From: Nakamurella panacisegetis
GTDB lineage: Bacteria; Actinomycetota; Actinomycetes; Mycobacteriales; Nakamurellaceae
Assembly: GCF_900104535.1 (NCBI RefSeq)
Contig: NZ_LT629710.1
Span: 558,001 to 622,000 of the forward strand
DNA length: 64,000 nucleotides
Direction of reading: 5' to 3'
Shown: in pieces, positions 1 to 64,000 of the stretch
How the letters are laid out: each line of letters opens with the position of its first letter
Numbering within the stretch: the stretch's first letter is position 1
Notes under the pieces: generated by a model
Databases searched by the model: none
What the model was told of the DNA's origin: nothing
Seen by the model: the letters and a program-made list of their open reading frames with translations, nothing else
Program-made: the position numbers and the translations under genes

Positions 1-1
1 C

Positions 2-1225
2 ATCTCGATGACCTACGCCGCCGTGGCCACCCTCCGCGAGTCGCCCGAGCTGATGGCGGAGTTCGGTCCGGGTCTCACCTCGCTGGTCTACCAACCGGGA
101 CTGACCGATCCATCGGGCAAGGCCGGGCTGCTGGCCGGGATGTCGATGACCGAGAAGCAGGGCGGCTCCGACGTCCGGGCCGGAACCACCAGGGCCGTCC
201 CGGACGCGGCCGGGGGTGACATCTATCGGCTGACCGGCCACAAGTGGTTCACCTCGGCCCCGATGAACGACCTGTTCCTGACCTTGGCCCAGGCCCCGGG
301 CGGCCTGACCTGCTTCCTGCTGCCGCGGGTCCTCCCCGGGGGCGAACGCAACACGATGGCGCTGCAGCGCCTCAAGGACAAGCTCGGCAACCGCTCGAAC
401 GCCTCGGCCGAGGTCGAGTACGACGCGGCTATGGCCCATCGGGTCGGTGACGAGGGGGCCGGCGTCCGGACCATCCTGCGGATGGTGACGATGACCCGGC
501 TCGACTGCGTGCTCGGCTCGGCCGGTGGCCTGCGGGCGGCCCTGTCCCAGGCCACCCACCACGCCGCCCACCGGATCGCGTTCGGGCGTCGACTGGCCGA
601 CCAGCCGGCGATGACGGCTGTGCTGGCCGACCTGGCCGTCGAGTCGTGGGCGTCGACGTCGATCGGATTGCGGCTGGCCGCCGCGGTCGACGCCGGAGAG
701 ACCACACTGCTGCGGATTGCTCTTCCGGTCAGCAAGTTCTGGGTCTGCAAACAGGCCGTGCCGGCCGTGGCCGAGGCCCTGGAATGCTTGGGCGGCAACG
801 GATACGTCGAGGAATCGGTGATGCCGCGGCTGTTCCGCGAGTCGCCGCTGAACGGCATCTGGGAGGGGTCCGGAAACGTGGCCGCGCTGGACGCCGTCCG
901 GGCCGTTACCCGGTCCCCGGACCCGGGCGAGGCCTTGCTGGCCGAGTTGTCGCCGGCCCTCGGCGTCGACCGCCACTTCGACGCCGCAGTGACCCGGCTC
1001 CGGGCCCGGCTCCGGGACCCGGACGAAATCTCGGCCCGTGAGCTGGCCGGTTCGGCCGCCCGCCTGTTCGGGGCGTCACTGCTGCTGCGATCGGCCCCGG
1101 CGCAGGTCAGCGGCCTCTACTGCGCCACCCGGCTGGCCGGATCCGGCGCCCGGGCCTACGGCGAACTACCCCGTGGCTTCGATCTGGCGAGGATCGTCGC
1201 CGCCGTCACGCCCGGCCCCGACTGA
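2..1225 (+). CDS. AidB-type acyl-CoA dehydrogenase, 5' end outside window
   Basis: The open frame runs into the left edge of the window, so the N-terminus is missing; AidB relatives are about 540 residues and roughly 405 are seen here. Visible motifs are MTEKQGGSDV (about residue 47 of the visible part), GHKWFTSAPM (about 77) and a GLTCFLLPR-like strand, which are hallmarks of AidB/isovaleryl-CoA-dehydrogenase-like flavoproteins. The C-terminal half is the four-helix acyl-CoA dehydrogenase domain with GNGYVEESVMPRLFRE. FAD binding is expected from the family. AidB in E. coli belongs to the alkylation response, but whether this copy acts in DNA protection or in acyl-CoA oxidation cannot be told. 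Its 3' end overlaps the convergent membrane-protein gene by 60 bp. Confidence 0.85.
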   Translation: MSMTYAAVATLRESPELMAEFGPGLTSLVYQPGLTDPSGKAGLLAGMSMTEKQGGSDVRAGTTRAVPDAAGGDIYRLTGHKWFTSAPMNDLFLTLAQAPGGLTCFLLPRVLPGGERNTMALQRLKDKLGNRSNASAEVEYDAAMAHRVGDEGAGVRTILRMVTMTRLDCVLGSAGGLRAALSQATHHAAHRIAFGRRLADQPAMTAVLADLAVESWASTSIGLRLAAAVDAGETTLLRIALPVSKFWVCKQAVPAVAEALECLGGNGYVEESVMPRLFRESPLNGIWEGSGNVAALDAVRAVTRSPDPGEALLAELSPALGVDRHFDAAVTRLRARLRDPDEISARELAGSAARLFGASLLLRSAPAQVSGLYCATRLAGSGARAYGELPRGFDLARIVAAVTPGPD

Positions 1226-2059
1226 GATCTTCTCCAGGTCGACCTCGCCGAACCGGGCCAGCAACGCGGCCCCGAGCAGGGCCAGCGTCAGCCCGATCAG
1301 GGCGACGGCCACGAACCCGGACCGGAAGGTATCGCCCAGCCAGGCCACGCCGATCGCCGACGGAACGATGGTCTCGGTGATCACCACGAACGCCATCACC
1401 GTCGTCACCGGAACCCGTTGCAGCGCCAGCCCGAAGATAAGCATGGCGATGCCGCCGCCGGCCGCGATCGCCCACAGCGCCGGCGAATAGATCAGCCGCC
1501 ACCACTGGTCCGGCACCACCAGGCTGCGGGACGCGATGGCGGTGATGCCGAAGCCGAGGCCGGCGGCCGTACCGAGCAGCACTGCCGCCGGCGCCCCGGT
1601 CAGGCGCAGCCCCACCGCTCCGATCAGCCCGACCGGGACCGCCGCGGCCAGCATCACCCAGTACCAGACAGTGGCCAGGACGACGTCCTTCTCCGCGCCG
1701 GCCGACAGCGCCAGCAGCACCAGGCCCAGCCCGAGGCCGGAGATGGCAAGCCATTCCGCCCGCCTCAGCGGTGTGCCCATGAAGGCCACGATGGCGGCCG
1801 TCACGCCGACGTTGCCGGCGACGATCGCCTGGACCACGAACAAGGGCTGGTGCAGCTGCAGGGCCACGACCGAGACGACGAACCCGATCACGTCCAAGCC
1901 GATACCGATGACATACGGCAGTTGACCGAGCAGCCGGATGAACAGGCGGGGGTCGAGATTCGCGGAGGTCGTCGTCCGGCGGGCGCCGACGGCCTGCAGC
2001 ACGGACGCGCTGCCATAGCAGACCGACGCGAGGACCGCGCACAGCAGTCCGAAGATCAC
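1166..2059 (-). CDS. DMT/EamA-type multi-pass membrane protein
   Basis: 297 residues with about nine or ten hydrophobic segments, starting at the extreme N-terminus (MIFGLLCAVLASVCYGSASVL) and giving the two-halves look of drug/metabolite transporters. GTG start with a GAAGGGG Shine-Dalgarno about 7 nt upstream. The acidic, glycine-rich C-terminal tail (from about residue 275) is cytoplasmic by prediction. Substrate unknown. It lies 60 bp downstream of the DUF501 gene on the same strand, in the position where many actinobacteria carry the exopolyphosphatase gene ppx. Its 3' end overlaps the AidB-type gene tail to tail. Confidence 0.75.
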   Translation of the reverse strand: MIFGLLCAVLASVCYGSASVLQAVGARRTTTSANLDPRLFIRLLGQLPYVIGIGLDVIGFVVSVVALQLHQPLFVVQAIVAGNVGVTAAIVAFMGTPLRRAEWLAISGLGLGLVLLALSAGAEKDVVLATVWYWVMLAAAVPVGLIGAVGLRLTGAPAAVLLGTAAGLGFGITAIASRSLVVPDQWWRLIYSPALWAIAAGGGIAMLIFGLALQRVPVTTVMAFVVITETIVPSAIGVAWLGDTFRSGFVAVALIGLTLALLGAALLARFGEVDLEKISVGAGRDGGDDPRQIEATG

Positions 2060-2119
2060 CGTCCGACCCCTTCCGTCACCGATCGACCGCCGTTGTCCCC
2101 ATCGACGAGGAGCACCTGA

Positions 2120-2647
2120 TCACAGGTGCGAGCAGGCCGGCTCCCCGCGGAAATAGTCGCCCAAGCGATCCACCGCTTCGTCACCCAACGGGTTGACGCC
2201 CCGGCCGACGGCCAGCGAGTGCGCGACCAACACGTGCAGGCACTTCACCCGGTCCGGCATTCCGCCGGCGGTGACGGCGATCCCGAGATCGCCCAGCGCA
2301 TTGCGGGTGGCCAGGTAGCTGTCGTGGGCGCGTCGGTACGCGGCGGCGAGGTCGGGGTCCTGGGCGAGACGTTCGGTCATCTCCTTCATGACGCCCTCGG
2401 ACTCCATCCGGCTGACGGCCGCGTTGAGTTCCTTGCAGCACAGGTAGTACATGGTGGGAAACGGCGTGCCGTCCTCGAGCCGCGGCGATGTCAGCACGAC
2501 GGCCGGCACCTGGTGCGCGCAGCGGTAGGCCACGGCCAGGATGCCCCGCGGCGGCCGTCCGAGTTCCCGCTGGAAGGCCTCGCGATCGGCATCGGTCACG
2601 GCCTGCAGATCGTTTGCGGCGCCGAAGACACCGGACTCCGCGTTCAT
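2120..2647 (-). CDS. DUF501 family protein
   Basis: 175 residues matching the actinobacterial DUF501 family: a conserved start region (TDADREAFQRELGRPPRG), the CAHQVPAVV segment, a cysteine-containing TMYYLCC motif and the VKCLHVLVAHSLAVGRGVNPLGDE block near the C-terminus. The function of the family is unknown; the conserved histidines and cysteines suggest metal binding, which is inference. The ATG overlaps the stop of the upstream FtsB-like gene by 4 bp (ATGA), so the two are translationally coupled. Enolase, FtsB-like and DUF501 form the operon seen widely in actinobacteria. A short inverted repeat (2112-2129) spans the stop codon. Confidence 0.88.
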   Translation of the reverse strand: MNAESGVFGAANDLQAVTDADREAFQRELGRPPRGILAVAYRCAHQVPAVVLTSPRLEDGTPFPTMYYLCCKELNAAVSRMESEGVMKEMTERLAQDPDLAAAYRRAHDSYLATRNALGDLGIAVTAGGMPDRVKCLHVLVAHSLAVGRGVNPLGDEAVDRLGDYFRGEPACSHL

Positions 2648-3480
2648 CGCCCGGCTCCGGTTCGAGCGGCGGCCGAACTGCGCGGCGTGGTCGACTTGCC
2701 GGGCGCGGCGGCCGGCGCCGAGGGCGCGGTGGTCGGCGCGGTCGAACCGGACGTGGGGGCCGGGCCGGGCGCCTTCGTCACCGTCGGGTCGGACAGGGTG
2801 TCCCAGAGGTGCGAGTACCAGGGCGCCGCGGTGCCGGGGGTGACCGGGGACGCCGCCTTCGGTTTCGGCAGCGCCGGCGCGTTCACCACGAACACGGTGT
2901 CACCGGGCTTGACGTACTGCAGGCGCCGCTTGGCCTCGGCCGCGATGTAGGCCGGGTCGGTCAGGGCCGCCCGCTCCTCCTCGAGCGCCGCGAGCTGCAC
3001 CCGGAGCTTCTGCTCGGTACTCACTTCCGCACCGAGGTCCGCGCGCTGGGTCAGGTAGTTGCGCAGCGGTACGGCCAGAGCCAGGGCCACGGCGCAGAAC
3101 ACCAGGCCGAGCACCGCGACCTGCTTGACCAGTTGTGAGGCACTGCGTTTGGTCTCGGCCGGTCGGCTCAGGCCGCGGACGGTGACGCCGGTGCGCCGGC
3201 GTCCGCGACGTCCGGGGGTGGCCGGCGGGGCCGTGCCGGGGCGCTTCCCGGCCGGCCGCGGCGTCGGCCCGGTCCGCGGTGGTCGCGGGGCGGACCAGCC
3301 GACCCCGGAGGCGTCGTTCCCCGCGGCCGGCGTCTGGCCGATTCCCTGCGCGTCCGGCCCGGCGGACGAGGCCGGACGCCCGGTCCGCCCTCGTGAGCTC
3401 CCACGACCGGTGCGCGCGACCGCACCGGACCGCGAGGGTCCGGTGCTGCGCGCGCGCCGGCGTGGTGTGCTGTCGGTCAA
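2644..3480 (-). CDS. FtsB/DivIC-like septum formation initiator
   Basis: 278-residue bitopic membrane protein. Residues 1-110 are a long basic, Arg/Pro/Gly-rich cytoplasmic tail. A single membrane segment follows at about 120-140 (VAVLGLVFCAVALALAVPLRNYL), then a short coiled coil (about 145-175) and the YVKPGDTVFVV motif typical of DivIC/FtsB. The C-terminus is a Pro/Ala/Thr-rich low-complexity tail. FtsB-like proteins act in the FtsQLB divisome complex. The start is TTG with AAGG 7 nt upstream, only 2 nt after the enolase stop; the 3' end overlaps DUF501 by 4 bp. The N-terminal tail is far longer than in E. coli FtsB but usual for actinobacteria. Confidence 0.85.
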   Translation of the reverse strand: MTDSTPRRRARSTGPSRSGAVARTGRGSSRGRTGRPASSAGPDAQGIGQTPAAGNDASGVGWSAPRPPRTGPTPRPAGKRPGTAPPATPGRRGRRRTGVTVRGLSRPAETKRSASQLVKQVAVLGLVFCAVALALAVPLRNYLTQRADLGAEVSTEQKLRVQLAALEEERAALTDPAYIAAEAKRRLQYVKPGDTVFVVNAPALPKPKAASPVTPGTAAPWYSHLWDTLSDPTVTKAPGPAPTSGSTAPTTAPSAPAAAPGKSTTPRSSAAARTGAGR

Positions 3481-3482
3481 GG

Positions 3483-5092
<1,610 letters not shown>

Positions 5093-5611
5093 ATGCCCGG
5101 AACCGCCAAGAAGACCATCCCGTACTTCAGCCGTCGCCGGCTCGACCCCACCGTCCCCCACCACCCGACGGTGGTCGCGGCCTTCGAACACCGCGCCGGA
5201 AACGTGCAGCTGAAGGTGGCCGATGCCATCACCTCGTTCGCGGGATCGATGAACTTCGTCTACCTGCACATCGTGGTGTTCGGCGTCTGGATGCTCCTGG
5301 TCGAGAAGTCGCCGTGGCCGACGCTGACCCTGGTCGTGTCGCTCGAGGCGATCTTCCTGTCCACCTTCGTGATGATCGGCCAGAACCGGGCCGCGGCCTT
5401 CCAGCAGCACAAGGCGGATCACGACTTCGTCGAGCAGGAACTCGAACTCAAGACCAACACCGACCTGACCCGCGAGATCCACGTGCTGACCACGGAGCTG
5501 CACCGGCGGTTGCTGGACGACCCGACGGGCGCCGCAACCGGCACCCCGCAGGCCGCAACCGGCACCCCGCAGGCCGCAACCGGCACCCCGGGGACCGCCC
5601 CGACCGGCTGA
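5093..5611 (+). CDS. DUF1003 family membrane protein
   Basis: 172 residues from the ATG at 5093, chosen because GGAG lies 6 nt upstream; an in-frame start at 5039 has no such site. The protein has the DUF1003 pattern: a soluble N-terminus, two membrane segments (about residues 55-100, FVYLHIVVFGVWML and LVVSLEAIFLSTFVMIGQNRA) and a charged coiled-coil-like segment ending in the HVLTTELHRRL motif. Function unknown; members are often called cyclic-nucleotide-binding-like or magnesium-transporter-related without proof. The C-terminal tail is encoded by three 21-bp direct repeats and repeats AATGTPQ. The gene converges on the F420-dependent dehydrogenase gene with 1 bp between stops. Confidence 0.82.
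   Translation: MPGTAKKTIPYFSRRRLDPTVPHHPTVVAAFEHRAGNVQLKVADAITSFAGSMNFVYLHIVVFGVWMLLVEKSPWPTLTLVVSLEAIFLSTFVMIGQNRAAAFQQHKADHDFVEQELELKTNTDLTREIHVLTTELHRRLLDDPTGAATGTPQAATGTPQAATGTPGTAPTG
5531..5593 (+). repeat. three tandem 21-bp repeats in the DUF1003 C-terminal tail
   Basis: Units at 5531-5551, 5552-5572 and 5573-5593. The first two are identical and the third differs in its last bases. They encode the heptapeptide AATGTPQ, in frame, so copy number can change without a frameshift. Confidence 0.9.
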
Positions 5612-5612
5612 A

Positions 5613-6617
5613 TCAGACGCCGAGGGCGCGGAGCCGGGGTAGCACCTCGGCTCCGTAGAGCTCCAGGAATCGGGCCTGGTCCGGGCCGGGGGCATGGAAG
5701 ACCAGATGCCGGAAGCCGAGATCGACGTAGTGCTTGATCTTCTCGACGTGTTCTTCCGGGTCGCTGGACACGATCCAGCGGGAGGCGGCCTGTTCCACCG
5801 GGAGCGCATCGGCCAGCCGCTGCATCTCGATGGGGTCCTCGACCCCGGACTTCTGCTCCGGGGTCAGCGCCAGCGCACCCCAGTACTTGGTGTCGTGCAT
5901 GGCCTTCTCGCGGTCGTGGTCGAAGGAGACCTTCATCTCGATGAGCAGGTCGAGATCGTCCAGGGTGCGGCCGACCTTGCCCGCTCCTTCGGCCAGGGCC
6001 GGGAGCAGGGTGTCCCGGTACAGGGTGTCGGCCTTGCCGGAGGTGGTGATGAAGCCGTCGGCGATCCGTCCGGCCAGGCGGGTCGCAGCCGGGCCGGAGG
6101 CCCCGATGTAGATCGGCACCGGCTGTTCCGGCTTGTCGTAGATGGTCGCCTTGTCGGTCGAGTAGTAGGTGCCGTCGAAGGTGACCCGGTCCTCCCGCCA
6201 CAGCTGCTGGATCAGCAGCACCGCTTCTTTCAGGCGGGCGAACCGCTCCTTGCCGTCGGGCCAGGTCAGGCCGAGCGGGACCTCGTTGAGGGATTCGCCC
6301 GAGCCCACGCCGAGGATGATCCGACCCGGGAACAGCAGCCCCAGGGTGGCGAAGGCCTGGGCGATGACGGCCGGGTGGTACCGGAACGTCGGGGTCAGGA
6401 CCGAGGTGCCGAGGGTGATCTTCTCGGTACGGGCGCCGAGCGCCCCCAGCCAGGGCAGCGCGGCCGGAGCGTGTCCCCCGTCGTGTCGCCAGGGTTGCAG
6501 GTGGTCGGAGACGAAGACCGAATCGAATCCGGCCTGCTCGGCCAGCACGCCGAAATCGGCCAGCTCCTTCGGTCCGAACTGCTCCGCTGAAGCCTTGTAC
6601 CCCAGGCGCAATGCCAT
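5613..6617 (-). CDS. fgd: F420-dependent glucose-6-phosphate dehydrogenase
   Basis: 334 residues of the luciferase-like F420 oxidoreductase fold, co-linear with mycobacterial FGD1 (336 residues). It oxidises glucose-6-phosphate to 6-phosphogluconolactone while reducing cofactor F420. Visible matches are LGYKASAEQF at the start, VSDHLQPWRH (His39 and Trp43 correspond to FGD1 His40 and Trp44), GTSVLTPTFRY, GVGSGE (Glu108 corresponds to the FGD1 acid Glu109) and HLVFHAPGPDQ at the end. The ATG at 6617 is preferred over the adjoining GTG (6620) because AGAGGG then lies 6 nt upstream. A 14-bp inverted repeat (6634-6684) covers the leader just upstream. The gene implies an F420-producing host. Confidence 0.93.
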   Translation of the reverse strand: MALRLGYKASAEQFGPKELADFGVLAEQAGFDSVFVSDHLQPWRHDGGHAPAALPWLGALGARTEKITLGTSVLTPTFRYHPAVIAQAFATLGLLFPGRIILGVGSGESLNEVPLGLTWPDGKERFARLKEAVLLIQQLWREDRVTFDGTYYSTDKATIYDKPEQPVPIYIGASGPAATRLAGRIADGFITTSGKADTLYRDTLLPALAEGAGKVGRTLDDLDLLIEMKVSFDHDREKAMHDTKYWGALALTPEQKSGVEDPIEMQRLADALPVEQAASRWIVSSDPEEHVEKIKHYVDLGFRHLVFHAPGPDQARFLELYGAEVLPRLRALGV

Positions 6618-6633
6618 CACCGACCCTCTTTCT

Positions 6634-6684
6634 GCCCCGATGACGGGACGTTCGCTGCTCCCGCCCGCGCCCCGTCATCGGGGC
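6634..6684. repeat. perfect 14-bp inverted repeat between metX and fgd
   Basis: Arms GCCCCGATGACGGG (6634-6647) and CCCGTCATCGGGGC (6671-6684) are exact reverse complements around a 23-nt loop. It ends 16 nt upstream of the fgd start and lies 80 bp after the metX stop, so it may terminate the metYX transcript, structure the fgd leader or be an operator. No T-run follows on the minus strand. Confidence 0.6.
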
Positions 6685-6764
6685 CGGCGTTCTCCACATT
6701 CTTACCCCGGCCCCGACCCGGCCCTCACGGCACCCGACCCGTTCGGACCGTGTCCGGGGGTCGG

Positions 6765-7877
6765 TCAGGCCAGCGCCCCCCGGACGACGGCCGCCACCTG
6801 GGCCGCTTCGATCAGGAACCCGTCGTGCCCGTGATCCGAGTGCATGGTGACCAGGGGGGCCGCGCCGCGGGCGGTGGCCAGGCGCGCCCCCTCGGCGGGC
6901 GTGTACAGCCGGTCCGAATCGACCACGGCAGCCGTCAGCCGCGGCGAGAACCGTTGCAGCACGGCCTCGACCCCGCCGCGGCCGCGGCCGATATCATGGG
7001 CGTTCATCGCCTCGGTCAGCACCATGTAAGAGTTGGCGTCGAACCGCCGACCGAGCTTGGTGCCGTGATGGTCCAGGTACGACTCGACGGCGAACTGCGG
7101 TCCGTCGTCCTGACGGGCACGGCCGAACCGGGTGTTCAGTTCATACCCGGACCGGTAGGTCGTGTGGGCGATCTGACGTGCCACCGACAGCCCCCGCAAC
7201 GGCGGTCGACCGGCGTAGTAATCGCCGCCGGCGAAGTCCGGATCCATCCGGATGGCGGCCAGTTGCGATGCCGCCCAAGCGATCTGGTCTCCGGACGCGG
7301 CCGCCGTCGTGGCCACCGCGATCACCCGCCGGACCTGGGCGGGGTAGGTGACCCCCCACTCCAGGGCCCGCATGCCGCCCATCGAGCCGCCGAGCACGGC
7401 CGCGAAGGAGCTGATGCCCAGGTGCTCGGCCAGGGCGGCCTCGGCCTTGACCTGGTCGCGGACGGTGATCGCGGGGAACCGCGATCCGTACGGCTGGCCG
7501 TCGGGAGCGGGCGAGGACGGCCCGGTGGTTCCCCGGCACCCGCCGAGCACGTTGGCCGCGACCACGAAATACCGTTCGTCCAAGGGGGACCCGAGACCGA
7601 TCAGCCCCTCCCACCAGCCGGGGGTCGGGTGATCGGGGCCGGGTGGCCCGACGACGTGCGAGTCGCCGGTCAGCGCGTGCTCGACGAGCACGGCGTTGTC
7701 GCCGCGCTCGTTGAGCTGCCCCCAGGATTCGTAACAGATCCGCACCCCGCTCAGGGTGACCCCGGACTCCAGCGACAGGTCACCGATGTCGAGGTACCGA
7801 CGGGCCCCGGGCAGGCCGGTACCGCCGCCGGAGCCCACAGGCTCGGCGGTGGTACCGGGTCGAGAGGTCAGGGTCAT
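6765..7877 (-). CDS. metX: homoserine O-acetyltransferase
   Basis: 370-residue alpha/beta hydrolase of the MetX family: acetyl-CoA + L-homoserine to O-acetyl-L-homoserine, the committed step towards methionine. The nucleophile is Ser165 in GGSMGG. The family Asp is in AAVVDSDRLYTP (about 316) and the catalytic His is in HGHDGFL near the C-terminus. NVLGGCRGTTGP and the GDSHV oxyanion region are also typical. It starts 25 bp after the metY stop and must be cotranscribed with it under the SAM-IV riboswitch. No good Shine-Dalgarno is seen at its start, so coupling to metY translation is possible. Confidence 0.95.
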   Translation of the reverse strand: MTLTSRPGTTAEPVGSGGGTGLPGARRYLDIGDLSLESGVTLSGVRICYESWGQLNERGDNAVLVEHALTGDSHVVGPPGPDHPTPGWWEGLIGLGSPLDERYFVVAANVLGGCRGTTGPSSPAPDGQPYGSRFPAITVRDQVKAEAALAEHLGISSFAAVLGGSMGGMRALEWGVTYPAQVRRVIAVATTAAASGDQIAWAASQLAAIRMDPDFAGGDYYAGRPPLRGLSVARQIAHTTYRSGYELNTRFGRARQDDGPQFAVESYLDHHGTKLGRRFDANSYMVLTEAMNAHDIGRGRGGVEAVLQRFSPRLTAAVVDSDRLYTPAEGARLATARGAAPLVTMHSDHGHDGFLIEAAQVAAVVRGALA

Positions 7878-7902
7878 GGTGCGGCCGAGGGAGCAGCCCG
7901 GA

Positions 7903-9216
7903 TCAGGACTTCGCCGCGCGGAACCCGGCGTCCAGGTCGGCCAGGATGTCGTCGACGTTCTCGGTACCGACGGCCAGCCGGATCAGTCCGGGCGTGACGC
8001 CGGTGGTCAGCTGCTCCTCGGGCGAGAGCTGGCTGTGGGTGGTCGAGGCCGGATGGATCACCAGCGACCGGACGTCGCCGATGTTGGCCAGGTTGGTGAA
8101 CAGCTCCAGGGCGTCGGTGAACTTCTGTCCGGCGGCGACGCCACCCTTGATCTCGAACGAGACGATCGGGCCACCGCCCAGGGGCGAGTACTTCTGCTGC
8201 TGGGCGTGCCACGGACTGGACTCCAGGGCCGGGTAGGACACCGACTGGACCTCGTCGCGTCCTTGCAGGAACTTGGCCACCGCGGTCGCGTTCGCGACGT
8301 GCCGCTCGATCCGCAGGCTCAGCGTCTCGATGCCCTGGGCCAGCAGGAAGGCGTTGAACGGCGAGATGGCCGGGCCCATGTCGCGCAGCGACTGGAGGCG
8401 CACCTTGAAGATGAACGAGACGTTCGCCTTGAACAGGCCTTCCGGACCGAGATCGCGGCCCCAGACCAGGTTGTTGTAACTCGGGTCCGGGTTGTTGAAG
8501 TTGGGGAACTTCTCCGGGTCGGCCGTCCAGTCGAAATTGCCGGAGTCGACGATGGCGCCGCCGATGGCCGTCCCGTGACCGCCCAGGTACTTGGTCGCCG
8601 AATGCACCACGATGTCGGCGCCGTGCTCGAACGGTCGGATGAGATACGGGGTCGGCACGGTGTTGTCCACGATCAACGGCACGCCGTTGGCGTGGGCCAC
8701 CGCCGAGACCACCTCGAAGTCCAGGACGTCGAGTTGCGGGTTGGAGATCGACTCGGCGTAGAACAGCTTCGTGTTCGGCTTCACCGCGGCCTGCCAGGAC
8801 TCGGCGCTGTCCGGGTTCTCCACGAAGTCGACCGTGATGCCGTACTTCGGCAGGGTGTAGTGCAGCAGGTTGTAGGTGCCGCCGTAGAGCCGCGGGGAGG
8901 ACACGATGTGGTCGCCGGCCTCGGCGATCGACAGAATGGCCAGGGTCTCGGCAGCCTGGCCGGAGGCGACCAGCAGTGCGCCGACGCCACCCTCCAGCGA
9001 TGCGATCCGGTCCTCCACGACGGCCGTGGTGGGGTTCATGATGCGGGTGTAGATGTTGCCGAGCTCTTCCAGCGCGAAGAGTTTGCGACCGTGCTCGGAC
9101 GAGTCGAACGCGAACGACGTCGTCTGGTAGATCGGCAAGGCTCTGGCCTTGGTGGTCGGGTCAGGCGTCTGGCCGGCGTGGATCTGGCGGGTTTCGAAGG
9201 ACCATTGGGGGCTCAT
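7903..9216 (-). CDS. metY: O-acetylhomoserine sulfhydrylase (PLP enzyme)
   Basis: 437 residues, Cys/Met-metabolism PLP family. It converts O-acetylhomoserine plus sulfide to homocysteine. The PLP lysine is Lys209 in HSATKYLGGHG. YTRIMNPTTAVVEDR, LLVASGQAAET and VVHSATKY are diagnostic of MetY rather than cystathionine synthase, as are the length and the inserted NNPDPSYNNLVW loop. I chose the ATG at 9216 (GGAG 7 nt upstream) rather than an in-frame GTG at 9249. First gene of metYX; its 5' leader carries a SAM-IV aptamer and two hairpins, so expression should fall when S-adenosylmethionine is plentiful. Confidence 0.95.
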   Translation of the reverse strand: MSPQWSFETRQIHAGQTPDPTTKARALPIYQTTSFAFDSSEHGRKLFALEELGNIYTRIMNPTTAVVEDRIASLEGGVGALLVASGQAAETLAILSIAEAGDHIVSSPRLYGGTYNLLHYTLPKYGITVDFVENPDSAESWQAAVKPNTKLFYAESISNPQLDVLDFEVVSAVAHANGVPLIVDNTVPTPYLIRPFEHGADIVVHSATKYLGGHGTAIGGAIVDSGNFDWTADPEKFPNFNNPDPSYNNLVWGRDLGPEGLFKANVSFIFKVRLQSLRDMGPAISPFNAFLLAQGIETLSLRIERHVANATAVAKFLQGRDEVQSVSYPALESSPWHAQQQKYSPLGGGPIVSFEIKGGVAAGQKFTDALELFTNLANIGDVRSLVIHPASTTHSQLSPEEQLTTGVTPGLIRLAVGTENVDDILADLDAGFRAAKS

Positions 9217-9238
9217 CGGTGGGCTCCAGGCTGGGTGG

Positions 9239-9265
9239 GTCTGCGACACGGTTCCGGTCGCAGAC
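9239..9265 (-). promoter_or_regulatory. leader hairpin just upstream of the metY ribosome binding site
   Basis: Perfect 9-bp stem GTCTGCGAC / GTCGCAGAC with a 9-nt loop, ending about 12 nt before the GGAG of metY. It is well placed to be part of the riboswitch expression platform, but an alternative pairing with the aptamer was not demonstrated. Confidence 0.6.
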
Positions 9266-9272
9266 GGGTGGC

Positions 9273-9302
9273 GGTGAGCCGCCGATGAGGCAGCGACTCA
9301 CC
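9273..9302 (-). promoter_or_regulatory. 12-bp leader hairpin downstream of the SAM-IV aptamer
   Basis: On the transcript strand GGUGAGUCGCUG pairs over all 12 positions (two G-U) with CGGCGGCUCACC across a 6-nt loop. It sits 33 nt after the aptamer and has no U-run, so intrinsic termination is doubtful; a role in translational control or factor-dependent termination is inference. Confidence 0.6.
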
Positions 9303-9334
9303 CGATTCGACAACGATTTGGGCTCGCCGCTGGC

Positions 9335-9453
9335 GGGCCCGCGCTTGCTATTCGTCAGGTGCAACGAACAGCCAGGTCATCACCCGGGGCACCCCACCGC
9401 GAGTGGAGGGTTGCCGCCCAGCAAGCCGGGGCTGTGTGCTGGAACTCAAGACC
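9335..9453 (-). ncRNA. SAM-IV riboswitch (S-adenosylmethionine aptamer) upstream of metYX
   Basis: Read on the minus strand, the 119 nt match the actinobacterial SAM-IV aptamer almost base for base as I remember the M. tuberculosis example. It begins GGUCUUGAG, then has CAGCCCCGGCUUGCUGG, CGGCAACCCUCC, GGUGGGGUGCCCCGGGUGA closing with UGACC, and ends AGCAAGCGCGGG. GGUC at the 5' end pairs with GACC to form P1. The class binds S-adenosylmethionine and represses methionine and sulfur genes, and here it precedes metY and metX. The sequence matches and the gene context agree; ligand binding itself is family knowledge. Confidence 0.93.
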
Positions 9454-9460
9454 TGCCCCG

Positions 9461-9466
9461 AGCATA
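9461..9466 (-). promoter_or_regulatory. candidate -10 element for the metYX leader
   Basis: TATGCT on the minus strand, 7 nt before the first base of the aptamer, which is the spacing expected if transcription starts at the aptamer 5' end. No convincing -35 hexamer 17 nt upstream. Confidence 0.4.
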
Positions 9467-9624
9467 CCGGGCACCGTTTCCCGCCCGCAGGGAATACGGG
9501 TTAATGCGCCGGGGACCGAACTCACGCCGGCGGGGCAGATCCGGTCGGTGCTCGTGTTCGCGGCTCTGGCCATGGCGCCGGAGGGCGTCGCCCCGCGGTC
9601 GGCCGCACCGGTCCGGGGGTTGGG

Positions 9625-10308
9625 TCAGCGCGCCACGTGGTGGGGACTGACGGTGACGGGCGCCTGGTCGGCGGCGGCGGTCTCCGTGTCGGCCAGGCGG
9701 GCGGCGTGCGCCTTGGCCACGGCTCTGAGCTCCGATTCCGGATCGCCGCCGGCAGCGCCGGCCGCGTAGGCGATGCGGAAGATCTGCTCGGCCGGCGAGT
9801 CTCCGGTCGGCGGATCGATCTCGACCCCGAACCTCGCGGCCCGCGCCCCGAGCTTCGCGGCCAGGGCCACCGCCGGCTGCCCGAGAGCCACCCCGGACAC
9901 GACGGACGACCGGCCGTGTTCGGCCTTCTTCAGCTCGTCCCACCGCACCTGCTGGTCGGCCGCATCCTGGATCGGCTCCGCCCCGGCAAAGACGTGCGGA
10001 TGGCGCCGGATCAGCTTGTCGACCAGATCTGCGGCCACATCATCCACGTCGAAGCCACCGAGCGCACGGTCGCGTTCGGCGGCGATGCGGGCGTGGAAGA
10101 GGACCTGGAGCAGTACGTCCCCGAGTTCTTCACGGATGGCCACCTCGTCCTCGTCCTCGATGGCCTGGAGCAACTCGTAGGTCTCCTCGACCAGGTACCG
10201 CCCGAGGGAGGCGTGGGTCTGCTCGGCGTCCCACGGGCAACCGCCGGGCGACCGCAACCGGTCCATGACCTCGACTGCTTGCCGCAGGGGTGACTCGGGA
10301 CTGCTCAC
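9625..10308 (-). CDS. mazG: nucleoside triphosphate pyrophosphohydrolase MazG
   Basis: 227 residues of the all-alpha NTP pyrophosphatase family, which hydrolyses NTPs/dNTPs to monophosphate and pyrophosphate (house-cleaning). Motifs: GGCPWDAEQTHASL (about 22-35), the Mg-binding VEETYELLQAI and IREELGDVLLQVLFHA, and RRHPHVF. The C-terminal half is degenerate, as in many actinobacterial MazG proteins. The GTG start overlaps the stop of the upstream lipoprotein gene by 4 bp. MazG next to mfd, eno and a SurA-like protein is the usual actinobacterial neighbourhood. Confidence 0.92.
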   Translation of the reverse strand: MSSPESPLRQAVEVMDRLRSPGGCPWDAEQTHASLGRYLVEETYELLQAIEDEDEVAIREELGDVLLQVLFHARIAAERDRALGGFDVDDVAADLVDKLIRRHPHVFAGAEPIQDAADQQVRWDELKKAEHGRSSVVSGVALGQPAVALAAKLGARAARFGVEIDPPTGDSPAEQIFRIAYAAGAAGGDPESELRAVAKAHAARLADTETAAADQAPVTVSPHHVAR

Positions 10309-11210
10309 AGGCCACCGTTGAGCGCAACGACCTGCCGGCTGACCGGATCCCAGGACCCGAAACGCGGATTCACCGAGACCGGCTCATCAGTGCTGGTCGG
10401 CACCATCAGGATGGCGAGATCGAAGAAGTCGGAGGCGGACTGGGCAGCCTGCAGGGTCGCCGCCGTGAGGTGGGCGGTGGAGACTTTCCGCTGGCTGATC
10501 CGGGCAACCAGGTACGACCCGTTCGTCGGCAGGATGATGAACGATCCGTTGGCCGCGCTGTACAGCCCCGCCGAGCCGGCACTGGGGGTAGTCAGCAGAT
10601 TGAATTGGCGGTTGGACACTCCCCCTTGGCCGGCCGCGGCGACGTCGGCGGTCAGCCTGGCCGGGTCGGCGCTGTAGACCGCCAGTTTGGCCACTGCCGC
10701 ATCACGGGTCGCCGTCGGCACGCCGTCGACCACCACGCTGACGTCCGGCACGGTCACACCGGCTGCGGGTATCCCTCGAGCCAGTTTGCCGAGCAACACG
10801 TAATCCCTGGACAGCGTCGGCAGGTCCGCGCTCTGCAGATTCAGCGACGGGATGACCTTCTGCGTCGAGAACTGCGCCTGCGCCGCGGACACCTCGCTCG
10901 CGGTTGCCGTCACGCCTGCGGCCGCCGCAGCTCGCTCGATCAACAAGTGCCGGACCTGAAAGGTCAGTTGGAGTCGATTCACCTGGGCTCGCTGCGAGTC
11001 ATCCAGACTGCCCTGACCGAGTTCGTCGATGAACGCAGCGCTCTGCTGCTGGATCGTGGACTCGCTGATGGCACTCGGCCCGACAACCGCGGCCGAGCCC
11101 GACTCGCGGACCACCGAACACGCGCTGCTGGTCATCAACAACACGGCCATCCCGAGCCCCAGCATGCGGCGGCGCCCTCCGGCTCCACGACGAGCCATCT
11201 GCAGTACCAC
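10305..11210 (-). CDS. SurA-like exported lipoprotein
   Basis: 301 residues. The N-terminus is basic (MVLQMARRGAGGRRR), followed by a hydrophobic stretch and a lipobox ending TSSAC at about residue 31, so a lipid-anchored extracytoplasmic protein is expected. The remainder is helical and resembles the N-terminal chaperone region of SurA/PrsA-like proteins; no parvulin domain is recognisable. The GTG at 11210 is supported by GGAGG 8 nt upstream. It overlaps mazG by 4 bp; a SurA-like lipoprotein directly before mazG is common in Streptomyces and relatives. Role: periplasm-like folding or surface function, inferred. Confidence 0.75.
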   Translation of the reverse strand: MVLQMARRGAGGRRRMLGLGMAVLLMTSSACSVVRESGSAAVVGPSAISESTIQQQSAAFIDELGQGSLDDSQRAQVNRLQLTFQVRHLLIERAAAAAGVTATASEVSAAQAQFSTQKVIPSLNLQSADLPTLSRDYVLLGKLARGIPAAGVTVPDVSVVVDGVPTATRDAAVAKLAVYSADPARLTADVAAAGQGGVSNRQFNLLTTPSAGSAGLYSAANGSFIILPTNGSYLVARISQRKVSTAHLTAATLQAAQSASDFFDLAILMVPTSTDEPVSVNPRFGSWDPVSRQVVALNGGL

Positions 11211-11720
11211 GAGCCTGACCTCCGAGGATTGCCGGACGATGCCTGGCTCAGCCTGCCACAGCCCCTCGGGGGCGGCCCACCGTCCCCGGCTTTACGGGCC
11301 ACCACGGCCATGGTCGTGACCGGGTCAGCCGGCGGCACGTTGACCGGAAGTGACCGAGCCGACTTATCCAGCCGGTCGACTCCGGATCCGCTCACACCGT
11401 CGGGTGGTCTTTCCCACACCTTCAACCCCGCCTGCGGTCCGACGCCGCCGATTGGTTGCGGTCCGTAGCCATCACGCTGAGTGTTCAAGATCCAAAGCAC
11501 ACTCAGTAGCACTTTGCGCCACCCAACACACGCTCTGTAGCCATGGGCACGCTACGCCCAGGTCGGGACAAGGTGACGTTCCGTAGACCATAGATTACAG
11601 TTAGCAACAACGCACTGCTGCTGACAGAAGAGCTTACCCAGAGCAACGGGACGAGGGCCGACCGCAGGTTGCCGAGATCGAACAAGAAGCCGCAAACAGA
11701 CAGACCTCGAGAGGCCTCCA
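11211..11720. promoter_or_regulatory. 510-bp divergent intergenic region, left border of the exopolysaccharide locus
   Basis: No gene seen. Locally AT-richer than the flanks (11480-11630). It contains an inverted repeat CTGAGTGT / ACACTCAG (11477-11484, 11499-11506) and the word CTCAGTAGCAC (11502-11512), whose near copy lies upstream of the glycosyltransferase gene starting at 35332. Promoters of both flanking genes must be here; none is convincing by eye. Confidence 0.4.
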
Positions 11721-12875
11721 GTGACTACACCCGGTTCCGACGCCCGCGCCCCCCGCACGTTCAACCGTCGGAATGTTCTTCGGCTTGCCTTCACAGCCGT
11801 ACCCATCGGCGTCGGCGTTCTGGCCTTCCCCCGCCTCGGCGGCACGGCCGCGGCCGGCACCACGCCCACCATCAACATCATCGATGCGGTGTCGCAGAGC
11901 ATCGGGACCACCTTCGTCCTGGGGACCACCAAGCCGGATGCCAGCACCACCGGCGTGCCGGCCGGCACCAGCCTGGTGGACGTCACCGGCGCTTTCACCG
12001 CCTCGGTGGCCGGGGCCGTCATCACCAACAAGCGGTTCCGCAACTATGTGTACGTGCGAGCGGCCAACGTCACCTTCCGCAACTGCGAGTTCCGCGGACC
12101 CGCTTCGGGCGCATTCGTCACCTACGGACTGGTCGACTGCCGATCATCAGCGGCCACCAACGTGCTGATCGACCGATGCACGTTTGCGGCCACCGCGACG
12201 AACATGTACTGGTGCAACGGCGTCTCGGTGCGCAGTGGGGCTTCGGTCACAGTGAACCGCTGCAACATCTCGGCCGTCGCCGATGGCCTCAACGTGTCCG
12301 GTGCGTCACTGACGGCAACCGGCAACTACATCCATGATCTCTATTTCTTCAACAACTCGGTCGACCATGCCTCGGACGCCTACCACCCCTACTGGGAACA
12401 CAACGACGGCATCCAGATCTCCGGCGGTGCGGGACCATACATGATCCGCGGCAACTACTTCTCGTCGTACGTGCAGCTCGGTACCAATGACGGAATCCAT
12501 GGCATCCCGGCGATCGACCCGGCGACCGGATCCTGGAATCGCCGTTGGGGCGCCGGCATCACCGCGTCGCCCGACTCGGGTCAGATCACGAATGCGACCA
12601 TCACCCAGAACTGGTTCGAAGGCGGCACGGCATCCTTCCAGTCGTCCTCGTCGGGCGAAGTCGGGGCGAACTTCGGAACGATCTCGAGCAACCGATTCGG
12701 CATGGATCAGTACAACTACGGCAGCAGTTCCCGCTACCAGATCCGCTACAAGAGCGGCATCACCATCGCCGGACTGGGAACCAATCTCTTCGATCCGTCG
12801 TGCGCGAGCGTGCCGTCCAGCATGAAGGATCAGACGTTCACGGTGAGCTTCACCGGGGGCATCCGAATCGACTGA
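11721..12875 (+). CDS. Tat-exported right-handed beta-helix protein
   Basis: 384 residues. A twin-arginine signal (NRRNVLRLAFTAVPIGVGVLAF, residues about 15-36) ends near an AAAG cleavage site. The rest has repeated coils of the beta-helix type (for example NVTFRNCEFRG, NVLIDRCTF, SVTVNRCNIS, ATGNYIHD, MIRGNYFSSY), as in pectate lyases and alginate-modifying enzymes. GTG start with GAGG 6 nt upstream. It stands alone on the plus strand at the edge of the polysaccharide locus. A lyase, epimerase or binding role on the locus polymer is inference; no catalytic residues are assigned. Confidence 0.8.
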   Translation: MTTPGSDARAPRTFNRRNVLRLAFTAVPIGVGVLAFPRLGGTAAAGTTPTINIIDAVSQSIGTTFVLGTTKPDASTTGVPAGTSLVDVTGAFTASVAGAVITNKRFRNYVYVRAANVTFRNCEFRGPASGAFVTYGLVDCRSSAATNVLIDRCTFAATATNMYWCNGVSVRSGASVTVNRCNISAVADGLNVSGASLTATGNYIHDLYFFNNSVDHASDAYHPYWEHNDGIQISGGAGPYMIRGNYFSSYVQLGTNDGIHGIPAIDPATGSWNRRWGAGITASPDSGQITNATITQNWFEGGTASFQSSSSGEVGANFGTISSNRFGMDQYNYGSSSRYQIRYKSGITIAGLGTNLFDPSCASVPSSMKDQTFTVSFTGGIRID

Positions 12876-12885
12876 GCCGCCCGGC

Positions 12886-14451
12886 TCAGTAGGCTCCGGA
12901 TGACGCGACGACGGCTTTGGCGGTCTTCCACAGGATCACCAGATCACCGGTGATGGACCAGTTCTCGACGTAATACACGTCCAGCCGGACGGTTTCCTCC
13001 CACGTCAGGTTGGACCGCCCGGACACCTGCCACAGGCCGGTCATGCCGGGCTTCACCAGCAACCGAAGCCTGGCATCATCGCCATAGACGTCCACCTCGG
13101 TCCGAAGAGGCGGACGGGGGCCGACCAGGCTCATGTCGCCCTTGAGGACATTGAACAACTGAGGCAGCTCGTCCAGGCTGAAGCGTCGTAGAACACGACC
13201 GATCTTGGTCACCCGAGGGTCGTCGCGCAGCTTGAACAAGATGTCGTTCCCGGCATCCCGACTGCTCCGGCGGAGATCGGCCAACAGATCCTCGGCATTG
13301 GGCACCATGGATCGGAACTTGACCATCCGGAACGACTTCCCGTTGAGGCCCACCCGCTCCTGCCGAAAGAATATCGAGCCGCGGTCGGTGAGCTTGATCG
13401 ACACCGCCAAGCCCAGCAGCACCGGCGACAACAGCAGGATCAGAACCAGCGCCCCGACGATATCGAAAGACTTCTTGACAATGCGATTGGCGCCCCGATA
13501 CGTCGGGCGGTCGACGTGGATCAACGGCAGTCCGGCGATCGGAGTGGTGTGCACCCGCGGACCGGCGATGTTGGTCAGGGCTGGCGCCAGCACCAGGTCG
13601 ATGTCAGTACTTTCAAGCTCCCACCCGAGCTTTCGGACCATGTCCGGGCTGAACGACGCAGTGGCTGTCACGGCGACCACATCGGCCCCGCAGGCAGTGG
13701 CGACACCGGCCACATCGGTCAGCGTTCCCAGGACGGGGAACCCGTCGACCGACATCGTGCCGCCCTGTTGGGTCACCGCGTGCTGATCGGCGGCCGTCAC
13801 GCTCGTGCAGATACCGATCACCCGGTATCCGGCCAGCGGGGCCCTCCGCAGGGACCTGGTCAATTCGGTGGCCGAATGCACGTTTCCGACCACCAGGACC
13901 TTCGACTGGTACTCGCCGGCCAACCGCTTGGCGTGCAGCCACCGACGCCAGATGAAGCGCGAAAGAGTCAGCGCCACCAATCCGGCCGGCATCACCACCA
14001 GCACATATACACGCGGCAGATTCAGGTCGAAGACGTAGGAACAGATCGCCACCAACCCGAAGAGGGTGACCGTGCTCTGCACGACGCGTTTGTATTCCTC
14101 GGGCCCGTAGCCGAGCACCGACTTCTCCCGTGACCCGCCCCAGTGCAATCCGACCAGCCACAGCAGAACCAGGCCGACCGTCAGTAACACGTAGCCGGTC
14201 TGGTCCGGAGCCCGAGAAACCCGAGTGGTCAACGATCCGAGGCGAATGGTGTGCGCCCCGACGGCGGCCCAGGTCACGACGACCACATCCGAGACGAACA
14301 GCCCGATGGCGTACCGCCGCGCCCATGGCAGCCCACGAGAGGCCGCGTCGGCCGGGGCGCCCGCACGGAGGGCGCCGCGTTCGTCCGACGCGGGAAGCGG
14401 CCGCCCGTCGGCCGGCACCTGCGCTGACCGCGGGCTTGTGCTGAGAGTCAT
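12886..14451 (-). CDS. exopolysaccharide initiating sugar-phosphate transferase (WbaP/WcaJ type)
   Basis: 521 residues. N-terminal four to five membrane segments (about 45-165), a Rossmann-like CoA-binding-like middle domain (about 180-300), a membrane re-entrant helix (KKSFDIVGALVLILLLSPVLL) and the C-terminal bacterial sugar transferase domain. That domain carries KFRSM, DDPRVTKIGRVLRRFSLDELPQ, MSLVGPRPP and KPGMTGLWQVSGR. The enzyme moves a sugar-1-phosphate from a UDP-sugar to undecaprenyl phosphate and so starts repeat-unit synthesis. It is followed on the same strand, at its upstream side, by the nucleotidyltransferase and methyltransferase genes. Confidence 0.92.
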   Translation of the reverse strand: MTLSTSPRSAQVPADGRPLPASDERGALRAGAPADAASRGLPWARRYAIGLFVSDVVVVTWAAVGAHTIRLGSLTTRVSRAPDQTGYVLLTVGLVLLWLVGLHWGGSREKSVLGYGPEEYKRVVQSTVTLFGLVAICSYVFDLNLPRVYVLVVMPAGLVALTLSRFIWRRWLHAKRLAGEYQSKVLVVGNVHSATELTRSLRRAPLAGYRVIGICTSVTAADQHAVTQQGGTMSVDGFPVLGTLTDVAGVATACGADVVAVTATASFSPDMVRKLGWELESTDIDLVLAPALTNIAGPRVHTTPIAGLPLIHVDRPTYRGANRIVKKSFDIVGALVLILLLSPVLLGLAVSIKLTDRGSIFFRQERVGLNGKSFRMVKFRSMVPNAEDLLADLRRSSRDAGNDILFKLRDDPRVTKIGRVLRRFSLDELPQLFNVLKGDMSLVGPRPPLRTEVDVYGDDARLRLLVKPGMTGLWQVSGRSNLTWEETVRLDVYYVENWSITGDLVILWKTAKAVVASSGAY

Positions 14452-14561
14452 CGTTCACCTCCCCTCAGTTGGATGTGGCAAGCACGAAAGCTCTTGTCGT
14501 TCTCGAAAACAGTTCATTGGATGTTCGACAGCGGACGGGCGTCGCGACGGGAGACCGCGGC

Positions 14562-15017
14562 TCAACCGGAGATGACAGCCAGTTCGTCCGTATCCGGCCC
14601 GGCGGTCGCATTCAGCACTCGGCGCAGCATCGAACTGGACGTGTGCACCGTGTACGGGAAATACACGATCTCGACTCCGACCGAGGCAAAATCCGACTCC
14701 AACTTGAGCCCTTTGGGAGTACCCCGCCAGTCATCACCCTTGAAAAGATGCGTAAATCCGAGATCCCGCCAGGAGTCCAGCTTCTCGGTCGTCCGCTCCG
14801 CATACACCTCGTCGACGTAAGAAATGTTGCGAACGATCTCCATGCGTTCCGGCAACGGGATCACCGGCAGCCGACCCTTCGTCAGCGCGCAGATCTCGTC
14901 CGTAACGACGCCCGCAACCAGGAAGTCGCAGCGCGCCTTGGCCTGCCGCAGGATATTCAGGTGCCCAACATGAAACAGGTCGTACGCGCCGGGTGCGTAC
15001 CCGATCCGGATTGCCAC
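14562..15017 (-). CDS. cytidylyltransferase-like nucleotidyltransferase (TagD/GCT family)
   Basis: 151 residues from the GTG at 15017, chosen because GAGAGG lies 9 nt upstream; an upstream GTG at 15047 has no site. The N-terminus has the HxGH signature in GAYDLFHVGHLNILRQAK, the CTP-binding family's key motif, followed by VVTDE and IPLPERMEIV. The usual C-terminal RTxGISTT motif of glycerol-3-phosphate cytidylyltransferases is replaced by HTSSSMLRR. It likely activates a phosphorylated polyol or alcohol for the surface polymer; the substrate is unknown. It lies within the minus-strand run of polysaccharide genes. Confidence 0.82.
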   Translation of the reverse strand: MAIRIGYAPGAYDLFHVGHLNILRQAKARCDFLVAGVVTDEICALTKGRLPVIPLPERMEIVRNISYVDEVYAERTTEKLDSWRDLGFTHLFKGDDWRGTPKGLKLESDFASVGVEIVYFPYTVHTSSSMLRRVLNATAGPDTDELAVISG

Positions 15018-15213
15018 TGCGTCGGTCCTCTCGCCAGCTCGGTCCACGAGCCCAGGGGACCGGACGGTCCCTGACTCATCAGCCCCGACAACTGACGGCT
15101 CTACGGATGACCGTATCGTAACCGACGGTGGCGATCGCGGCGAGAGAATGCCTCGAACGGGTTAACTGTCCCCCGTCAGGGGAGGCCGACGAGGGCTCTG
15201 TGTGTCTCGAAGG

Positions 15214-15849
15214 TTACTCTCTGTCCTGCTGAGCCGCCCGGAGGCGAACCGGTTGCTCAGTCGTCGCCGCCCGCGGAGCCCGATAGAAGGCCGTGAAGGT
15301 GGCCGACCACGGCCTCCCGTGCACCACGGCACCGGCGGGCAGCAGGTCGGAGAACTCGCGGAGCGACAGTAGGCGGGTGAACTCGGCATGACGATCGCGC
15401 CAAGCGGTCGACCAATGACGAAATATCGCCGAGGTGTGGGATTCGACGGGAAACCATCGATTTGGGGTCGTGATGACCCAGTTCCGGGCCACCCGCGTCT
15501 GCTCCCGCACGAAGGTGCGTTGTTCGTCCGCCTGCCCGACATGTTCGATGACCGCGTTGGCCACCACCAGGTCGGTAGCCCCGTCGCGAAACGGGAGGGC
15601 GCGACCGTCGGCCAGGACGAAGCGCCACGCACCGGGCGCGCTCAGGATGTCGCAGGCCGCCAGAACGTCGGCGTGGTCGGCCACAGCGCGTTCAACAATA
15701 CGTTCGTTTGCGTTACCACCGGGACTGCAGCCGACGAAGATCGCATTGTGAACTCCGTTGTCGGCCATGAACTTCAGAATGAGTCGGGCCTTCTTCTGAC
15801 GATTGCGCTTACTGAAGGCAAGTACCGCAGTCCTCATGATCCGGCGCAT
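15214..15849 (-). CDS. class I SAM-dependent methyltransferase
   Basis: 211 residues; GGAGG lies 5 nt before the ATG. Glycine-rich SAM-binding motif I is IFVGCSPGGNANERIVE (about 37-53), an acidic residue follows after strand 2 (AACDIL), and the post-motif region is ALPFRDGATDLVVANAVIEHV, typical of Methyltransf_11 proteins. The aromatic WFPVESHTSAIFRHW block is seen in methyltransferases of polysaccharide clusters. The acceptor is unknown: a sugar of the repeat unit or a lipid carrier is possible. Upstream lies a divergent promoter region shared with the phosphatase gene. Confidence 0.8.
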   Translation of the reverse strand: MRRIMRTAVLAFSKRNRQKKARLILKFMADNGVHNAIFVGCSPGGNANERIVERAVADHADVLAACDILSAPGAWRFVLADGRALPFRDGATDLVVANAVIEHVGQADEQRTFVREQTRVARNWVITTPNRWFPVESHTSAIFRHWSTAWRDRHAEFTRLLSLREFSDLLPAGAVVHGRPWSATFTAFYRAPRAATTEQPVRLRAAQQDRE

Positions 15850-16036
15850 TGGAACCTCCCACTGGTCCGCCGCCCGATCAGGACCGAACGGTCAATTTCC
15901 TGTGATCCCAACAATTGTCGGCATGTTACAGCCACCTGGCGGTCGGCGCGCGGGAAACCGGGTTCCGATGACGGATGCGAAATGCTGAATTTCCGTCCTT
16001 CGGCCGTATGGCGTTGTTCTCGCCATTGTGGTCCGC

Positions 16037-16042
16037 TACGCT
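16037..16042 (+). promoter_or_regulatory. candidate -10 element for a leaderless phosphatase transcript
   Basis: TACGCT ends 6 nt before the ATG at 16049, and no Shine-Dalgarno precedes that ATG. This is the layout of a leaderless mRNA, common in actinobacteria. No clear -35. Confidence 0.35.
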
Positions 16043-16048
16043 CGCGGC

Positions 16049-16657
16049 ATGGCACCCGAGTCGACAGGCTCGTTTCAAGTTCTGGTGGTGTGTCACGCCA
16101 ACCAGATCCGTTCGCCGATGGCCGAGATGCTGATCCGCCAGGCTGTGTCGGTCCACCCGGGCGGGCCGCCCGACGTAGCTGTTCGTTCGGCGGGGGTCCA
16201 GGCCGCCGACGGGTTGCCGATGCACCCGTGGGCCGATCGCGTGCTGACGAGCTTGGAAGTCCCCCACGATGGTTTCCTCACCACCCGGGTCACACCGGAG
16301 ATGCTCGATGCCGCCGACCTCGTCCTCACGGCAGATCGCGTCAACCGGTCGCAGGTGGTTTCCCTCCACCCGGTCGTTCTCCATCGCACCTTCACCATCC
16401 GGCAGTTCGCTCGCCTGGTCGGTTCGGCCGCCGACCGGCCCACGGCGACGTCCGGTGGTGAGCTGCTCGAGCTGGCCATCTCGCAACGCAGCGTCGTAGC
16501 CGCGGGCCGGTTGGTCGACGACGACATTCCTGACCCGGCCGGACGATCCCTCCGGCGCGTGAGACGCGCTGCGGAGTTGATCCAGGACGCCGTAGGCTCC
16601 GCGTTCGCGACAGACGGTCGACCACCGTCGAGGGTGCGTCGACACGCGCTGGATTGA
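16049..16657 (+). CDS. low-molecular-weight protein-tyrosine phosphatase (Wzb-like)
   Basis: 202 residues from ATG 16049. The phosphate-binding loop CX5R is Cys15-HANQI-Arg21-Ser22, and the general-acid DPD-type motif is DDIPDP at about residue 168. The loop lacks the GN-C pattern of classical members (CxGNxCRS) but keeps the nucleophilic Cys and Arg. These enzymes dephosphorylate the tyrosine autokinase of the export machinery, which here is encoded convergently 80 bp downstream. The Arg-rich C-terminus is an extension. A GTG 21 nt upstream in frame is an alternative start. Confidence 0.85.
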   Translation: MAPESTGSFQVLVVCHANQIRSPMAEMLIRQAVSVHPGGPPDVAVRSAGVQAADGLPMHPWADRVLTSLEVPHDGFLTTRVTPEMLDAADLVLTADRVNRSQVVSLHPVVLHRTFTIRQFARLVGSAADRPTATSGGELLELAISQRSVVAAGRLVDDDIPDPAGRSLRRVRRAAELIQDAVGSAFATDGRPPSRVRRHALD

Positions 16658-16740
16658 CGTCCCGATCGAGACAGGAGACGCAGTCGAGCCGGTGGGACGA
16701 GTGCCCGGGCCCCACACGTCCCGTGACCGTGCGCTTCCGG

Positions 16741-18321
16741 TCAGGCGCGCGCCGCCCGCTCTTCGGTGCCGGTGACCGGACCGTCGGGGCCCGAGTTGTC
16801 AGGTGCAGCGTCCGAGCTGGAATCGGCCTCGCCCGCTTCGGTCCTGGGGCCGGCCCAGGCCTGCTTCGGTGCGTCCGACTCGCCGGTCCGGTCGGACGAC
16901 TTGGTTCTCGACGCCGATCGGCGCCGGGTTCGGGGCTCAGCGCCCGCTTCGTCGATCGTCGCCGCGGAGGCGTAGCCGTACGGACCGTAACCGCGTTGGG
17001 CATCCGCTCCTTTTGTCGGGGCGAAGTTGAGGACCGTCCCGAGGATCCGGGCGTCCACCGCCCGCAGGCTGTGGACCGAACGCGAGACCATGCTTCGTTT
17101 GGTCTTGCCGTGCTTCACCACGATGACCGCACCGTCGGCGAAGGTCGCGGCGACCGCCGCGTCGGTGACCGGCAGCAACGGCGGCGTGTCGATGATGATC
17201 ACGTCGAATTTCGTCCGCAGGTCCGCGGTCAGATCGACCATGTGCTGACTGCCCAACAATTCCGAAGGATTGGGCGGGATCGAACCGCTGACCAGCACGG
17301 TCAGACCACTGGCGCCCCAGGTCTGCAGCACCACGTCCACGTCGACCTGGTTGGCCAGCACGTTCGTCAACCCGACGGCGCCTTCCAGCCCCAGGTAGTC
17401 GGCAATCTTCGGCCGACGCAGGTCGGCATCGATCAGCAAGGCTCTCCGTCCGGCATCGGCGAAGGCGATGGCCAGATTGGCCGCGGTGGTCGACTTCCCC
17501 TCCTTCTCGACCGATGAGGTCACCACGATCACCGACGCCGGCTGGTCCACGTCGACGAACTGCAGGCTCGTACGAAGTTGTCGGAACATCTCGGCCCGAA
17601 CCGACTGCGATCCGGCCTGCACTATCAGAGGGGACCTCTTGGTTGCTGAGTCCGAGTTGATCACCCCGAGCACCGGGACGTCGGTCAACGTACTGAGTCC
17701 ATGGACCGACCGGACGGTGGTGTCCAGCAGTTCTCGGAGCAGGGCCACGATGACGCCGATCGCGAGGCCGATGAGCGTTCCGAGGGCGATGTAGAGCTTG
17801 GTGCGAGGGCTCACCGGCTTCGGATTCAGGTGAGGCCCGTCGACGACGTCGAGGTGTACCAAGGCGGTCCTCGTCCCGTTGGCACTCTCGATCGTGTTCA
17901 CGAGGGCAGGGAACTGGGTGGCCAGCGCGTCGGCGACGGCTTCGGAGCGGGAGGGGACCGAGTCGGTGACAGTCGCGGTCAGCAGGACCGTGTTCAACTG
18001 CGAGGCGCCGCTGATGCTGGACTCCACCTTCTCCACGCTCAGGTCCACTTTCGATGCGGCGATCACCAACCGCGCCAGCCGATCACTGGACAGCAGGTAG
18101 ACATAGGTGTTCACCCGCTGCTGTGCGAACTGGTCGCCGGCGAAGGCTGAACTACTGGACGCGGAAGTCGTTTGCGTGGTCGCGAAGAAGGTCACCGTGG
18201 TGGCGTACATCGGGGTCTGCCGGTAGGCCAGGTAAGCGCCCGTCCCCGCCCCGACGACGGTGACGAGCACTATCGCCCACCACAACTTGCGCAAGGCCGC
18301 CACGTAGGTTCGCAATTCCAT
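16741..18321 (-). CDS. chain-length regulator / bacterial tyrosine autokinase (Wzz-Wzc type)
   Basis: 526 residues from ATG 18321; the frame is open further upstream but MELRTYVAALRKLWW is the typical family start. Membrane segments at about 14-33 and 176-197 enclose the extracellular Wzz domain. The cytoplasmic kinase domain has Walker A (SSVEKEGKST, 269-278), Walker A' (LLIDADLRRP, from about 295) and Walker B (VIIIDTPP, about 376). The C-terminal GYGPYGY carries a short tyrosine cluster as a candidate autophosphorylation site, followed by a charged low-complexity tail. It controls polymer length and export. The phosphatase gene just downstream is its probable partner. Confidence 0.9.
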   Translation of the reverse strand: MELRTYVAALRKLWWAIVLVTVVGAGTGAYLAYRQTPMYATTVTFFATTQTTSASSSSAFAGDQFAQQRVNTYVYLLSSDRLARLVIAASKVDLSVEKVESSISGASQLNTVLLTATVTDSVPSRSEAVADALATQFPALVNTIESANGTRTALVHLDVVDGPHLNPKPVSPRTKLYIALGTLIGLAIGVIVALLRELLDTTVRSVHGLSTLTDVPVLGVINSDSATKRSPLIVQAGSQSVRAEMFRQLRTSLQFVDVDQPASVIVVTSSVEKEGKSTTAANLAIAFADAGRRALLIDADLRRPKIADYLGLEGAVGLTNVLANQVDVDVVLQTWGASGLTVLVSGSIPPNPSELLGSQHMVDLTADLRTKFDVIIIDTPPLLPVTDAAVAATFADGAVIVVKHGKTKRSMVSRSVHSLRAVDARILGTVLNFAPTKGADAQRGYGPYGYASAATIDEAGAEPRTRRRSASRTKSSDRTGESDAPKQAWAGPRTEAGEADSSSDAAPDNSGPDGPVTGTEERAARA

Positions 18322-18536
18322 GCAATGTCCCGTTCTTCGCAGAGCCGTGAGGGAGTCCCCCAGCACCGAGGAATTGCCGTCGGCTACGTGGGCGACAGCA
18401 GAACCCTGATCGGAGTCTACGGGCCTTTTCCGGCCAGTCGAGTAAGGTTGGTGTCCGACAGCCACGGGCAGGCTTTGGCGACGGGTCTCCGAGCGCACGA
18501 CCCTCATCCAGCCGCGCGAGGAGAAAGGTTGACCCG

Positions 18537-19499
18537 GTGTCCGCGTCCGTCGGTGGTCGTTCATTCCCGACGGTGACGGTGGCCATGGCGACCTACCAAC
18601 GCGTCGACCGATTGGCGTCGGTGCTCCCGGCTCTGACCGAACAGGCGTCCCGGCTTGCCCCACCGGCGCGGATCGTGGTGGTCGACAACGACGCTGGCCG
18701 TTCTGCGGAGGATGCCATGAGTTCGTGGCTGGGTCCGTTGGTCCACTATGTATGCGAGCCGACACCGGGAATCGCGGCGGCCCGGAACCGGGCGATCGAC
18801 GAAGCCGTCGGATCCGATCTGCTCGTCTTCCTCGACGACGACGAGATGCCATGTTCGAACTGGCTGGTCGAACTGGTGTCGGCGTGGCAACGATGGGGAT
18901 GCGCGGCAGTGGCCGGTCCGGTCCACTCGCGATTCGCGACCACGCCGGAACCCTGGATCGTCGCCAGCGGAGTATTCGACCCGATCGATCGGGCCGACGG
19001 ACAGCGACTGGGCGGCGCGGCCAGCAACAACCTCCTGCTGGACCTGGGCCAGCTTCGTCGGACCGGTCTGCGCTTCGCGCCGGAATTCGGGCTGAGTGGC
19101 GGAAGCGACACCATGCTCACCCACGAGATGGTTCGCCGCGGCCTCGAGATTCGGTGGTGCGCTACGGCACGCGTGATCGAGGACGTTCCGAGCAGTCGGT
19201 TGAGCCGCAGATGGGTCCGGCGACGCACCGTGCGCACCAGCAACGACTGGAGCCGCGTCGCGATCGCGCTGGCCGACCGGCCCATCCGGGAGCGGGCCGA
19301 CCTGACGGCCCGGGCCGCCCTCCGGGCGGTCCAGGGACTCGCCCGACGGGTGAAGGGCACGCTGACCGGACAGGTGAGCGACCAGGCTCGGGGCGACCTG
19401 GCCCTGGCCAGTGCATGGGGCATGTTGATCGGTGCTTACGGCGTGACCAAGATCGAATACGGCCGCGACGCGCCTCGGGCGACGCCCCGGTCCCGGTGA
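18537..19499 (+). CDS. family 2 glycosyltransferase
   Basis: 320 residues, GT-A fold. TVTVAMATYQRVDRL at the start, VVVDNDAG, the CEPTPGIAAARNRAIDE helix and the metal-binding FLDDDE at about residue 100 mark a family 2 inverting transferase. GTG start preceded by a purine-rich AGGAGAAAGG. It is a paralogue of the gene at 36440-37387: both share the EPxPGIxAARNRAIDE and PEPWIVA motifs and the GGxDTxxxxE-like acceptor region. It transfers a sugar to the lipid-linked repeat unit; donor and acceptor are not known. Transcribed divergently from the autokinase. Confidence 0.9.
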   Translation: MSASVGGRSFPTVTVAMATYQRVDRLASVLPALTEQASRLAPPARIVVVDNDAGRSAEDAMSSWLGPLVHYVCEPTPGIAAARNRAIDEAVGSDLLVFLDDDEMPCSNWLVELVSAWQRWGCAAVAGPVHSRFATTPEPWIVASGVFDPIDRADGQRLGGAASNNLLLDLGQLRRTGLRFAPEFGLSGGSDTMLTHEMVRRGLEIRWCATARVIEDVPSSRLSRRWVRRRTVRTSNDWSRVAIALADRPIRERADLTARAALRAVQGLARRVKGTLTGQVSDQARGDLALASAWGMLIGAYGVTKIEYGRDAPRATPRSR

Positions 19500-19512
19500 T
19501 CATCCCCCATTC

Positions 19513-19544
19513 TTCCCGGCTCCCTGCGAAGTCGGAGCCGGGAA
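19513..19544 (+). terminator. hairpin after the family 2 glycosyltransferase gene
   Basis: Perfect 11-bp stem TTCCCGGCTCC / GGAGCCGGGAA with a 10-nt loop, 13 bp after the stop codon. No T-run follows, so it is a terminator candidate only. Confidence 0.5.
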
Positions 19545-19765
19545 CGACCGACCCTGGGGCGCTCTCTCAGCCGGGCTCCACCCGTGGCCCCGGCGATCGC
19601 GAGCACCCTGACCCATGGGGAGACGGCCGTTAGGATGGCCGAATCGGCCGGCCGCCCGTCCGGCGCACGCTTCTCGGTCGGGAGACGCCGATGCGACTTC
19701 CTAGCGCATATGGGTGTCGCTCGGCTGACGTGGGACCCGGCCCGACATGACGGAGGTTGATGACC

Positions 19766-21052
19766 ATGCTGCTCGCGGTGTGGGCGGCCTTCTGCCTCGG
19801 CTTGGCCGCCGTACTTCATCGTCGTCCGGCGGTATTGGCCATCCTGGCCCTGACGTTCTGGATGTTCGTTCCGGGAGTCGCCGGGCATTTGTTCACCGGG
19901 CGCTCCGAAGGCAGTCTGTCCTATCAGCCCGCGACCTGGCTCGTGCTGTTCGCCTGCGTCGTGCAGATGTTCCGTCATCCGAGTACGTTCTTCGCCGAGT
20001 TGGCCCGTCGTTACGTGACGTACCTGGCACTGCTGTTCGCGATCCTGGCCGCCGTGGTGATCACGCGGCTGGGCAGCCAACCCGCCGGCTCCGTGCTGGC
20101 GGTCGACCAGATGCTGGTCCCGGTGCTCATGTTCTGGCTGGTCGGGGCCGGGATCGCCGCTCGGCCGAGCGAGTTGATACTGCTGCGGAACTGGATCATC
20201 GGTCTCGCCGCCGTCCAGGCGGTGTTGGCCATCCTGCAGTACTTCGCCGGTTCGGTCATCTTCTACCGGTCGCAGTTCCTGACCGAGTACTGGTTCAATC
20301 CAGCCACCTGGGACCGCTGGATGGGGACGACCGATCATCCCTTGGTGTTGTCCCTGGTACTTTGCGGCGCCGTTCCGCTGATCGCCGGCCTCCGGCGGTC
20401 GGTGGTGCAGATCTCCCTGCTGAGCCTGCTGGCGGTGGCAACGTTGATCACTCAGTCGCGCACGGCCGCCGTCCTGGTCCCCGTTGGTCTGATCTACGTG
20501 ATGATCCGATCAAGGGCCGGCGCCTCGGCGAAGATCGTGGTCGGGTTGTCCATCGCGCTCGGTTCCTATCTGTTGGTCACGTCGCCCATCTTCGCCGGAC
20601 TGCAGAGCCGGCTGTTGGATGACACCGGATCGGCCGCCGCCCGGACTGCGGCCTGGACCTTCTTCACCGACAACTGGACCCAGTTCCTGTATTTCGGTGA
20701 CGGCATCACGACGAGTTATCGTGCCGCCCGCATCGGTGGCCTCGGGACGTCATTGGAGAGCGCCTACCTGATGTACGCCGTTGGGGTCGGGATAGTCGTC
20801 ACAACCATCTACTTCGGCACCCAATTGGTTCTCGTGTTCCGCTCGTTGTTCGCCCGGTGCGTTCGCGGGGCCTTCCTGGCCGGAGTGATGATGCTGATCA
20901 TCCCGGAGACGTTCAGTTCGCTCGGCGTCGAGACGGTGTCCGGACCACTGCTCTGGATGATCATGGCGTTGGTGGCGAACCCGGTCGCCGACACACTGCG
21001 ACCCGGACCGCAGCATCAGGTGGCCGCCGAGTCCGCGATGGTCTCGTCGTAG
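19766..21052 (+). CDS. O-antigen ligase/polymerase-like membrane protein (Wzy-like)
   Basis: About 428 residues with ten to twelve hydrophobic segments and a large extracytoplasmic loop around residues 170-200 (QFLTEYWFNPATWDRWMGTT). The TTDHPLVLSLVL and LITQSRTAA segments resemble the Wzy/WaaL family (O-antigen ligase domain). In the Wzx/Wzy pathway it would polymerise repeat units on the outer face of the membrane. GGAGG at 19752-19756 fits the ATG at 19766 (9 nt spacing); an ATG at 19760 or TTG at 19757 would be too close. The 3' end overlaps the convergent glycosyltransferase gene by 37 bp. Confidence 0.82.
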   Translation: MLLAVWAAFCLGLAAVLHRRPAVLAILALTFWMFVPGVAGHLFTGRSEGSLSYQPATWLVLFACVVQMFRHPSTFFAELARRYVTYLALLFAILAAVVITRLGSQPAGSVLAVDQMLVPVLMFWLVGAGIAARPSELILLRNWIIGLAAVQAVLAILQYFAGSVIFYRSQFLTEYWFNPATWDRWMGTTDHPLVLSLVLCGAVPLIAGLRRSVVQISLLSLLAVATLITQSRTAAVLVPVGLIYVMIRSRAGASAKIVVGLSIALGSYLLVTSPIFAGLQSRLLDDTGSAAARTAAWTFFTDNWTQFLYFGDGITTSYRAARIGGLGTSLESAYLMYAVGVGIVVTTIYFGTQLVLVFRSLFARCVRGAFLAGVMMLIIPETFSSLGVETVSGPLLWMIMALVANPVADTLRPGPQHQVAAESAMVSS

Positions 21053-22173
21053 ATGCGCTCCAGCTCGGCCGTCTGCTGACGGATGTCGAACGACCGGAGG
21101 ACTCGTTCGCGGCCGGCCCGGCCGAGCTGACGGGCCCGGTCGGTATCGGTCAACAGGGTCCGCAGTTGGCCGGACAGGCCGACGACATCCCCTTCCGGGA
21201 CCAACAAGCCGGTGATTCCGTTCGCGACCGATTCCACCACTCCCCCACTCGCGTAGGCCACGACCGGCGCGGAGTGGAGGGCCGCCTCCAGATAGACCGT
21301 CCCGAAGCCTTCAGTGGCACCGTCGTGGGTGATCGAGGGCCCACAGAACACCGCCGTGTGCTCGAGTTCGACGGCCACTTGTTCCGGCGACAGGCGGCCC
21401 AACCACTGCACGTTCACCCGCCTCCGGTCGGCCAATTGTCCTAGTTCTGCGCGCAGTTCACCCGTTCCGATCACCCGCACCGGTGTGGACGACCGAAGGT
21501 CGTCCGGCAGCGCGGCCACCGCCTCGATGAGGTGGCGGATTCCCTTCTGCTCACGGAGCCGGCCGACGAAGGTGATGCCCGATCGCCGGCTCCGGTCATC
21601 GAACTGCGGTCCCCGATCGGTGGGTACGCCGATGTGGTGGACGATCACCTTGGACTCGGGCGCGCCCAACTCGATCAGCCGCTCAGCGATGAACTCCGAT
21701 ACCGCGATCAACCGGGTGCACCCGGAGAACAGCCGGACGAGACCGGCCCGATATCGCCGCCCGGCCTCGTCCGTCCGGGCCGGCTCGCTGGTGGCGTCGA
21801 AGCCGTGAAAGGTAGCGACCAGGGGCAGCCGATTCCGCATGGCGATGGGGAGAACCCGGATGGCCCCTGGGCCGAAATGCGCGTGCAGGACCCGCACCTC
21901 GTGCCGGGCCAGCCAGCGGTCGTACGGGAACCGGTAGCCCAGGATCGCGTCGGCCCGATGCGCGGCCCGCGACAGCACTCGACGGTCGAAAGGGGCCAGA
22001 TCCGGGATGATCGGAAATCCGTCGGTCACCCGGCGCAGGCCAACGGTGATCGGGCGCCACCGGGCCAAGGCCGCGATCTGGTCCACGATGAAGGTCTCCG
22101 AGGCCGGCAACCAGTCGGTGCGCCAGATCGCGACCGCGGGCCGGTCGGACCCGGTGGCAGCGGCCGCCGTCAC
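21016..22173 (-). CDS. family 4 glycosyltransferase
   Basis: 385 residues, GT-B fold. The N-terminal domain has PASETFIVDQIAAL and HAHFGPGAIRVLP. The C-terminal domain begins FVGRLREQKGIRHLIEA and has the EGFGTVYLEAALHSAPVVAYASGGVVE nucleotide-sugar motif (EX7E-like), typical of retaining GT4 enzymes acting on surface polysaccharides. The true start is the GTG at 22173, which overlaps the flippase stop as GTGA; the frame is open far upstream but that is the antisense-like extension inside the flippase gene. Translationally coupled to the flippase. Confidence 0.9.
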   Translation of the reverse strand: MTAAAATGSDRPAVAIWRTDWLPASETFIVDQIAALARWRPITVGLRRVTDGFPIIPDLAPFDRRVLSRAAHRADAILGYRFPYDRWLARHEVRVLHAHFGPGAIRVLPIAMRNRLPLVATFHGFDATSEPARTDEAGRRYRAGLVRLFSGCTRLIAVSEFIAERLIELGAPESKVIVHHIGVPTDRGPQFDDRSRRSGITFVGRLREQKGIRHLIEAVAALPDDLRSSTPVRVIGTGELRAELGQLADRRRVNVQWLGRLSPEQVAVELEHTAVFCGPSITHDGATEGFGTVYLEAALHSAPVVAYASGGVVESVANGITGLLVPEGDVVGLSGQLRTLLTDTDRARQLGRAGRERVLRSFDIRQQTAELERIYDETIADSAAT

Positions 22174-23801
22174 GGCCGGCCCCGACCCGTGGCGCGCTGG
22201 ACGAAGTCGGCCATCAGCCGCAGGTCGGCCCGCTCCGTACTGGAGACCACGGCCAACCCGACCACGTATCCGGCCGCCGCCAGCGCCCCCAGCACCAACC
22301 GCAGAACCGCCGGAACGGGCAGCATCGATCCGGCCAGGGCGATCAGGCCGGCCGGGACACAGACGAGCAGCACGCTCCGCAGGGCGCGGCGCAACAACGG
22401 CCGGTAGTCGATCCCGGCCGACCGGCCCATCCACCACAGCGATGCGGCCCATTCGACCATGAACGCGAATGAATGTCCGGCAGCGACACCGACTGCGCCC
22501 CAAGGTAATCCGGCCAGGATCGAGATGATCATGAACGGGCGGGCCAGCAAGTAGAATCTCAACTGCGATCCGGTCAGACCTTTCGACAGGGTGATCCAGT
22601 ACGTGGTCTGAGCCAGCCCCCGGAAGATGCCGCCGATGGCCAGCAACGCGAAGATCGGCGCGACGCCGGACCAGGCCGCGCCGAAGAGCACGGCGACCAG
22701 CGGGCCCGAGAGCCCGGCCGCCACCGCGAAGGACAACCCGAACCCGTAGCAGCACAGCAGCTGGGCCCGCCGCACATACCGCAGATAGGTCTCGTCGTCG
22801 TCCTGCACTCGTGACAGGACCGGAAGCACGACCCGCAGCAGGGCGTTGCTCACCTGGGACAACGGCACCATCAACAGTTGGTAGCCCCGGCTGTAGAGGC
22901 CGACCGGCCCTGCGCCCCAGACCGACCCGAGCGCGACGGTGTCGACATTGTTGGTGGCGTAGCCCATCACCTGCATTCCCAGCAGACCGGCCCCGAACTT
23001 GAAGAATCGCCGCAGCGAGATTCCGCGGTGCGGCCAGCCCGGCCGCCAACGACACGACACGACATTGATGGCGCAGGTGGCGACGACAAAGACGATCTGC
23101 TGGATGACGATCGACCAGAATCCGAAGCCCAGGACCGCCGACAGGATGCCGGCTCCGATCCCGAGGGCCTGCGCGCCGACGTCGGTGACGGCCAAGGCCC
23201 GGAACCGAAGGCTGCGTGAGAGTTCGGCGCGGAACTGGGTGTTGGCCCCGCTGACCACGAACAACCACGAGAGGGCCAGGGTGACCCCCGTCAGCTCCGG
23301 TCGGGAGTAGATGGCCGCGATCAGCGGACTGCAGGCCGCCGCCACGGCCGCGCAGGCCGTGCCGATTCCGAGGTTGGCCCAGAACAGATTGGTTCGCTCA
23401 CCGTCGGACAGCTCCTTGGCCTGGATGGCCGCCGAAGACAGACCGAAGTCTCGGATGATCTCGGCCACCCCGAGGATCGCCGTGACCATGGCCACCAACC
23501 CGAAATCGCTCGGGGTGAGCAACCGGGACAGGACCACCAGCGCGATGATCTGCAGGACGAACCGCAAGCCCTGCGACACCAATGTGATCCCGGCCCCGCT
23601 GGCCGCGGCCCGGCCCAACGACGGCGACCCGGTGTCCGGATCGCCCATCGGCGGTTCGACCGGCGCCGGCCCGGCCGCATCAATAGGAGTGACCTCCGGT
23701 CCGAGAGGGTCAGCCGAGGTCGCGGGTGCCGAGACCGACTCGGTACTCCGGTCGGCCACACGATGCCGGCCGCGGTCCAAGGGTTCGCTCGCCGGCGTCA
23801 A
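22170..23801 (-). CDS. polysaccharide repeat-unit flippase (Wzx, MOP superfamily)
   Basis: 543 residues with about 12-14 membrane segments after a 65-residue Pro/Ala-rich cytoplasmic N-terminus. The core begins ASGAGITLVSQGLRFVLQII and has LLTPSDFGLVAMV, both typical of the Polysacc_synt_3/WzxC group. It would flip undecaprenyl-linked repeat units across the membrane. The start is TTG, overlapping the stop of the LamG/PKD gene (TTGA), and the stop overlaps the next glycosyltransferase start (GTGA), so three genes are read as one coupled unit. A later in-frame start inside the N-terminal extension is possible. Confidence 0.9.
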   Translation of the reverse strand: MTPASEPLDRGRHRVADRSTESVSAPATSADPLGPEVTPIDAAGPAPVEPPMGDPDTGSPSLGRAAASGAGITLVSQGLRFVLQIIALVVLSRLLTPSDFGLVAMVTAILGVAEIIRDFGLSSAAIQAKELSDGERTNLFWANLGIGTACAAVAAACSPLIAAIYSRPELTGVTLALSWLFVVSGANTQFRAELSRSLRFRALAVTDVGAQALGIGAGILSAVLGFGFWSIVIQQIVFVVATCAINVVSCRWRPGWPHRGISLRRFFKFGAGLLGMQVMGYATNNVDTVALGSVWGAGPVGLYSRGYQLLMVPLSQVSNALLRVVLPVLSRVQDDDETYLRYVRRAQLLCCYGFGLSFAVAAGLSGPLVAVLFGAAWSGVAPIFALLAIGGIFRGLAQTTYWITLSKGLTGSQLRFYLLARPFMIISILAGLPWGAVGVAAGHSFAFMVEWAASLWWMGRSAGIDYRPLLRRALRSVLLVCVPAGLIALAGSMLPVPAVLRLVLGALAAAGYVVGLAVVSSTERADLRLMADFVQRATGRGRP

Positions 23802-26800
23802 CGGTCGGACGAGATAACCCCGACGTTGTCAAAGGACGCCGTCAGAGGTGCGTTGGTCGCCGTCGATCCCAGATAGGTCCAGAGCCCGACCCCGCCCGAT
23901 GCCTGCAGGGCCGCCGTCGTATCGACACTGCTGACCTGAGCCACCGCCGGTTCGCTGGCGCCGACAGCCCAGATCCGGCCGGACAGAGTCGTGCCGGTGG
24001 CGTCGGTGGTGGTCTGAACGCGCATGCGCAGGACCGTACTCTGCGTGTAGGTCAGCCCGGCGACCGTCACCGTCTTGAGTGTGGTTTCGACGCCGCCGAC
24101 GACTCGCACCGTGGAGAGTTGAACGCTGCCGTTCGGATCGAGGCGCGCCTTGATCCGGTAGTTGGACGTACTGATCCGGCGCACGTCCTGGGCGACGTAG
24201 ACGGCGGCTCCGGCCAGCGTCTTGTCGAAGGACACGTTGCTGACCAGATCGACGTCCTTGACCGAGATCCCGTTGAGATATGCGGCCAGCGCCGCCCCCG
24301 CCGTGCTGAGGCTCATCGAACCCCGTCCGCCGGCGACCGCGAACCGAGAGGCCGTCCCGGACAACGTCCAGGCCCCGCCGGTGTCCGCGCTGCCCCAACC
24401 GTTGCTCACGGTCCGGCCGAACGTGTCGGTGCCGACGACGGTGGTGGGCAGTACGGCGGTAACCGGCGTCGAACGGCTGGCACTGCCGCCGCGATCGTCC
24501 GTGACCGTCAGCGTCACCTGATAGGTGCCGGCCGCGCTGTAGACGTGGGTCGCGCTCACGCCGGAGTCGGCTGGGGTGTTGTCACCCCAGTTCCAGGAGT
24601 ACGTGCTGATGGAACCATCCGGGTCGGTCGAGGCCGAGGCATCGACCGCCAGCGACAGGTTGGTGATGGTGGGGGTGAACGCGGCGTTCGGTAGTTGATT
24701 GGCTGCGAGCACAGTGACGTCGTGAGTCACGGTGCCGGTGGCCTGCTGGTTGTCGGTGACCGTGAGGGTGATCGAGTAGGTCCCCGACTGGGCGTAGGTG
24801 TGGCTGGCCGTCGCGCCCGCGCTGTTCGGCGAGTTGTCACCCCAGTTCCAGTCGTAGGACGCGACGGTGCCGTCGGCATCGACCGACTGAGTTCCGTCGA
24901 CGGCCACGACCAGGTCCGAAGCCTGGGAGGTGAAGGCCGCGACCGGCGCCTGGTTCGGAGCGACGGTGATCGACTGGGTGGTCGTCGCCGAACCGCCCCA
25001 ATTGTCTGTGACCGTCAGGCTGACGGCGTAGGTACCGGCCGCGGCGTATGCGTGCGAGGCGGTGGCGCCCGAGCCGGCCGTCGAATTGTCACCCCAGTTC
25101 CAGAGGTAGGCGGCGACGGATCCATCCGGATCAGCGGACGACGAACCGTCGACGGTGATCGTGAGGCCGTTCCTCACCGACGTGAAGGCAGCGGTGGGCA
25201 GCTGGTTCGCCGCCGCCGCAATTGTCTTGGTCGAGGACCCGAGGGCGCCCTTGTCATCGGTCACAGTCAGGGTGACCTGGTAGTTGCCCGGGCTCGCATA
25301 CACATGCGTCGGCGTCGCGCCGGTTCCGGCCGCCGTTCCGTCACCCCAGTTCCACGAGTAGGACGCGACGGTTCCATCGGGATCGGTCGAAGCCGACCCG
25401 TCGAACGCGATGGACAGGGCCGTGGCCGTCGACGTGAAGCGGGCCGTCGGCGCCTGGTTCGGCGCCACGCCAGAACCGAGCGTGTAGTGCGCAGCCACCT
25501 GGGCCGGGCTCAGGGCCGAGTAGTAGATCGCAGGTTCGTCGACCGTGCCGTTCAGGAATCGACTGGTCGACCCCGCGGTCGAGTCCCCGCCCACCCGCCA
25601 GTAGCCGGTGGTCACCAACGGGGTCATGGCGGATCCGGCGACAACCAGGGCCCCGTCTACGTACACATTCCGGCCCGTACTGTCACTGCTCGCGACCACG
25701 TGGTGCCAGGCCCCGTCGTTGTACGGCTTAGGGGTGACCAGCTTGGCCGTTCCGACCAGGAAGTTGAGTCTCCCGTCGTTGGAGGCGAACACCTCTCGGT
25801 CGTAGGAGGTCGATGTACCGGTCTGCGAGTTGCCGAAGCCGATGATCTCGCCACCAGCCGTACTGGTCGTCTTGAACCAGGCCTCCGCGCTGAAGTTGAC
25901 CGGGTTGATCACCGCGCCCTGACTGCTGACGAAAGCGTTGCTGCCGTTCAGCTTGACCGCCTTGTCGGCGCTGTTGGCGATGGCGCCGGGCTGATTCAGG
26001 GTGAACCCGCCTCGGTACGTGCCCGGCTTGTTGGCGAAGATGCCCGAATCTGCGGCGACGGTGCCCGACGTCTCACCGAGCCGCCAATAGGTCTCGGCTC
26101 CATCGTTGAAGACGGCCGCCGCGTAGGGGTCGGTCGGCGCCGCCGGGATCGACTTGCCACCGGCCACGGCGTGGGCCGCGATCTGCTGCGCGGTCAAGGT
26201 TCGTGGATACACCGCGGCCTCGTCGATACCGGCGCTCAGATAATTGCTGGTCGGCTTGTTCGGCCATCCGGTGAGATTGTCGCCGCCGATGCGCCAGTAG
26301 CCGGCGGATGCCGAAGCCGAGTTCAACGCGGAGTTGCGAGCGACTCGGATACCGTCGACGTACAGGCTGCTGCCGTCGCCGCCCAAGGTGGCGACGACGT
26401 GGTGCCAGACGCCGTCCCGATAGGTACTCACCGAGGAAATCGCTTGCGGGGTACCGTTGTTCACCCCGAACAGGATGCGGCCCGAGTTGTCCATGTACAG
26501 GACCCGGTCGGTGACGGTCGAGGTTCCGGTGGCGGCATTGCCGAGCGCCAGGATGGCACCGCCGCTCGATGACGTGGTCTTCACCCAGGCTTCCAGGGTG
26601 AGCGGATCGTTGGCCCCGACGGCGGACGCGGGAGCGGCGCCGTACCCGGTACTCGAACCGCTGAAGGTGGTAGCCCGGTCGGAGTCGCCGGCGATCGCCC
26701 CGACCGTCCCACGGGTGAGCCCGGTCGAGGTGGCGGCGTCGGCCGAGCCGGCCCAGTCGTAGAGGGTCTTGCCGCTGGCCTCGTCGAGGCGCCAGAAGCC

Positions 26801-28501
26801 GGTCGGTTGATCGGCCAGTACGAGTTGCGCGTACGGGCTTGCCGCCGCGTTGGTGGTCATCGATATCGGATCGCTGACCACGGTGTTCCCGTCCCGATCC
26901 TTGACCGCGACGGCATAGGAGTGAGTCGAGGACGGGGCGAGGTCGTGTCCGGGATCGGCCAGAGTGACCACCGGCAGGTTCCAGAACTGGGAGGTTACGA
27001 CCTTGGTTCCGATCGGGTGAGCCGTGTCGCCGTCGCGGATCAGGGAGTAGGTCAGGTCGGAGTCGTCACGGTCCCAGTTGGCTCCGATGGTGACGCGAGT
27101 CCCCTGACCGACCGCCGTGGCCGCCGTGGGCAGGAAGTCCGCCCCGCTGAGCCTCGGTCCCTGCTTGTTGGGAGCCTTGGCCGGGACGGCGAATCGCACC
27201 AAGCCCTGTTGGGGATTGTTGTTGACGGCAGGAAACTCCCCGCCCTGAATGACGTACTCTCCGTTGCCGGTCACGGTCCAGGCGGCCTGGGACTGGCCGG
27301 TGAAGGTGCCCGACTGCAGTGTCGGGAACCAGTTCAGCATGGTCGGGCTCGGGGTTCCGGCCCAATCCTTGTAGCCGCTCTGCTTGTTGGTCAGGAGCGT
27401 CCCGGTCGCGTTGTGGGTGAAGGCCAACGTGCGCTGCCACTCGGAGGAAAGCTGGTTGAACCCTCCGACGTTGAGGCAGTAGTGGGCGTGACCGACGACG
27501 TAGGCCACTTTGCCGTCGGAGTAGGACGAATAGGAATCGCCGTGGCAGTCCTCGAGCCAGATGATCGACCCGGTGGCCGGATCGAGGGAGGCCATGCCTT
27601 CGAAATTGTGGGTGCCGCCATAGGTGTACGCCGTCACGTACATGGCTGAACCGTCGGTGGTGACACTCGTCATCGCCGAGGACGTACCGCCGACCACGAT
27701 GGCGGCACTGGCCGCCCAGGGCAGCGAGGTGCCATTGACCGGGTCGAGAGCGGCCGAACCATTGGCGACCGAACCGTTCATGTTGACGAAGGCCCCGGCA
27801 ACGATCAACTTGGAGGTGTCAGGGGTCAGCGCCATGCTCCACACGGCCAGATCGGCCTGCGGGGCCCAACTGGTCAACGCACCGTCGCTGGTCCGGATCG
27901 CCGCCAGCCGGATGCGCCAGAGCCCGTTGACCTGCGTGAAATCGCCGCCGGCATAGACCGTGGTGGTGGTGACCACGAGACTGTTCACGATGTGGTTCAT
28001 GCTGGGGGCGAAGTTGGCGATCAGATCTCCGGACGTGGTGTCGAACGCCGCGATCCTGGACCTCGGTTGACCGTTCACCGTGGTGAAGTCGCCCCCGATG
28101 TAGAGACGACTTCCGTCTGGGGACAGGGCAACGGCTTTGACCTGGCCGTTGAGGACCGGGGCAAAGGTCGGATCCAGCACTCCCGTGGACAGGGTGTAGG
28201 CGAGCAGGTTGGTCCGGGGCACCGTTCCCACCCCGGGCGCCGCACCATAGGGACGAGCGGTCGTGAAGTCGCCTCCGACGAAGACCCGATTGCCGAGAAT
28301 GACCTGGGACCAGGCCACGCCATCGATCTGGGTGGTCGGCAGGGCGTCCGCGGTGACCATGGTCGCCGTCCGGTCGGCCACCGGGGCCGGAGCCGCCGAG
28401 ACAGCCGGCGCCATGACGACCGGAAGAGTCAACGCGGCGCCGGCGAGGGCGACCGCCGACATCGCCGACGTGACCCGCCGCCGCATTGTGACGACACTCA
28501 T
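23798..28501 (-). CDS. giant secreted propeller/LamG/PKD protein, paralogue 1
   Basis: 1567 residues from ATG 28501 (AGGAG about 7 nt upstream). A Sec signal peptide (about 1-37) is followed by a repeat domain of beta-propeller type (about 45-470, with PDGSRLYIGGDFTTVNG-type repeats and a WLEDCHGDSYSSY / HAHYCLNVGG cysteine pair), a fibronectin-like segment (about 475-550), two LamG/concanavalin-like domains (about 557-785 and 792-1010) and four divergent PKD domains (about 1017-1350, each with WNWGD). It ends in a ~200-residue module beginning DTFGRTVSNGWGSADTGGAW. No membrane anchor or sorting signal. Same architecture and spacing as the gene at 28633-33342, so the two are tandem duplicates. 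It shares a TTGA overlap with the flippase gene. A carbohydrate-binding surface or matrix role is inferred. Confidence 0.88.
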   Translation of the reverse strand: MSVVTMRRRVTSAMSAVALAGAALTLPVVMAPAVSAAPAPVADRTATMVTADALPTTQIDGVAWSQVILGNRVFVGGDFTTARPYGAAPGVGTVPRTNLLAYTLSTGVLDPTFAPVLNGQVKAVALSPDGSRLYIGGDFTTVNGQPRSRIAAFDTTSGDLIANFAPSMNHIVNSLVVTTTTVYAGGDFTQVNGLWRIRLAAIRTSDGALTSWAPQADLAVWSMALTPDTSKLIVAGAFVNMNGSVANGSAALDPVNGTSLPWAASAAIVVGGTSSAMTSVTTDGSAMYVTAYTYGGTHNFEGMASLDPATGSIIWLEDCHGDSYSSYSDGKVAYVVGHAHYCLNVGGFNQLSSEWQRTLAFTHNATGTLLTNKQSGYKDWAGTPSPTMLNWFPTLQSGTFTGQSQAAWTVTGNGEYVIQGGEFPAVNNNPQQGLVRFAVPAKAPNKQGPRLSGADFLPTAATAVGQGTRVTIGANWDRDDSDLTYSLIRDGDTAHPIGTKVVTSQFWNLPVVTLADPGHDLAPSSTHSYAVAVKDRDGNTVVSDPISMTTNAAASPYAQLVLADQPTGFWRLDEASGKTLYDWAGSADAATSTGLTRGTVGAIAGDSDRATTFSGSSTGYGAAPASAVGANDPLTLEAWVKTTSSSGGAILALGNAATGTSTVTDRVLYMDNSGRILFGVNNGTPQAISSVSTYRDGVWHHVVATLGGDGSSLYVDGIRVARNSALNSASASAGYWRIGGDNLTGWPNKPTSNYLSAGIDEAAVYPRTLTAQQIAAHAVAGGKSIPAAPTDPYAAAVFNDGAETYWRLGETSGTVAADSGIFANKPGTYRGGFTLNQPGAIANSADKAVKLNGSNAFVSSQGAVINPVNFSAEAWFKTTSTAGGEIIGFGNSQTGTSTSYDREVFASNDGRLNFLVGTAKLVTPKPYNDGAWHHVVASSDSTGRNVYVDGALVVAGSAMTPLVTTGYWRVGGDSTAGSTSRFLNGTVDEPAIYYSALSPAQVAAHYTLGSGVAPNQAPTARFTSTATALSIAFDGSASTDPDGTVASYSWNWGDGTAAGTGATPTHVYASPGNYQVTLTVTDDKGALGSSTKTIAAAANQLPTAAFTSVRNGLTITVDGSSSADPDGSVAAYLWNWGDNSTAGSGATASHAYAAAGTYAVSLTVTDNWGGSATTTQSITVAPNQAPVAAFTSQASDLVVAVDGTQSVDADGTVASYDWNWGDNSPNSAGATASHTYAQSGTYSITLTVTDNQQATGTVTHDVTVLAANQLPNAAFTPTITNLSLAVDASASTDPDGSISTYSWNWGDNTPADSGVSATHVYSAAGTYQVTLTVTDDRGGSASRSTPVTAVLPTTVVGTDTFGRTVSNGWGSADTGGAWTLSGTASRFAVAGGRGSMSLSTAGAALAAYLNGISVKDVDLVSNVSFDKTLAGAAVYVAQDVRRISTSNYRIKARLDPNGSVQLSTVRVVGGVETTLKTVTVAGLTYTQSTVLRMRVQTTTDATGTTLSGRIWAVGASEPAVAQVSSVDTTAALQASGGVGLWTYLGSTATNAPLTASFDNVGVISSDR

Positions 28502-28585
28502 CGTGCTCTCCTGGTTCTCTACTTGATCGACTGGTCCGACGAAATGGTCTGCACAACGCACGGGAACGGCTCAACCTTCGACGAA

Positions 28586-28623
28586 GACGCCGAGACCCGA
28601 CCGGGCGGTCGGGTCTCGGCGTC
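28586..28623 (-). terminator. perfect 17-bp hairpin after the second giant LamG/PKD gene
   Basis: Arms GACGCCGAGACCCGACC and GGTCGGGTCTCGGCGTC flank a 4-nt loop, 9 bp after the stop at 28633 on the minus strand; the transcript continues TTCGT. A strong stem that separates the two giant genes. Confidence 0.7.
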
Positions 28624-28632
28624 CCCGATGGA

Positions 28633-31600
28633 TCAGGCCGGGTCAACCTCGAAGTTGTCGAACTTGAGAGTGACCGGGGCATTGGTCGCCGTGGACGACA
28701 AGTACCCCTGGATCCCGACGGCTCCGGCCACCTGAAGCGCAGCCGTCGTGTCGGTGCTGTTGATCTGGAAAGCAGCCGGCTCGGTGGTGCCCACCTTCCA
28801 GACCCGGGCGGAGAGGGTGGTGGTGCCGCTTCCGGTCACCTTGAACCTCAGCCGTAACGTGTCACCCACCGCGTAGGTCAGGCCGGCGACATTCACTGTC
28901 TGCAAAGTGGTCTCGGCATTGGAGACCACGCGGCTCGTGATCAGCTGGACCGATCCGCCGGCCACGAACCGGACCTTGACGCGGTAGTCCGTGGTGCCAA
29001 CGCGACGGACCACCATGTTGGCGTAGACGCCTCCCCCGGTCGCGTCCTTGTCCATCTGGACGTCCACGACACCGGTCACGTCCCGGGCCGACACCGAGTT
29101 CAGAGTGGCCAATGGTCCGGTGCCGGCCGTGGCCAGGCGGATGACGCCGAAACCGCCGGCCACCGACATCGAGGAGTTCGATGTCGGGCTCCATGCTCCG
29201 CCGACGTCCGCGGTGCCCCAGGTGTTGGTCAGGGCACGGCCGAAGTTGTCCGTCGCGACTGCGGTGGCCGCGGCCGTGACCGTGACATTGTGAGAGACCG
29301 AGTTGGTCCCACCCTGGTTGTCGGTCACGGTCAGCGTCACCGTGTAGGTCCCGGCCGCCGCGTAGACATGGGTCGGGGTCGCCCCGGACCCGGCCGCCGT
29401 GTTGTCACCCCAGTTCCAGGCGTACGAGGCAATCGTGCCGTCCGGATCGGACGACGTCGAACCGTCGAATGCCACCGACAGGTTGGTCGCCGTCGAGGTG
29501 AACGCGGCGGTCGGCAGCTGGTTCGCCGCAGCGACCGTCACATTGTGGGAGACCGAGTTGGTCCCACCCCGGTTATCGGTCACGGTCAGCGTGACCGTGT
29601 AGGTCCCGGCCGCCGCGTAGACATGGGTCGGAGTCGCCCCGGACCCGGCCGCCGTGTTGTCACCCCAGTTCCACGAGTAGGACGAGATGGAGCCGTCCGG
29701 ATCGGACGACGTCGAACCGTCAAACGCCACCGACAGGTTGGTCGCCGTAGAGGTGAACGCAGCCGTCGGCAGCTGGTTCGCCGCAGCGACCGTCACATTG
29801 TGGGAGACCGAGTTGGTCCCACCCCGGTTGTCGGTCACGGTCAGCGTCACCGTGTAGGTCCCGGCCGCCGCATAGACATGGGTCGGAGTCGCCCCGGACC
29901 CGGCCGCCGTGTTGTCACCCCAGTTCCACGAGTAGGACGAGATGGAGCCGTCCGGATCGGACGACGTCGAACCGTCGAACGCCACCGACAGGTTGGTCGC
30001 CGTCGAGGTGAACGCAGCGGTCGGCAGCTGGTTCGCCGCCGTGACCGTCACGTTGTGGGAGACCGAGTTGGTCCCGCCCTGGTTGTCGGTCACGGTCAGC
30101 GTCACCGTGTAGGTCCCGGCCGCCGCGTAGACATGGTTGGCGGTAGCTCCGCTGCCCGCCGCCGTGTTGTCACCCCAGTTCCACGAGTAGGACGAGATGG
30201 AGCCGTCCGGATCGGACGATGATGTGCCGTCCGCGGCGAGCGACAGATCGGTGGACTGTGTGGTGAACGCCGCCACCGGCAACTGGTTGGGGACAGTGCC
30301 GCTGCCCACCTGGTAGTGCTGCAGCACATCCTGGGACGACAGGGCTCGGGAATAGATCGCGGCATCGTCCAGCTTGCCGGCGAAATAGTGGCTCGAGGCG
30401 CCGAACCACACAGTGTCGCCACCGAGGTGCCAGCGGCCGGTATAGGCCTGGGCCGCGGTCTGCGGGTTGGTCCCGGTCAGCTGCCCGTCGACGTAGAGCT
30501 TCATCCCGTCACTGGACTGGGTTGCCACCATGTGGTGCCAATGACCGTCGTTGTAGCTCGACGGAGTGGTGATCGTGTTCGTCTGCCCGGTCCAGGTGCC
30601 GAACACCAGGGTCCCGTCGTTCTGCATCCAGACATGTCGGTCGTAGTTACTGGACAGCCCGGATGCCGAATCGCCGAATCCGATCAACTTTCCGCCCGAG
30701 GTGGTGGTCGTGTTGAACCACAACTCCTCGGAATACGTGGTCGGGTTCGTGAACGTGTTGTTCGAAATCACCTGGCCGGTCGAGCCGTCGAACGCGGCCG
30801 CGGTGTCGGTGGTGCCGTGGATGCCTCCGGCGACCTGCTGGGTGACCCCACCGAGGTAGTAGCCGGGCTGGTTGTAGGGCGACGCGTCAGCGGCGACCGA
30901 ATTCGAATCGTCAAGGCGCCAGTACAGGTCGGGGTCGGCATTCCAGACCAGCGAGCCGTAGGCATCCCCCGGTGCTGTCGATCCCGGAACAGTCCGACCA
31001 CTGAGCGTGTAGTGGTTGGCCACCACCTGCCGGGACAACTGGGTCGGGTAGATCGCCACCTCGTCGATCGCGCCGTTGAAGTAGTTGCTCGAGGGTTGGT
31101 TGGTCCAGCCGCCCAGGTTGTCCCCACCGACGACCCAGAAGCCCGAGTAGGCCTGACCCGTCGTGATGTCGGACCGGTTGGCGGCGCGGACTCCGTCGAC
31201 GTACAACGTCATGCCGGCCGCACCGAGGCTGGCCACGACCTGATGCCAGGCCCCGTCGTTGTACGTGCCCGAGGTGCTCACGGTCTGTACCGATCCGGGG
31301 TACACACCGAAAAACAGATGCCCGGCATTGTCCATGTACACGTGCCGGTCATAGCTTCCGGACAGACCCGTGTTGTTGTTGCCGTACCCGATGATCTTCC
31401 CGCCCTGGGTGGTGGTGGTCTTGAACCACGCCTCCACCGTGAACGTGTCCGGGGCCGGCACCGCCGTCGCGGTCGTCACCGTCGAAGCCGACGTGCCGTC
31501 GAACGTCGTCGCGGTGTTGGAGTCCCCGATGATGGCGCCGGCCGTACCGCGTACCAGGCCCGTGCCGCCGACGCCGTCGTTGAATCCGGCGTAGTCGATG

Positions 31601-33342
31601 ACGCTGGTGCCGGAGGTCTCGGACAGTCGCCAGAACGGCGCCGCCCCGTCGGCGATGACCTGGTTGGCGTAGGCGCTGATCGTGCCGGAATCCGGCGCCT
31701 GCACGCTGACGATCGGGCTGTTCTGCGCATTTCCGTCCGGGTCGACCGCTTGAATGCGATAGGTGTAGGTGGCACCCGGGGTCAACCCCTTGTCGATGAA
31801 TCCCAAGGTGGGCCGATTCCAGTACGTGGCTGCCGCCACCGTCGTGTACACCGGAGTGGCACCGCCGTTGCGAGTGACCTTGTAGGTCAGATTGAGATCG
31901 TCCCGATCCCAGTTGGAAGGCCAGGCCACCCGGACCGTTCCGGCCGCGAGGCCGGTCAGGGTCGGCGTCCAGGAGCTGCCCGACAGCCGCGGGCCCTGCT
32001 TGTTGGGGGCGATCGACTTCAGGGCGAAGCGGGCCAGACCTTGCTGACCGCTGGCATTGACGGTCGGGAACTCGCCGCCCATGACCACGTACTGGCTGTT
32101 GCCGGTGACGGTCCAGGCCGCTTGCGACTGCCCCGTCACCGTGCCTTCGGTCATGTCCGGGAACCAGTTGTACAAGGACGGGCTCGGGTTGCCGTACCAG
32201 TCGGGGTAGCCCTGGGTGTCGTGGGCGATCGTTCCGGTCACCGCGTCGGTGAAGGCGAGGGTGTGCCGCATGTTGATCGACCAGGGATTGGACTGGAAGA
32301 ACCCGCCGATGTTCTGGCAGTAGTGCGCGTGGTTGACCGTGTAGACGACCGAGTTGAGTACCGCGACCCCGTAGGTGTCGCCGTGGCAGTCCTCGATCCA
32401 CTGGATGTTGCCGGTCGCGCCATCGGCCTTGAACGCCCCTTCCAGGTTGCCACCGCTGCCGAAGACGTATCCGGAGCCGTAGACACTGGTCCCCGACGCG
32501 GTGAGGGACAGGATGGCGGCCTGGGGGCCGGCGTCCCGCACGAGTGAGGTGGCATTCCAGGGCAGCAAGGCTCCGGTCGTCGGATCCAGGGCGGCCAGGC
32601 CGTAGGCGGGCGAGGTATTGATGTTCTCGAACGCTCCGCCGGCGATCAGCTTCGTACCGTCGGTGGTGAGGGTGAGCGCGTTGACCACTCGATCGGCCTG
32701 CGGATTCCAGCCCAGCACGGCACCGTCGCTGGCTCGGATGGCGGCCAGCCGGATCCGCCAAAGGCCGTTGACCTGAGTGAAGTCACCGCCGACGTACACC
32801 GTCGTGTTGGTGGCCACGATGGCGTTGACCCGGCCGCTGAAGCTGGGCTGGAAGGTGGAGATGAGGGAACCGTCGGCGGTGCTGTAGGCCGCAATGCGGC
32901 TGCGGGTCTGACCGTTCGCGGTCGTGAAGTCGCCGCCCACGTAGATCCGCGAACCATCCGGCGACTTGGTGATCGCCCGAGCCTGCGCGTTCAGGGACGG
33001 ATTGAACGACGAGATGAGGTTGCCGGTGGTCAGGTCGTAGGCGAGCAGGTTGGCCCGCGGCGTCGTGTTGACCCCGGGTGATGCCCCGGCCGGCCGGGCG
33101 TTGGCGAAGCTACCGGCCGCGTAGACCGTGTTGCCGTTGATCACCTGCTGCCACACCACCCCGTCGACCTGAGTCGTCGGCAGCGAGTCCGCGGTCACCA
33201 GGCTGGCCGACGGCTGCTGTACCGGGCTCAGATCAGCCGCGGCCGGCGCGGCCGCGGCGACCGACACGACGATCCCGCCGACCAGCAAGGTCAGCGCTGC
33301 GCCGACCGACCGCAACCGACGACCGAGGGAAGTTCGTTCCAT
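28633..33342 (-). CDS. giant secreted propeller/LamG/PKD protein, paralogue 2
   Basis: 1569 residues from ATG 33342 (GGAG 6 nt upstream); an ATG at 33360 overlapping the lipoprotein stop as ATGA is the alternative. Order of parts: signal peptide (about 1-37); propeller-type repeats (about 45-480) with WIEDCHGDTY and HAHYCQNIGG; a fibronectin-like segment; LamG domains (about 557-785 and 792-1010); four PKD domains (about 1017-1357), three of them nearly identical in DNA; and a C-terminal ~200-residue module beginning DNFGRALTNTWGTADVGGAW. No anchor is visible. LamG and PKD domains usually bind carbohydrate or act as spacers, so binding of the locus polymer is likely but unproven. A strong hairpin follows the stop. 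Confidence 0.88.
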   Translation of the reverse strand: MERTSLGRRLRSVGAALTLLVGGIVVSVAAAAPAAADLSPVQQPSASLVTADSLPTTQVDGVVWQQVINGNTVYAAGSFANARPAGASPGVNTTPRANLLAYDLTTGNLISSFNPSLNAQARAITKSPDGSRIYVGGDFTTANGQTRSRIAAYSTADGSLISTFQPSFSGRVNAIVATNTTVYVGGDFTQVNGLWRIRLAAIRASDGAVLGWNPQADRVVNALTLTTDGTKLIAGGAFENINTSPAYGLAALDPTTGALLPWNATSLVRDAGPQAAILSLTASGTSVYGSGYVFGSGGNLEGAFKADGATGNIQWIEDCHGDTYGVAVLNSVVYTVNHAHYCQNIGGFFQSNPWSINMRHTLAFTDAVTGTIAHDTQGYPDWYGNPSPSLYNWFPDMTEGTVTGQSQAAWTVTGNSQYVVMGGEFPTVNASGQQGLARFALKSIAPNKQGPRLSGSSWTPTLTGLAAGTVRVAWPSNWDRDDLNLTYKVTRNGGATPVYTTVAAATYWNRPTLGFIDKGLTPGATYTYRIQAVDPDGNAQNSPIVSVQAPDSGTISAYANQVIADGAAPFWRLSETSGTSVIDYAGFNDGVGGTGLVRGTAGAIIGDSNTATTFDGTSASTVTTATAVPAPDTFTVEAWFKTTTTQGGKIIGYGNNNTGLSGSYDRHVYMDNAGHLFFGVYPGSVQTVSTSGTYNDGAWHQVVASLGAAGMTLYVDGVRAANRSDITTGQAYSGFWVVGGDNLGGWTNQPSSNYFNGAIDEVAIYPTQLSRQVVANHYTLSGRTVPGSTAPGDAYGSLVWNADPDLYWRLDDSNSVAADASPYNQPGYYLGGVTQQVAGGIHGTTDTAAAFDGSTGQVISNNTFTNPTTYSEELWFNTTTTSGGKLIGFGDSASGLSSNYDRHVWMQNDGTLVFGTWTGQTNTITTPSSYNDGHWHHMVATQSSDGMKLYVDGQLTGTNPQTAAQAYTGRWHLGGDTVWFGASSHYFAGKLDDAAIYSRALSSQDVLQHYQVGSGTVPNQLPVAAFTTQSTDLSLAADGTSSSDPDGSISSYSWNWGDNTAAGSGATANHVYAAAGTYTVTLTVTDNQGGTNSVSHNVTVTAANQLPTAAFTSTATNLSVAFDGSTSSDPDGSISSYSWNWGDNTAAGSGATPTHVYAAAGTYTVTLTVTDNRGGTNSVSHNVTVAAANQLPTAAFTSTATNLSVAFDGSTSSDPDGSISSYSWNWGDNTAAGSGATPTHVYAAAGTYTVTLTVTDNRGGTNSVSHNVTVAAANQLPTAAFTSTATNLSVAFDGSTSSDPDGTIASYAWNWGDNTAAGSGATPTHVYAAAGTYTVTLTVTDNQGGTNSVSHNVTVTAAATAVATDNFGRALTNTWGTADVGGAWSPTSNSSMSVAGGFGVIRLATAGTGPLATLNSVSARDVTGVVDVQMDKDATGGGVYANMVVRRVGTTDYRVKVRFVAGGSVQLITSRVVSNAETTLQTVNVAGLTYAVGDTLRLRFKVTGSGTTTLSARVWKVGTTEPAAFQINSTDTTAALQVAGAVGIQGYLSSTATNAPVTLKFDNFEVDPA
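29270..30290 (-). repeat. four tandem 255-bp PKD-coding repeats
   Basis: The anchor word GTTCGCCGC recurs at 29521, 29776 and 30031, exactly 255 bp (85 codons) apart. Three units are almost identical over their length, differing at scattered positions (for example CGGTTATCGG versus CGGTTGTCGG); the fourth, nearest the LamG domains, is more diverged. This level of identity points to recent duplication or gene conversion. Confidence 0.92.
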
Positions 33343-33356
33343 GGGGGGCTCCAGGT

Positions 33357-34154
33357 TCATGAGGCGTTACCGACGAACATCAGCACCGGTGCGTCAGTGC
33401 TGTAACTGACGCTGATTCCGATGGGACTGCGCTGCCCGGCCCCGACCGAGAAGACGTACGTACCCTGCGACTGGCCGCCGGGCTTCAGAGTGCCGCTGAA
33501 TGGTGCGGTCGGCGGACCCGACAGCGGCGACGCCGGGTTACCTTTCGAATTGGTGACGTTCACGGTGACCCTGCTGAGATCAATGCTTCGGGCGGACTTG
33601 TTCTCGATCTCGACCGTCACTGCCACTGCGGGGCCCGCGATCTCGCCCGGGCCCCGGGCCTCGGCCGTGATGCCGTTGACCCCAACGATCGAGGCCGAGA
33701 CCTTCCCGCCGAAATTCGCGGATCGGGTCAGCGGCACCGCTTTGGCCGTCGTCACCGGGACGGACGCGACCGTCTGATCGATGTTCCCGGCCGTGGGCGG
33801 CGGCACGGGCGTCGTGGCCGGCTTCGGTCTGCTCGTCGTGGCCGCCGATCCGCCGCCCGGCCGCGCGCTCGGCGCGGCCGGAACGGTCTTGGATCCCGGG
33901 CCGGACGAGGAGGTCCGCACCGCCACGGCCGGCGGGATGGGTGCGACCGAACTGGTCGAGCCCGCCGGGGCGGCCGGACTCTCCGTGCCGGACGTGCCGA
34001 CCGACGCCGAGGAGGCCGCCGCAGCGTTCGACCCCGAGGGGGAACCCGCCGCCCCGCTCTGGGTCTGGGCACTGGTGCAAGCCGCGGCACCGATGATCAG
34101 GGCGCCGACCAGGGCACCGATCCTGCGTGTGAGCCGAACAGCACTGCGGTTCAT
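33357..34154 (-). CDS. exported lipoprotein with Ig-like C-terminal domain
   Basis: 265 residues. The N-terminus is a lipoprotein signal ending IIGAAAC at about residue 26. Residues 27-125 are a Ser/Ala/Pro/Thr-rich linker that would span the cell wall. The C-terminal ~130 residues contain a DUF4352-like immunoglobulin fold (GPAVAVTVEIENKS, VTVNVTNSKG, LKPGGQSQGTYVFSV). AAGG lies 7 nt before the ATG. Start and stop both overlap neighbours by 4 bp (ATGA), so it is coupled to the glycosyltransferase before it and, depending on the start used, to the giant LamG/PKD gene after it. Function unknown. Confidence 0.75.
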   Translation of the reverse strand: MNRSAVRLTRRIGALVGALIIGAAACTSAQTQSGAAGSPSGSNAAAASSASVGTSGTESPAAPAGSTSSVAPIPPAVAVRTSSSGPGSKTVPAAPSARPGGGSAATTSRPKPATTPVPPPTAGNIDQTVASVPVTTAKAVPLTRSANFGGKVSASIVGVNGITAEARGPGEIAGPAVAVTVEIENKSARSIDLSRVTVNVTNSKGNPASPLSGPPTAPFSGTLKPGGQSQGTYVFSVGAGQRSPIGISVSYSTDAPVLMFVGNAS

Positions 34155-35332
34155 GATCGGACCTTCGTCTCGTCGTACTTGCGTGAGCCACGAGCAAGCC
34201 GCCGGGCCAGATCCTCGTATCGGTCGGTGACGTCGTCCCAGTCGTAGGCCGCCGCACGACTGCGTGCCGCCGCACGGCGGGCGACCAGGTTGAGATCGGC
34301 CGATTCGTCGTTCTCCACTCGTGCCGCGACGTCGGCCGCGGTGCCGAAATAGCGACCGGCCGAGCCGAGCACCTCTCGGTTGAAGTTCACGTCGTAGGCA
34401 TTGGTCGCGGTCCCGGCCCCGATCGCCCGGAGCAGGGACGGGTTGGTTCCGCCGACGCTGTGCCCGTGCCAGTAGATGCGGGCGTGCGCGTACAGCTGGT
34501 CGAGCAGTTCCTGATCCCAGACACCGCCCAGGAATCGAATGCGGTCATCCGCGGCGGCGTGTACGCGCCTGGTGTATTCGTCGGAATAGGGAGCCGACCC
34601 GACCACGATCAGCGGCAGACGCGAACCGCTCTGAACGAATCCTTGGACGATCATGTCCACGTGGTTTTCGGGCTCGAAGCGAGCGACAACGAGATGGTAG
34701 TCATTGGCGGTCAACCCCAGCTCGGACAACCGTGACGACGAGATCCCGGCCGTCTTGGGCGCCCCGTAGGAGATGATATCGGTTCCGACGTCGAACCTTT
34801 CGCGGTAGTAGTCGGCGATCCCGATCGCGTCGGCGATCAAGGCGTCGGACTGCTTGACCGCCAACCACTCGGCCGTTCGGTAATACCGGCGGCCCATCGG
34901 CCCCCATTTTGCGCGCTTCCATTCCAGCCCGTCAACGTGAGTGGCTACCGGAATTCTCGCCGCACGGAAAAGCGGCAGGAACGGCGCATTGGCCGCATTG
35001 AACACCACAGCCACATCAGTACGATTTTGCAGCAGGTGGCCGACCGAGAGGGCAGTGTGGCTCAGCGTCTCCAGACTCCGGCTACGCAGGGCCGGCCGAT
35101 GTACGAGTTCCATACCCAGGTACCGGCCCGCGGGCGGCGTAGTCGACGTCCCGGCTGTACGGCAGTAGACCACCACCTGATGGCCGCGATCGACCAGGCG
35201 CCGGCCGACCTCCTCGATCGCCGTCTCGAATCCCCCGTAGCGCGCCGGGACCCCGCGCGTGCCGACCATGGCGATACGCAGGAGCCGATCAGGATCGGCG
35301 CCAACGGTCGGGGCAGGGCGGGGATGTTTCAT
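34151..35332 (-). CDS. DUF1972-type glycosyltransferase (rhamnosyltransferase-like)
   Basis: 393 residues, GT-B fold with the N-terminal DUF1972 signature MVGTRGVPARYGGFETAIEEVGRRL. Other matches are VVVYCRTAG, THVDGLEWKRAKWG and the C-terminal VARFEPENHVDMIVQGF and GHSVGGTNPSLLRAIGAG. Characterised relatives include rhamnosyltransferases of capsule clusters; the donor here is not established. It begins a minus-strand unit with the lipoprotein and giant LamG/PKD genes. GAGG precedes the ATG by 4 nt. Confidence 0.9.
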   Translation of the reverse strand: MKHPRPAPTVGADPDRLLRIAMVGTRGVPARYGGFETAIEEVGRRLVDRGHQVVVYCRTAGTSTTPPAGRYLGMELVHRPALRSRSLETLSHTALSVGHLLQNRTDVAVVFNAANAPFLPLFRAARIPVATHVDGLEWKRAKWGPMGRRYYRTAEWLAVKQSDALIADAIGIADYYRERFDVGTDIISYGAPKTAGISSSRLSELGLTANDYHLVVARFEPENHVDMIVQGFVQSGSRLPLIVVGSAPYSDEYTRRVHAAADDRIRFLGGVWDQELLDQLYAHARIYWHGHSVGGTNPSLLRAIGAGTATNAYDVNFNREVLGSAGRYFGTAADVAARVENDESADLNLVARRAAARSRAAAYDWDDVTDRYEDLARRLARGSRKYDETKVRS

Positions 35333-35715
35333 GGGTCCTCAAGGCTCGGAGAGGTACGCGGCAAGACAGCAGAACAGAGGCCGTCCGCGCCGCACCCGAA
35401 AATCACCCCGACGGCGTGTGCAACGTGTACTACTGAGCGTCACATTCGATTAGCCCAGATGGTGCTCCTCCTCGGGCAATTTAGCATCCCGGGGCCTGGT
35501 TGCCCAGAGTACGAAGAAGGTTCACCTATTACGGCGTAGGCGGCATTTGCTCCTCATCATGTGGGTGATGCACAGCAGCTCAGCCCTCGAATCGACGCCG
35601 ACCGGGCGGCTGCGCTCCCCTTACGGGTGACAGCGAGCTCATTGGGAGTCCTCGAGCAGGAAGGGGGCGAAGCCGCCAGGTGAGCACGCTCTGCAATCAA
35701 CGGGCTTGAATCACC
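35333..35715. promoter_or_regulatory. 383-bp intergenic region with promoter for the glycosyltransferase-lipoprotein-LamG unit
   Basis: No gene seen. AT-richer stretch at 35440-35550. The word CTCAGTAGTAC lies on the minus strand at 35427-35437, about 95 bp before the start at 35332, and matches CTCAGTAGCAC upstream of the beta-helix gene at 11721. A weak 5-bp stem overlaps the deacetylase stop. Confidence 0.35.
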
Positions 35716-36447
35716 TCAACGGGTGAAGCGGGCGGCCTTCCACAACGAACCCGAACCGAGAGCCGCCGTCAGCGAACAGGGGGTCAGGCCGCGGTCCGCG
35801 TAGGCCCGGATCAGGCTCGTGACCAACTTGCCGCGGTCCACGTCCGGTTCCGGCCCGTCGTCCACCCCGTCGTCGAGCCCGGCATGCGCGTCGTGATTCA
35901 GCAGGATCGAGCCGGGTCGGGCGTTGCTCATCGCCTTCGCGACCCGCTCGTCGTCGGCCAGCAGCGGCTTCCAGTCCCAGCTGGTCGAACTCCATAGCAC
36001 CGGAGTCAGGCCGGAGGCCCGTACGGCGGCCCAGGTACTGACCGTCTGACGTCCATACGGCGGTCGCATCCAGCGCAGCCGTCGCCCGAGGATGTCTTCC
36101 AATTCGGCCCGGCCGTCCCGGCAACGCCGAAAGACCTGGTTGGGGCTGAAGGTCGGCAGGGCTCGATGATCCACCCCGTGCAGGCCCACCTCGTGTCCGG
36201 CCGCCACAATCTCGGACAGCAGCGCCGGATGGCGACGCACCCTCGTCATCAGAACGAAGAAGGTGGCAGTGGCGCCGGTGGAGCGAAGTGCCTCGAGCAC
36301 GGCCGTGGTGCCCGCTGGGTCCGGCCCGTCGTCGAAGGTCATCACCACTATCGGACTCGCGGTCCGGACCCCTATCACGGACCCGGCACCCCACGATCGG
36401 CTCTCCACCAGGGTGCGGACGCCACTGCGTCGGCGCAGATCAGCCAT
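35716..36447 (-). CDS. NodB-type polysaccharide deacetylase
   Basis: 243 residues, carbohydrate esterase family 4. Motif 1 is MTFDDGPDP (Asp39, Asp40), motif 2 the metal-binding HEVGLHGVDH, motif 3 RPPYGRQT, motif 4 WDWKP and motif 5 LLNHDAH. All metal and catalytic residues appear to be present. No signal peptide or membrane segment is obvious, which is unusual for an enzyme acting on an external polymer; it may act on lipid-linked precursors inside the cell or use a missed upstream start. The start overlaps the preceding glycosyltransferase gene by 8 bp. Confidence 0.88.
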   Translation of the reverse strand: MADLRRRSGVRTLVESRSWGAGSVIGVRTASPIVVMTFDDGPDPAGTTAVLEALRSTGATATFFVLMTRVRRHPALLSEIVAAGHEVGLHGVDHRALPTFSPNQVFRRCRDGRAELEDILGRRLRWMRPPYGRQTVSTWAAVRASGLTPVLWSSTSWDWKPLLADDERVAKAMSNARPGSILLNHDAHAGLDDGVDDGPEPDVDRGKLVTSLIRAYADRGLTPCSLTAALGSGSLWKAARFTR

Positions 36448-37387
36448 CCCGCCGGTACTCCTGGTACACGTGCCCGACCGCTGCGGCAGCCATCCCGCCC
36501 CCGCGTCGGGCCAGTCTCTGACCGCGGGCCTGGTGCCGGGCCGACCCGTTGACCCGGCCGAACGTCGATCGCGCCGAGCCGACCGCGACGCGGGCCAGCC
36601 CCCCGACGGCCAGTTCCACCCGACGGACCGACCGACGCGCGCGACCGGCGGTCAGATCGAGCGCGATGAGCCCGGTCGTGTTGCCGTGGCTCCACGCCCG
36701 GCGCAGAACCCACTCACGGTTCATCCGCGCCGCCGGAACCTTGTCCACCACGACCGACTCGTTGCACCACAACATGCGTCCACCTTTGGCGAAAAGCGCA
36801 CGGCTGAACAAGGTGTCCTCTCCGCCGGCCAGGCCGTAGCGGTCGTCGAATCGCAGCCCGAACGCCCGGACCTGCTGCAGATCGATCAGTAGATTGCCGG
36901 CCGCGGCCACGTCCAGTTCGGTTCCCGTCGGCAGACTGCGACGCTCGAAGAACCGGCCGGCCACAATCCACGGCTCGGGCGGCCGCTCGTACTCGGGGAT
37001 CACCCGACCCGATACCGCCGCCGGTTCGGTGGGCGCCCAGACATCGAGCAACTGCGACAGCCATCCTGGCTCGGGGCGCTCGTCATCGTCGATGTAGGCC
37101 AGTAGTCGCGATCCGGCGGACTCGTCGATCGCGCGGTTTCGCGCGGCCGATATTCCGGGTCTCGGTTCGACGCAATACCGGACGATGGGTGACCCGAAGG
37201 CCGACACCGCCGATCGCGCGCTCCCCTCGGGATCGTTGTCGACCACTAGGACGTCGGCTCGGTGGCCGGGCCGGGAATTTATCTGCTGAACCTGGTCGAG
37301 AATCATCGGCAGACCTTCGGACACCTCGCCCGGACGACGGAAGGTCAGGATCGCCACGGTCACCGACACCGATGCCACCGAGAACAT
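36440..37387 (-). CDS. family 2 glycosyltransferase, second copy
   Basis: 315 residues, GT-A fold: VTVAILTFRRPGEV, VVDNDPEGSA, CVEPRPGISAARNRAIDE and the metal-binding YIDDDE. It is a clear paralogue of the enzyme at 18537-19499, sharing PEPWIVAG, the GGEDT acceptor motif and a basic C-terminus. GGAAGG lies 3 nt before the ATG. Downstream it overlaps the deacetylase gene by 8 bp, suggesting that the sugar it adds is later deacetylated (inference). Confidence 0.9.
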   Translation of the reverse strand: MFSVASVSVTVAILTFRRPGEVSEGLPMILDQVQQINSRPGHRADVLVVDNDPEGSARSAVSAFGSPIVRYCVEPRPGISAARNRAIDESAGSRLLAYIDDDERPEPGWLSQLLDVWAPTEPAAVSGRVIPEYERPPEPWIVAGRFFERRSLPTGTELDVAAAGNLLIDLQQVRAFGLRFDDRYGLAGGEDTLFSRALFAKGGRMLWCNESVVVDKVPAARMNREWVLRRAWSHGNTTGLIALDLTAGRARRSVRRVELAVGGLARVAVGSARSTFGRVNGSARHQARGQRLARRGGGMAAAAVGHVYQEYRRDG

Positions 37388-37452
37388 GCCCCTTCCGATT
37401 TCGACCGAACCTGGATCCTAGCCGTGCCGCGACGCCTGGGCCACGTCACACC

Positions 37453-37495
37453 AAAAAGAGGCCCGCCGATACCCTGGAAAGGGCATCGGCGGGCC
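37453..37495 (-). terminator. rho-independent terminator of the beta-helix gene
   Basis: On the minus strand GGCCCGCCGATGCCC pairs with GGGTATCGGCGGGCC (one mismatch) across a 6-nt loop, followed by TCTTTTTGG. It begins 20 bp after the stop at 37515. Confidence 0.85.
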
Positions 37496-37514
37496 GATCA
37501 CTGACGGCATCGGT

Positions 37515-39992
37515 TCAGAAGGTACCGATCTTCTTGGTGCCGGAGGCTACTCCAACCGCCGAAGCGACGTCAGCCGGCAGGGCGACGGCAAATGAGCTGA
37601 ACGCCGATTCCTGCGTCGTCAGCCCGGCGAGCGCGGTGCTGGTCGCACTCTCGGCATTGCGCCACCCGGCGTTCTTTGCCGAGAGCTGGGCCACGCTGGT
37701 CATCCGGGAGGCGATCTGGTTGTTGGTGCCGCCCCAGGCCAGCAGGTTGGAATCCGAGGCGGACACCTTCTTGGAGAAGAGGTTTCCGTTGATCGTGATG
37801 TTCATCGAATCGGCGCCCACATTGGTCGCCTTGTCCAGAACCATGATGTGGTCGGTCGGTGCCTCACCGAAACTGTTGTTCACGATCTGAACGTTCCGCA
37901 GGATCCATGGACACGTCGGATCCGGAATGGGATAGCGGGGATCGTGGCCCGGTTCGCTGGCGTTCGCCTGGCGCCGACCGTTCTGCGAAAGCCAGATACC
38001 CTGGTCCGAGCTGCCGCCGAGCCGGTTGTTGTAGATCTTGCCATTGCCCGCATTGAAGAGGTAGATCCCGGTCTTGCCGCCGGTCACGGTGTTGTTGGCG
38101 ATGGTCATCGTGTCCGACAGTTCGGTTTCGATGCCGGCCTCGGTGTTGCCTGTCACCGTGTTGCCGACGATTCTGATGTTGACGCTGGATTCGTCGAACC
38201 AGATGCCGGTCCCATAGGTGTTGATGACGGTATTCCCACTGATCACCGCATTTCGGGTCTTGGTGATCTTGATTCCTCCGGTGGCGATCCACGGATTGAA
38301 GTGCTCGTAGTTGTTCTGGTTGAACAGCGAGTTCTTCACCACCAGGTTGTCCGCCGTGTCGGCATGCAGACCCATCTGACCGGCCCGATTCACCGTCACG
38401 TGATTCGCCGATGCATTGCTTCCGCTGAAACTCAGGGCGTTGGCCGCGACGTCGTCGATCTCCACGTTCTCGACCGACCCTGGCTTGTTGAACCGCACGG
38501 CGCCCATCAGTGGCATCGGCGTTCCGTACCGGCGCACTCCGAACCCCCGGAGCACGACACCGGCCACGTTGACCCGGATGGCCTGCTCGATGTCGGTGGC
38601 CCGGACCTGGTGGTTGGCCGGGTCGCTACCGATGATCAGTTGCTTGCTCGCGTAGTTGACCGCGAATGTCCCGGGAACCACCGATGCGGCGGTCGCGACC
38701 TGCTTGAGCTGAACGCCGTCGATGTACACCTGATCCGGGTGGGATGCCATCGGAAAGCCGCTCTGGAGGAAGACCGAGTTGTTCTGGCCGAAACTGAAGC
38801 CGATCGAGCTGTCGAATGTCTTCGTCCATCCGGACTTGACCCAGGTCGAACCGGACTTGGTCCATCCGGTGACCGCGCTGCTTCCGTCGAACCAGACTGC
38901 CTCCGCCGGGTAGGCCTGAATGGTGATCGGGCGGTCATTGACGATGACCGATTCGTGATAGGTGCCGCCACGCAGTACGACCGTTTGACCTGCCGCGGCC
39001 CTCGACACCGCGTAAGTCACTGTCCGGTAGGGCGCTGCCATGGTCCCGGACCCGGAATCGTTGCCCGAGTTCGGATTGACGAAGATCGCGTTCGACGGCA
39101 CGGCATACTGCGCCGTTCCGATCGGAAGGGCCCCGTGTGTTGTCGTGGCGGGCGCGGTGACGGCGGGTGGGACGGCCGGTGGTGGCGTGGTCACCGGCGC
39201 ACCTGCGGTCAACCTCTTCGCGGCCCAGAAGTCGTCGACGACAACTGTGGTGGCCACGGAGGAACGGGATACGTAGTCCCACTGGCCCACCGCCCCAGCC
39301 TTGGTGATCCGTGACGGCGAGGTGTCCTGAGCGGTCAGTTGCCAGCCGGGTTCGGCACTACCGGACAACCAGGCTCGGGCCGAGAGCACCACGGGATCGG
39401 TTCCGGTGACCTCGAAGGCCAGCTTGACGAGAGTGCCTGGGGCAGCGGTCAGATTGGTCCTGACATCCTTCAGGAGGGTGTCCGAGCTACCGCTGACCCG
39501 AGACACGCTCACCGAGAGAGCGCCGCCCGGAGCCAGCCGGACCCGGCCGATGTACGCGGATCCGTCGTTCTGGCGGCGAGCCTGGAGGCCGTGATAGAGG
39601 CCGAAGGCCGAGGCGGCCATGGCCGGCGCCCGGACGGTGCCCTGCAGGTGGACGTCCGCGGCCGAGGTCTGCGTCAGCACGACCGACGTGGCCGTGCCGG
39701 GCTGCACCGCTTCGAGTACACCGTGCCCGCCGGTCACGCTGAGCGCACCGGAGCCGGTGCCCTTGGCAGTGGTGTATGCGCCGCCGAGATCGGCGGAACC
39801 GAGTCCGCCGCTGGTCGTTCGGCTGTAGGTATCCACCGCGATGTTGGTCCAGGTGGCTCCGGCAGCCGAGGCCGACGAGGCGACGGGGACGACGATGCCC
39901 CCGGCGACGGCTGCCGTGAAGACGGAAATGGCGATTCGTTGGACGCGTTTGCTTCTGGACGTCCTGATGGAATGACGAGGTGCTTGGGACAA
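37515..39992 (-). CDS. secreted beta-helix protein with an N-terminal copy of the shared ~200-residue module
   Basis: About 825 residues. The best-supported start is the TTG at 39992, with GGAGG 5 nt upstream; ATGs at 40007 and 40043 lie in frame without such a site. A signal peptide ends near residue 44 (SSASAAGA). Residues about 50-258 match the C-terminal module of the two giant LamG/PKD proteins (DTYSRTTSGGLGSADLGGAY). A Pro/Thr linker follows, then from about 300 a DUF1565-like start (IFVNPNSGNDSGSG, VVLRGGTYHESV) and a long right-handed parallel beta-helix (coils such as NVEIDDVAANAL, AVISGNTVINTYG, IRIVGNTVTGN, MTIANNTVTGG). This fold is common in polysaccharide lyases and epimerases. 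Lone gene with its own terminator. Confidence 0.82.
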   Translation of the reverse strand: MSQAPRHSIRTSRSKRVQRIAISVFTAAVAGGIVVPVASSASAAGATWTNIAVDTYSRTTSGGLGSADLGGAYTTAKGTGSGALSVTGGHGVLEAVQPGTATSVVLTQTSAADVHLQGTVRAPAMAASAFGLYHGLQARRQNDGSAYIGRVRLAPGGALSVSVSRVSGSSDTLLKDVRTNLTAAPGTLVKLAFEVTGTDPVVLSARAWLSGSAEPGWQLTAQDTSPSRITKAGAVGQWDYVSRSSVATTVVVDDFWAAKRLTAGAPVTTPPPAVPPAVTAPATTTHGALPIGTAQYAVPSNAIFVNPNSGNDSGSGTMAAPYRTVTYAVSRAAAGQTVVLRGGTYHESVIVNDRPITIQAYPAEAVWFDGSSAVTGWTKSGSTWVKSGWTKTFDSSIGFSFGQNNSVFLQSGFPMASHPDQVYIDGVQLKQVATAASVVPGTFAVNYASKQLIIGSDPANHQVRATDIEQAIRVNVAGVVLRGFGVRRYGTPMPLMGAVRFNKPGSVENVEIDDVAANALSFSGSNASANHVTVNRAGQMGLHADTADNLVVKNSLFNQNNYEHFNPWIATGGIKITKTRNAVISGNTVINTYGTGIWFDESSVNIRIVGNTVTGNTEAGIETELSDTMTIANNTVTGGKTGIYLFNAGNGKIYNNRLGGSSDQGIWLSQNGRRQANASEPGHDPRYPIPDPTCPWILRNVQIVNNSFGEAPTDHIMVLDKATNVGADSMNITINGNLFSKKVSASDSNLLAWGGTNNQIASRMTSVAQLSAKNAGWRNAESATSTALAGLTTQESAFSSFAVALPADVASAVGVASGTKKIGTF

Positions 39993-40750
39993 GTTTTCCT
40001 CCGGCATGAGCGGTCGCACGGCCCCGATTCGGCTCGGCGTCACGACACTCGTTGGTGGTCTGCGTTTCCTTGCATCCGGTCGAACTGGCCGGCGTCTCCC
40101 TTCTGGGCGGCCGAATCCGAGGCGGCCCGATTCTGGGCACGCCGATGGTGACTACCCCTGGTAGTTGTGCTCCGTGCTGCCTTGTGGCGGGCCATGAGTC
40201 GGGATCTCCCCGACCGAACCTGATCGCCGGGCCGTGCATGGTTCCTGATCACCGGACTGGCCGAAAGCCCGCGTGACGATTCATCTGGTGAGCGCTTTGC
40301 GCGAATCGCTCGTCGCAGAAGGTAACGGTTTGGGTGTGCTCGCACCAAGCCCCGATTTGGTCAACGCGTCCAGACACCGGGCCCGTGCGGTAATGGACGT
40401 GCGAGTCGGCTCGATCCGCGAATGGCGACCGACGCTCGTCAGAATCGCGCCGGTCGGAGGGCATCACTCAGTTGACTGCCGCGCGAAGGGAGCCAGGCGA
40501 CGATTTCGCGGGCCGGAGACCTACCTCGCATGGCGATCAGGTGATGCGATTGGCAGTCGTTCTCCCCGCGCGACGGCCGAGCACGTCGGCGTCCGGGTGT
40601 CTTGATGTGACCGACATCACGTTATGTATCCGTTATCTTCATGGGCGGCATACGCCGTTGGATACACCCACATTGCGACCGAGGGACGCGGCGAGCCGAA
40701 GAGGGGTCGGACGGGGCAGGCGGCATTCCCAGCCCCGTACGGTGCTCGAC
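39993..40750. other. ~750-bp region with no convincing gene; CRP-like site inside
   Basis: Short reading frames occur but have no domain, ribosome binding site or codon support. It carries the beta-helix gene promoter and, 600 bp away, a CRP-like palindrome (40606-40621) beside an AT-rich stretch (40620-40675). An unannotated small RNA is possible but was not shown. Confidence 0.4.
40606..40621 (+). promoter_or_regulatory. CRP/GlxR-like binding site
   Basis: TGTGACCGACATCACG matches the TGTGA-N6-TCACA consensus at nine of ten defined positions. It borders an AT-rich stretch with TATGTAT and TTATCT. The target is unclear: no plus-strand gene follows, and the minus-strand beta-helix start is ~610 bp away. 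Confidence 0.5.
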
Positions 40751-41107
40751 CTACGAATGCGGGAAGGGGTCAGTGGATTGCAGCCGCACCGAATTGGTCG
40801 ATGCCGGCGGGTCCGGCTGCCCGGCGGCCTTCAGCCGGCGGGTGGGCTTGGCTGCGACGAACAGTCCCGCGACCACACCGACCAGTCCGATCAGGCCCCA
40901 CAACGTCATCCCAACCGGAATTCCCCAGAACGGGCTGGAGGTGGTCGGCGCCGTCGGGCTCGCGGTCGCATCGGCGAACGCCTGACTCGCGGAAGCGATG
41001 CCGGTCCCCGCCATCATGAGCATGGCCACAGCCACGGCGACGGCGGACGGGCGGCGAAATCGGGCGAAATCGGGCATTACTGGTTCCCATCGATGAGAGA
41101 TCATCAT
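40751..41107 (-). CDS. small exported membrane-anchored protein
   Basis: 118 residues from ATG 41107, chosen for GGAG 6 nt upstream; an ATG at 41077 gives a shorter form. A signal peptide-like segment (RRPSAVAVAVAMLMMAGTGIASASQAFA) is followed by a short Ala/Thr/Pro/Ser linker, a second hydrophobic segment (WGIPVGMTLWGLIGLVGVVAGLFV), a basic stop-transfer (AKPTRRLKAAG) and a polar tail. It looks like a small surface protein held by its C-terminal helix. No family recognised. Divergent from ppc. Confidence 0.6.
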   Translation of the reverse strand: MMISHRWEPVMPDFARFRRPSAVAVAVAMLMMAGTGIASASQAFADATASPTAPTTSSPFWGIPVGMTLWGLIGLVGVVAGLFVAAKPTRRLKAAGQPDPPASTNSVRLQSTDPFPHS

Positions 41108-41388
41108 TCGAAGCTCCGCAACGGGAAGTACCCGACATCCGACCCGCGCGCCGCCTCCGGTGACCCTACCCGTCACACACGGTGCAAGTCACGAACTCGA
41201 TCGAGTCGATCCCGTCCGGGATCCGACGCGTTTGGGTGAATCCGCGAACTGACGGCCACTCTCCGTGTCGGATTGTCTCGGTGTTGCGACACTCGAATGC
41301 TCATTGGCACCTCCTGACACCCGCCTCTCGCTCCGAGAGCCAGGGCGGTCGTCATCTTCCTGTCATCCCGATCGGGAAGGATCGGGGC

Positions 41389-44220
41389 ATGACGATTGCC
41401 CCAACGAGTTCTGCCCCGCTGAACCCCTCGGCCCGTCCCCCGCGACCGGCCGGGTCGGTTGACACCGAGGCGGAGCTGCGCGCCGACGTCCGGCGGGTCG
41501 GATCCCTCCTCGGTCAAACACTGGTCCGTCAGGAGGGCCAGGAGATGCTGGATCTGGTCGAGAAGGTTCGAGCCCTGACGAAGCAGGCTCACGAGTCCGC
41601 GACACCACAGGATCGGCAGGCGGCCACCGACCAGGTCCGGGCCATCCTGGCGACGCTGCCCATCAGCGAGGCAACCGCACTGGTCCGGGCGTTCGCCGCC
41701 TACTTCCACCTGGCGAACGCAGCCGAACAGGTGGACCGCATCCGCGCCTTGCGAGCCCGTCCGGCGTCCGAAGGCTGGCTCGCGCGTGCCGTGGCCGACG
41801 TCGCGACCGAACTCGGACCGGAGGAACTGACCAGGGCGATCGCCGATCTGGACGTCCGACCGGTGTTCACCGCCCACCCCACCGAGGCGAGCCGGCGCAG
41901 CGTGCTGACCAAACTGCGCCGGATCAGCGACCTGCTGGCCGAGCCGACCGAGCCCGGATCGACGGCCCGGGTCCGGCAGGATCGTCAACTGGCCGAACTG
42001 ATCGACCTCATCTGGCAGACCGACGAACTGCGCCAGATCCGGCCGACCCCGATCGACGAGGCCCGCAACCTGCTCTATTACCTGCGTCAGATCGGTGGCG
42101 AGAGCCTGCCCGAATTGATGGACGACCTCGCTGCTGAACTCTCCGGCCATGGCGTCACCCTCTCCGCGGAGTCGGTTCCGCTGCGGATCGGCACCTGGAT
42201 CGGCGGGGATCGGGACGGGAACCCCAACGTCACCGCGGCCATCACCCACCAGGTCCTCGCCCTCGACCATCAATTGGCCATCGACCTGGCCATCGGCAAC
42301 ATCGACCGGTTGATCGCCTATCTGTCGGCGTCGACCGCCATCGTCGGCGTATCCACGGCGCTGAGCGAGTCGGTCGCCGAGGACCTGCGCCGACTGCCGG
42401 GGCTCGATCCGCGGGTGAAGGAGATCAACGCGGCCGAGCCGTACCGGCTCAAGCTGACGTGCGTCAAGGCGAAGCTGCTGAACACCAGGACCAGGGTTGC
42501 CGCGCGTGGACGACACGAACCGGGCCGGGACTACGCCCAGCGCAGCGAGCTCCTGGCCGATCTCGCCGTCATCGCCGACTCCCTCCGGCAGCACGGCGGA
42601 GAGCTGGCGGCAGACGGAGTGGTCGCGACCGTGCGTCGTTCGGTCGCCGCCACCGGTCTGCACACCGCGACCATGGACATCCGCGAGCACGCCGAGGCCC
42701 ATCACCACGTTCTTGCGCAGCTGTTCGATCGGCTGGGCGAGAACCGGACGGCCTACACGGAGCTGGATCGGGCCGACCGGATGAAGCTGCTCTCGGCCGA
42801 GCTCACCTCCCGTCGACCCCTCACCTACCGCCCGGCCGCCCTTGACGCGGCGGCGGCCAAGACCTTCTCGGTGTTCGCGGAGATCGCCGATGCCCTGGAC
42901 ACCTACGGTCCCGAGGTGATCGAGACCTACATCGTGTCGATGACCATGGGCGCCGATGACGTGTTGGCTCCGGCGATCCTGGCCCGGGAGGCCGGCCTGC
43001 TGGACGTGCACGGCTCCGAACTGCGAGAGCCGTACGCCCGCATCGGCTTCGCTCCCTTGCTGGAGACGGTCGAGGAACTGCGCCGGTCCGGCGAGGTGAT
43101 CGACGAACTGCTGTCCGACCCGACCTACCGGGAGATCGTCCGGCTGCGCGGAGACGTCCAAGAGGTCATGCTCGGGTATTCGGACTCAAACAAGGACGCC
43201 GGGATCACCACCAGCCAGTGGGAGATCCACAAGACTCAGCGGGTGCTGCGCGACGTGGCGGCCAGGCACGGGGTTTCGCTGGTCCTGTTCCACGGCCGCG
43301 GCGGCACCGTCGGTCGTGGCGGCGGGCCGACCTACGACTCGATCCTGGCTCAGCCGCACGGTGTGCTCACCGGGGCGATCAAGTTCACCGAGCAGGGTGA
43401 GGTGATCAGCGACAAGTACGCGCTGCCCGAACTGGCCCGGGAGAACCTGGAACTGACCGTGGCGGCCGCGCTCCAGGCGTCGGCGTTGCACCGCGCCCCC
43501 CGGTTGTCGGACCAGCAGCTCGCGGCGTGGGACGAGGTCATGGAAGTCGTCAACGGGGCGGCGTTCACCACTTACCGCACCTTGATCGACGACCCGGACC
43601 TGCCGGCCTACTTCCTGGCCTCTACCCCGGTCGAGCAGCTCGGGTCGCTCAACATCGGGTCCCGCCCCTCCCGGCGCCCCGATTCCGGCGCCGGCCTCTC
43701 CGGCCTGCGGGCGATCCCCTGGGTCTTCGGCTGGACCCAGTCCCGTCAGATCGTCCCGGGCTGGTTCGGCGTCGGGTCCGGGCTCAAGGCCGCACGCGAG
43801 GCCGGCCACGGCGAACTCCTGGAGGAGATCCACCGGAGCTGGCACTTCTTCCGGACCTTCATCTCGAATGTCGAGATGACTTTGGCCAAAACGGATCTCG
43901 ACATAGCCGAGCTCTACGTCTCGGCGCTGGTCCCGGCGGAACTGCGGCATCTGTTCGACCTGATCAAAGCCGAACACGCCCTGACCGTGGCCGAGGTGCT
44001 CCGTCTGACCCACTCGAACGACCTGCTGCAGTCCCAGCCGGACCTCAGCCGCACGCTCACCGTCCGGGAGCCGTACCTGGCGCCGATCTCGTACCTCCAG
44101 GTCGACCTGCTCCACCGGATCCGGGCGCTGGACGACGGTGTGACCCCCGATCCGGAGTTGCAGCGTGCGATGCTGCTCACCATCAACGGTGTTGCCGCCG
44201 GAATGCGCAACACCGGGTGA
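41389..44220 (+). CDS. ppc: phosphoenolpyruvate carboxylase
   Basis: 943 residues from ATG 41389 (GGAAGG 8 nt upstream). It carboxylates PEP to oxaloacetate, the main anaplerotic step. Conserved blocks: [12 protein letters not shown] with the catalytic His, [22 protein letters not shown]-like [28 protein letters not shown], and the C-terminal ending in NTG that is characteristic of the enzyme. The length agrees with actinobacterial PEPC (about 910-950). A metabolic gene with no evident link to the polysaccharide locus around it, although it competes for the same PEP/hexose pool. Confidence 0.97.
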
Positions 44221-44286
44221 CCACAACGCCGGTGGGGTTCCTCCCGTCGTTGCGAGCCGCCCCGGCGAGAGGAAGCGGAGCCCGTC

Positions 44287-45603
44287 ATGACCAGGATGAC
44301 CGTCATCGGATGTGGATACCTCGGAGCCGTGCACGCGGCCTGCATGGCCCAGTCCGGCCATGACGTCGTCGGGATCGATGTCGATCGGCCCAAGGTCGAG
44401 TCCCTCGCGTCCGGGCGGCCGCCGTTCTTCGAGCCCGGGTTCGAGACCGTCCTGGCCGACGCGATCGCCAGTGGGCGGCTGAGGTTCACCACCGACTTCG
44501 CGGCGGCCCACGGCAACCAGGTGCATTTCGTGTGCGTCGGCACTCCGCAGCGGGCCGGGGAGAACGCCGCCGACATGACCTACGTCGACGCGGCGGTCAA
44601 CGCCCTCACCCCACATCTGTCGCCGGGTGACCTGGTGGTCGGCAAGTCGACGGTCCCGGTCGGCACCGCCGGACGGCTGGCCGGCATCCTGCGGGCCGCG
44701 GAACCGGGCGCCATGCTGGCCTGGAACCCCGAGTTCCTGCGGGAGGGTTTCGCCGTCCAGGACACGCTGGCCCCTGACCGTCTCGTCTACGGGTTGCCCG
44801 CGGCGCCGGCCGACGCTGCGGCCAAGGCCCTGCTCGACGAGGTCTATGCCCTTCCGCTGTCCGCCGGGACGCCGCTGGTCACCACCGACTACGCCACGGC
44901 CGAACTGGTCAAGGTGGCCGCCAACTCGTTCCTGGCCACCAAGATCTCGTTCATCAACGCCATGGCCGAGGTCTGCGAGGCGACCGGGGCCGACGTCTCG
45001 CAGCTGGCCGATGCGATCGGGTACGACGCACGGATCGGCCGCCGATTCCTCAACGCGGGGCTCGGGTTCGGGGGCGGGTGCCTGCCCAAGGACATCCGGG
45101 CCTTCATGGCCCGCGCCGGGGAGCTCGGCGCCGACCAGGCGCTGGCCTTCCTCCGCGAGATCGACTCGATCAACCTCCGACGCCGCGTCCGCATGGTGGA
45201 CCTGGCGCGGGAGGTGTGTAACGGATCCATCGTCGGGCGGCGCATTGCCGTCCTGGGCGCGGCGTTCAAACCCAACAGCGACGACATCCGGGACTCTCCC
45301 GCCCTCGACGTGGCCACCCAGCTGCAACTGCAGGGAGCCACGGTCGTCGTCACCGATCCGGAAGCGGTGACCAACGCCAGGCGGGCCTCGCCCGGTCTGC
45401 ACTACGCCGACACGGCGATGGAGGCCGCCCAAGATGCGGACCTGGTCATGGTTCTGACCGAATGGGACGACTACCGATCCCTCGATCCGGACGAGTTGGC
45501 CTCGGTGGTGGCCGGGAAACACATGCTGGACGGCCGGAACACCCTGGACCCGGTTCGTTGGCGCGCGGCCGGTTGGACCTACCGGGCTCTGGGCCGACCG
45601 TGA
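44287..45603 (+). CDS. ugd: UDP-glucose 6-dehydrogenase
   Basis: 438 residues. NAD-binding motif MTVIGCGYLGAVHA, the middle-domain lysine in ELVKVAANSFLATKI (Lys209), and the catalytic cysteine in GFGGGCLPKD (Cys265) are all present. It oxidises UDP-glucose to UDP-glucuronate with two NAD+, providing uronic acid for exopolysaccharide. Start chosen at ATG 44287 with GGAG 6 nt upstream. The stop overlaps the next gene's GTG (GTGA), so UDP-glucuronate supply and the DUF4012 protein are translationally coupled. Confidence 0.95.
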   Translation: MTRMTVIGCGYLGAVHAACMAQSGHDVVGIDVDRPKVESLASGRPPFFEPGFETVLADAIASGRLRFTTDFAAAHGNQVHFVCVGTPQRAGENAADMTYVDAAVNALTPHLSPGDLVVGKSTVPVGTAGRLAGILRAAEPGAMLAWNPEFLREGFAVQDTLAPDRLVYGLPAAPADAAAKALLDEVYALPLSAGTPLVTTDYATAELVKVAANSFLATKISFINAMAEVCEATGADVSQLADAIGYDARIGRRFLNAGLGFGGGCLPKDIRAFMARAGELGADQALAFLREIDSINLRRRVRMVDLAREVCNGSIVGRRIAVLGAAFKPNSDDIRDSPALDVATQLQLQGATVVVTDPEAVTNARRASPGLHYADTAMEAAQDADLVMVLTEWDDYRSLDPDELASVVAGKHMLDGRNTLDPVRWRAAGWTYRALGRP

Positions 45604-47501
45604 CCGAGCCGATCGCAGACGGCCAGGGCGCCGACCACCCGGACGGGGCACCGCAACCGCAACCGGTCCGGCCCGGCGACGACGGGGTCGATTCAGTGAC
45701 GGACGACGAACATCTGGAGCCCAGGGCGGGGACGGCCCGGCGTTGGTTCGGTCGGGCCCTGCTGGTCGCCGGCGTCCTGATCCTGCTGTCCGTCGCCTGG
45801 GTCGGATGGCGGACCTACCAGGCGTACCGCCATCTGAACGCCGCCGCGACGCAGGTCAGTGATCTGCAGGCCCAGGTCCGCGACCTGAGCAATATCGACC
45901 TGAACAAGGCCGATGCCACGGCGGCCCAGTTGCGCGCGGACGCGGACAAGGCGCGGGCCGACACCTCGGACCCGTTGTTCCGCCTGGCCGGCCACCTCCC
46001 GTGGATCGGCACCAACTTCCGGGCCGTGTCCGACATCGCCTCCACCGTCGACCAGCTGGCCACCACCACCGCGCCCTCGCTGGTGCAGGTCGCGCGCACC
46101 GTGCAACCGGAGACACTGACGCCGAAGAACGGCACCATCGACGTCAAGCCCATCGCGGCGGCGTCCGACACGCTGCAGGCAGCGGATGCCGCCGTGGTTT
46201 CGGCCGAGCAGAGCACCTCCTCGATCGATCGCCGTGGCCTGATCGGTCCGATCGACCGGGCGGTCACCACGTTGCAGGCGAAGCTGGCCAAGCTGGAGCA
46301 GACCACATCGGCGGCCGCCCGGATCGGCCGGCTGGCGCCCGCCATGCTCGGCGCCGACGGTCCCCGCAAGTACCTCGTCGTCTTCCAGAACCTCGCCGAG
46401 CCGCGAGCGAGCGGTGGCCTGTTCGGCTCCTACGCCCTGGTCACCATCACCGACGGGAAGCTCGCCATCACCGATCAGGGGTCAGGATCCAGAGACCTCG
46501 GCAAGTTCGACCCGCCGCTCGCGCTGCCGGCCGGCCTGTCCACCGCCTTGTACGGCCAACTGCCCGGGACCTACGCCACCGACACGAACCTCACGCCGGA
46601 CTTCCCGACCTCGGCCGCCCTGCTGGCCAAGATGTACGCCATCCGCAAGCACGTCACCGTCGACGGTGTGGTGTCGATCGACCCGGTGGCGCTGTCGTAC
46701 CTCCTGGTCGGGGCAAAGCCCATCCCGATCGGGCACAACCTGCAACTCACCTCGTCCAACGTCACCCGGATCCTGCTGTCGACCGCTTACGCGCTGTATC
46801 CGCAGTCGAACGATGCTCCGGCCCGGGAGGCCTTCCTGGCCGATGCGACGGCAAAGGCGTTCGCGGCCGTGACGAACTCCGGCGGCAGCGCCCGGTCGCT
46901 GTTGCGCGGGCTGAGGAAGGCCGTCGGCGAGCGTCGGTTGCTCGTCTGGAGTGCCGACGGCGAGCAGCAGACGGACCTGCTGGCGACCGATCTGTCCGGG
47001 CATCTGCCAACGGTCGACGGGGCCACTCCCGTGGTCGGTGTCTTCCGCAACGACAGCACCGGAGGGAAGCTCGGGTACTACACCAGCGGTTCGGCGACGC
47101 TGGTGCCAGGGACGTGTACGGCCGGTCAGCGGAACCTCACCCTCTCCGTGACGATGAGCTACACGGCACCCAGTGCGGGCCTTCCGACCTACGTCCTTGG
47201 CTACGCGAAAGGCGGACCGTACGTCCTGCGCACCAACTTCCTGATCTTCGCCCCGGTCGATGGCACCATCTCCACGTTGTCGGTCGATGGGAGGGCGGTC
47301 CCGGTCGTGTGGGCGACCGAGGGCGGACGCCGGGTCGGCATGATCACGGTCGAGCTGCGCCCGGGGGCACAGGCCACGGTGACCGGTCGTTTCACCGTGG
47401 CTGCTCCGTCCGCCACCGCCGCGCAATATCAGCCGCGCCTGGAGACCACCCCGTCGGTGACCACCTGGAAGACGTCAGCGGCCGGATATCCGAGCTGCTG
47501 A
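45600..47501 (+). CDS. DUF4012 membrane-anchored surface protein
   Basis: 633 residues from GTG 45600, which overlaps the ugd stop. An acidic cytoplasmic N-terminus (about 45 residues) precedes one membrane helix (about 52-72, LLVAGVLILLSVAWVGW), a coiled-coil-like helical stretch (about 75-240) and the DUF4012 domain (KYLVVFQNLAEPRASGGLFGSYALVTI onwards to about 620). DUF4012 has no known activity but recurs in actinobacterial polysaccharide loci; part of the domain resembles the LytR-CpsA-Psr surroundings in gene context only. The C-terminus ends in a single cysteine (YPSC). A role in handling a glucuronate-containing polymer outside the membrane is inference from coupling to ugd. Confidence 0.85.
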   Translation: MTEPIADGQGADHPDGAPQPQPVRPGDDGVDSVTDDEHLEPRAGTARRWFGRALLVAGVLILLSVAWVGWRTYQAYRHLNAAATQVSDLQAQVRDLSNIDLNKADATAAQLRADADKARADTSDPLFRLAGHLPWIGTNFRAVSDIASTVDQLATTTAPSLVQVARTVQPETLTPKNGTIDVKPIAAASDTLQAADAAVVSAEQSTSSIDRRGLIGPIDRAVTTLQAKLAKLEQTTSAAARIGRLAPAMLGADGPRKYLVVFQNLAEPRASGGLFGSYALVTITDGKLAITDQGSGSRDLGKFDPPLALPAGLSTALYGQLPGTYATDTNLTPDFPTSAALLAKMYAIRKHVTVDGVVSIDPVALSYLLVGAKPIPIGHNLQLTSSNVTRILLSTAYALYPQSNDAPAREAFLADATAKAFAAVTNSGGSARSLLRGLRKAVGERRLLVWSADGEQQTDLLATDLSGHLPTVDGATPVVGVFRNDSTGGKLGYYTSGSATLVPGTCTAGQRNLTLSVTMSYTAPSAGLPTYVLGYAKGGPYVLRTNFLIFAPVDGTISTLSVDGRAVPVVWATEGGRRVGMITVELRPGAQATVTGRFTVAAPSATAAQYQPRLETTPSVTTWKTSAAGYPSC

Positions 47502-47684
47502 GCCGCATCAGCGCGTTGACATCGACCGGTTCACTGATTGTGGCCGCTGGTGCGATTCCCTCCGGTCGCCCGACACGATCGGGTGATCATTGTGTCCATT
47601 CGGCCACGAATGTGAACTCATAGTTACCTTCGCGCCGTGGAAGTTCTACAGTAGGCGCACGACTTCACTCGGTCAGGAGACCAG

Positions 47685-48002
47685 ATGTTCAACAAGATCC
47701 TTGCCGTCGTCTCGATGGCCGCCGCAACGCTGTTCCTCTCGGTGGGTATCGCCTCGGCGGACGACTACGTCCCACCCGCGGTCACCTCGGGAGTGTCCAA
47801 CTCTTCGGGGGCCGTCCAGGTACTCGGGACGTCCCAGACCGTCGGCGGCGCGGGAAGCGCGAGCGGCTCAGCCCTTTCTTACACCGGCACCGGCTTCAAC
47901 GTCGGCGGAGCGGTACTGATCGGCGCGATCGTACTGCTGCTGGGCGTCGGCCTGTGCCTGGCCGGCACCAAGATGATCCGCGGGCGGTCAGCGCAGCGCT
48001 GA
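47685..48002 (+). CDS. small secreted protein with a C-terminal LSYTG sorting-type signal
   Basis: 105 residues; AGGAG lies 5 nt before the ATG. Signal peptide MFNKILAVVSMAAATLFLSVGIASA (about 25 residues), a ~45-residue polar Ser/Gly/Val-rich mature part, then ALSYTGTGF, a hydrophobic segment (VGGAVLIGAIVLLLGVGLCLAG) and a basic tail (TKMIRGRSAQR). That is the layout of a sortase cell-wall sorting signal with LSYTG in place of LPxTG; the actinobacterial class E type recognises LAxTG. No sortase gene lies in the window. Monocistronic, ending in a strong hairpin. Confidence 0.75.
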   Translation: MFNKILAVVSMAAATLFLSVGIASADDYVPPAVTSGVSNSSGAVQVLGTSQTVGGAGSASGSALSYTGTGFNVGGAVLIGAIVLLLGVGLCLAGTKMIRGRSAQR

Positions 48003-48024
48003 GCCTTCTGCCTCGGAAGTGGCA

Positions 48025-48065
48025 CCGCGGGTGGGTGAGGACCTGAGGTCCTCACCCACCCGCGG
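48025..48065. terminator. perfect 19-bp hairpin between convergent genes
   Basis: Arms CCGCGGGTGGGTGAGGACC and GGTCCTCACCCACCCGCGG around a 3-nt loop (TGA). It lies between the small surface-protein gene and the mfd stop and is followed on the plus strand by TTTGGTCGTTT. It can end transcripts from both sides. Confidence 0.8.
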
Positions 48066-48095
48066 TTTGGTCGTTTCCCGCCACTGACGCGACGG

Positions 48096-51000
48096 TCACG
48101 CCGTCCTGGTCGATGGCACCAGGTTGTGGAGCACCTGCTCGCAGAAGGCCAGCAACTCCCGGTCCCGCAGCGTGTCCGCGGCCAGACGGTCCGACTCGGT
48201 CGGGGGCCGGAGGGTCAGGGTGTTCGTCAGTGCCCGGTACTTGGATCCGGGATAGACGCGGGCCGCACGCATCTGGGCCGATTCGGCCAACTCCAGCGGT
48301 GCGAATCGCAAACCCTGCGGGCCGAGGGCAACTTCGGAGACGCCGGCCTCACGGCACACCTGACGGAATGCCGCCACCGCCAACAGGTTTTCCGATTCGG
48401 TGGGCAGCGGCCCGTAGCGGTCGACCAGTTCGGCCCGCACGGACGTGATCTCCTCGGTGGTGGTGGCGCCGGCGATCTTGCGGTACGCATCGAGCCGGAG
48501 GCGTTCCGACGGCACGTAGTCGTGCGGGATGCTGGCATCCACCGGCAGCTCGACCCGCACCTCGAGGGTTTCCTCCTCGACCTCCTGTTCGTCGCCCGAT
48601 GCGGGGCCGCCGGCGGCCTTCTTGAACGCCGTCACCGCCTCACCCACCAACCGGATGTAGAGGTCGAACCCGACACCGGCGATGTGCCCGGACTGTTCGG
48701 CCCCGAGGATCGATCCGGCCCCTCGGATCTCGAGATCGCGCATGGCCACGGCCATGCCGGCCCCGAGGTCGGAGTTCTGCGCGATGGTGGCCAACCGGTC
48801 GTGGGCGGTCTCGGTGAGCGGCTTCTCGCTCGGGTACAGGAAGTACGCGTAGCCGCGCTCGCGGCCCCGGCCGACCCGGCCGCGCAACTGGTGCATCTGC
48901 GACAGGCCCAGGATTTCCGCGTGGTCGACGATCAGCGTGTTGGCGTTCGAGATGTCAAGGCCCGTTTCCACGATGGTGGTGCAGATGAGCACGTCGAACG
49001 ACCGGTCCCAGAACCCGTCGATCACCTTCTCCAGTCGGTCTTCGTTCATCTGACCGTGGGCCACGGCGACCCGGGCCTCGGGGACGGCCTCCCGGATGCG
49101 CCCGGCCACCGCGTCGATGTCGGAGACCCGGTTGTGCACGAAGAACACCTGACCGTCGCGGAGCAACTCGCGCCGGATGGCGGCGGCGACCAGCTTCTCG
49201 TCATAGCCGCCGACGTAGGTGAGGATCGGGTGCCGCTCCTCGGGCGGGGTGAGGATGGTCGACATCTCGCGGATGCCGGCCAGGCTCATCTCCAAGGTCC
49301 TCGGGATCGGGGTGGCCGACATGGTGAGCATGTCCACGTGCGCCCGGAGGGCCGTGATGTGTTCCTTGTGCTCGACCCCGAACCGCTGTTCCTCGTCGAC
49401 GATGACCAGACCGAGGTCCTTGTAGCGGACGCTCGGCTGCAGCAGCCGGTGGGTTCCGATGACGATGTCGACACTGCCGTCGGCCAGGCCCTTGACGGTC
49501 TCCTTCGACTCCCGGTCGTCGGTGAACCGGGACAGCCCGCGGACCGTCACCGGGAATGCCGACATCCGGTCGGTGAAGGTCGAAAGGTGTTGCTGGGCCA
49601 GCAGCGTGGTCGGCACCAGGATGGCGACCTGCTTGCCGTCCTGCACCGCCTTGAAGGCGGCCCGGACGGCAATCTCGGTCTTGCCGTAGCCGACGTCACC
49701 GGAGATCACCCGGTCCATCGGGACCGGCTTCTCCATGTCGGCCTTCACCTCGTCGATCGCCGCCATCTGGTCGGGCGTCTCGGTGAACGGGAAGGCATCC
49801 TCGAGCTCACGCTGCCACGGAGTGTCCGGAGCGAAGGCGTGGCCCGGGGCCGAGGCACGGGCCGCGTAGAGCTGCACCAGCTTGGCCGCGATGTCCCGGA
49901 CGGCCTTCCGAGCGCGCCCCTTGGTCTTCGCCCAGTCGGCGCCGCCCAGCTTGTTGACCGTCGGCACCTCGCCCCCGATGTACCGGGACAGCAGATCGAG
50001 GGCGTCGGTGGGGACGAACAACCGGTCGCCGGGATGTCCCCGCTTGCTCGGTGCGTACTCGACCACCAGGTACTCGCGGACGGCGCCACCGGACGTCCGG
50101 CTGACCAGGTCGATGTACTTGCCGATGCCGTGCTGGGCGTGCACCACGTAGTCACCGGGTTTGAGGGCCAGCGGGTCGACCATGTTGCGGCGGCGAGACG
50201 GCATCTTGGTGGCGGATGGCGGGGTCGCCGTGCCGCGGGTGCCCGTCAGGTCGGACTCGGTGATGATGGCCAGACCTGACCCGGTGATGACGAAACCGTC
50301 CTCCAACCGCCCGCGGGCGACGGTGACCATGCCCGGTCGCGGTGGGTGTTCCATCCAATCGCCCGATGTGGTGACGGCGAGGTCGGCCTCGGCGAACCGT
50401 TCGGCCGCCCGCGCGGCGGTCCCCGCCCCGGGGACGACGACGACCGTCACTCCCCCACCGGCCGCCCGTTGCGCGGCATCGTCGATGGCGACTGCGATCT
50501 CGCCCCGGTAGGACGGTGCGGCGATGATCGCCACCTGCTCGTCCGGGTTGGCCTGCAGCAGCGCCGCCGTCGCGTCGCCCGGTTCGTCCACGCCGAACGG
50601 GGCGACCCGCCACAGCGGCAGTTCCTGGTCCCGGATGAGGTCCTGCACCTCACCCAGGGACCGGTAGGCGGACTCGGCCAGGTCGATGGGGGCGCGCCCA
50701 CCGGTGGCCGCGGCCATCCACGACGCGGCCAGGAAGTCGGCCCCGGTGCGGACCAGATCCTCGGCCCTGGTGCGGATCCGCTCCGGATCGGCCAGCACCA
50801 CATGGGTGCCCTTGGCCAACACCTCGGGGAGCATGGTCAGCCGACCCGGCAACAGGACCGGGATGAGGGCTTCCATCCCCTCGACGGCGATGCCGGCGGC
50901 CAGGTTCCCGAGCATCTGGGCCAGCGTCGGGTCACCGGTCCCGGCCGCCGACAGCCGGGACGCGCGTTCCCGGACCTCGTCGGTGAGCAGGACCTCCCGG

Positions 51001-51761
51001 CACGCCTGGGCGGTCACCGAGTCGACGGCGTCGATCGACCGCTGGTCGGTAACGGCGAAGGTGCGGATGTCGGTGACCTCGTCACCGAAGAACTCGACCC
51101 GGATGGGGTGGCTGTCGGTCGGCGGGAAGATGTCCAGAATGCCGCCGCGGACCGCGATCTCGCCGCGCTTCTCGACCATCTCGACCCGGGTGTAGGCCAG
51201 GGTGACGAGTCGGCCGACCAACTCCGACAGGTCGACCCAGTCGCCGGTCCGCAACACGACCGGCGCCATCTCGCCCAGATCGGGGGCCATCGGCTGGATC
51301 AGCGACCGGATCGTGGCCACCACCACCTTGGGCGAACCCGCCGGGTGCTCCTCCGGGTGGGCCAGTCGCCGCAAGGTGGCCAGGCGCTTGCCGACGGTGT
51401 CGGCCCGGGGTGACAGCCGCTCGTGGGGCAGGGTCTCCCACGACGGGAAGATCATCACGTTGTCGTCGCCGATCAGGTCGGCGATGGCGGCGGTCGCCAC
51501 TTCGGCCTCGCGGCCGGTCGCGGTGACCAGCAGGACCGGGACCCCCGCTCCGCCCGCCGCCTTGTCCACGGCCAATGCGGCGGCCAGGAACGGGCGGGCA
51601 CCGGGCGGAGCGATGATCCGGTTGGTCGGGGCGCCGGCGGTGGCCACCATGTCCTTGACCACAGTGGTGCGCAGGACGGCCTCCAGCAGCCCGGCCAGCG
51701 CCGTGTTCCCGCTCTCCGGGTGCGCCGATGCGGTCGGTCTCTTCGCTACCTGCTGCGCCAC
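48096..51761 (-). CDS. mfd: transcription-repair coupling factor
   Basis: 1221 residues, close to mycobacterial Mfd (about 1230). It removes stalled RNA polymerase and recruits UvrA to lesions. Order: UvrB-homology region (about 55-330), the CarD-like RNA-polymerase-interacting domain ([19 protein letters not shown], from about residue 530), a RecG-like translocase with Walker [17 protein letters not shown] box [19 protein letters not shown] and QLRGRVGRG, and the C-terminal TRCF domain. Start GTG with AGGAG 7 nt upstream. In other actinobacteria mazG and eno follow directly; here the polysaccharide locus intervenes. Confidence 0.97.
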
Positions 51762-51836
51762 GTCGGCACTCCTCGCGTCCCTGACCGGCCGGAATCGGCC
51801 CGATCAACACCGGCGCAGCGGGATGCCGACACGCCA

Positions 51837-51863
51837 GAAAACCCCCGACCGTGCGGTAGGGGG
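51837..51863 (-). terminator. rho-independent terminator of the desaturase gene
   Basis: On the minus strand CCCCCTACC / GGTCGGGGG (one mismatch) with a 4-nt loop is followed by TTTTC. It lies about 65 bp after the desaturase stop and upstream of mfd. Confidence 0.7.
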
Positions 51864-51929
51864 CGTCTGGTCACGACTGTACCGTCGTCCACCGACGGTG
51901 CCCCCGGAGCCGGAGGCGGCCGCAGTGGG

Positions 51930-52937
51930 TCAGTGGCCCATCTCGCCGGCGGTGGCCTGGATCCGGGCCAGGCGCTGCGGGCTGGGCCAGCGCACCTTGG
52001 TCGCCCAGCCCAGCTTCTCGAAGAACCAGATGGTCCGGGCCGAGATGTCGAGTTGACCGCGCAGCACGCCGTGACGGGCGCAGGTCGGGTCGGCGTGGTG
52101 CAGGTTGTGCCAGGACTCGCCGAAGCTGAGCAGGGCCAGCGGCCAGAAGTTGGCCGACTTGTCCCGGGCCGCGAACGGGCGCTCACCGATCATGTGGCAG
52201 ATCGAGTTCACCGACCAGGTGACGTGGTGCAGCAACGCGATACGCACCAGCCCGGCCCAGAAGAAGGCGGTCAGCGCGCCGTGCCAGGACATGGTGACCA
52301 GGCCGCCGATCAGAGCGGGCGCGATGATCGATCCGATGGTCCACGTCCAGAAGTACTTGCTCTGGCGGGCGATGTCCTTGTCGGCCAGGAGGTCAGGGGC
52401 GAACCGCTGCTGATTGGTGTTGTCCCGATCGAAGATCCACCCCATGTGGGCGTGCCAGAAGCCCTTGGCCAACGCCGGAACCGATGTTCCGTACGTCCAG
52501 GGCGAGTGCGGGTCTCCCTCGCGGTCGGAGAAGGCATGGTGGCGCCGATGGTCAGCGACCCAGATGATCACCGGACCCTGGGCTGCCATCTGCCCGGCTC
52601 CGGCCAGGGCGATCTTGAGGGCGCGATTCGCCTTGAACGATCCGTGGGTGAACAGCCGGTGGAACCCGACCGTCACCCCCATGCCCGAAACCACGTAGAA
52701 CGCGGCCGCAATGATGACGTCGGTCCAGGTCAGACCCCATCCCCAGGCGAACGGAACCGCCAGGATCACGGCCAGCAGGGGCACCAGGGAGAAACCGTAG
52801 ACGGCGATCTGAGCCGCGATGCCGCGTTCGCCGTCCAGGATCGGCTTCGGCCCCTGCGCCGTCGTGGCCGTCGTGCGGGCGGGGCTGGTGGGGGTGGGAG
52901 CACCGTCCATGGTGGGGGCTGACTGCGGAGGGGTCAC
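51930..52937 (-). CDS. acyl-CoA/fatty acid Delta9-type desaturase
   Basis: 335 residues, membrane-bound di-iron desaturase. The three histidine boxes are HRLFTH (about 88), HRRHH (about 129) and HNLHH (about 277), spaced as in stearoyl-CoA desaturases; four to five membrane segments surround them. It introduces a cis double bond into a saturated fatty acyl chain using O2 and an electron donor, tuning membrane fluidity. The first 35 residues are a Pro/Thr-rich tail; starts at 52937 (GTG) or 52910 (ATG) are both possible. Single gene with its own terminator. Confidence 0.92.
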   Translation of the reverse strand: MTPPQSAPTMDGAPTPTSPARTTATTAQGPKPILDGERGIAAQIAVYGFSLVPLLAVILAVPFAWGWGLTWTDVIIAAAFYVVSGMGVTVGFHRLFTHGSFKANRALKIALAGAGQMAAQGPVIIWVADHRRHHAFSDREGDPHSPWTYGTSVPALAKGFWHAHMGWIFDRDNTNQQRFAPDLLADKDIARQSKYFWTWTIGSIIAPALIGGLVTMSWHGALTAFFWAGLVRIALLHHVTWSVNSICHMIGERPFAARDKSANFWPLALLSFGESWHNLHHADPTCARHGVLRGQLDISARTIWFFEKLGWATKVRWPSPQRLARIQATAGEMGH

Positions 52938-53194
52938 GGGCGATCAATCTTCTCGGGTCCCGGCCGACAGCCGCCCGGGACAGGTGGAACTCTGGCCAAC
53001 CGCCCGTGCCTGCGACGTTCACGGAACGCGCCGGACCCACCGGGTTCTTCCGCCAACGGTACCGGCTCAGGGGTACCGGCGGAATGCGTGCGGGGCAATC
53101 GACCACAGTCGCCGTTCCGGTGCCGGCCCCGAGCAGCCGCGCACGGGAGGCGGCCTCAACCGCCGCCATGACATGGAATGATGCTGGTGGTCAA

Positions 53195-53265
53195 TCCGCC
53201 GTGGTGTAACGGCAGCACCTCTGATTTTGGTTCAGATGGTTCAGGTTCGAATCCTGGCGGCGGAG
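53195..53265 (+). tRNA. tRNA-Gln (anticodon TTG)
   Basis: 71 nt folding as a cloverleaf. Acceptor arms TCCGCCG / CGGCGGA with discriminator G, D-arm GTGTAACGGCAGCAC, anticodon stem TCTGA / TCAGA with loop TTTTGGT (anticodon TTG), and T-arm CAGGTTCGAATCCTG. No encoded CCA. Confidence 0.96.
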
Positions 53266-53350
53266 CGGACGGCCTCGATCGCTGGTTCGTGCCCACATCG
53301 AATCCGGCTAACATCCGTGGGGGCTTCGGGCCAGCACAGGAGGATCGCCA

Positions 53351-54817
53351 ATGCCGGACAGTGAACGGGCGACGTCCGCCGTCGTCTCGGCGGTGATCGT
53401 CCTCGCCGCCGGCGCCGGTACCAGAATGCGCTCGTCCGTGCCCAAGGTGCTGCACCCGGTCGCCGGGAAGCCACTGCTGTGGCACGCCGTGACCGCAGCC
53501 GCCGCCGTCCGGCCCGAACACCTGGTGGTCGTCGTCGGATACGGACGCGAACAGGTCGGCCAGTATCTCGCCGATCATCACCCCACCGTGCGGCAGGCCG
53601 TGCAGGACGAGCAACTCGGTACCGGCCATGCGGTCGCCTGCGCCCTGGCGGAGATGGGCCGGATCAGCGGGACGGTCCTGGTCACCTACGGCGACGTCCC
53701 TCTGCTCACCGGCGCGACGCTCGTCGAACTGGCCGCGCACCATCAGCGCAGCGCCAACGCGGTGACCGTGCTCACGGCCGACGTGGTCGATCCGACCGGG
53801 TACGGCCGGATCGTCCGCGACGAGTCCGGACAGCTGGCGGCGATCGTCGAGCAGAAGGACGCCGACGATGTGCAGCGCGCCATCACCGAGATCAACTCCG
53901 GTGTGTACGCCTTCGACGGAGCGGTCCTGGCCGACGCGCTGACCCGCCTGACGTCGGCCAACTCCCAGGGCGAGCGGTACCTGACCGACGTCGTTTCTCT
54001 GGCCCGATCCGATGATCATCCGGTCGGGACCTTGACCACCGACGATGCCGCGCAGACCGAGGGGGTCAACGACCGCGTGCAACTGGCCGAGCTGGGCAAG
54101 GTCCTCAACGGTCGGCTCGTGCGGGACGCCCAGTTGTCCGGCGTCACCGTGGTCGACCCGTCCGCCACCTACCTGCACGCGGATGTGGTGATCGGCCGGG
54201 ACACCGTCCTCCTTCCGGGCACGTCGCTGGAGGCGGGCACGGTGATCGGATCCCATTGCGTGATCGGCCCGGAAACCACCCTCTCGGACTGCCGCGTGGC
54301 CGATCACGCCGCGGTGGTGCGTTCCCACTGCACCGGCTCGACCATCGGGCCGGGCGCCAGCGTCGGGCCGTACTCGTACCTGCGTCCCGGCGCCGATCTG
54401 GGCGAGAAGTCCAAGGTCGGCGCGTTCGTCGAGATCAAGAAGTCGTTCATCGGGCGCCGGGCCAAAGTGCCGCACCTGTCCTACATCGGGGACACGACGA
54501 TCGGGACGGGCTCCAACGTCGGCGCCGGCACCATCACGGCGAACTACGACGGAGTGCTCAAGAGTGCCACCACCATCGGCGAGAACGCTTTCGTAGGATC
54601 GAATTCCACCTTGGTCGCACCGGTGCGGATCGCCGATGGCGTGTACGTGGCCGCCGGTTCGACGGTGACCAACGATGTGGAACCGGGTGATCTGGCCGTC
54701 GCGCGTGGTCGCCAGCGCAGCGTCAAGGGCTGGGTCCTGCGCCGCCGCGAAGGAACGGCCTCCGACCGCTCGGCCCGTGCGGCCGGCGCCGGTTCGCCCA
54801 CGGCCACCGACGTGTGA
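53351..54817 (+). CDS. glmU: bifunctional UDP-GlcNAc pyrophosphorylase / GlcN-1-P acetyltransferase
   Basis: 488 residues. The N-terminal uridylyltransferase domain has LAAGAGTRMRSSVPKVLHP (from about 18), GTGHAVACAL and YGDVPLL. After a linker comes the left-handed beta-helix acetyltransferase domain with hexapeptide repeats, EIKKS, HLSYIGD and NVGAGTITANYDG. It makes UDP-N-acetylglucosamine for peptidoglycan and surface glycans. AGGAGG lies 7 nt before the ATG. The Ala/Ser-rich C-terminal tail is common in actinobacteria. glmU-prs order is conserved in the phylum. Confidence 0.97.
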   Translation: MPDSERATSAVVSAVIVLAAGAGTRMRSSVPKVLHPVAGKPLLWHAVTAAAAVRPEHLVVVVGYGREQVGQYLADHHPTVRQAVQDEQLGTGHAVACALAEMGRISGTVLVTYGDVPLLTGATLVELAAHHQRSANAVTVLTADVVDPTGYGRIVRDESGQLAAIVEQKDADDVQRAITEINSGVYAFDGAVLADALTRLTSANSQGERYLTDVVSLARSDDHPVGTLTTDDAAQTEGVNDRVQLAELGKVLNGRLVRDAQLSGVTVVDPSATYLHADVVIGRDTVLLPGTSLEAGTVIGSHCVIGPETTLSDCRVADHAAVVRSHCTGSTIGPGASVGPYSYLRPGADLGEKSKVGAFVEIKKSFIGRRAKVPHLSYIGDTTIGTGSNVGAGTITANYDGVLKSATTIGENAFVGSNSTLVAPVRIADGVYVAAGSTVTNDVEPGDLAVARGRQRSVKGWVLRRREGTASDRSARAAGAGSPTATDV

Positions 54818-54890
54818 GGCCGCCCGCCCATTGCCCGGGCCCGACCAGAACAGCACGCTCCGCTCGTCAGCGAAAAGGACACCACCTCGC

Positions 54891-55865
54891 GTGAATGCCA
54901 TCTCCACCACCACCCGCAAGAGCATGATGCTCTTCTCCGGCCGCGGGTTCCCCGAGCTGGCGGACGAGGTGGCCCGTGAACTCGACGCCCAGGTGACCCC
55001 CACCTCGATCTACGACTTCGCCAACGGCGAGATCTTCGTGCGGCCCGAGCTGTCGGTCCGCGGGACGGATTCGTTCATCATCCAGTCCTGCGGCGCGTCC
55101 ATCAACAAGTGGGTGATGGAGACCCTGATCATGATCGACGCCCTGAAACGCGCTTCAGCCAAACGGATCACGGTCGTCCTGCCCTTCTATCCGTATGCCC
55201 GGCAGGACAAGAAGCACCGCGGTCGCGAGCCGATCTCGGCCCGATTGATCGCCGACCTGCTCAAGACGGCCGGCGCCCACCGGTTGATGACGGTCGACCT
55301 GCACACCGACCAGGTGCAGGGCTTCTTCGACGGCCCGGTCGACCACCTGTTCGCCCAGCCCCTGCTGACCGACTACATCTCCGAGAAGTACGGCACCGAG
55401 GACCTCACGGTGGTCTCCCCCGACTCCGGGCGGGTCCGTACCGCCGAGCGCTGGGCGAACCGGCTCGGCGGCAAGCCGATCGCCTTCATCCACAAGACGC
55501 GGGACCCGCTGCGCCCCAACCAGGTCAAGGCGAACCGAGTGGTCGGTGACGTGGCCGGGCGCACCTGCATCGTGGTCGACGACATGATCGACACCGGCGG
55601 CACCATCGCCAAGGCGGTCCAGGAGATCATGCACGCCGGGGCGGAGAAGGTCATCGTGGCGGCCACCCACGGCGTGCTGTCGGACCCGGCGGCGGAACGG
55701 CTCAGCACGTGCGGCGCGGTCGAGGTCGTGCTGACCAACACCCTGCCCATCCCGCCGGAGCATCAGTTCCCGCAACTGACCGTGCTCTCCATCGCCCCGC
55801 TGCTGGCCCGGGCGATCCACGAGGTCTTCGAAGACGGATCGGTGACCTCGCTGTTCGACGTCTGA
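54891..55865 (+). CDS. prs: ribose-phosphate pyrophosphokinase
   Basis: 324 residues from GTG 54891. It makes PRPP from ribose-5-phosphate and ATP for nucleotide, histidine, tryptophan and decaprenyl-phosphoribose synthesis. Motifs: MMLFSGRGFPELADEVA, FANGEIFVR, the catalytic loop PFYPYARQDKKHRGREPISA, VSPDSGRVRTAE and the PRPP-binding VVDDMIDTGGT. The frame is open upstream into glmU, but family length and the N-terminal match support this start; its Shine-Dalgarno (AAAGGA, 12 nt) is weak. Confidence 0.96.
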   Translation: MNAISTTTRKSMMLFSGRGFPELADEVARELDAQVTPTSIYDFANGEIFVRPELSVRGTDSFIIQSCGASINKWVMETLIMIDALKRASAKRITVVLPFYPYARQDKKHRGREPISARLIADLLKTAGAHRLMTVDLHTDQVQGFFDGPVDHLFAQPLLTDYISEKYGTEDLTVVSPDSGRVRTAERWANRLGGKPIAFIHKTRDPLRPNQVKANRVVGDVAGRTCIVVDDMIDTGGTIAKAVQEIMHAGAEKVIVAATHGVLSDPAAERLSTCGAVEVVLTNTLPIPPEHQFPQLTVLSIAPLLARAIHEVFEDGSVTSLFDV

Positions 55866-55876
55866 GGCCGGGACCG

Positions 55877-55907
55877 ACCGGCGTTTTGACGCGATCCGAA
55901 CGCCGGT
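55877..55907 (+). terminator. hairpin after prs
   Basis: Stem ACCGGCGTT / AACGCCGGT (9 bp) with a 13-nt loop, 11 bp after the stop. No T-run follows. Confidence 0.5.
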
Positions 55908-55968
55908 GGGTGAATACTCCGGTCGGGTACTCAGCGCGGTCAGGCTGAGCTGACGAACGGGGTCCAAT

Positions 55969-57462
55969 GTGCCCGGGGTGAGCCGCAGAACTGCCATCGG
56001 CGCGATGTCGGTCGGAGCCATCGGCGTCGGCGCGGCGGCCGGGGCGATCGTCGATCGCAGACTCGGCGAGCCGACCCGGCCGCCCAGTGGCAGCGGCGCC
56101 GTCGCGACGGTCGCGGGCTGGGCCGCGCGCCGGGGAAACCGTTACCACATCGGTCATCGAGGCAGCGGGGATGTCTATCCCGAGCACAGTATCGAGGGCT
56201 ATCGCGCCGTGGTGGCCGCCGGCATCGAGTGCATCGAGATCAGCGTCGGCATGACGTCGGACGGCACGTTGATCTGCATGCACGACGCGACCTACGACCG
56301 GACCACCACGCTGTCCGGCACGGTCGCCTCCCTCCCGTCGACGGTGTTGCGCGGCGGCCGCCTGGATGTACCCCAGCTCGGTCCGGCCTGGGCGGCGGAG
56401 CCGGTGCCCCGGGTCCCGTATCTCCTTGACGTCCTGCGCGAGCTGGGCGGGAAGGTGGTGATGTGCATCGAAGCCAAGAACGACGACGCGTACCCGGCGA
56501 TGATCGCCGCCATCGAAACGGCCGGGCTCAAGGACAGCGTCATCATCAAGGGCTTCTACTCCAGTTCGCGCCTCCCGCAGGCGCGCGCGGCCGGTTATCC
56601 GGTGTTCGGCTACTTCGGAGCCGAAACGGACATCACCTTGGAACGCATTGCCGCCCTGGCCAAGACACTCGCCCCGGCCACCGACTGCATAGTCCTGCCC
56701 GCCTCGGGGGCATCCGGACTCCTGAACTCGCAGTTCGTCACCGCGGCGGTCGGTACCGGAATCCCGGTCTGGATCTACGCGGCCCATCGCCGCTCCGACG
56801 CCGCCCACTTCTTCGACCTCGGCTGCCGAGGCATCGTCGGCTCCAGCGCCCCGTACATCGCCTCCGACCGCCCGATCGCCACGGCCGACACCTGGGCCTC
56901 CGGAGCGATCGCGCCGGGAGAGATGACCAGGGACCCAAGTTCTGCGACCTACGCCCCGGCCTGGTCCGGCCCCGAACTGCACCTGGCCGCCAAAGGGACT
57001 CAGCATTTCCTCACCCTTGGTCATTTCGGACCCGTGCGCAGCGCGGCCGGCAGCTACACGGTGGAGGTCGAAGCATGCTGGCCGGCGCTTCCCTCCAGTG
57101 CGGCGGACAACCTGACCATCGCTTTCGGACGCAATGACGACAGCTACTACGAACATCGGCTGGGTCGGGGCAACGGCTATCACGCCATCCTGCGGGCCGA
57201 CGGCCGGCTCGAGCTCTATCGTCACCTCGACGGTCATCCGGACGGCGTCCAACTCGGCGTCTCGGTGGCCACCACCCCAGCGTCGCCCGGACAGTGGATC
57301 CCGCTGCGTCTGCAGGTGACCCCGGCGGCCATCACCTGGACCAGGACCGATGCGGCCGGGACGGTGACGTCGTCCGATTCCACCACCAGGGGCGGATACC
57401 TGCACATAGGCCGGAGCTCCACCGACGGCGAGGCGGCATTCCGCAAGCTGCGGCTGTCCTGA
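55969..57462 (+). CDS. exported glycerophosphodiester phosphodiesterase-like protein
   Basis: 497 residues with a Tat-type signal (SRRTAIGAMSVGAIGVGAAAGAIV). The GDPD TIM-barrel domain spans about residues 58-300: HIGHRGSGDVYPEHSIEGY, TSDGTLICMHDATYDRTT, MCIEAKNDDAYP, and GTGIPVWIYAAHRRSD. The first metal motif, ExD in most GDPDs, reads EIS here, so one acidic ligand is missing. Residues about 330-497 form a concanavalin/LamG-like beta domain (YTVEVEACW, YHAILRADGRLELYR, LHIGRSS), giving a possible binding module. It may act on teichoic-acid-like glycerol phosphates or lipid head groups; unproven. GTG start, and a second GTG 9 nt later is possible. Confidence 0.8.
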   Translation: MPGVSRRTAIGAMSVGAIGVGAAAGAIVDRRLGEPTRPPSGSGAVATVAGWAARRGNRYHIGHRGSGDVYPEHSIEGYRAVVAAGIECIEISVGMTSDGTLICMHDATYDRTTTLSGTVASLPSTVLRGGRLDVPQLGPAWAAEPVPRVPYLLDVLRELGGKVVMCIEAKNDDAYPAMIAAIETAGLKDSVIIKGFYSSSRLPQARAAGYPVFGYFGAETDITLERIAALAKTLAPATDCIVLPASGASGLLNSQFVTAAVGTGIPVWIYAAHRRSDAAHFFDLGCRGIVGSSAPYIASDRPIATADTWASGAIAPGEMTRDPSSATYAPAWSGPELHLAAKGTQHFLTLGHFGPVRSAAGSYTVEVEACWPALPSSAADNLTIAFGRNDDSYYEHRLGRGNGYHAILRADGRLELYRHLDGHPDGVQLGVSVATTPASPGQWIPLRLQVTPAAITWTRTDAAGTVTSSDSTTRGGYLHIGRSSTDGEAAFRKLRLS

Positions 57463-57596
57463 GCCCGGCACCGGCTCTGGCACATCGGTCGATCTTCCCG
57501 CCCACCACGAGTTACGACGCTCACTCGTTCGTTGACCCGCATAACTTCCTGCCTGTAGGCTGCTCGACAGGAAGATCTATGGCTAGAGAGGTGAAC

Positions 57597-59504
57597 ATGA
57601 CACAGTTTCCACGGGTTTGGCTCGACCGCAACAAATCCTGGGCGAAGGATGGCTTCGTCCCGGAGGAGGTCCTGGCCCACCGCGGATACGTCGTGGTCGA
57701 CGATCCGGCCCGAGCCGATGTGGTGGTTGCCGGGTCGGCGCCGCTTGCCGCTCCGGCCGCGCAGGCCGTGTCCGCCGGCGCCGGCCTGGTCCTCCTGATC
57801 GACTCGGTCGAAGACCTCGCGGCACCCTTGGGCGGGATCGCCGCCGGCGACCTACTCCCGACCGGCTCGGCCGGCCTGTCGGCCGACCCCCGCGAGCCGG
57901 GGGACGCCGGACTTCACCCGCAACACGGCAACGCACGGACCGAGATCGACGAAGACCTGCTGGCGCGCACGGATCTCGACCGTCTGCGGCCCCTGGCCAC
58001 CCTGACGCTGACCGACCCGGCTGCCCCGCTGCTGCGCCTGTCCGGCGGCCGACCCGGCGCTCCGGTCGCCGCGACGTCGGTCGTCGGCTCGTCCCGCCTG
58101 GTGGTCCTGGCCGTCGCGATGGATCCGTCCTCGGGTGATCTGTTCTTCAACGCGGTCAGCTACGCGGCGCGCCCCACCACCGCCGGTCGCCGCGCCCATC
58201 GGTCGCCGATCATCGAGCACCCCTCCTGGCTCGACCTGAAGAGCGCCGTCGGTGACCTGCGCCCCCTGCAGGCCAAGGACGGCTCGGTTCCGGAGAACAA
58301 GACGCAGGCCGCGACTCTGATCCAGCGGATCGTCGCCGCGGTCGAGCAGCTCGCGCCCGAGTTCCCGCACGACGCGGACTACCTGGCTGCCTGCGCCAAG
58401 GACCTCACCCGGTGGAGCGACAGCGGGTTCGGCGTCCCCGACTTCCTCGACTCGCTGCTGGCCTTCCATCCGGAGGCGGACCGGGTGGACGGCCGTGCGC
58501 ACCTCGTGCTGTTCCCGATGTACACGCAGAACGGCAACCCCGATCGGAATGTCGAAGCCGTCCTCATCGAGGTGATCTGGCCCGACTTCGTCGCCGATCT
58601 GGAGGCCGGCGAGTACTCCAACAAGATGTTCGTGCCGATCCGGTTCCTCGACTTCACACCCGGGTACGACACGAACTCGGCCGTGCTCTTCCCGGAAACG
58701 ATCGCCATGCGCGAGGTTCCCAAGTTCAGCTGGGGCGCCATCTTCGCCGATCGGGAGGCGGCCCGCTTCCGCGCGGTGGTCAGCTCCGCGGCGGAGATCA
58801 CCCGGTTGGCGCTGCCTCCGGACGCGGCCCGGTTGCTGCAGGACCAGGAGCTGGCCGAGCAGACATTCGTCATGTGGGACCTGATCCACGACCGGACCCA
58901 CATGCACGGCGACCTGCCCTTCGACCCGTTCATGATCAAGCAGCGCATGCCGTTCTTCCTCTACACGCTGGAGGAGCTGCGCTGTGATCTGACCGCCTTC
59001 CGCGAGTCGGTCAAGCTCGAGCGGGCCGGCGTTCCCCATGCCCGTCTCGTGCAGTACGCGATCCTGTTCGACCGCATCTTCCGCTTTGCCATCACCGGGA
59101 GCCGGGTCCGCAACTACGACGGGCTGGGCGGCCAGCTGCTCTTCGCCTGGTTGCACCAGCATCACGTCCTGCACTGGACCGACAACCGGCTGACCATCGA
59201 CTGGACCGAGGTGACCGAGCCGGTACTCGAGCTGGGCCGCCAGATCGAGCACCTGTACTGGCAGTCCATCGACCGTTCCAAGACCGCGCACTGGCTGGCC
59301 GCGTACCAACTGGTGTCCGGAACCGTGGCCCCTAATCCGTCGTCCACCTGGGCCAAGGGTCCGGACGCGCTTCCGTTGGACGGCCCGGTCCGCGGCCTCA
59401 CCGATGCGGTGCTACCCGACGAATTTCCGCTCTCGATGTTCTACGAGGCACTCAACCGGAAGCTCGCACCGGTCGTCAGCGCCACCGCGGGAATTACGGG
59501 ATGA
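57597..59504 (+). CDS. DUF6421 family protein
   Basis: 635 residues from ATG 57597 (AGAGAGG 5 nt upstream); an ATG at 57579 with AGGAAG is an alternative. From about residue 215 it follows the DUF6421 family: EHPSWLDLKSAVGDLRP, VPDFLDSLLAFHP, VLFPMYTQNGNPDRNVEA, FTPGYDTNSAVLFPETIA, FVMWDLIHDRTHMHGDLPFDPFMIKQR, and YDGLGGQLLFAWLHQH. The His/Asp-rich HDRTHMHGDLPFD block suggests metal binding and possibly hydrolase or oxygenase activity (inference). The first ~200 residues are a separate, weakly conserved alpha/beta region. Only 7 bp separate it from the SDR gene; the trio with the SDR and threonine aldolase recurs in Streptomyces. Confidence 0.82.
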   Translation: MTQFPRVWLDRNKSWAKDGFVPEEVLAHRGYVVVDDPARADVVVAGSAPLAAPAAQAVSAGAGLVLLIDSVEDLAAPLGGIAAGDLLPTGSAGLSADPREPGDAGLHPQHGNARTEIDEDLLARTDLDRLRPLATLTLTDPAAPLLRLSGGRPGAPVAATSVVGSSRLVVLAVAMDPSSGDLFFNAVSYAARPTTAGRRAHRSPIIEHPSWLDLKSAVGDLRPLQAKDGSVPENKTQAATLIQRIVAAVEQLAPEFPHDADYLAACAKDLTRWSDSGFGVPDFLDSLLAFHPEADRVDGRAHLVLFPMYTQNGNPDRNVEAVLIEVIWPDFVADLEAGEYSNKMFVPIRFLDFTPGYDTNSAVLFPETIAMREVPKFSWGAIFADREAARFRAVVSSAAEITRLALPPDAARLLQDQELAEQTFVMWDLIHDRTHMHGDLPFDPFMIKQRMPFFLYTLEELRCDLTAFRESVKLERAGVPHARLVQYAILFDRIFRFAITGSRVRNYDGLGGQLLFAWLHQHHVLHWTDNRLTIDWTEVTEPVLELGRQIEHLYWQSIDRSKTAHWLAAYQLVSGTVAPNPSSTWAKGPDALPLDGPVRGLTDAVLPDEFPLSMFYEALNRKLAPVVSATAGITG

Positions 59505-59511
59505 TCCCTGA

Positions 59512-60252
59512 ATGATCAGTCGTCCAGCAGGTGAATTGAACGGTCTTGTCATCCTCGTCACCGGCGCGACCGGCAGCGCCGGGCGGGCGACCGTCCGGGC
59601 CCTGGCCCGGGCCGGCGCCGAGGTGGTGGCGGTCGGGCGTGACGAGCACCGCTTGGCGACGTTGTTCGCGGGACTGCCCGGCGTCCACTGCCAGGTGGCC
59701 GAGATCAGCGACACCGAGCACTGCGAGGCGCTCGCCGATCGGGTTCGCCGGCGGCACCACCGCATCGACGGCCTCGTTCATCTGGTCGGCGGCTGGCGAG
59801 GCGGCTCGGGCTTCACCGCGAACAGCGATGACGACTGGGGCTACCTGAGCCGCACGTTGATCGACAGCCTCCGTCACATCACGATGGCTCTCCACGACGA
59901 CCTCGCGGCGTCATCGGACGGGCGTGCGGTGATCGTCTCGGCGACCGCGGCCGAGCGACCGACGCCGGGCGGGGCGAACTACGCGGCCGCGAAGGCGGCC
60001 ACCGAGGCGTGGATGCTGGCCATGGCCGAGTCGTTCCGACGGCTGCAGTCGGGAGCCAAGTCGGAGCCGTTCCCCCAACGGTCGGCCGCCACCATCCTGA
60101 TCATCAAGGCGCTCGTCGACCAAGGAATGCGGGATGCCGCGCCGGACAAGCAGTTCACCGGGTTCACGGACGTACGCGACCTGGCCGACCGGATCGTCGA
60201 CCTGTTCACCGATGAGCCGGCCGAGGTCAACGGGGCCCGCCTGCTGATGTGA
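59512..60252 (+). CDS. short-chain dehydrogenase/reductase
   Basis: 246 residues, Rossmann fold. Cofactor motif ILVTGATGSAGRATV near residue 14 (the usual TGxxxGxG reads TGATGSAG), HLVGGWRGG in place of NNAG, catalytic serine in VSATAAERP, and the active-site ANYAAAKAA (YxxxK). It may use NADP, because an Arg follows the second strand (VGRDEHRL). Substrate unknown. It is cotranscribed with the DUF6421 gene (7 bp apart) and followed by a hairpin and the threonine aldolase gene. Confidence 0.9.
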   Translation: MISRPAGELNGLVILVTGATGSAGRATVRALARAGAEVVAVGRDEHRLATLFAGLPGVHCQVAEISDTEHCEALADRVRRRHHRIDGLVHLVGGWRGGSGFTANSDDDWGYLSRTLIDSLRHITMALHDDLAASSDGRAVIVSATAAERPTPGGANYAAAKAATEAWMLAMAESFRRLQSGAKSEPFPQRSAATILIIKALVDQGMRDAAPDKQFTGFTDVRDLADRIVDLFTDEPAEVNGARLLM

Positions 60253-60260
60253 CACCGCCC

Positions 60261-60289
60261 GGTCTTCGGGCGCCGCGGGGCCGAAGACC
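60261..60289 (+). terminator. hairpin between the SDR and threonine aldolase genes
   Basis: Stem GGTCTTCGG / CCGAAGACC (9 bp) with an 11-nt loop, 8 bp after the SDR stop. No T-run; attenuation rather than full termination is possible. Confidence 0.5.
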
Positions 60290-60315
60290 TCTGCGTCGGA
60301 GGAGCCGGAACGGCG

Positions 60316-61395
60316 ATGGACAATGGACGGGTGACCCTCCTTCATGACATCAATCAGCGGGGCTTCGCCTCGGACAATTACGCCGGAGTCCATCCCGAGG
60401 TGCTCACGGCGATCGCCGAGGCGAACGGTGGCCACCAGATCGCATACGGCGAAGACGTCTACACCGCTCACCTGCAGACGGTCATGGCGCGCCACTTCGG
60501 CGCCGGCGTGCAGGCGTTCCCGGTGTTCAACGGCACGGGAGCCAACGTGCTGTCCCTCCAGGCCATCCTGCCCCGCTGGGGGGCCGTCGTCTGCGCGGAG
60601 ACCGCACACATCAACACCGACGAGAACGCCGCACCGGAGCGCGTCGGCGGTCTCAAGTTGCTCACCGTTCCGACCACCGACGGCAAACTGACCCCCGAAC
60701 TGATCGACCGGCAGGCCTGGGGTTGGGGCGACGAGCACCGCGCCCAGCCGCTGGCTGTGTCGATCACCCAGACCACCGAACTCGGGACCGCCTACACGGC
60801 GGCCGAGATCACCGCCATCGCCGAGCACGTGCATGCCAAGGGCATGCTGCTGCACGTCGACGGCTCCCGGATCGCCAACGCCGCGGCATCGCTCGGCACC
60901 GACCTGTCGACCTTCACCACCGACGCCGGGGTTGACCTGCTGTCCTTCGGGGGCACGAAGAACGGCCTGCTCTACGGCGAGGCCGTCGTGGTCCTGCGCC
61001 CGGAGGAAAACGGCGCGGCGGCTGCTCTGCCGTTCCTGCGGAAGCTGAACATGCAGTTGGCCAGCAAGATGCGGTTCGTCTCGGCCCAGCTGATCGCCCT
61101 GTTGGAGGGCGACCTGTGGCTGCGCTCGGCCCAGCACGCCAACGCAATGGCGGCCCGGCTCGCCGAGGCGGCCGGCTCCCTCGACGGTGTCCGGATCACC
61201 CAGCCGGTCCAGGCGAACGCCGTCTTCGCCATCCTCGACCCGGTAGTCGCCGATCGACTGCGCGAGACCTTCCGGTTCTACGACTGGAACCCGCATACCG
61301 GGGAGGTCCGCTGGATGTGCTCCTTCGACACCACGGAGGCCGATGTCGACGCGTTCGTCGCGGAGATGAAACGACTCCTGGCCGAGCAGGCCTGA
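60316..61395 (+). CDS. threonine aldolase family PLP enzyme (beta-eliminating lyase fold)
   Basis: 359 residues, fold-type I PLP enzyme. FASDNYAGVHPEVLTAI, YGEDVYT, FNGTGANVLSL, ETAHINTDENAAPE, HVDGSRIANAA (PLP-ring Asp) and the PLP lysine in LLSFGGTKNGLLYGEAVV fit low-specificity L-threonine aldolase (L-threonine or allo-threonine to glycine plus acetaldehyde). Family members include other beta-hydroxy amino acid lyases, so the substrate is not fixed. ATG 60316 or GTG 60331 may be the start. Third gene of the DUF6421-SDR trio. Confidence 0.88.
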   Translation: MDNGRVTLLHDINQRGFASDNYAGVHPEVLTAIAEANGGHQIAYGEDVYTAHLQTVMARHFGAGVQAFPVFNGTGANVLSLQAILPRWGAVVCAETAHINTDENAAPERVGGLKLLTVPTTDGKLTPELIDRQAWGWGDEHRAQPLAVSITQTTELGTAYTAAEITAIAEHVHAKGMLLHVDGSRIANAAASLGTDLSTFTTDAGVDLLSFGGTKNGLLYGEAVVVLRPEENGAAAALPFLRKLNMQLASKMRFVSAQLIALLEGDLWLRSAQHANAMAARLAEAAGSLDGVRITQPVQANAVFAILDPVVADRLRETFRFYDWNPHTGEVRWMCSFDTTEADVDAFVAEMKRLLAEQA

Positions 61396-61419
61396 GCGGC
61401 CCGCACGCCGCAGGGTTCC

Positions 61420-62238
61420 TCAGCCGAGCGCCTTCATGTCCCGGAACCACTTGACCGACGCGAGCAACATGAATCCGGCCGAGGCGACGAAGAGGAACGC
61501 ATAAACCCAGAAGAACACCAGGGGCCAGCCCAGTACGACGAACACCACACACAGCAGGCCGTAGTCGGTCGGGATCACCAGGAGCGAGCGCAGCAGTGAG
61601 GTTCCGCCCCGCTCCAGCGGTTGCCCGGACCGGGCCTGGAACTGCCGACGCAACTGGTCGTTCAGGATCATGCCGAAGAACATCACGGCCGCCACGACCG
61701 TGAACCCGATGGGAATCAGCAGGGCGGCCCGCCCCACCGGCATGAATCGGTAGGCGCTGACCAGGACGGCCAGATGAAGGCTGGAGATCTTCGTCGCGTC
61801 CACCATGTGGTCCAGCCACTCACCGGCCGAACTCCCGGACCCCTGGAGCCGGGCCAACTGACCGTCCGCGGCGTCGAAGGCGTACCCGAGCACAAGGCAG
61901 AGACACACCACCACTCCGACCCACACCGCCGGGGAGACGAGGGCGAGCACGGCAATTCCGGCGAAGGAGAAGACGGCACTGATGGCGGTCACCGTATTCG
62001 GTGTCAGCCCCAACTTGAACGCGCCGGCGGCGATCAGTCGGCCGAGCCGCCGGTTGACGAAACGGGAATAGGCCGGTGCCCCCTTGGACGGCTTCTGGGC
62101 GGTACTCAGAGAGCGGACGACCTCGGAGTACGGTGCCGCCGGCGTCACCGGCCCCGGCCGACCGACCGAAACCCCGGACGGCTCCGCCGCGCCCAAGCGA
62201 TCGTCCGAGCGAACTCCGATTCCCTCACCGTCCATCAT
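61420..62238 (-). CDS. CDP-alcohol phosphatidyltransferase family membrane protein
   Basis: 272 residues from ATG 62238, next to a G-rich GGGGGG stretch; the frame stays open to 62322. The catalytic motif DG-x2-AR-x8-G-x3-D-x3-D is intact in YAFDAADGQLARLQGSGSSAGEWLDHMVD (key residues at about 138-160), surrounded by six membrane segments. Such enzymes transfer a phosphoalcohol from a CDP-alcohol to an acceptor alcohol, for example in phospholipid or phosphatidylinositol-type synthesis; the inositol-related gene at the right edge makes an inositol acceptor conceivable, but this is speculation. Converges on the threonine aldolase gene. Confidence 0.87.
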   Translation of the reverse strand: MMDGEGIGVRSDDRLGAAEPSGVSVGRPGPVTPAAPYSEVVRSLSTAQKPSKGAPAYSRFVNRRLGRLIAAGAFKLGLTPNTVTAISAVFSFAGIAVLALVSPAVWVGVVVCLCLVLGYAFDAADGQLARLQGSGSSAGEWLDHMVDATKISSLHLAVLVSAYRFMPVGRAALLIPIGFTVVAAVMFFGMILNDQLRRQFQARSGQPLERGGTSLLRSLLVIPTDYGLLCVVFVVLGWPLVFFWVYAFLFVASAGFMLLASVKWFRDMKALG

Positions 62239-62669
62239 GACCCCCCATTTCCAGCGACCCGGAACCGAGCGCGCCGGAAAGGTCCGGCCACGTCGAACTC
62301 GAGTTCCGGACATGACACCCAACGGTGGACGGCACGATTGATCACCTCATCTGTTGGGTGACACCGAACGGACACGGTACGCAGTCACCTTCACGGCCCG
62401 CACCAATCTCGGCTCGCGCGGGCCGCCGCCAGCACCGACAGCTGGACCAAATTTAACACTGCGTGGTCGCCCGAGGAGGGAAAGCGAAGAACTCCGCGTT
62501 CAGCCCGGACGAGTGACCACCCATTCCCCCGATTGACCGACGGGGTAAACCGCCCACAATGCGGTTCGGGTCCAACACCCGGGTGCCGCCGTGTGGGGTG
62601 GCACACTGGGCCATCTGACCGCACAGCCACGCGCTCGTCGACCGGACCCATTCGTCATGAGGATCAACA
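62239..62669. promoter_or_regulatory. 431-bp divergent intergenic region with a plus-strand promoter candidate
   Basis: No gene seen. A good promoter match on the plus strand is TTGACC (62533-62538), 16-bp spacer, CACAAT (62555-62560), which would give an ~100-nt leader for the glycosyltransferase gene. The rest, including an AT-rich patch near 62450, shows no structure I can assign. Confidence 0.5.
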
Positions 62670-63779
62670 GTGAGTGACCGTACGAGATTCGTGTTCCTGC
62701 ACTCTTCCGACGAGCTCTACGGTGCCGATCGGATGCTGCTGGAGATGGTCGGCGCACTGCCCGAGCACACCGAGGCGGAGGTGTGGCTCCCCACGGATCT
62801 GGCCCATCCCGAGCGGCCGCTCTGCGTCGAACTGGAGCGCCGGGGCGCCGCGGTTCGCCACCTCGATCTGCCGATCATGCGCCGTGCCTATCAGAACCCG
62901 ATGGGCCTGGTCCGCCTGGCCGTACGCTCGGCGCGGTTGTTCCGCGCATTGCGGCGCGGCGCCCCCGATGTCGTCTACTGCACGACCAGTGCGACGTTCC
63001 TCGGGGCTCCGCTGGCCCGGATCGCCCGTGTCCCCGCGGTCATCGGACACCTCCAGGAGATCTGGTCGAAGACCGATCGACAGGTCCTGCGCGGACCCGC
63101 GCTGGCCTGCCACCGCCTGCTCGCAATCTCCGAGGCCGTGGTCGCCTCCGTGCCGGGGCGGATCGCACTGCGCACCGTCGTAGTGCCCAATGGGACTCCG
63201 GAGCCGCCGCGCCTGGTCCCGATCGAGACCCACCAGGGCCGGCTGCAGTTCGTCGTCGCCAGCCGGTGGAACGCCTGGAAGGGACACCGAACCCTGCTGG
63301 CGGCCTGGGATCGGGCCAAGCCGGCCGGCCACCTCACGGTGCTGGGCGGCCGCCCGCCGAGCGGCGAGTGGGTCGACGTTCCCGGACTGGTCTCCGCACT
63401 GCGTGATCCGTCGTCGGTGTCGGTGGTGGGCGAGGTGTCGGATCCGTCGGTCTATCTCGAGGAAGCGGATGTGGTGTTGATGCCGTCCGATGAACCGGAG
63501 CCATTCGGGCTGGTAGCCATCGAGGCCTTCGCCCGCGGACGTCCGGTCGTCGCGAGCGCGGGCGGCGGCCTGGTCGACGTGGTCACCGACCAGGTGGACG
63601 GGTGGCTCTACCCGCCGGGAGACGTGGCCGCTCTGGCCGCAATCCTCGGGCGACTGTCCCGGACAGAAGTGACCGAAGCCGGCCACCAGGCTCGCGAGAC
63701 CTACAAAAGCCGTTTCAACACTGAACGTTTCGCCCTGTCATGGCGGGCCGCCACATTCGGTGAACGGTCGACCGGGTGA
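62670..63779 (+). CDS. family 4-like glycosyltransferase
   Basis: 369 residues, GT-B fold. N-terminal domain FLHSSDELYGADRMLLEMV and VYCTTSATFLGAPLARIA. C-terminal domain VVASRWNAWKGHRTLLAAW, LMPSDEPEPFGLVAIEAFARGRPVVAS (EPFGLVxxEA, the EX7E-type motif of retaining GT4 enzymes) and GWLYPPGD. GTG start with GAGG 7 nt upstream. Likely makes a surface glycan or glycolipid; acceptor unknown. It lies outside the main polysaccharide locus, next to the CDP-alcohol transferase on one side and an inositol-type gene on the other. Confidence 0.88.
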   Translation: MSDRTRFVFLHSSDELYGADRMLLEMVGALPEHTEAEVWLPTDLAHPERPLCVELERRGAAVRHLDLPIMRRAYQNPMGLVRLAVRSARLFRALRRGAPDVVYCTTSATFLGAPLARIARVPAVIGHLQEIWSKTDRQVLRGPALACHRLLAISEAVVASVPGRIALRTVVVPNGTPEPPRLVPIETHQGRLQFVVASRWNAWKGHRTLLAAWDRAKPAGHLTVLGGRPPSGEWVDVPGLVSALRDPSSVSVVGEVSDPSVYLEEADVVLMPSDEPEPFGLVAIEAFARGRPVVASAGGGLVDVVTDQVDGWLYPPGDVAALAAILGRLSRTEVTEAGHQARETYKSRFNTERFALSWRAATFGERSTG

Positions 63780-63805
63780 CCTGGCGGGCGTATTTGTCTT
63801 AACAT
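63776..63805 (+). promoter_or_regulatory. promoter of the inosose-dehydratase-like gene with an overlapping IolR-like operator
   Basis: GTGACC (63776-63781), 18-bp spacer, TAACAT (63800-63805). The -10 is overlapped by TGTCTTAACA (63795-63804), which fits all ten positions of the KGWCHTRACA motif that I recall for the GntR-type repressor IolR of Corynebacterium glutamicum. Repressor binding would block the promoter. Confidence 0.6.
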
Positions 63806-63868
63806 AGTGGTGACGAGCATTCGCCGGCGGTCCAGAGTGAAGCGACCCTTTTCGACGAGGAGGTTCCC

Positions 63869-64000
63869 ATGAGCGGCATCGCGAGCGGCGCCGAGAAGAT
63901 CGCCGGAGCGCCGATCTCCTGGGGCGTGTGCGAAGTCCCCGACTGGGGTTACCAGTTGCCGCCGGAGCTGGTGCTGGGACAGATGCGGGACCTCGGGCTG
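63869..64000 (+). CDS. sugar phosphate isomerase/epimerase (inosose dehydratase-like), 3' end outside window
   Basis: Only 44 residues are seen. They start with GGAGG 5 nt before the ATG and include IAGAPISWGVCEVPDWGYQLPP, the typical first strand of the IolE/xylose-isomerase-like TIM-barrel family; IolE converts scyllo-inosose to a diketo-deoxyinositol. The upstream IolR-like operator supports a place in inositol catabolism. The exact family member cannot be fixed from this fragment. Confidence 0.78.
   Translation, partial: MSGIASGAEKIAGAPISWGVCEVPDWGYQLPPELVLGQMRDLGL

Follow-up and report, generated by a model that had tools for sequence, protein, structure and literature searches.

The C-terminal CBM66 of a Cohnella xanthanase (CsCBM66) binds the side chains of xanthan, a bacterial exopolysaccharide (PMC11002231). 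In Vibrio cholerae, Bap1 and RbmC are secreted multi-domain proteins that combine a propeller with a lectin-type domain and bind their own exopolysaccharide through the propeller (PMC10102183). Glycoside hydrolases of family GH120 use an Asp residue as nucleophile and a Glu residue as acid/base (PMC6887791). Here, we analyze a 64,000-nucleotide window of Nakamurella panacisegetis (assembly GCF_900104535.1, contig NZ_LT629710.1, positions 558,001-622,000), to which all coordinates refer, in which three proteins, designated P1, P2, and P3, carry the same module. With a confidence that only just passes the even mark, we propose that the module represents an undescribed CBM-like family, unnamed in the libraries searched, which most likely binds the polysaccharide of its own locus and tethers P1, P2, and P3 to it.

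Three proteins of a polysaccharide locus share a module

In P3, the module was mapped by BLAST, alignment, AlphaFold, and Foldseek to residues 71-275 (39219-39833, minus strand; about 205 amino acids), directly downstream of the signal region. A BLAST search of the whole genome in six frames with this segment detected P2 (E 1.5e-20, 35% identity) and P1 (E 1.6e-17, 36% identity) but no fourth copy, placing all three copies in one locus. BLAST and alignment located the copies of P1 (24427 to about 23798-23801, minus strand) and P2 (29250 to about 28633-28636, minus strand) at the C-terminus, where the module ends 3-6 residues ahead of the stop codon. The three aligned copies start with D-[TN]-[FY]-x-R ... 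G-[ST]-AD-x-GGA-[WY] and end with the block LS[AG]RxWxxGxxEP ... DT ... GxVG. These results bear out a first-pass annotation that had described a module of about 200 residues common to three proteins of the locus, C-terminal in two and N-terminal in the third, with the same start motif and end block and with limits that fall within a few codons of ours. The strand, which that annotation left unstated, is minus for all three genes; reading the segment as a plus-strand frame was rejected owing to a stop within it.

In P1 (23798-28561, minus strand), Pfam identified one Rax2-like β-propeller together with two Laminin_G_3 and four PKD domains; the module closes the protein. P2 (28633-33360, minus strand) has the same architecture. 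Some copies of its four PKD repeats are nearly identical, which suggests a recent tandem duplication. P3 (37515-40043, minus strand) consists of a signal-like N-terminus, the module, and a right-handed β-helix that resembles GH120 enzymes by its fold match (3vst) and matches Beta_helix, NosD, and DUF1565 in Pfam. Signal-like N-termini, recognized by eye and with a crude script, predict that P1, P2, and P3 are exported.

The same stretch encodes, on the minus strand, a Wzx-type flippase (22170-23801; Polysacc_synt_3, E 2.8e-68), a Wzz-like chain-length domain fused to a tyrosine-kinase-type ATPase (16741-18852, the listed start of this open reading frame being probably too early), a GT4-type glycosyltransferase (DUF1972; 34151-35332), a polysaccharide deacetylase (35716-36447), and a GT2 glycosyltransferase (36440-37387). 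A polytopic membrane protein on the plus strand (19757-21052), devoid of a Pfam match, is, judging from its sequence and location, a candidate Wzy polymerase. A DUF4012 protein and a UDP-glucose dehydrogenase, the latter assigned by sequence and position without a library match, are encoded farther along in the window. The gene for an exported DUF4352-like companion, whose Pfam match falls under the curated cut-off, lies at 33357-34154 (minus strand). Small DUF4352-like proteins recur beside module or propeller proteins in 43 of 78 GTDB loci and in 14 of 40 regions from relatives, and are probably a conserved partner of the module/propeller system.

The module has a predicted lectin-like fold and matches no family in Pfam or NCBIfam

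The AlphaFold model of the P3 module, built from a 100-sequence alignment, was all β (pLDDT 93.5, pTM 0.90). The first-ranked Foldseek match was CBM66 (4b1m; E 4.8e-7, TM 0.75 normalized to 4b1m, about 13% identity), and the next solved folds were L-type lectins (leguminous and ERGIC-type), GH16 glucanases, and a PL7 alginate lyase. The closest viral models were minor tail proteins of actinophages. A concanavalin-like β-sandwich, which had been guessed for the module, is therefore the predicted fold. That the three copies share one fold had also been proposed: the prediction is confident for P3, and the modules of P1 and P2 are expected to fold likewise by virtue of their homology to the modeled copy.

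No Pfam or NCBIfam model covered the module in the proteins of the window or in 100 diverse members of the family, in keeping with the initial impression that no named domain was recognizable. A profile of the 100 members found no convincing match among PDB chains and left the CBM66 chains among PDB sequences unmatched at E ≤ 5. Within the modules encoded in the window, Laminin_G_3 (PF13385) produced no above-cut-off match, and it was absent from the 25 families listed at E ≤ 0.1 when the 100 members were scanned. The profile and library scans assigned the module to no sequence family of Pfam, NCBIfam, or the PDB. The one useful match in PHROGs was phrog_24476 ('phosphodiesterase'), which has the module as its C-terminus. 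A literature search, limited by the terms used, found nothing on this architecture in Actinobacteria.

Concanavalin-like folds also perform protein-protein functions, as in LamG domains, and this counts against a CBM-like reading. The module might be a structural part, a LamG-like spacer or oligomerization domain that binds no glycan. P1 and P2 already contain LamG and PKD repeats, tandem copies of the module are common in the family, and its near-invariant residues are mostly Gly, Trp, and Asp of the framework type. We regard this explanation as rather improbable, since the nearest folds are carbohydrate binders and the module is fused to lyases, a deacetylase, and GH-like domains.

The β-helix of P3 resembles a GH120 hydrolase

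The model of P3 (pLDDT 90.4) has a right-handed parallel β-helix core, and its best fold match was the GH120 β-xylosidase XylC (3vst; E 3e-17). A profile of 19 P3 homologues matched XylC with an E value of 1.5e-20, mostly via the N-terminal cap, and also matched mannuronan C5-epimerases. Two acidic residues of P3, D617 (codon 38193-38195) and E641 (codon 38121-38123), were invariant in 20 of 20 homologues. In 3vst they pair with the Asp of GLWLD and the Glu of FVEVS, in an aligned stretch that is weak alone (11.7 bits). By count, these are D382 and E405, which we take to be the catalytic residues of the GH120 enzyme. The β-helix (37515-39110, minus strand) therefore looks like a distant GH120-type hydrolase, a prediction from model and alignment that differs from the Pfam annotation. 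Analogy with neighbors and the epimerase profile matches had raised polysaccharide lyase or epimerase activity as candidates; a GH120-like hydrolase is favored by the top structural match together with the Asp/Glu pair.

The module keeps its position and changes its partner

A scan of genome contigs gave 238 relatives, and 78 loci were kept. Nearly all of them belong to Actinomycetota, with single metagenome-assembled contigs from Chloroflexi and Acidobacteria. The module was present in 28 of 101 sampled relatives and in at least 26 of 297 genomes across the phylum, a figure that includes some weak matches and may be an undercount since few candidates were scored per genome. It was also found in 15 phage records, mostly of Streptomyces phages, and at 42 IMG/VR loci. 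In phage Dryad, the module is encoded by a minor tail gene that adjoins the tape measure gene.

Among 93 bacterial propeller-type open reading frames that carry the module, 89 have it at the C-terminus, the last copy ending 20 residues or fewer from the stop codon. C-terminal copies are found on matrix-type proteins with propeller, LamG, and PKD domains, and their partners include a polysaccharide deacetylase and phosphoesterases. Proximity to the stop codon would suit a C-terminal sorting or export signal. We consider such a role highly improbable: proteins contain up to three copies, N-terminal copies lie right behind the signal region, phage copies are not terminal, and the ends of P1 and P2 lack both an LPxTG motif and a C-terminal membrane anchor.

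The module was N-terminal in all ten P3-type β-helix proteins. Other N-terminal copies precede PL14 lyases (L156 and L175) and an alginate-lyase-like domain (L048). Loci L143, L144, and L158, from genomes of the same genus, encode small β-helix proteins of no clear Pfam family that have an N-terminal module. The module thus appears as a discrete fold appended to carbohydrate-active domains (PL14, alginate-lyase, β-helix, and deacetylase partners), as is typical of CBMs, and this suits a polymer-binding role. Some orthologues of the P3 β-helix are devoid of the module, including one in Actinomadura that neighbors a module-bearing propeller protein, and 17 complete propeller open reading frames also lack it, indicating that the module is a detachable part.

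In a tree of 110 modules, with branch support given by SH-aLRT only, 18 N-terminal rows, including one contig-end fragment, formed one clade (SH-aLRT 99). One N-terminal copy from Blastococcus fell outside this clade, and C-terminal copies dominated the rest of the tree. Apart from a single long-branch row, the phage rows formed one group of 29 (SH-aLRT 90, not starred). Since nearly all sampled N-terminal copies belong to one clade, a switch from one end of the protein to the other is rare. The idea of a module that moves between termini needs amending: both positions occur, but the position has rarely changed, and it is the catalytic partner of the N-terminal module that has changed repeatedly and differs between strains. 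One fixed polysaccharide ligand is unlikely given this variation in enzyme class, unless the specificity of the module varies too.

Module genes recur in polysaccharide loci

Gene clusters encoding the module were compared with control stretches from the same genomes, using BY-kinase/Wzz, Wzx, GT2, GT4, and UDP-glucose dehydrogenase as markers of polysaccharide synthesis. At least two markers were present in 15 of 19 module clusters of relatives and in none of 20 controls (Fisher p 1.5e-7), a ratio that is somewhat inflated because the view spanned 20-60 kb for clusters but 20 kb for controls. The four other clusters were devoid of these markers, two of them encoding phosphoesterase/PKD proteins, and count against the locus polysaccharide as ligand. 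Outside polysaccharide loci, L152 and L176 combine the module and PKD domains with phosphoesterases (PF04185). A 415-kb plasmid of Actinomyces oris displays the same arrangement under an independent annotation, with a module-bearing LamG protein in a polysaccharide locus (L202, 12001-12597). The survey and the plasmid agree with the earlier expectation that the module would recur beside such loci.

Variation in the enzyme partner also points to another possibility, a more general ligand: the module could be a non-covalent anchor to a common glycopolymer of the actinobacterial cell surface, teichoic-acid-like or of the arabinogalactan type, instead of binding the exopolysaccharide of the locus. 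The module is retained while the catalytic partner changes, most of the secreted proteins carry it at the C-terminus a few residues ahead of the stop, and the family extends to the minor tail proteins with which actinophages contact the host surface. However, modules cluster in polysaccharide-synthesis loci rather than occurring throughout the secretome, the three copies of N. panacisegetis being confined to one locus, and the N-terminal clade rides on sugar-active enzymes. We hold this alternative to be unlikely, while giving it more weight than a purely structural role.

We retain the proposal that the module binds the extracellular polysaccharide made by its own gene cluster. At the C-terminus, it would attach the long matrix-type proteins P1 and P2, with their propeller, LamG, and PKD domains, to the polymer. 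At the N-terminus, it would hold the secreted GH120-like P3, a putative hydrolase, on the polymer that P3 may trim. The fold, the locus setting, the architecture, the presence in phage tails, and, by analogy, the binding of xanthan by a CBM66 are all consistent with a CBM-like module. Given its recurrence in similar actinobacterial clusters and in the tails of their viruses, the module probably represents a novel type of sugar-binding tether. More tentatively, and with doubt on our part, a large, unnamed actinobacterial family of glycan-binding modules might dock matrix proteins and one strain-variable enzyme per exopolysaccharide locus, while the actinophage-tail lineage reaches the same class of host polymer.

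Common as it is among Actinobacteria, the module bears no Pfam or NCBIfam name. Should it prove to bind glycans, it would qualify as a candidate CBM family, could mark exopolysaccharide loci in actinobacterial genomes, and could serve to stain polymers of which little is known. Since phage tails carry it as well, a connection between phage adsorption and the surface polymers of the host becomes open to testing.

Comparison with described systems

CBM66 (4b1m of Bacillus subtilis and CsCBM66 of Cohnella) and the module have in common a concanavalin-like β-sandwich, a similar size, and an accessory position at the end of a protein; they differ in sequence, both in the fold alignment and in the profile comparison reported above. 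Members of CBM66 are further characterized by binding to the termini of fructans or to xanthan side chains. Laminin_G_3 belongs to the same fold class and is also present in P1 and P2, although it was not among the families listed for the 100 members. P3 and the GH120 enzyme XylC are 16% identical, and P3 has the additional N-terminal module. Bap1 and RbmC provide a working analogy for P1 and P2, as they are likewise secreted and contain a propeller plus a lectin-type domain; the two pairs differ in their lectin domains and in the propeller, which is Rax2-like in P1 and P2. Actinophage minor tail proteins have about 35-40 extra residues after the module, unlike P1 and P2, and, with a single exception, the phage copies form a separate group in the tree. 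Nevertheless, they carry, near the C-terminus, a module homologous to that of N. panacisegetis, with 28-34% identity over its whole length, as in gp26 of Streptomyces phage Dryad.
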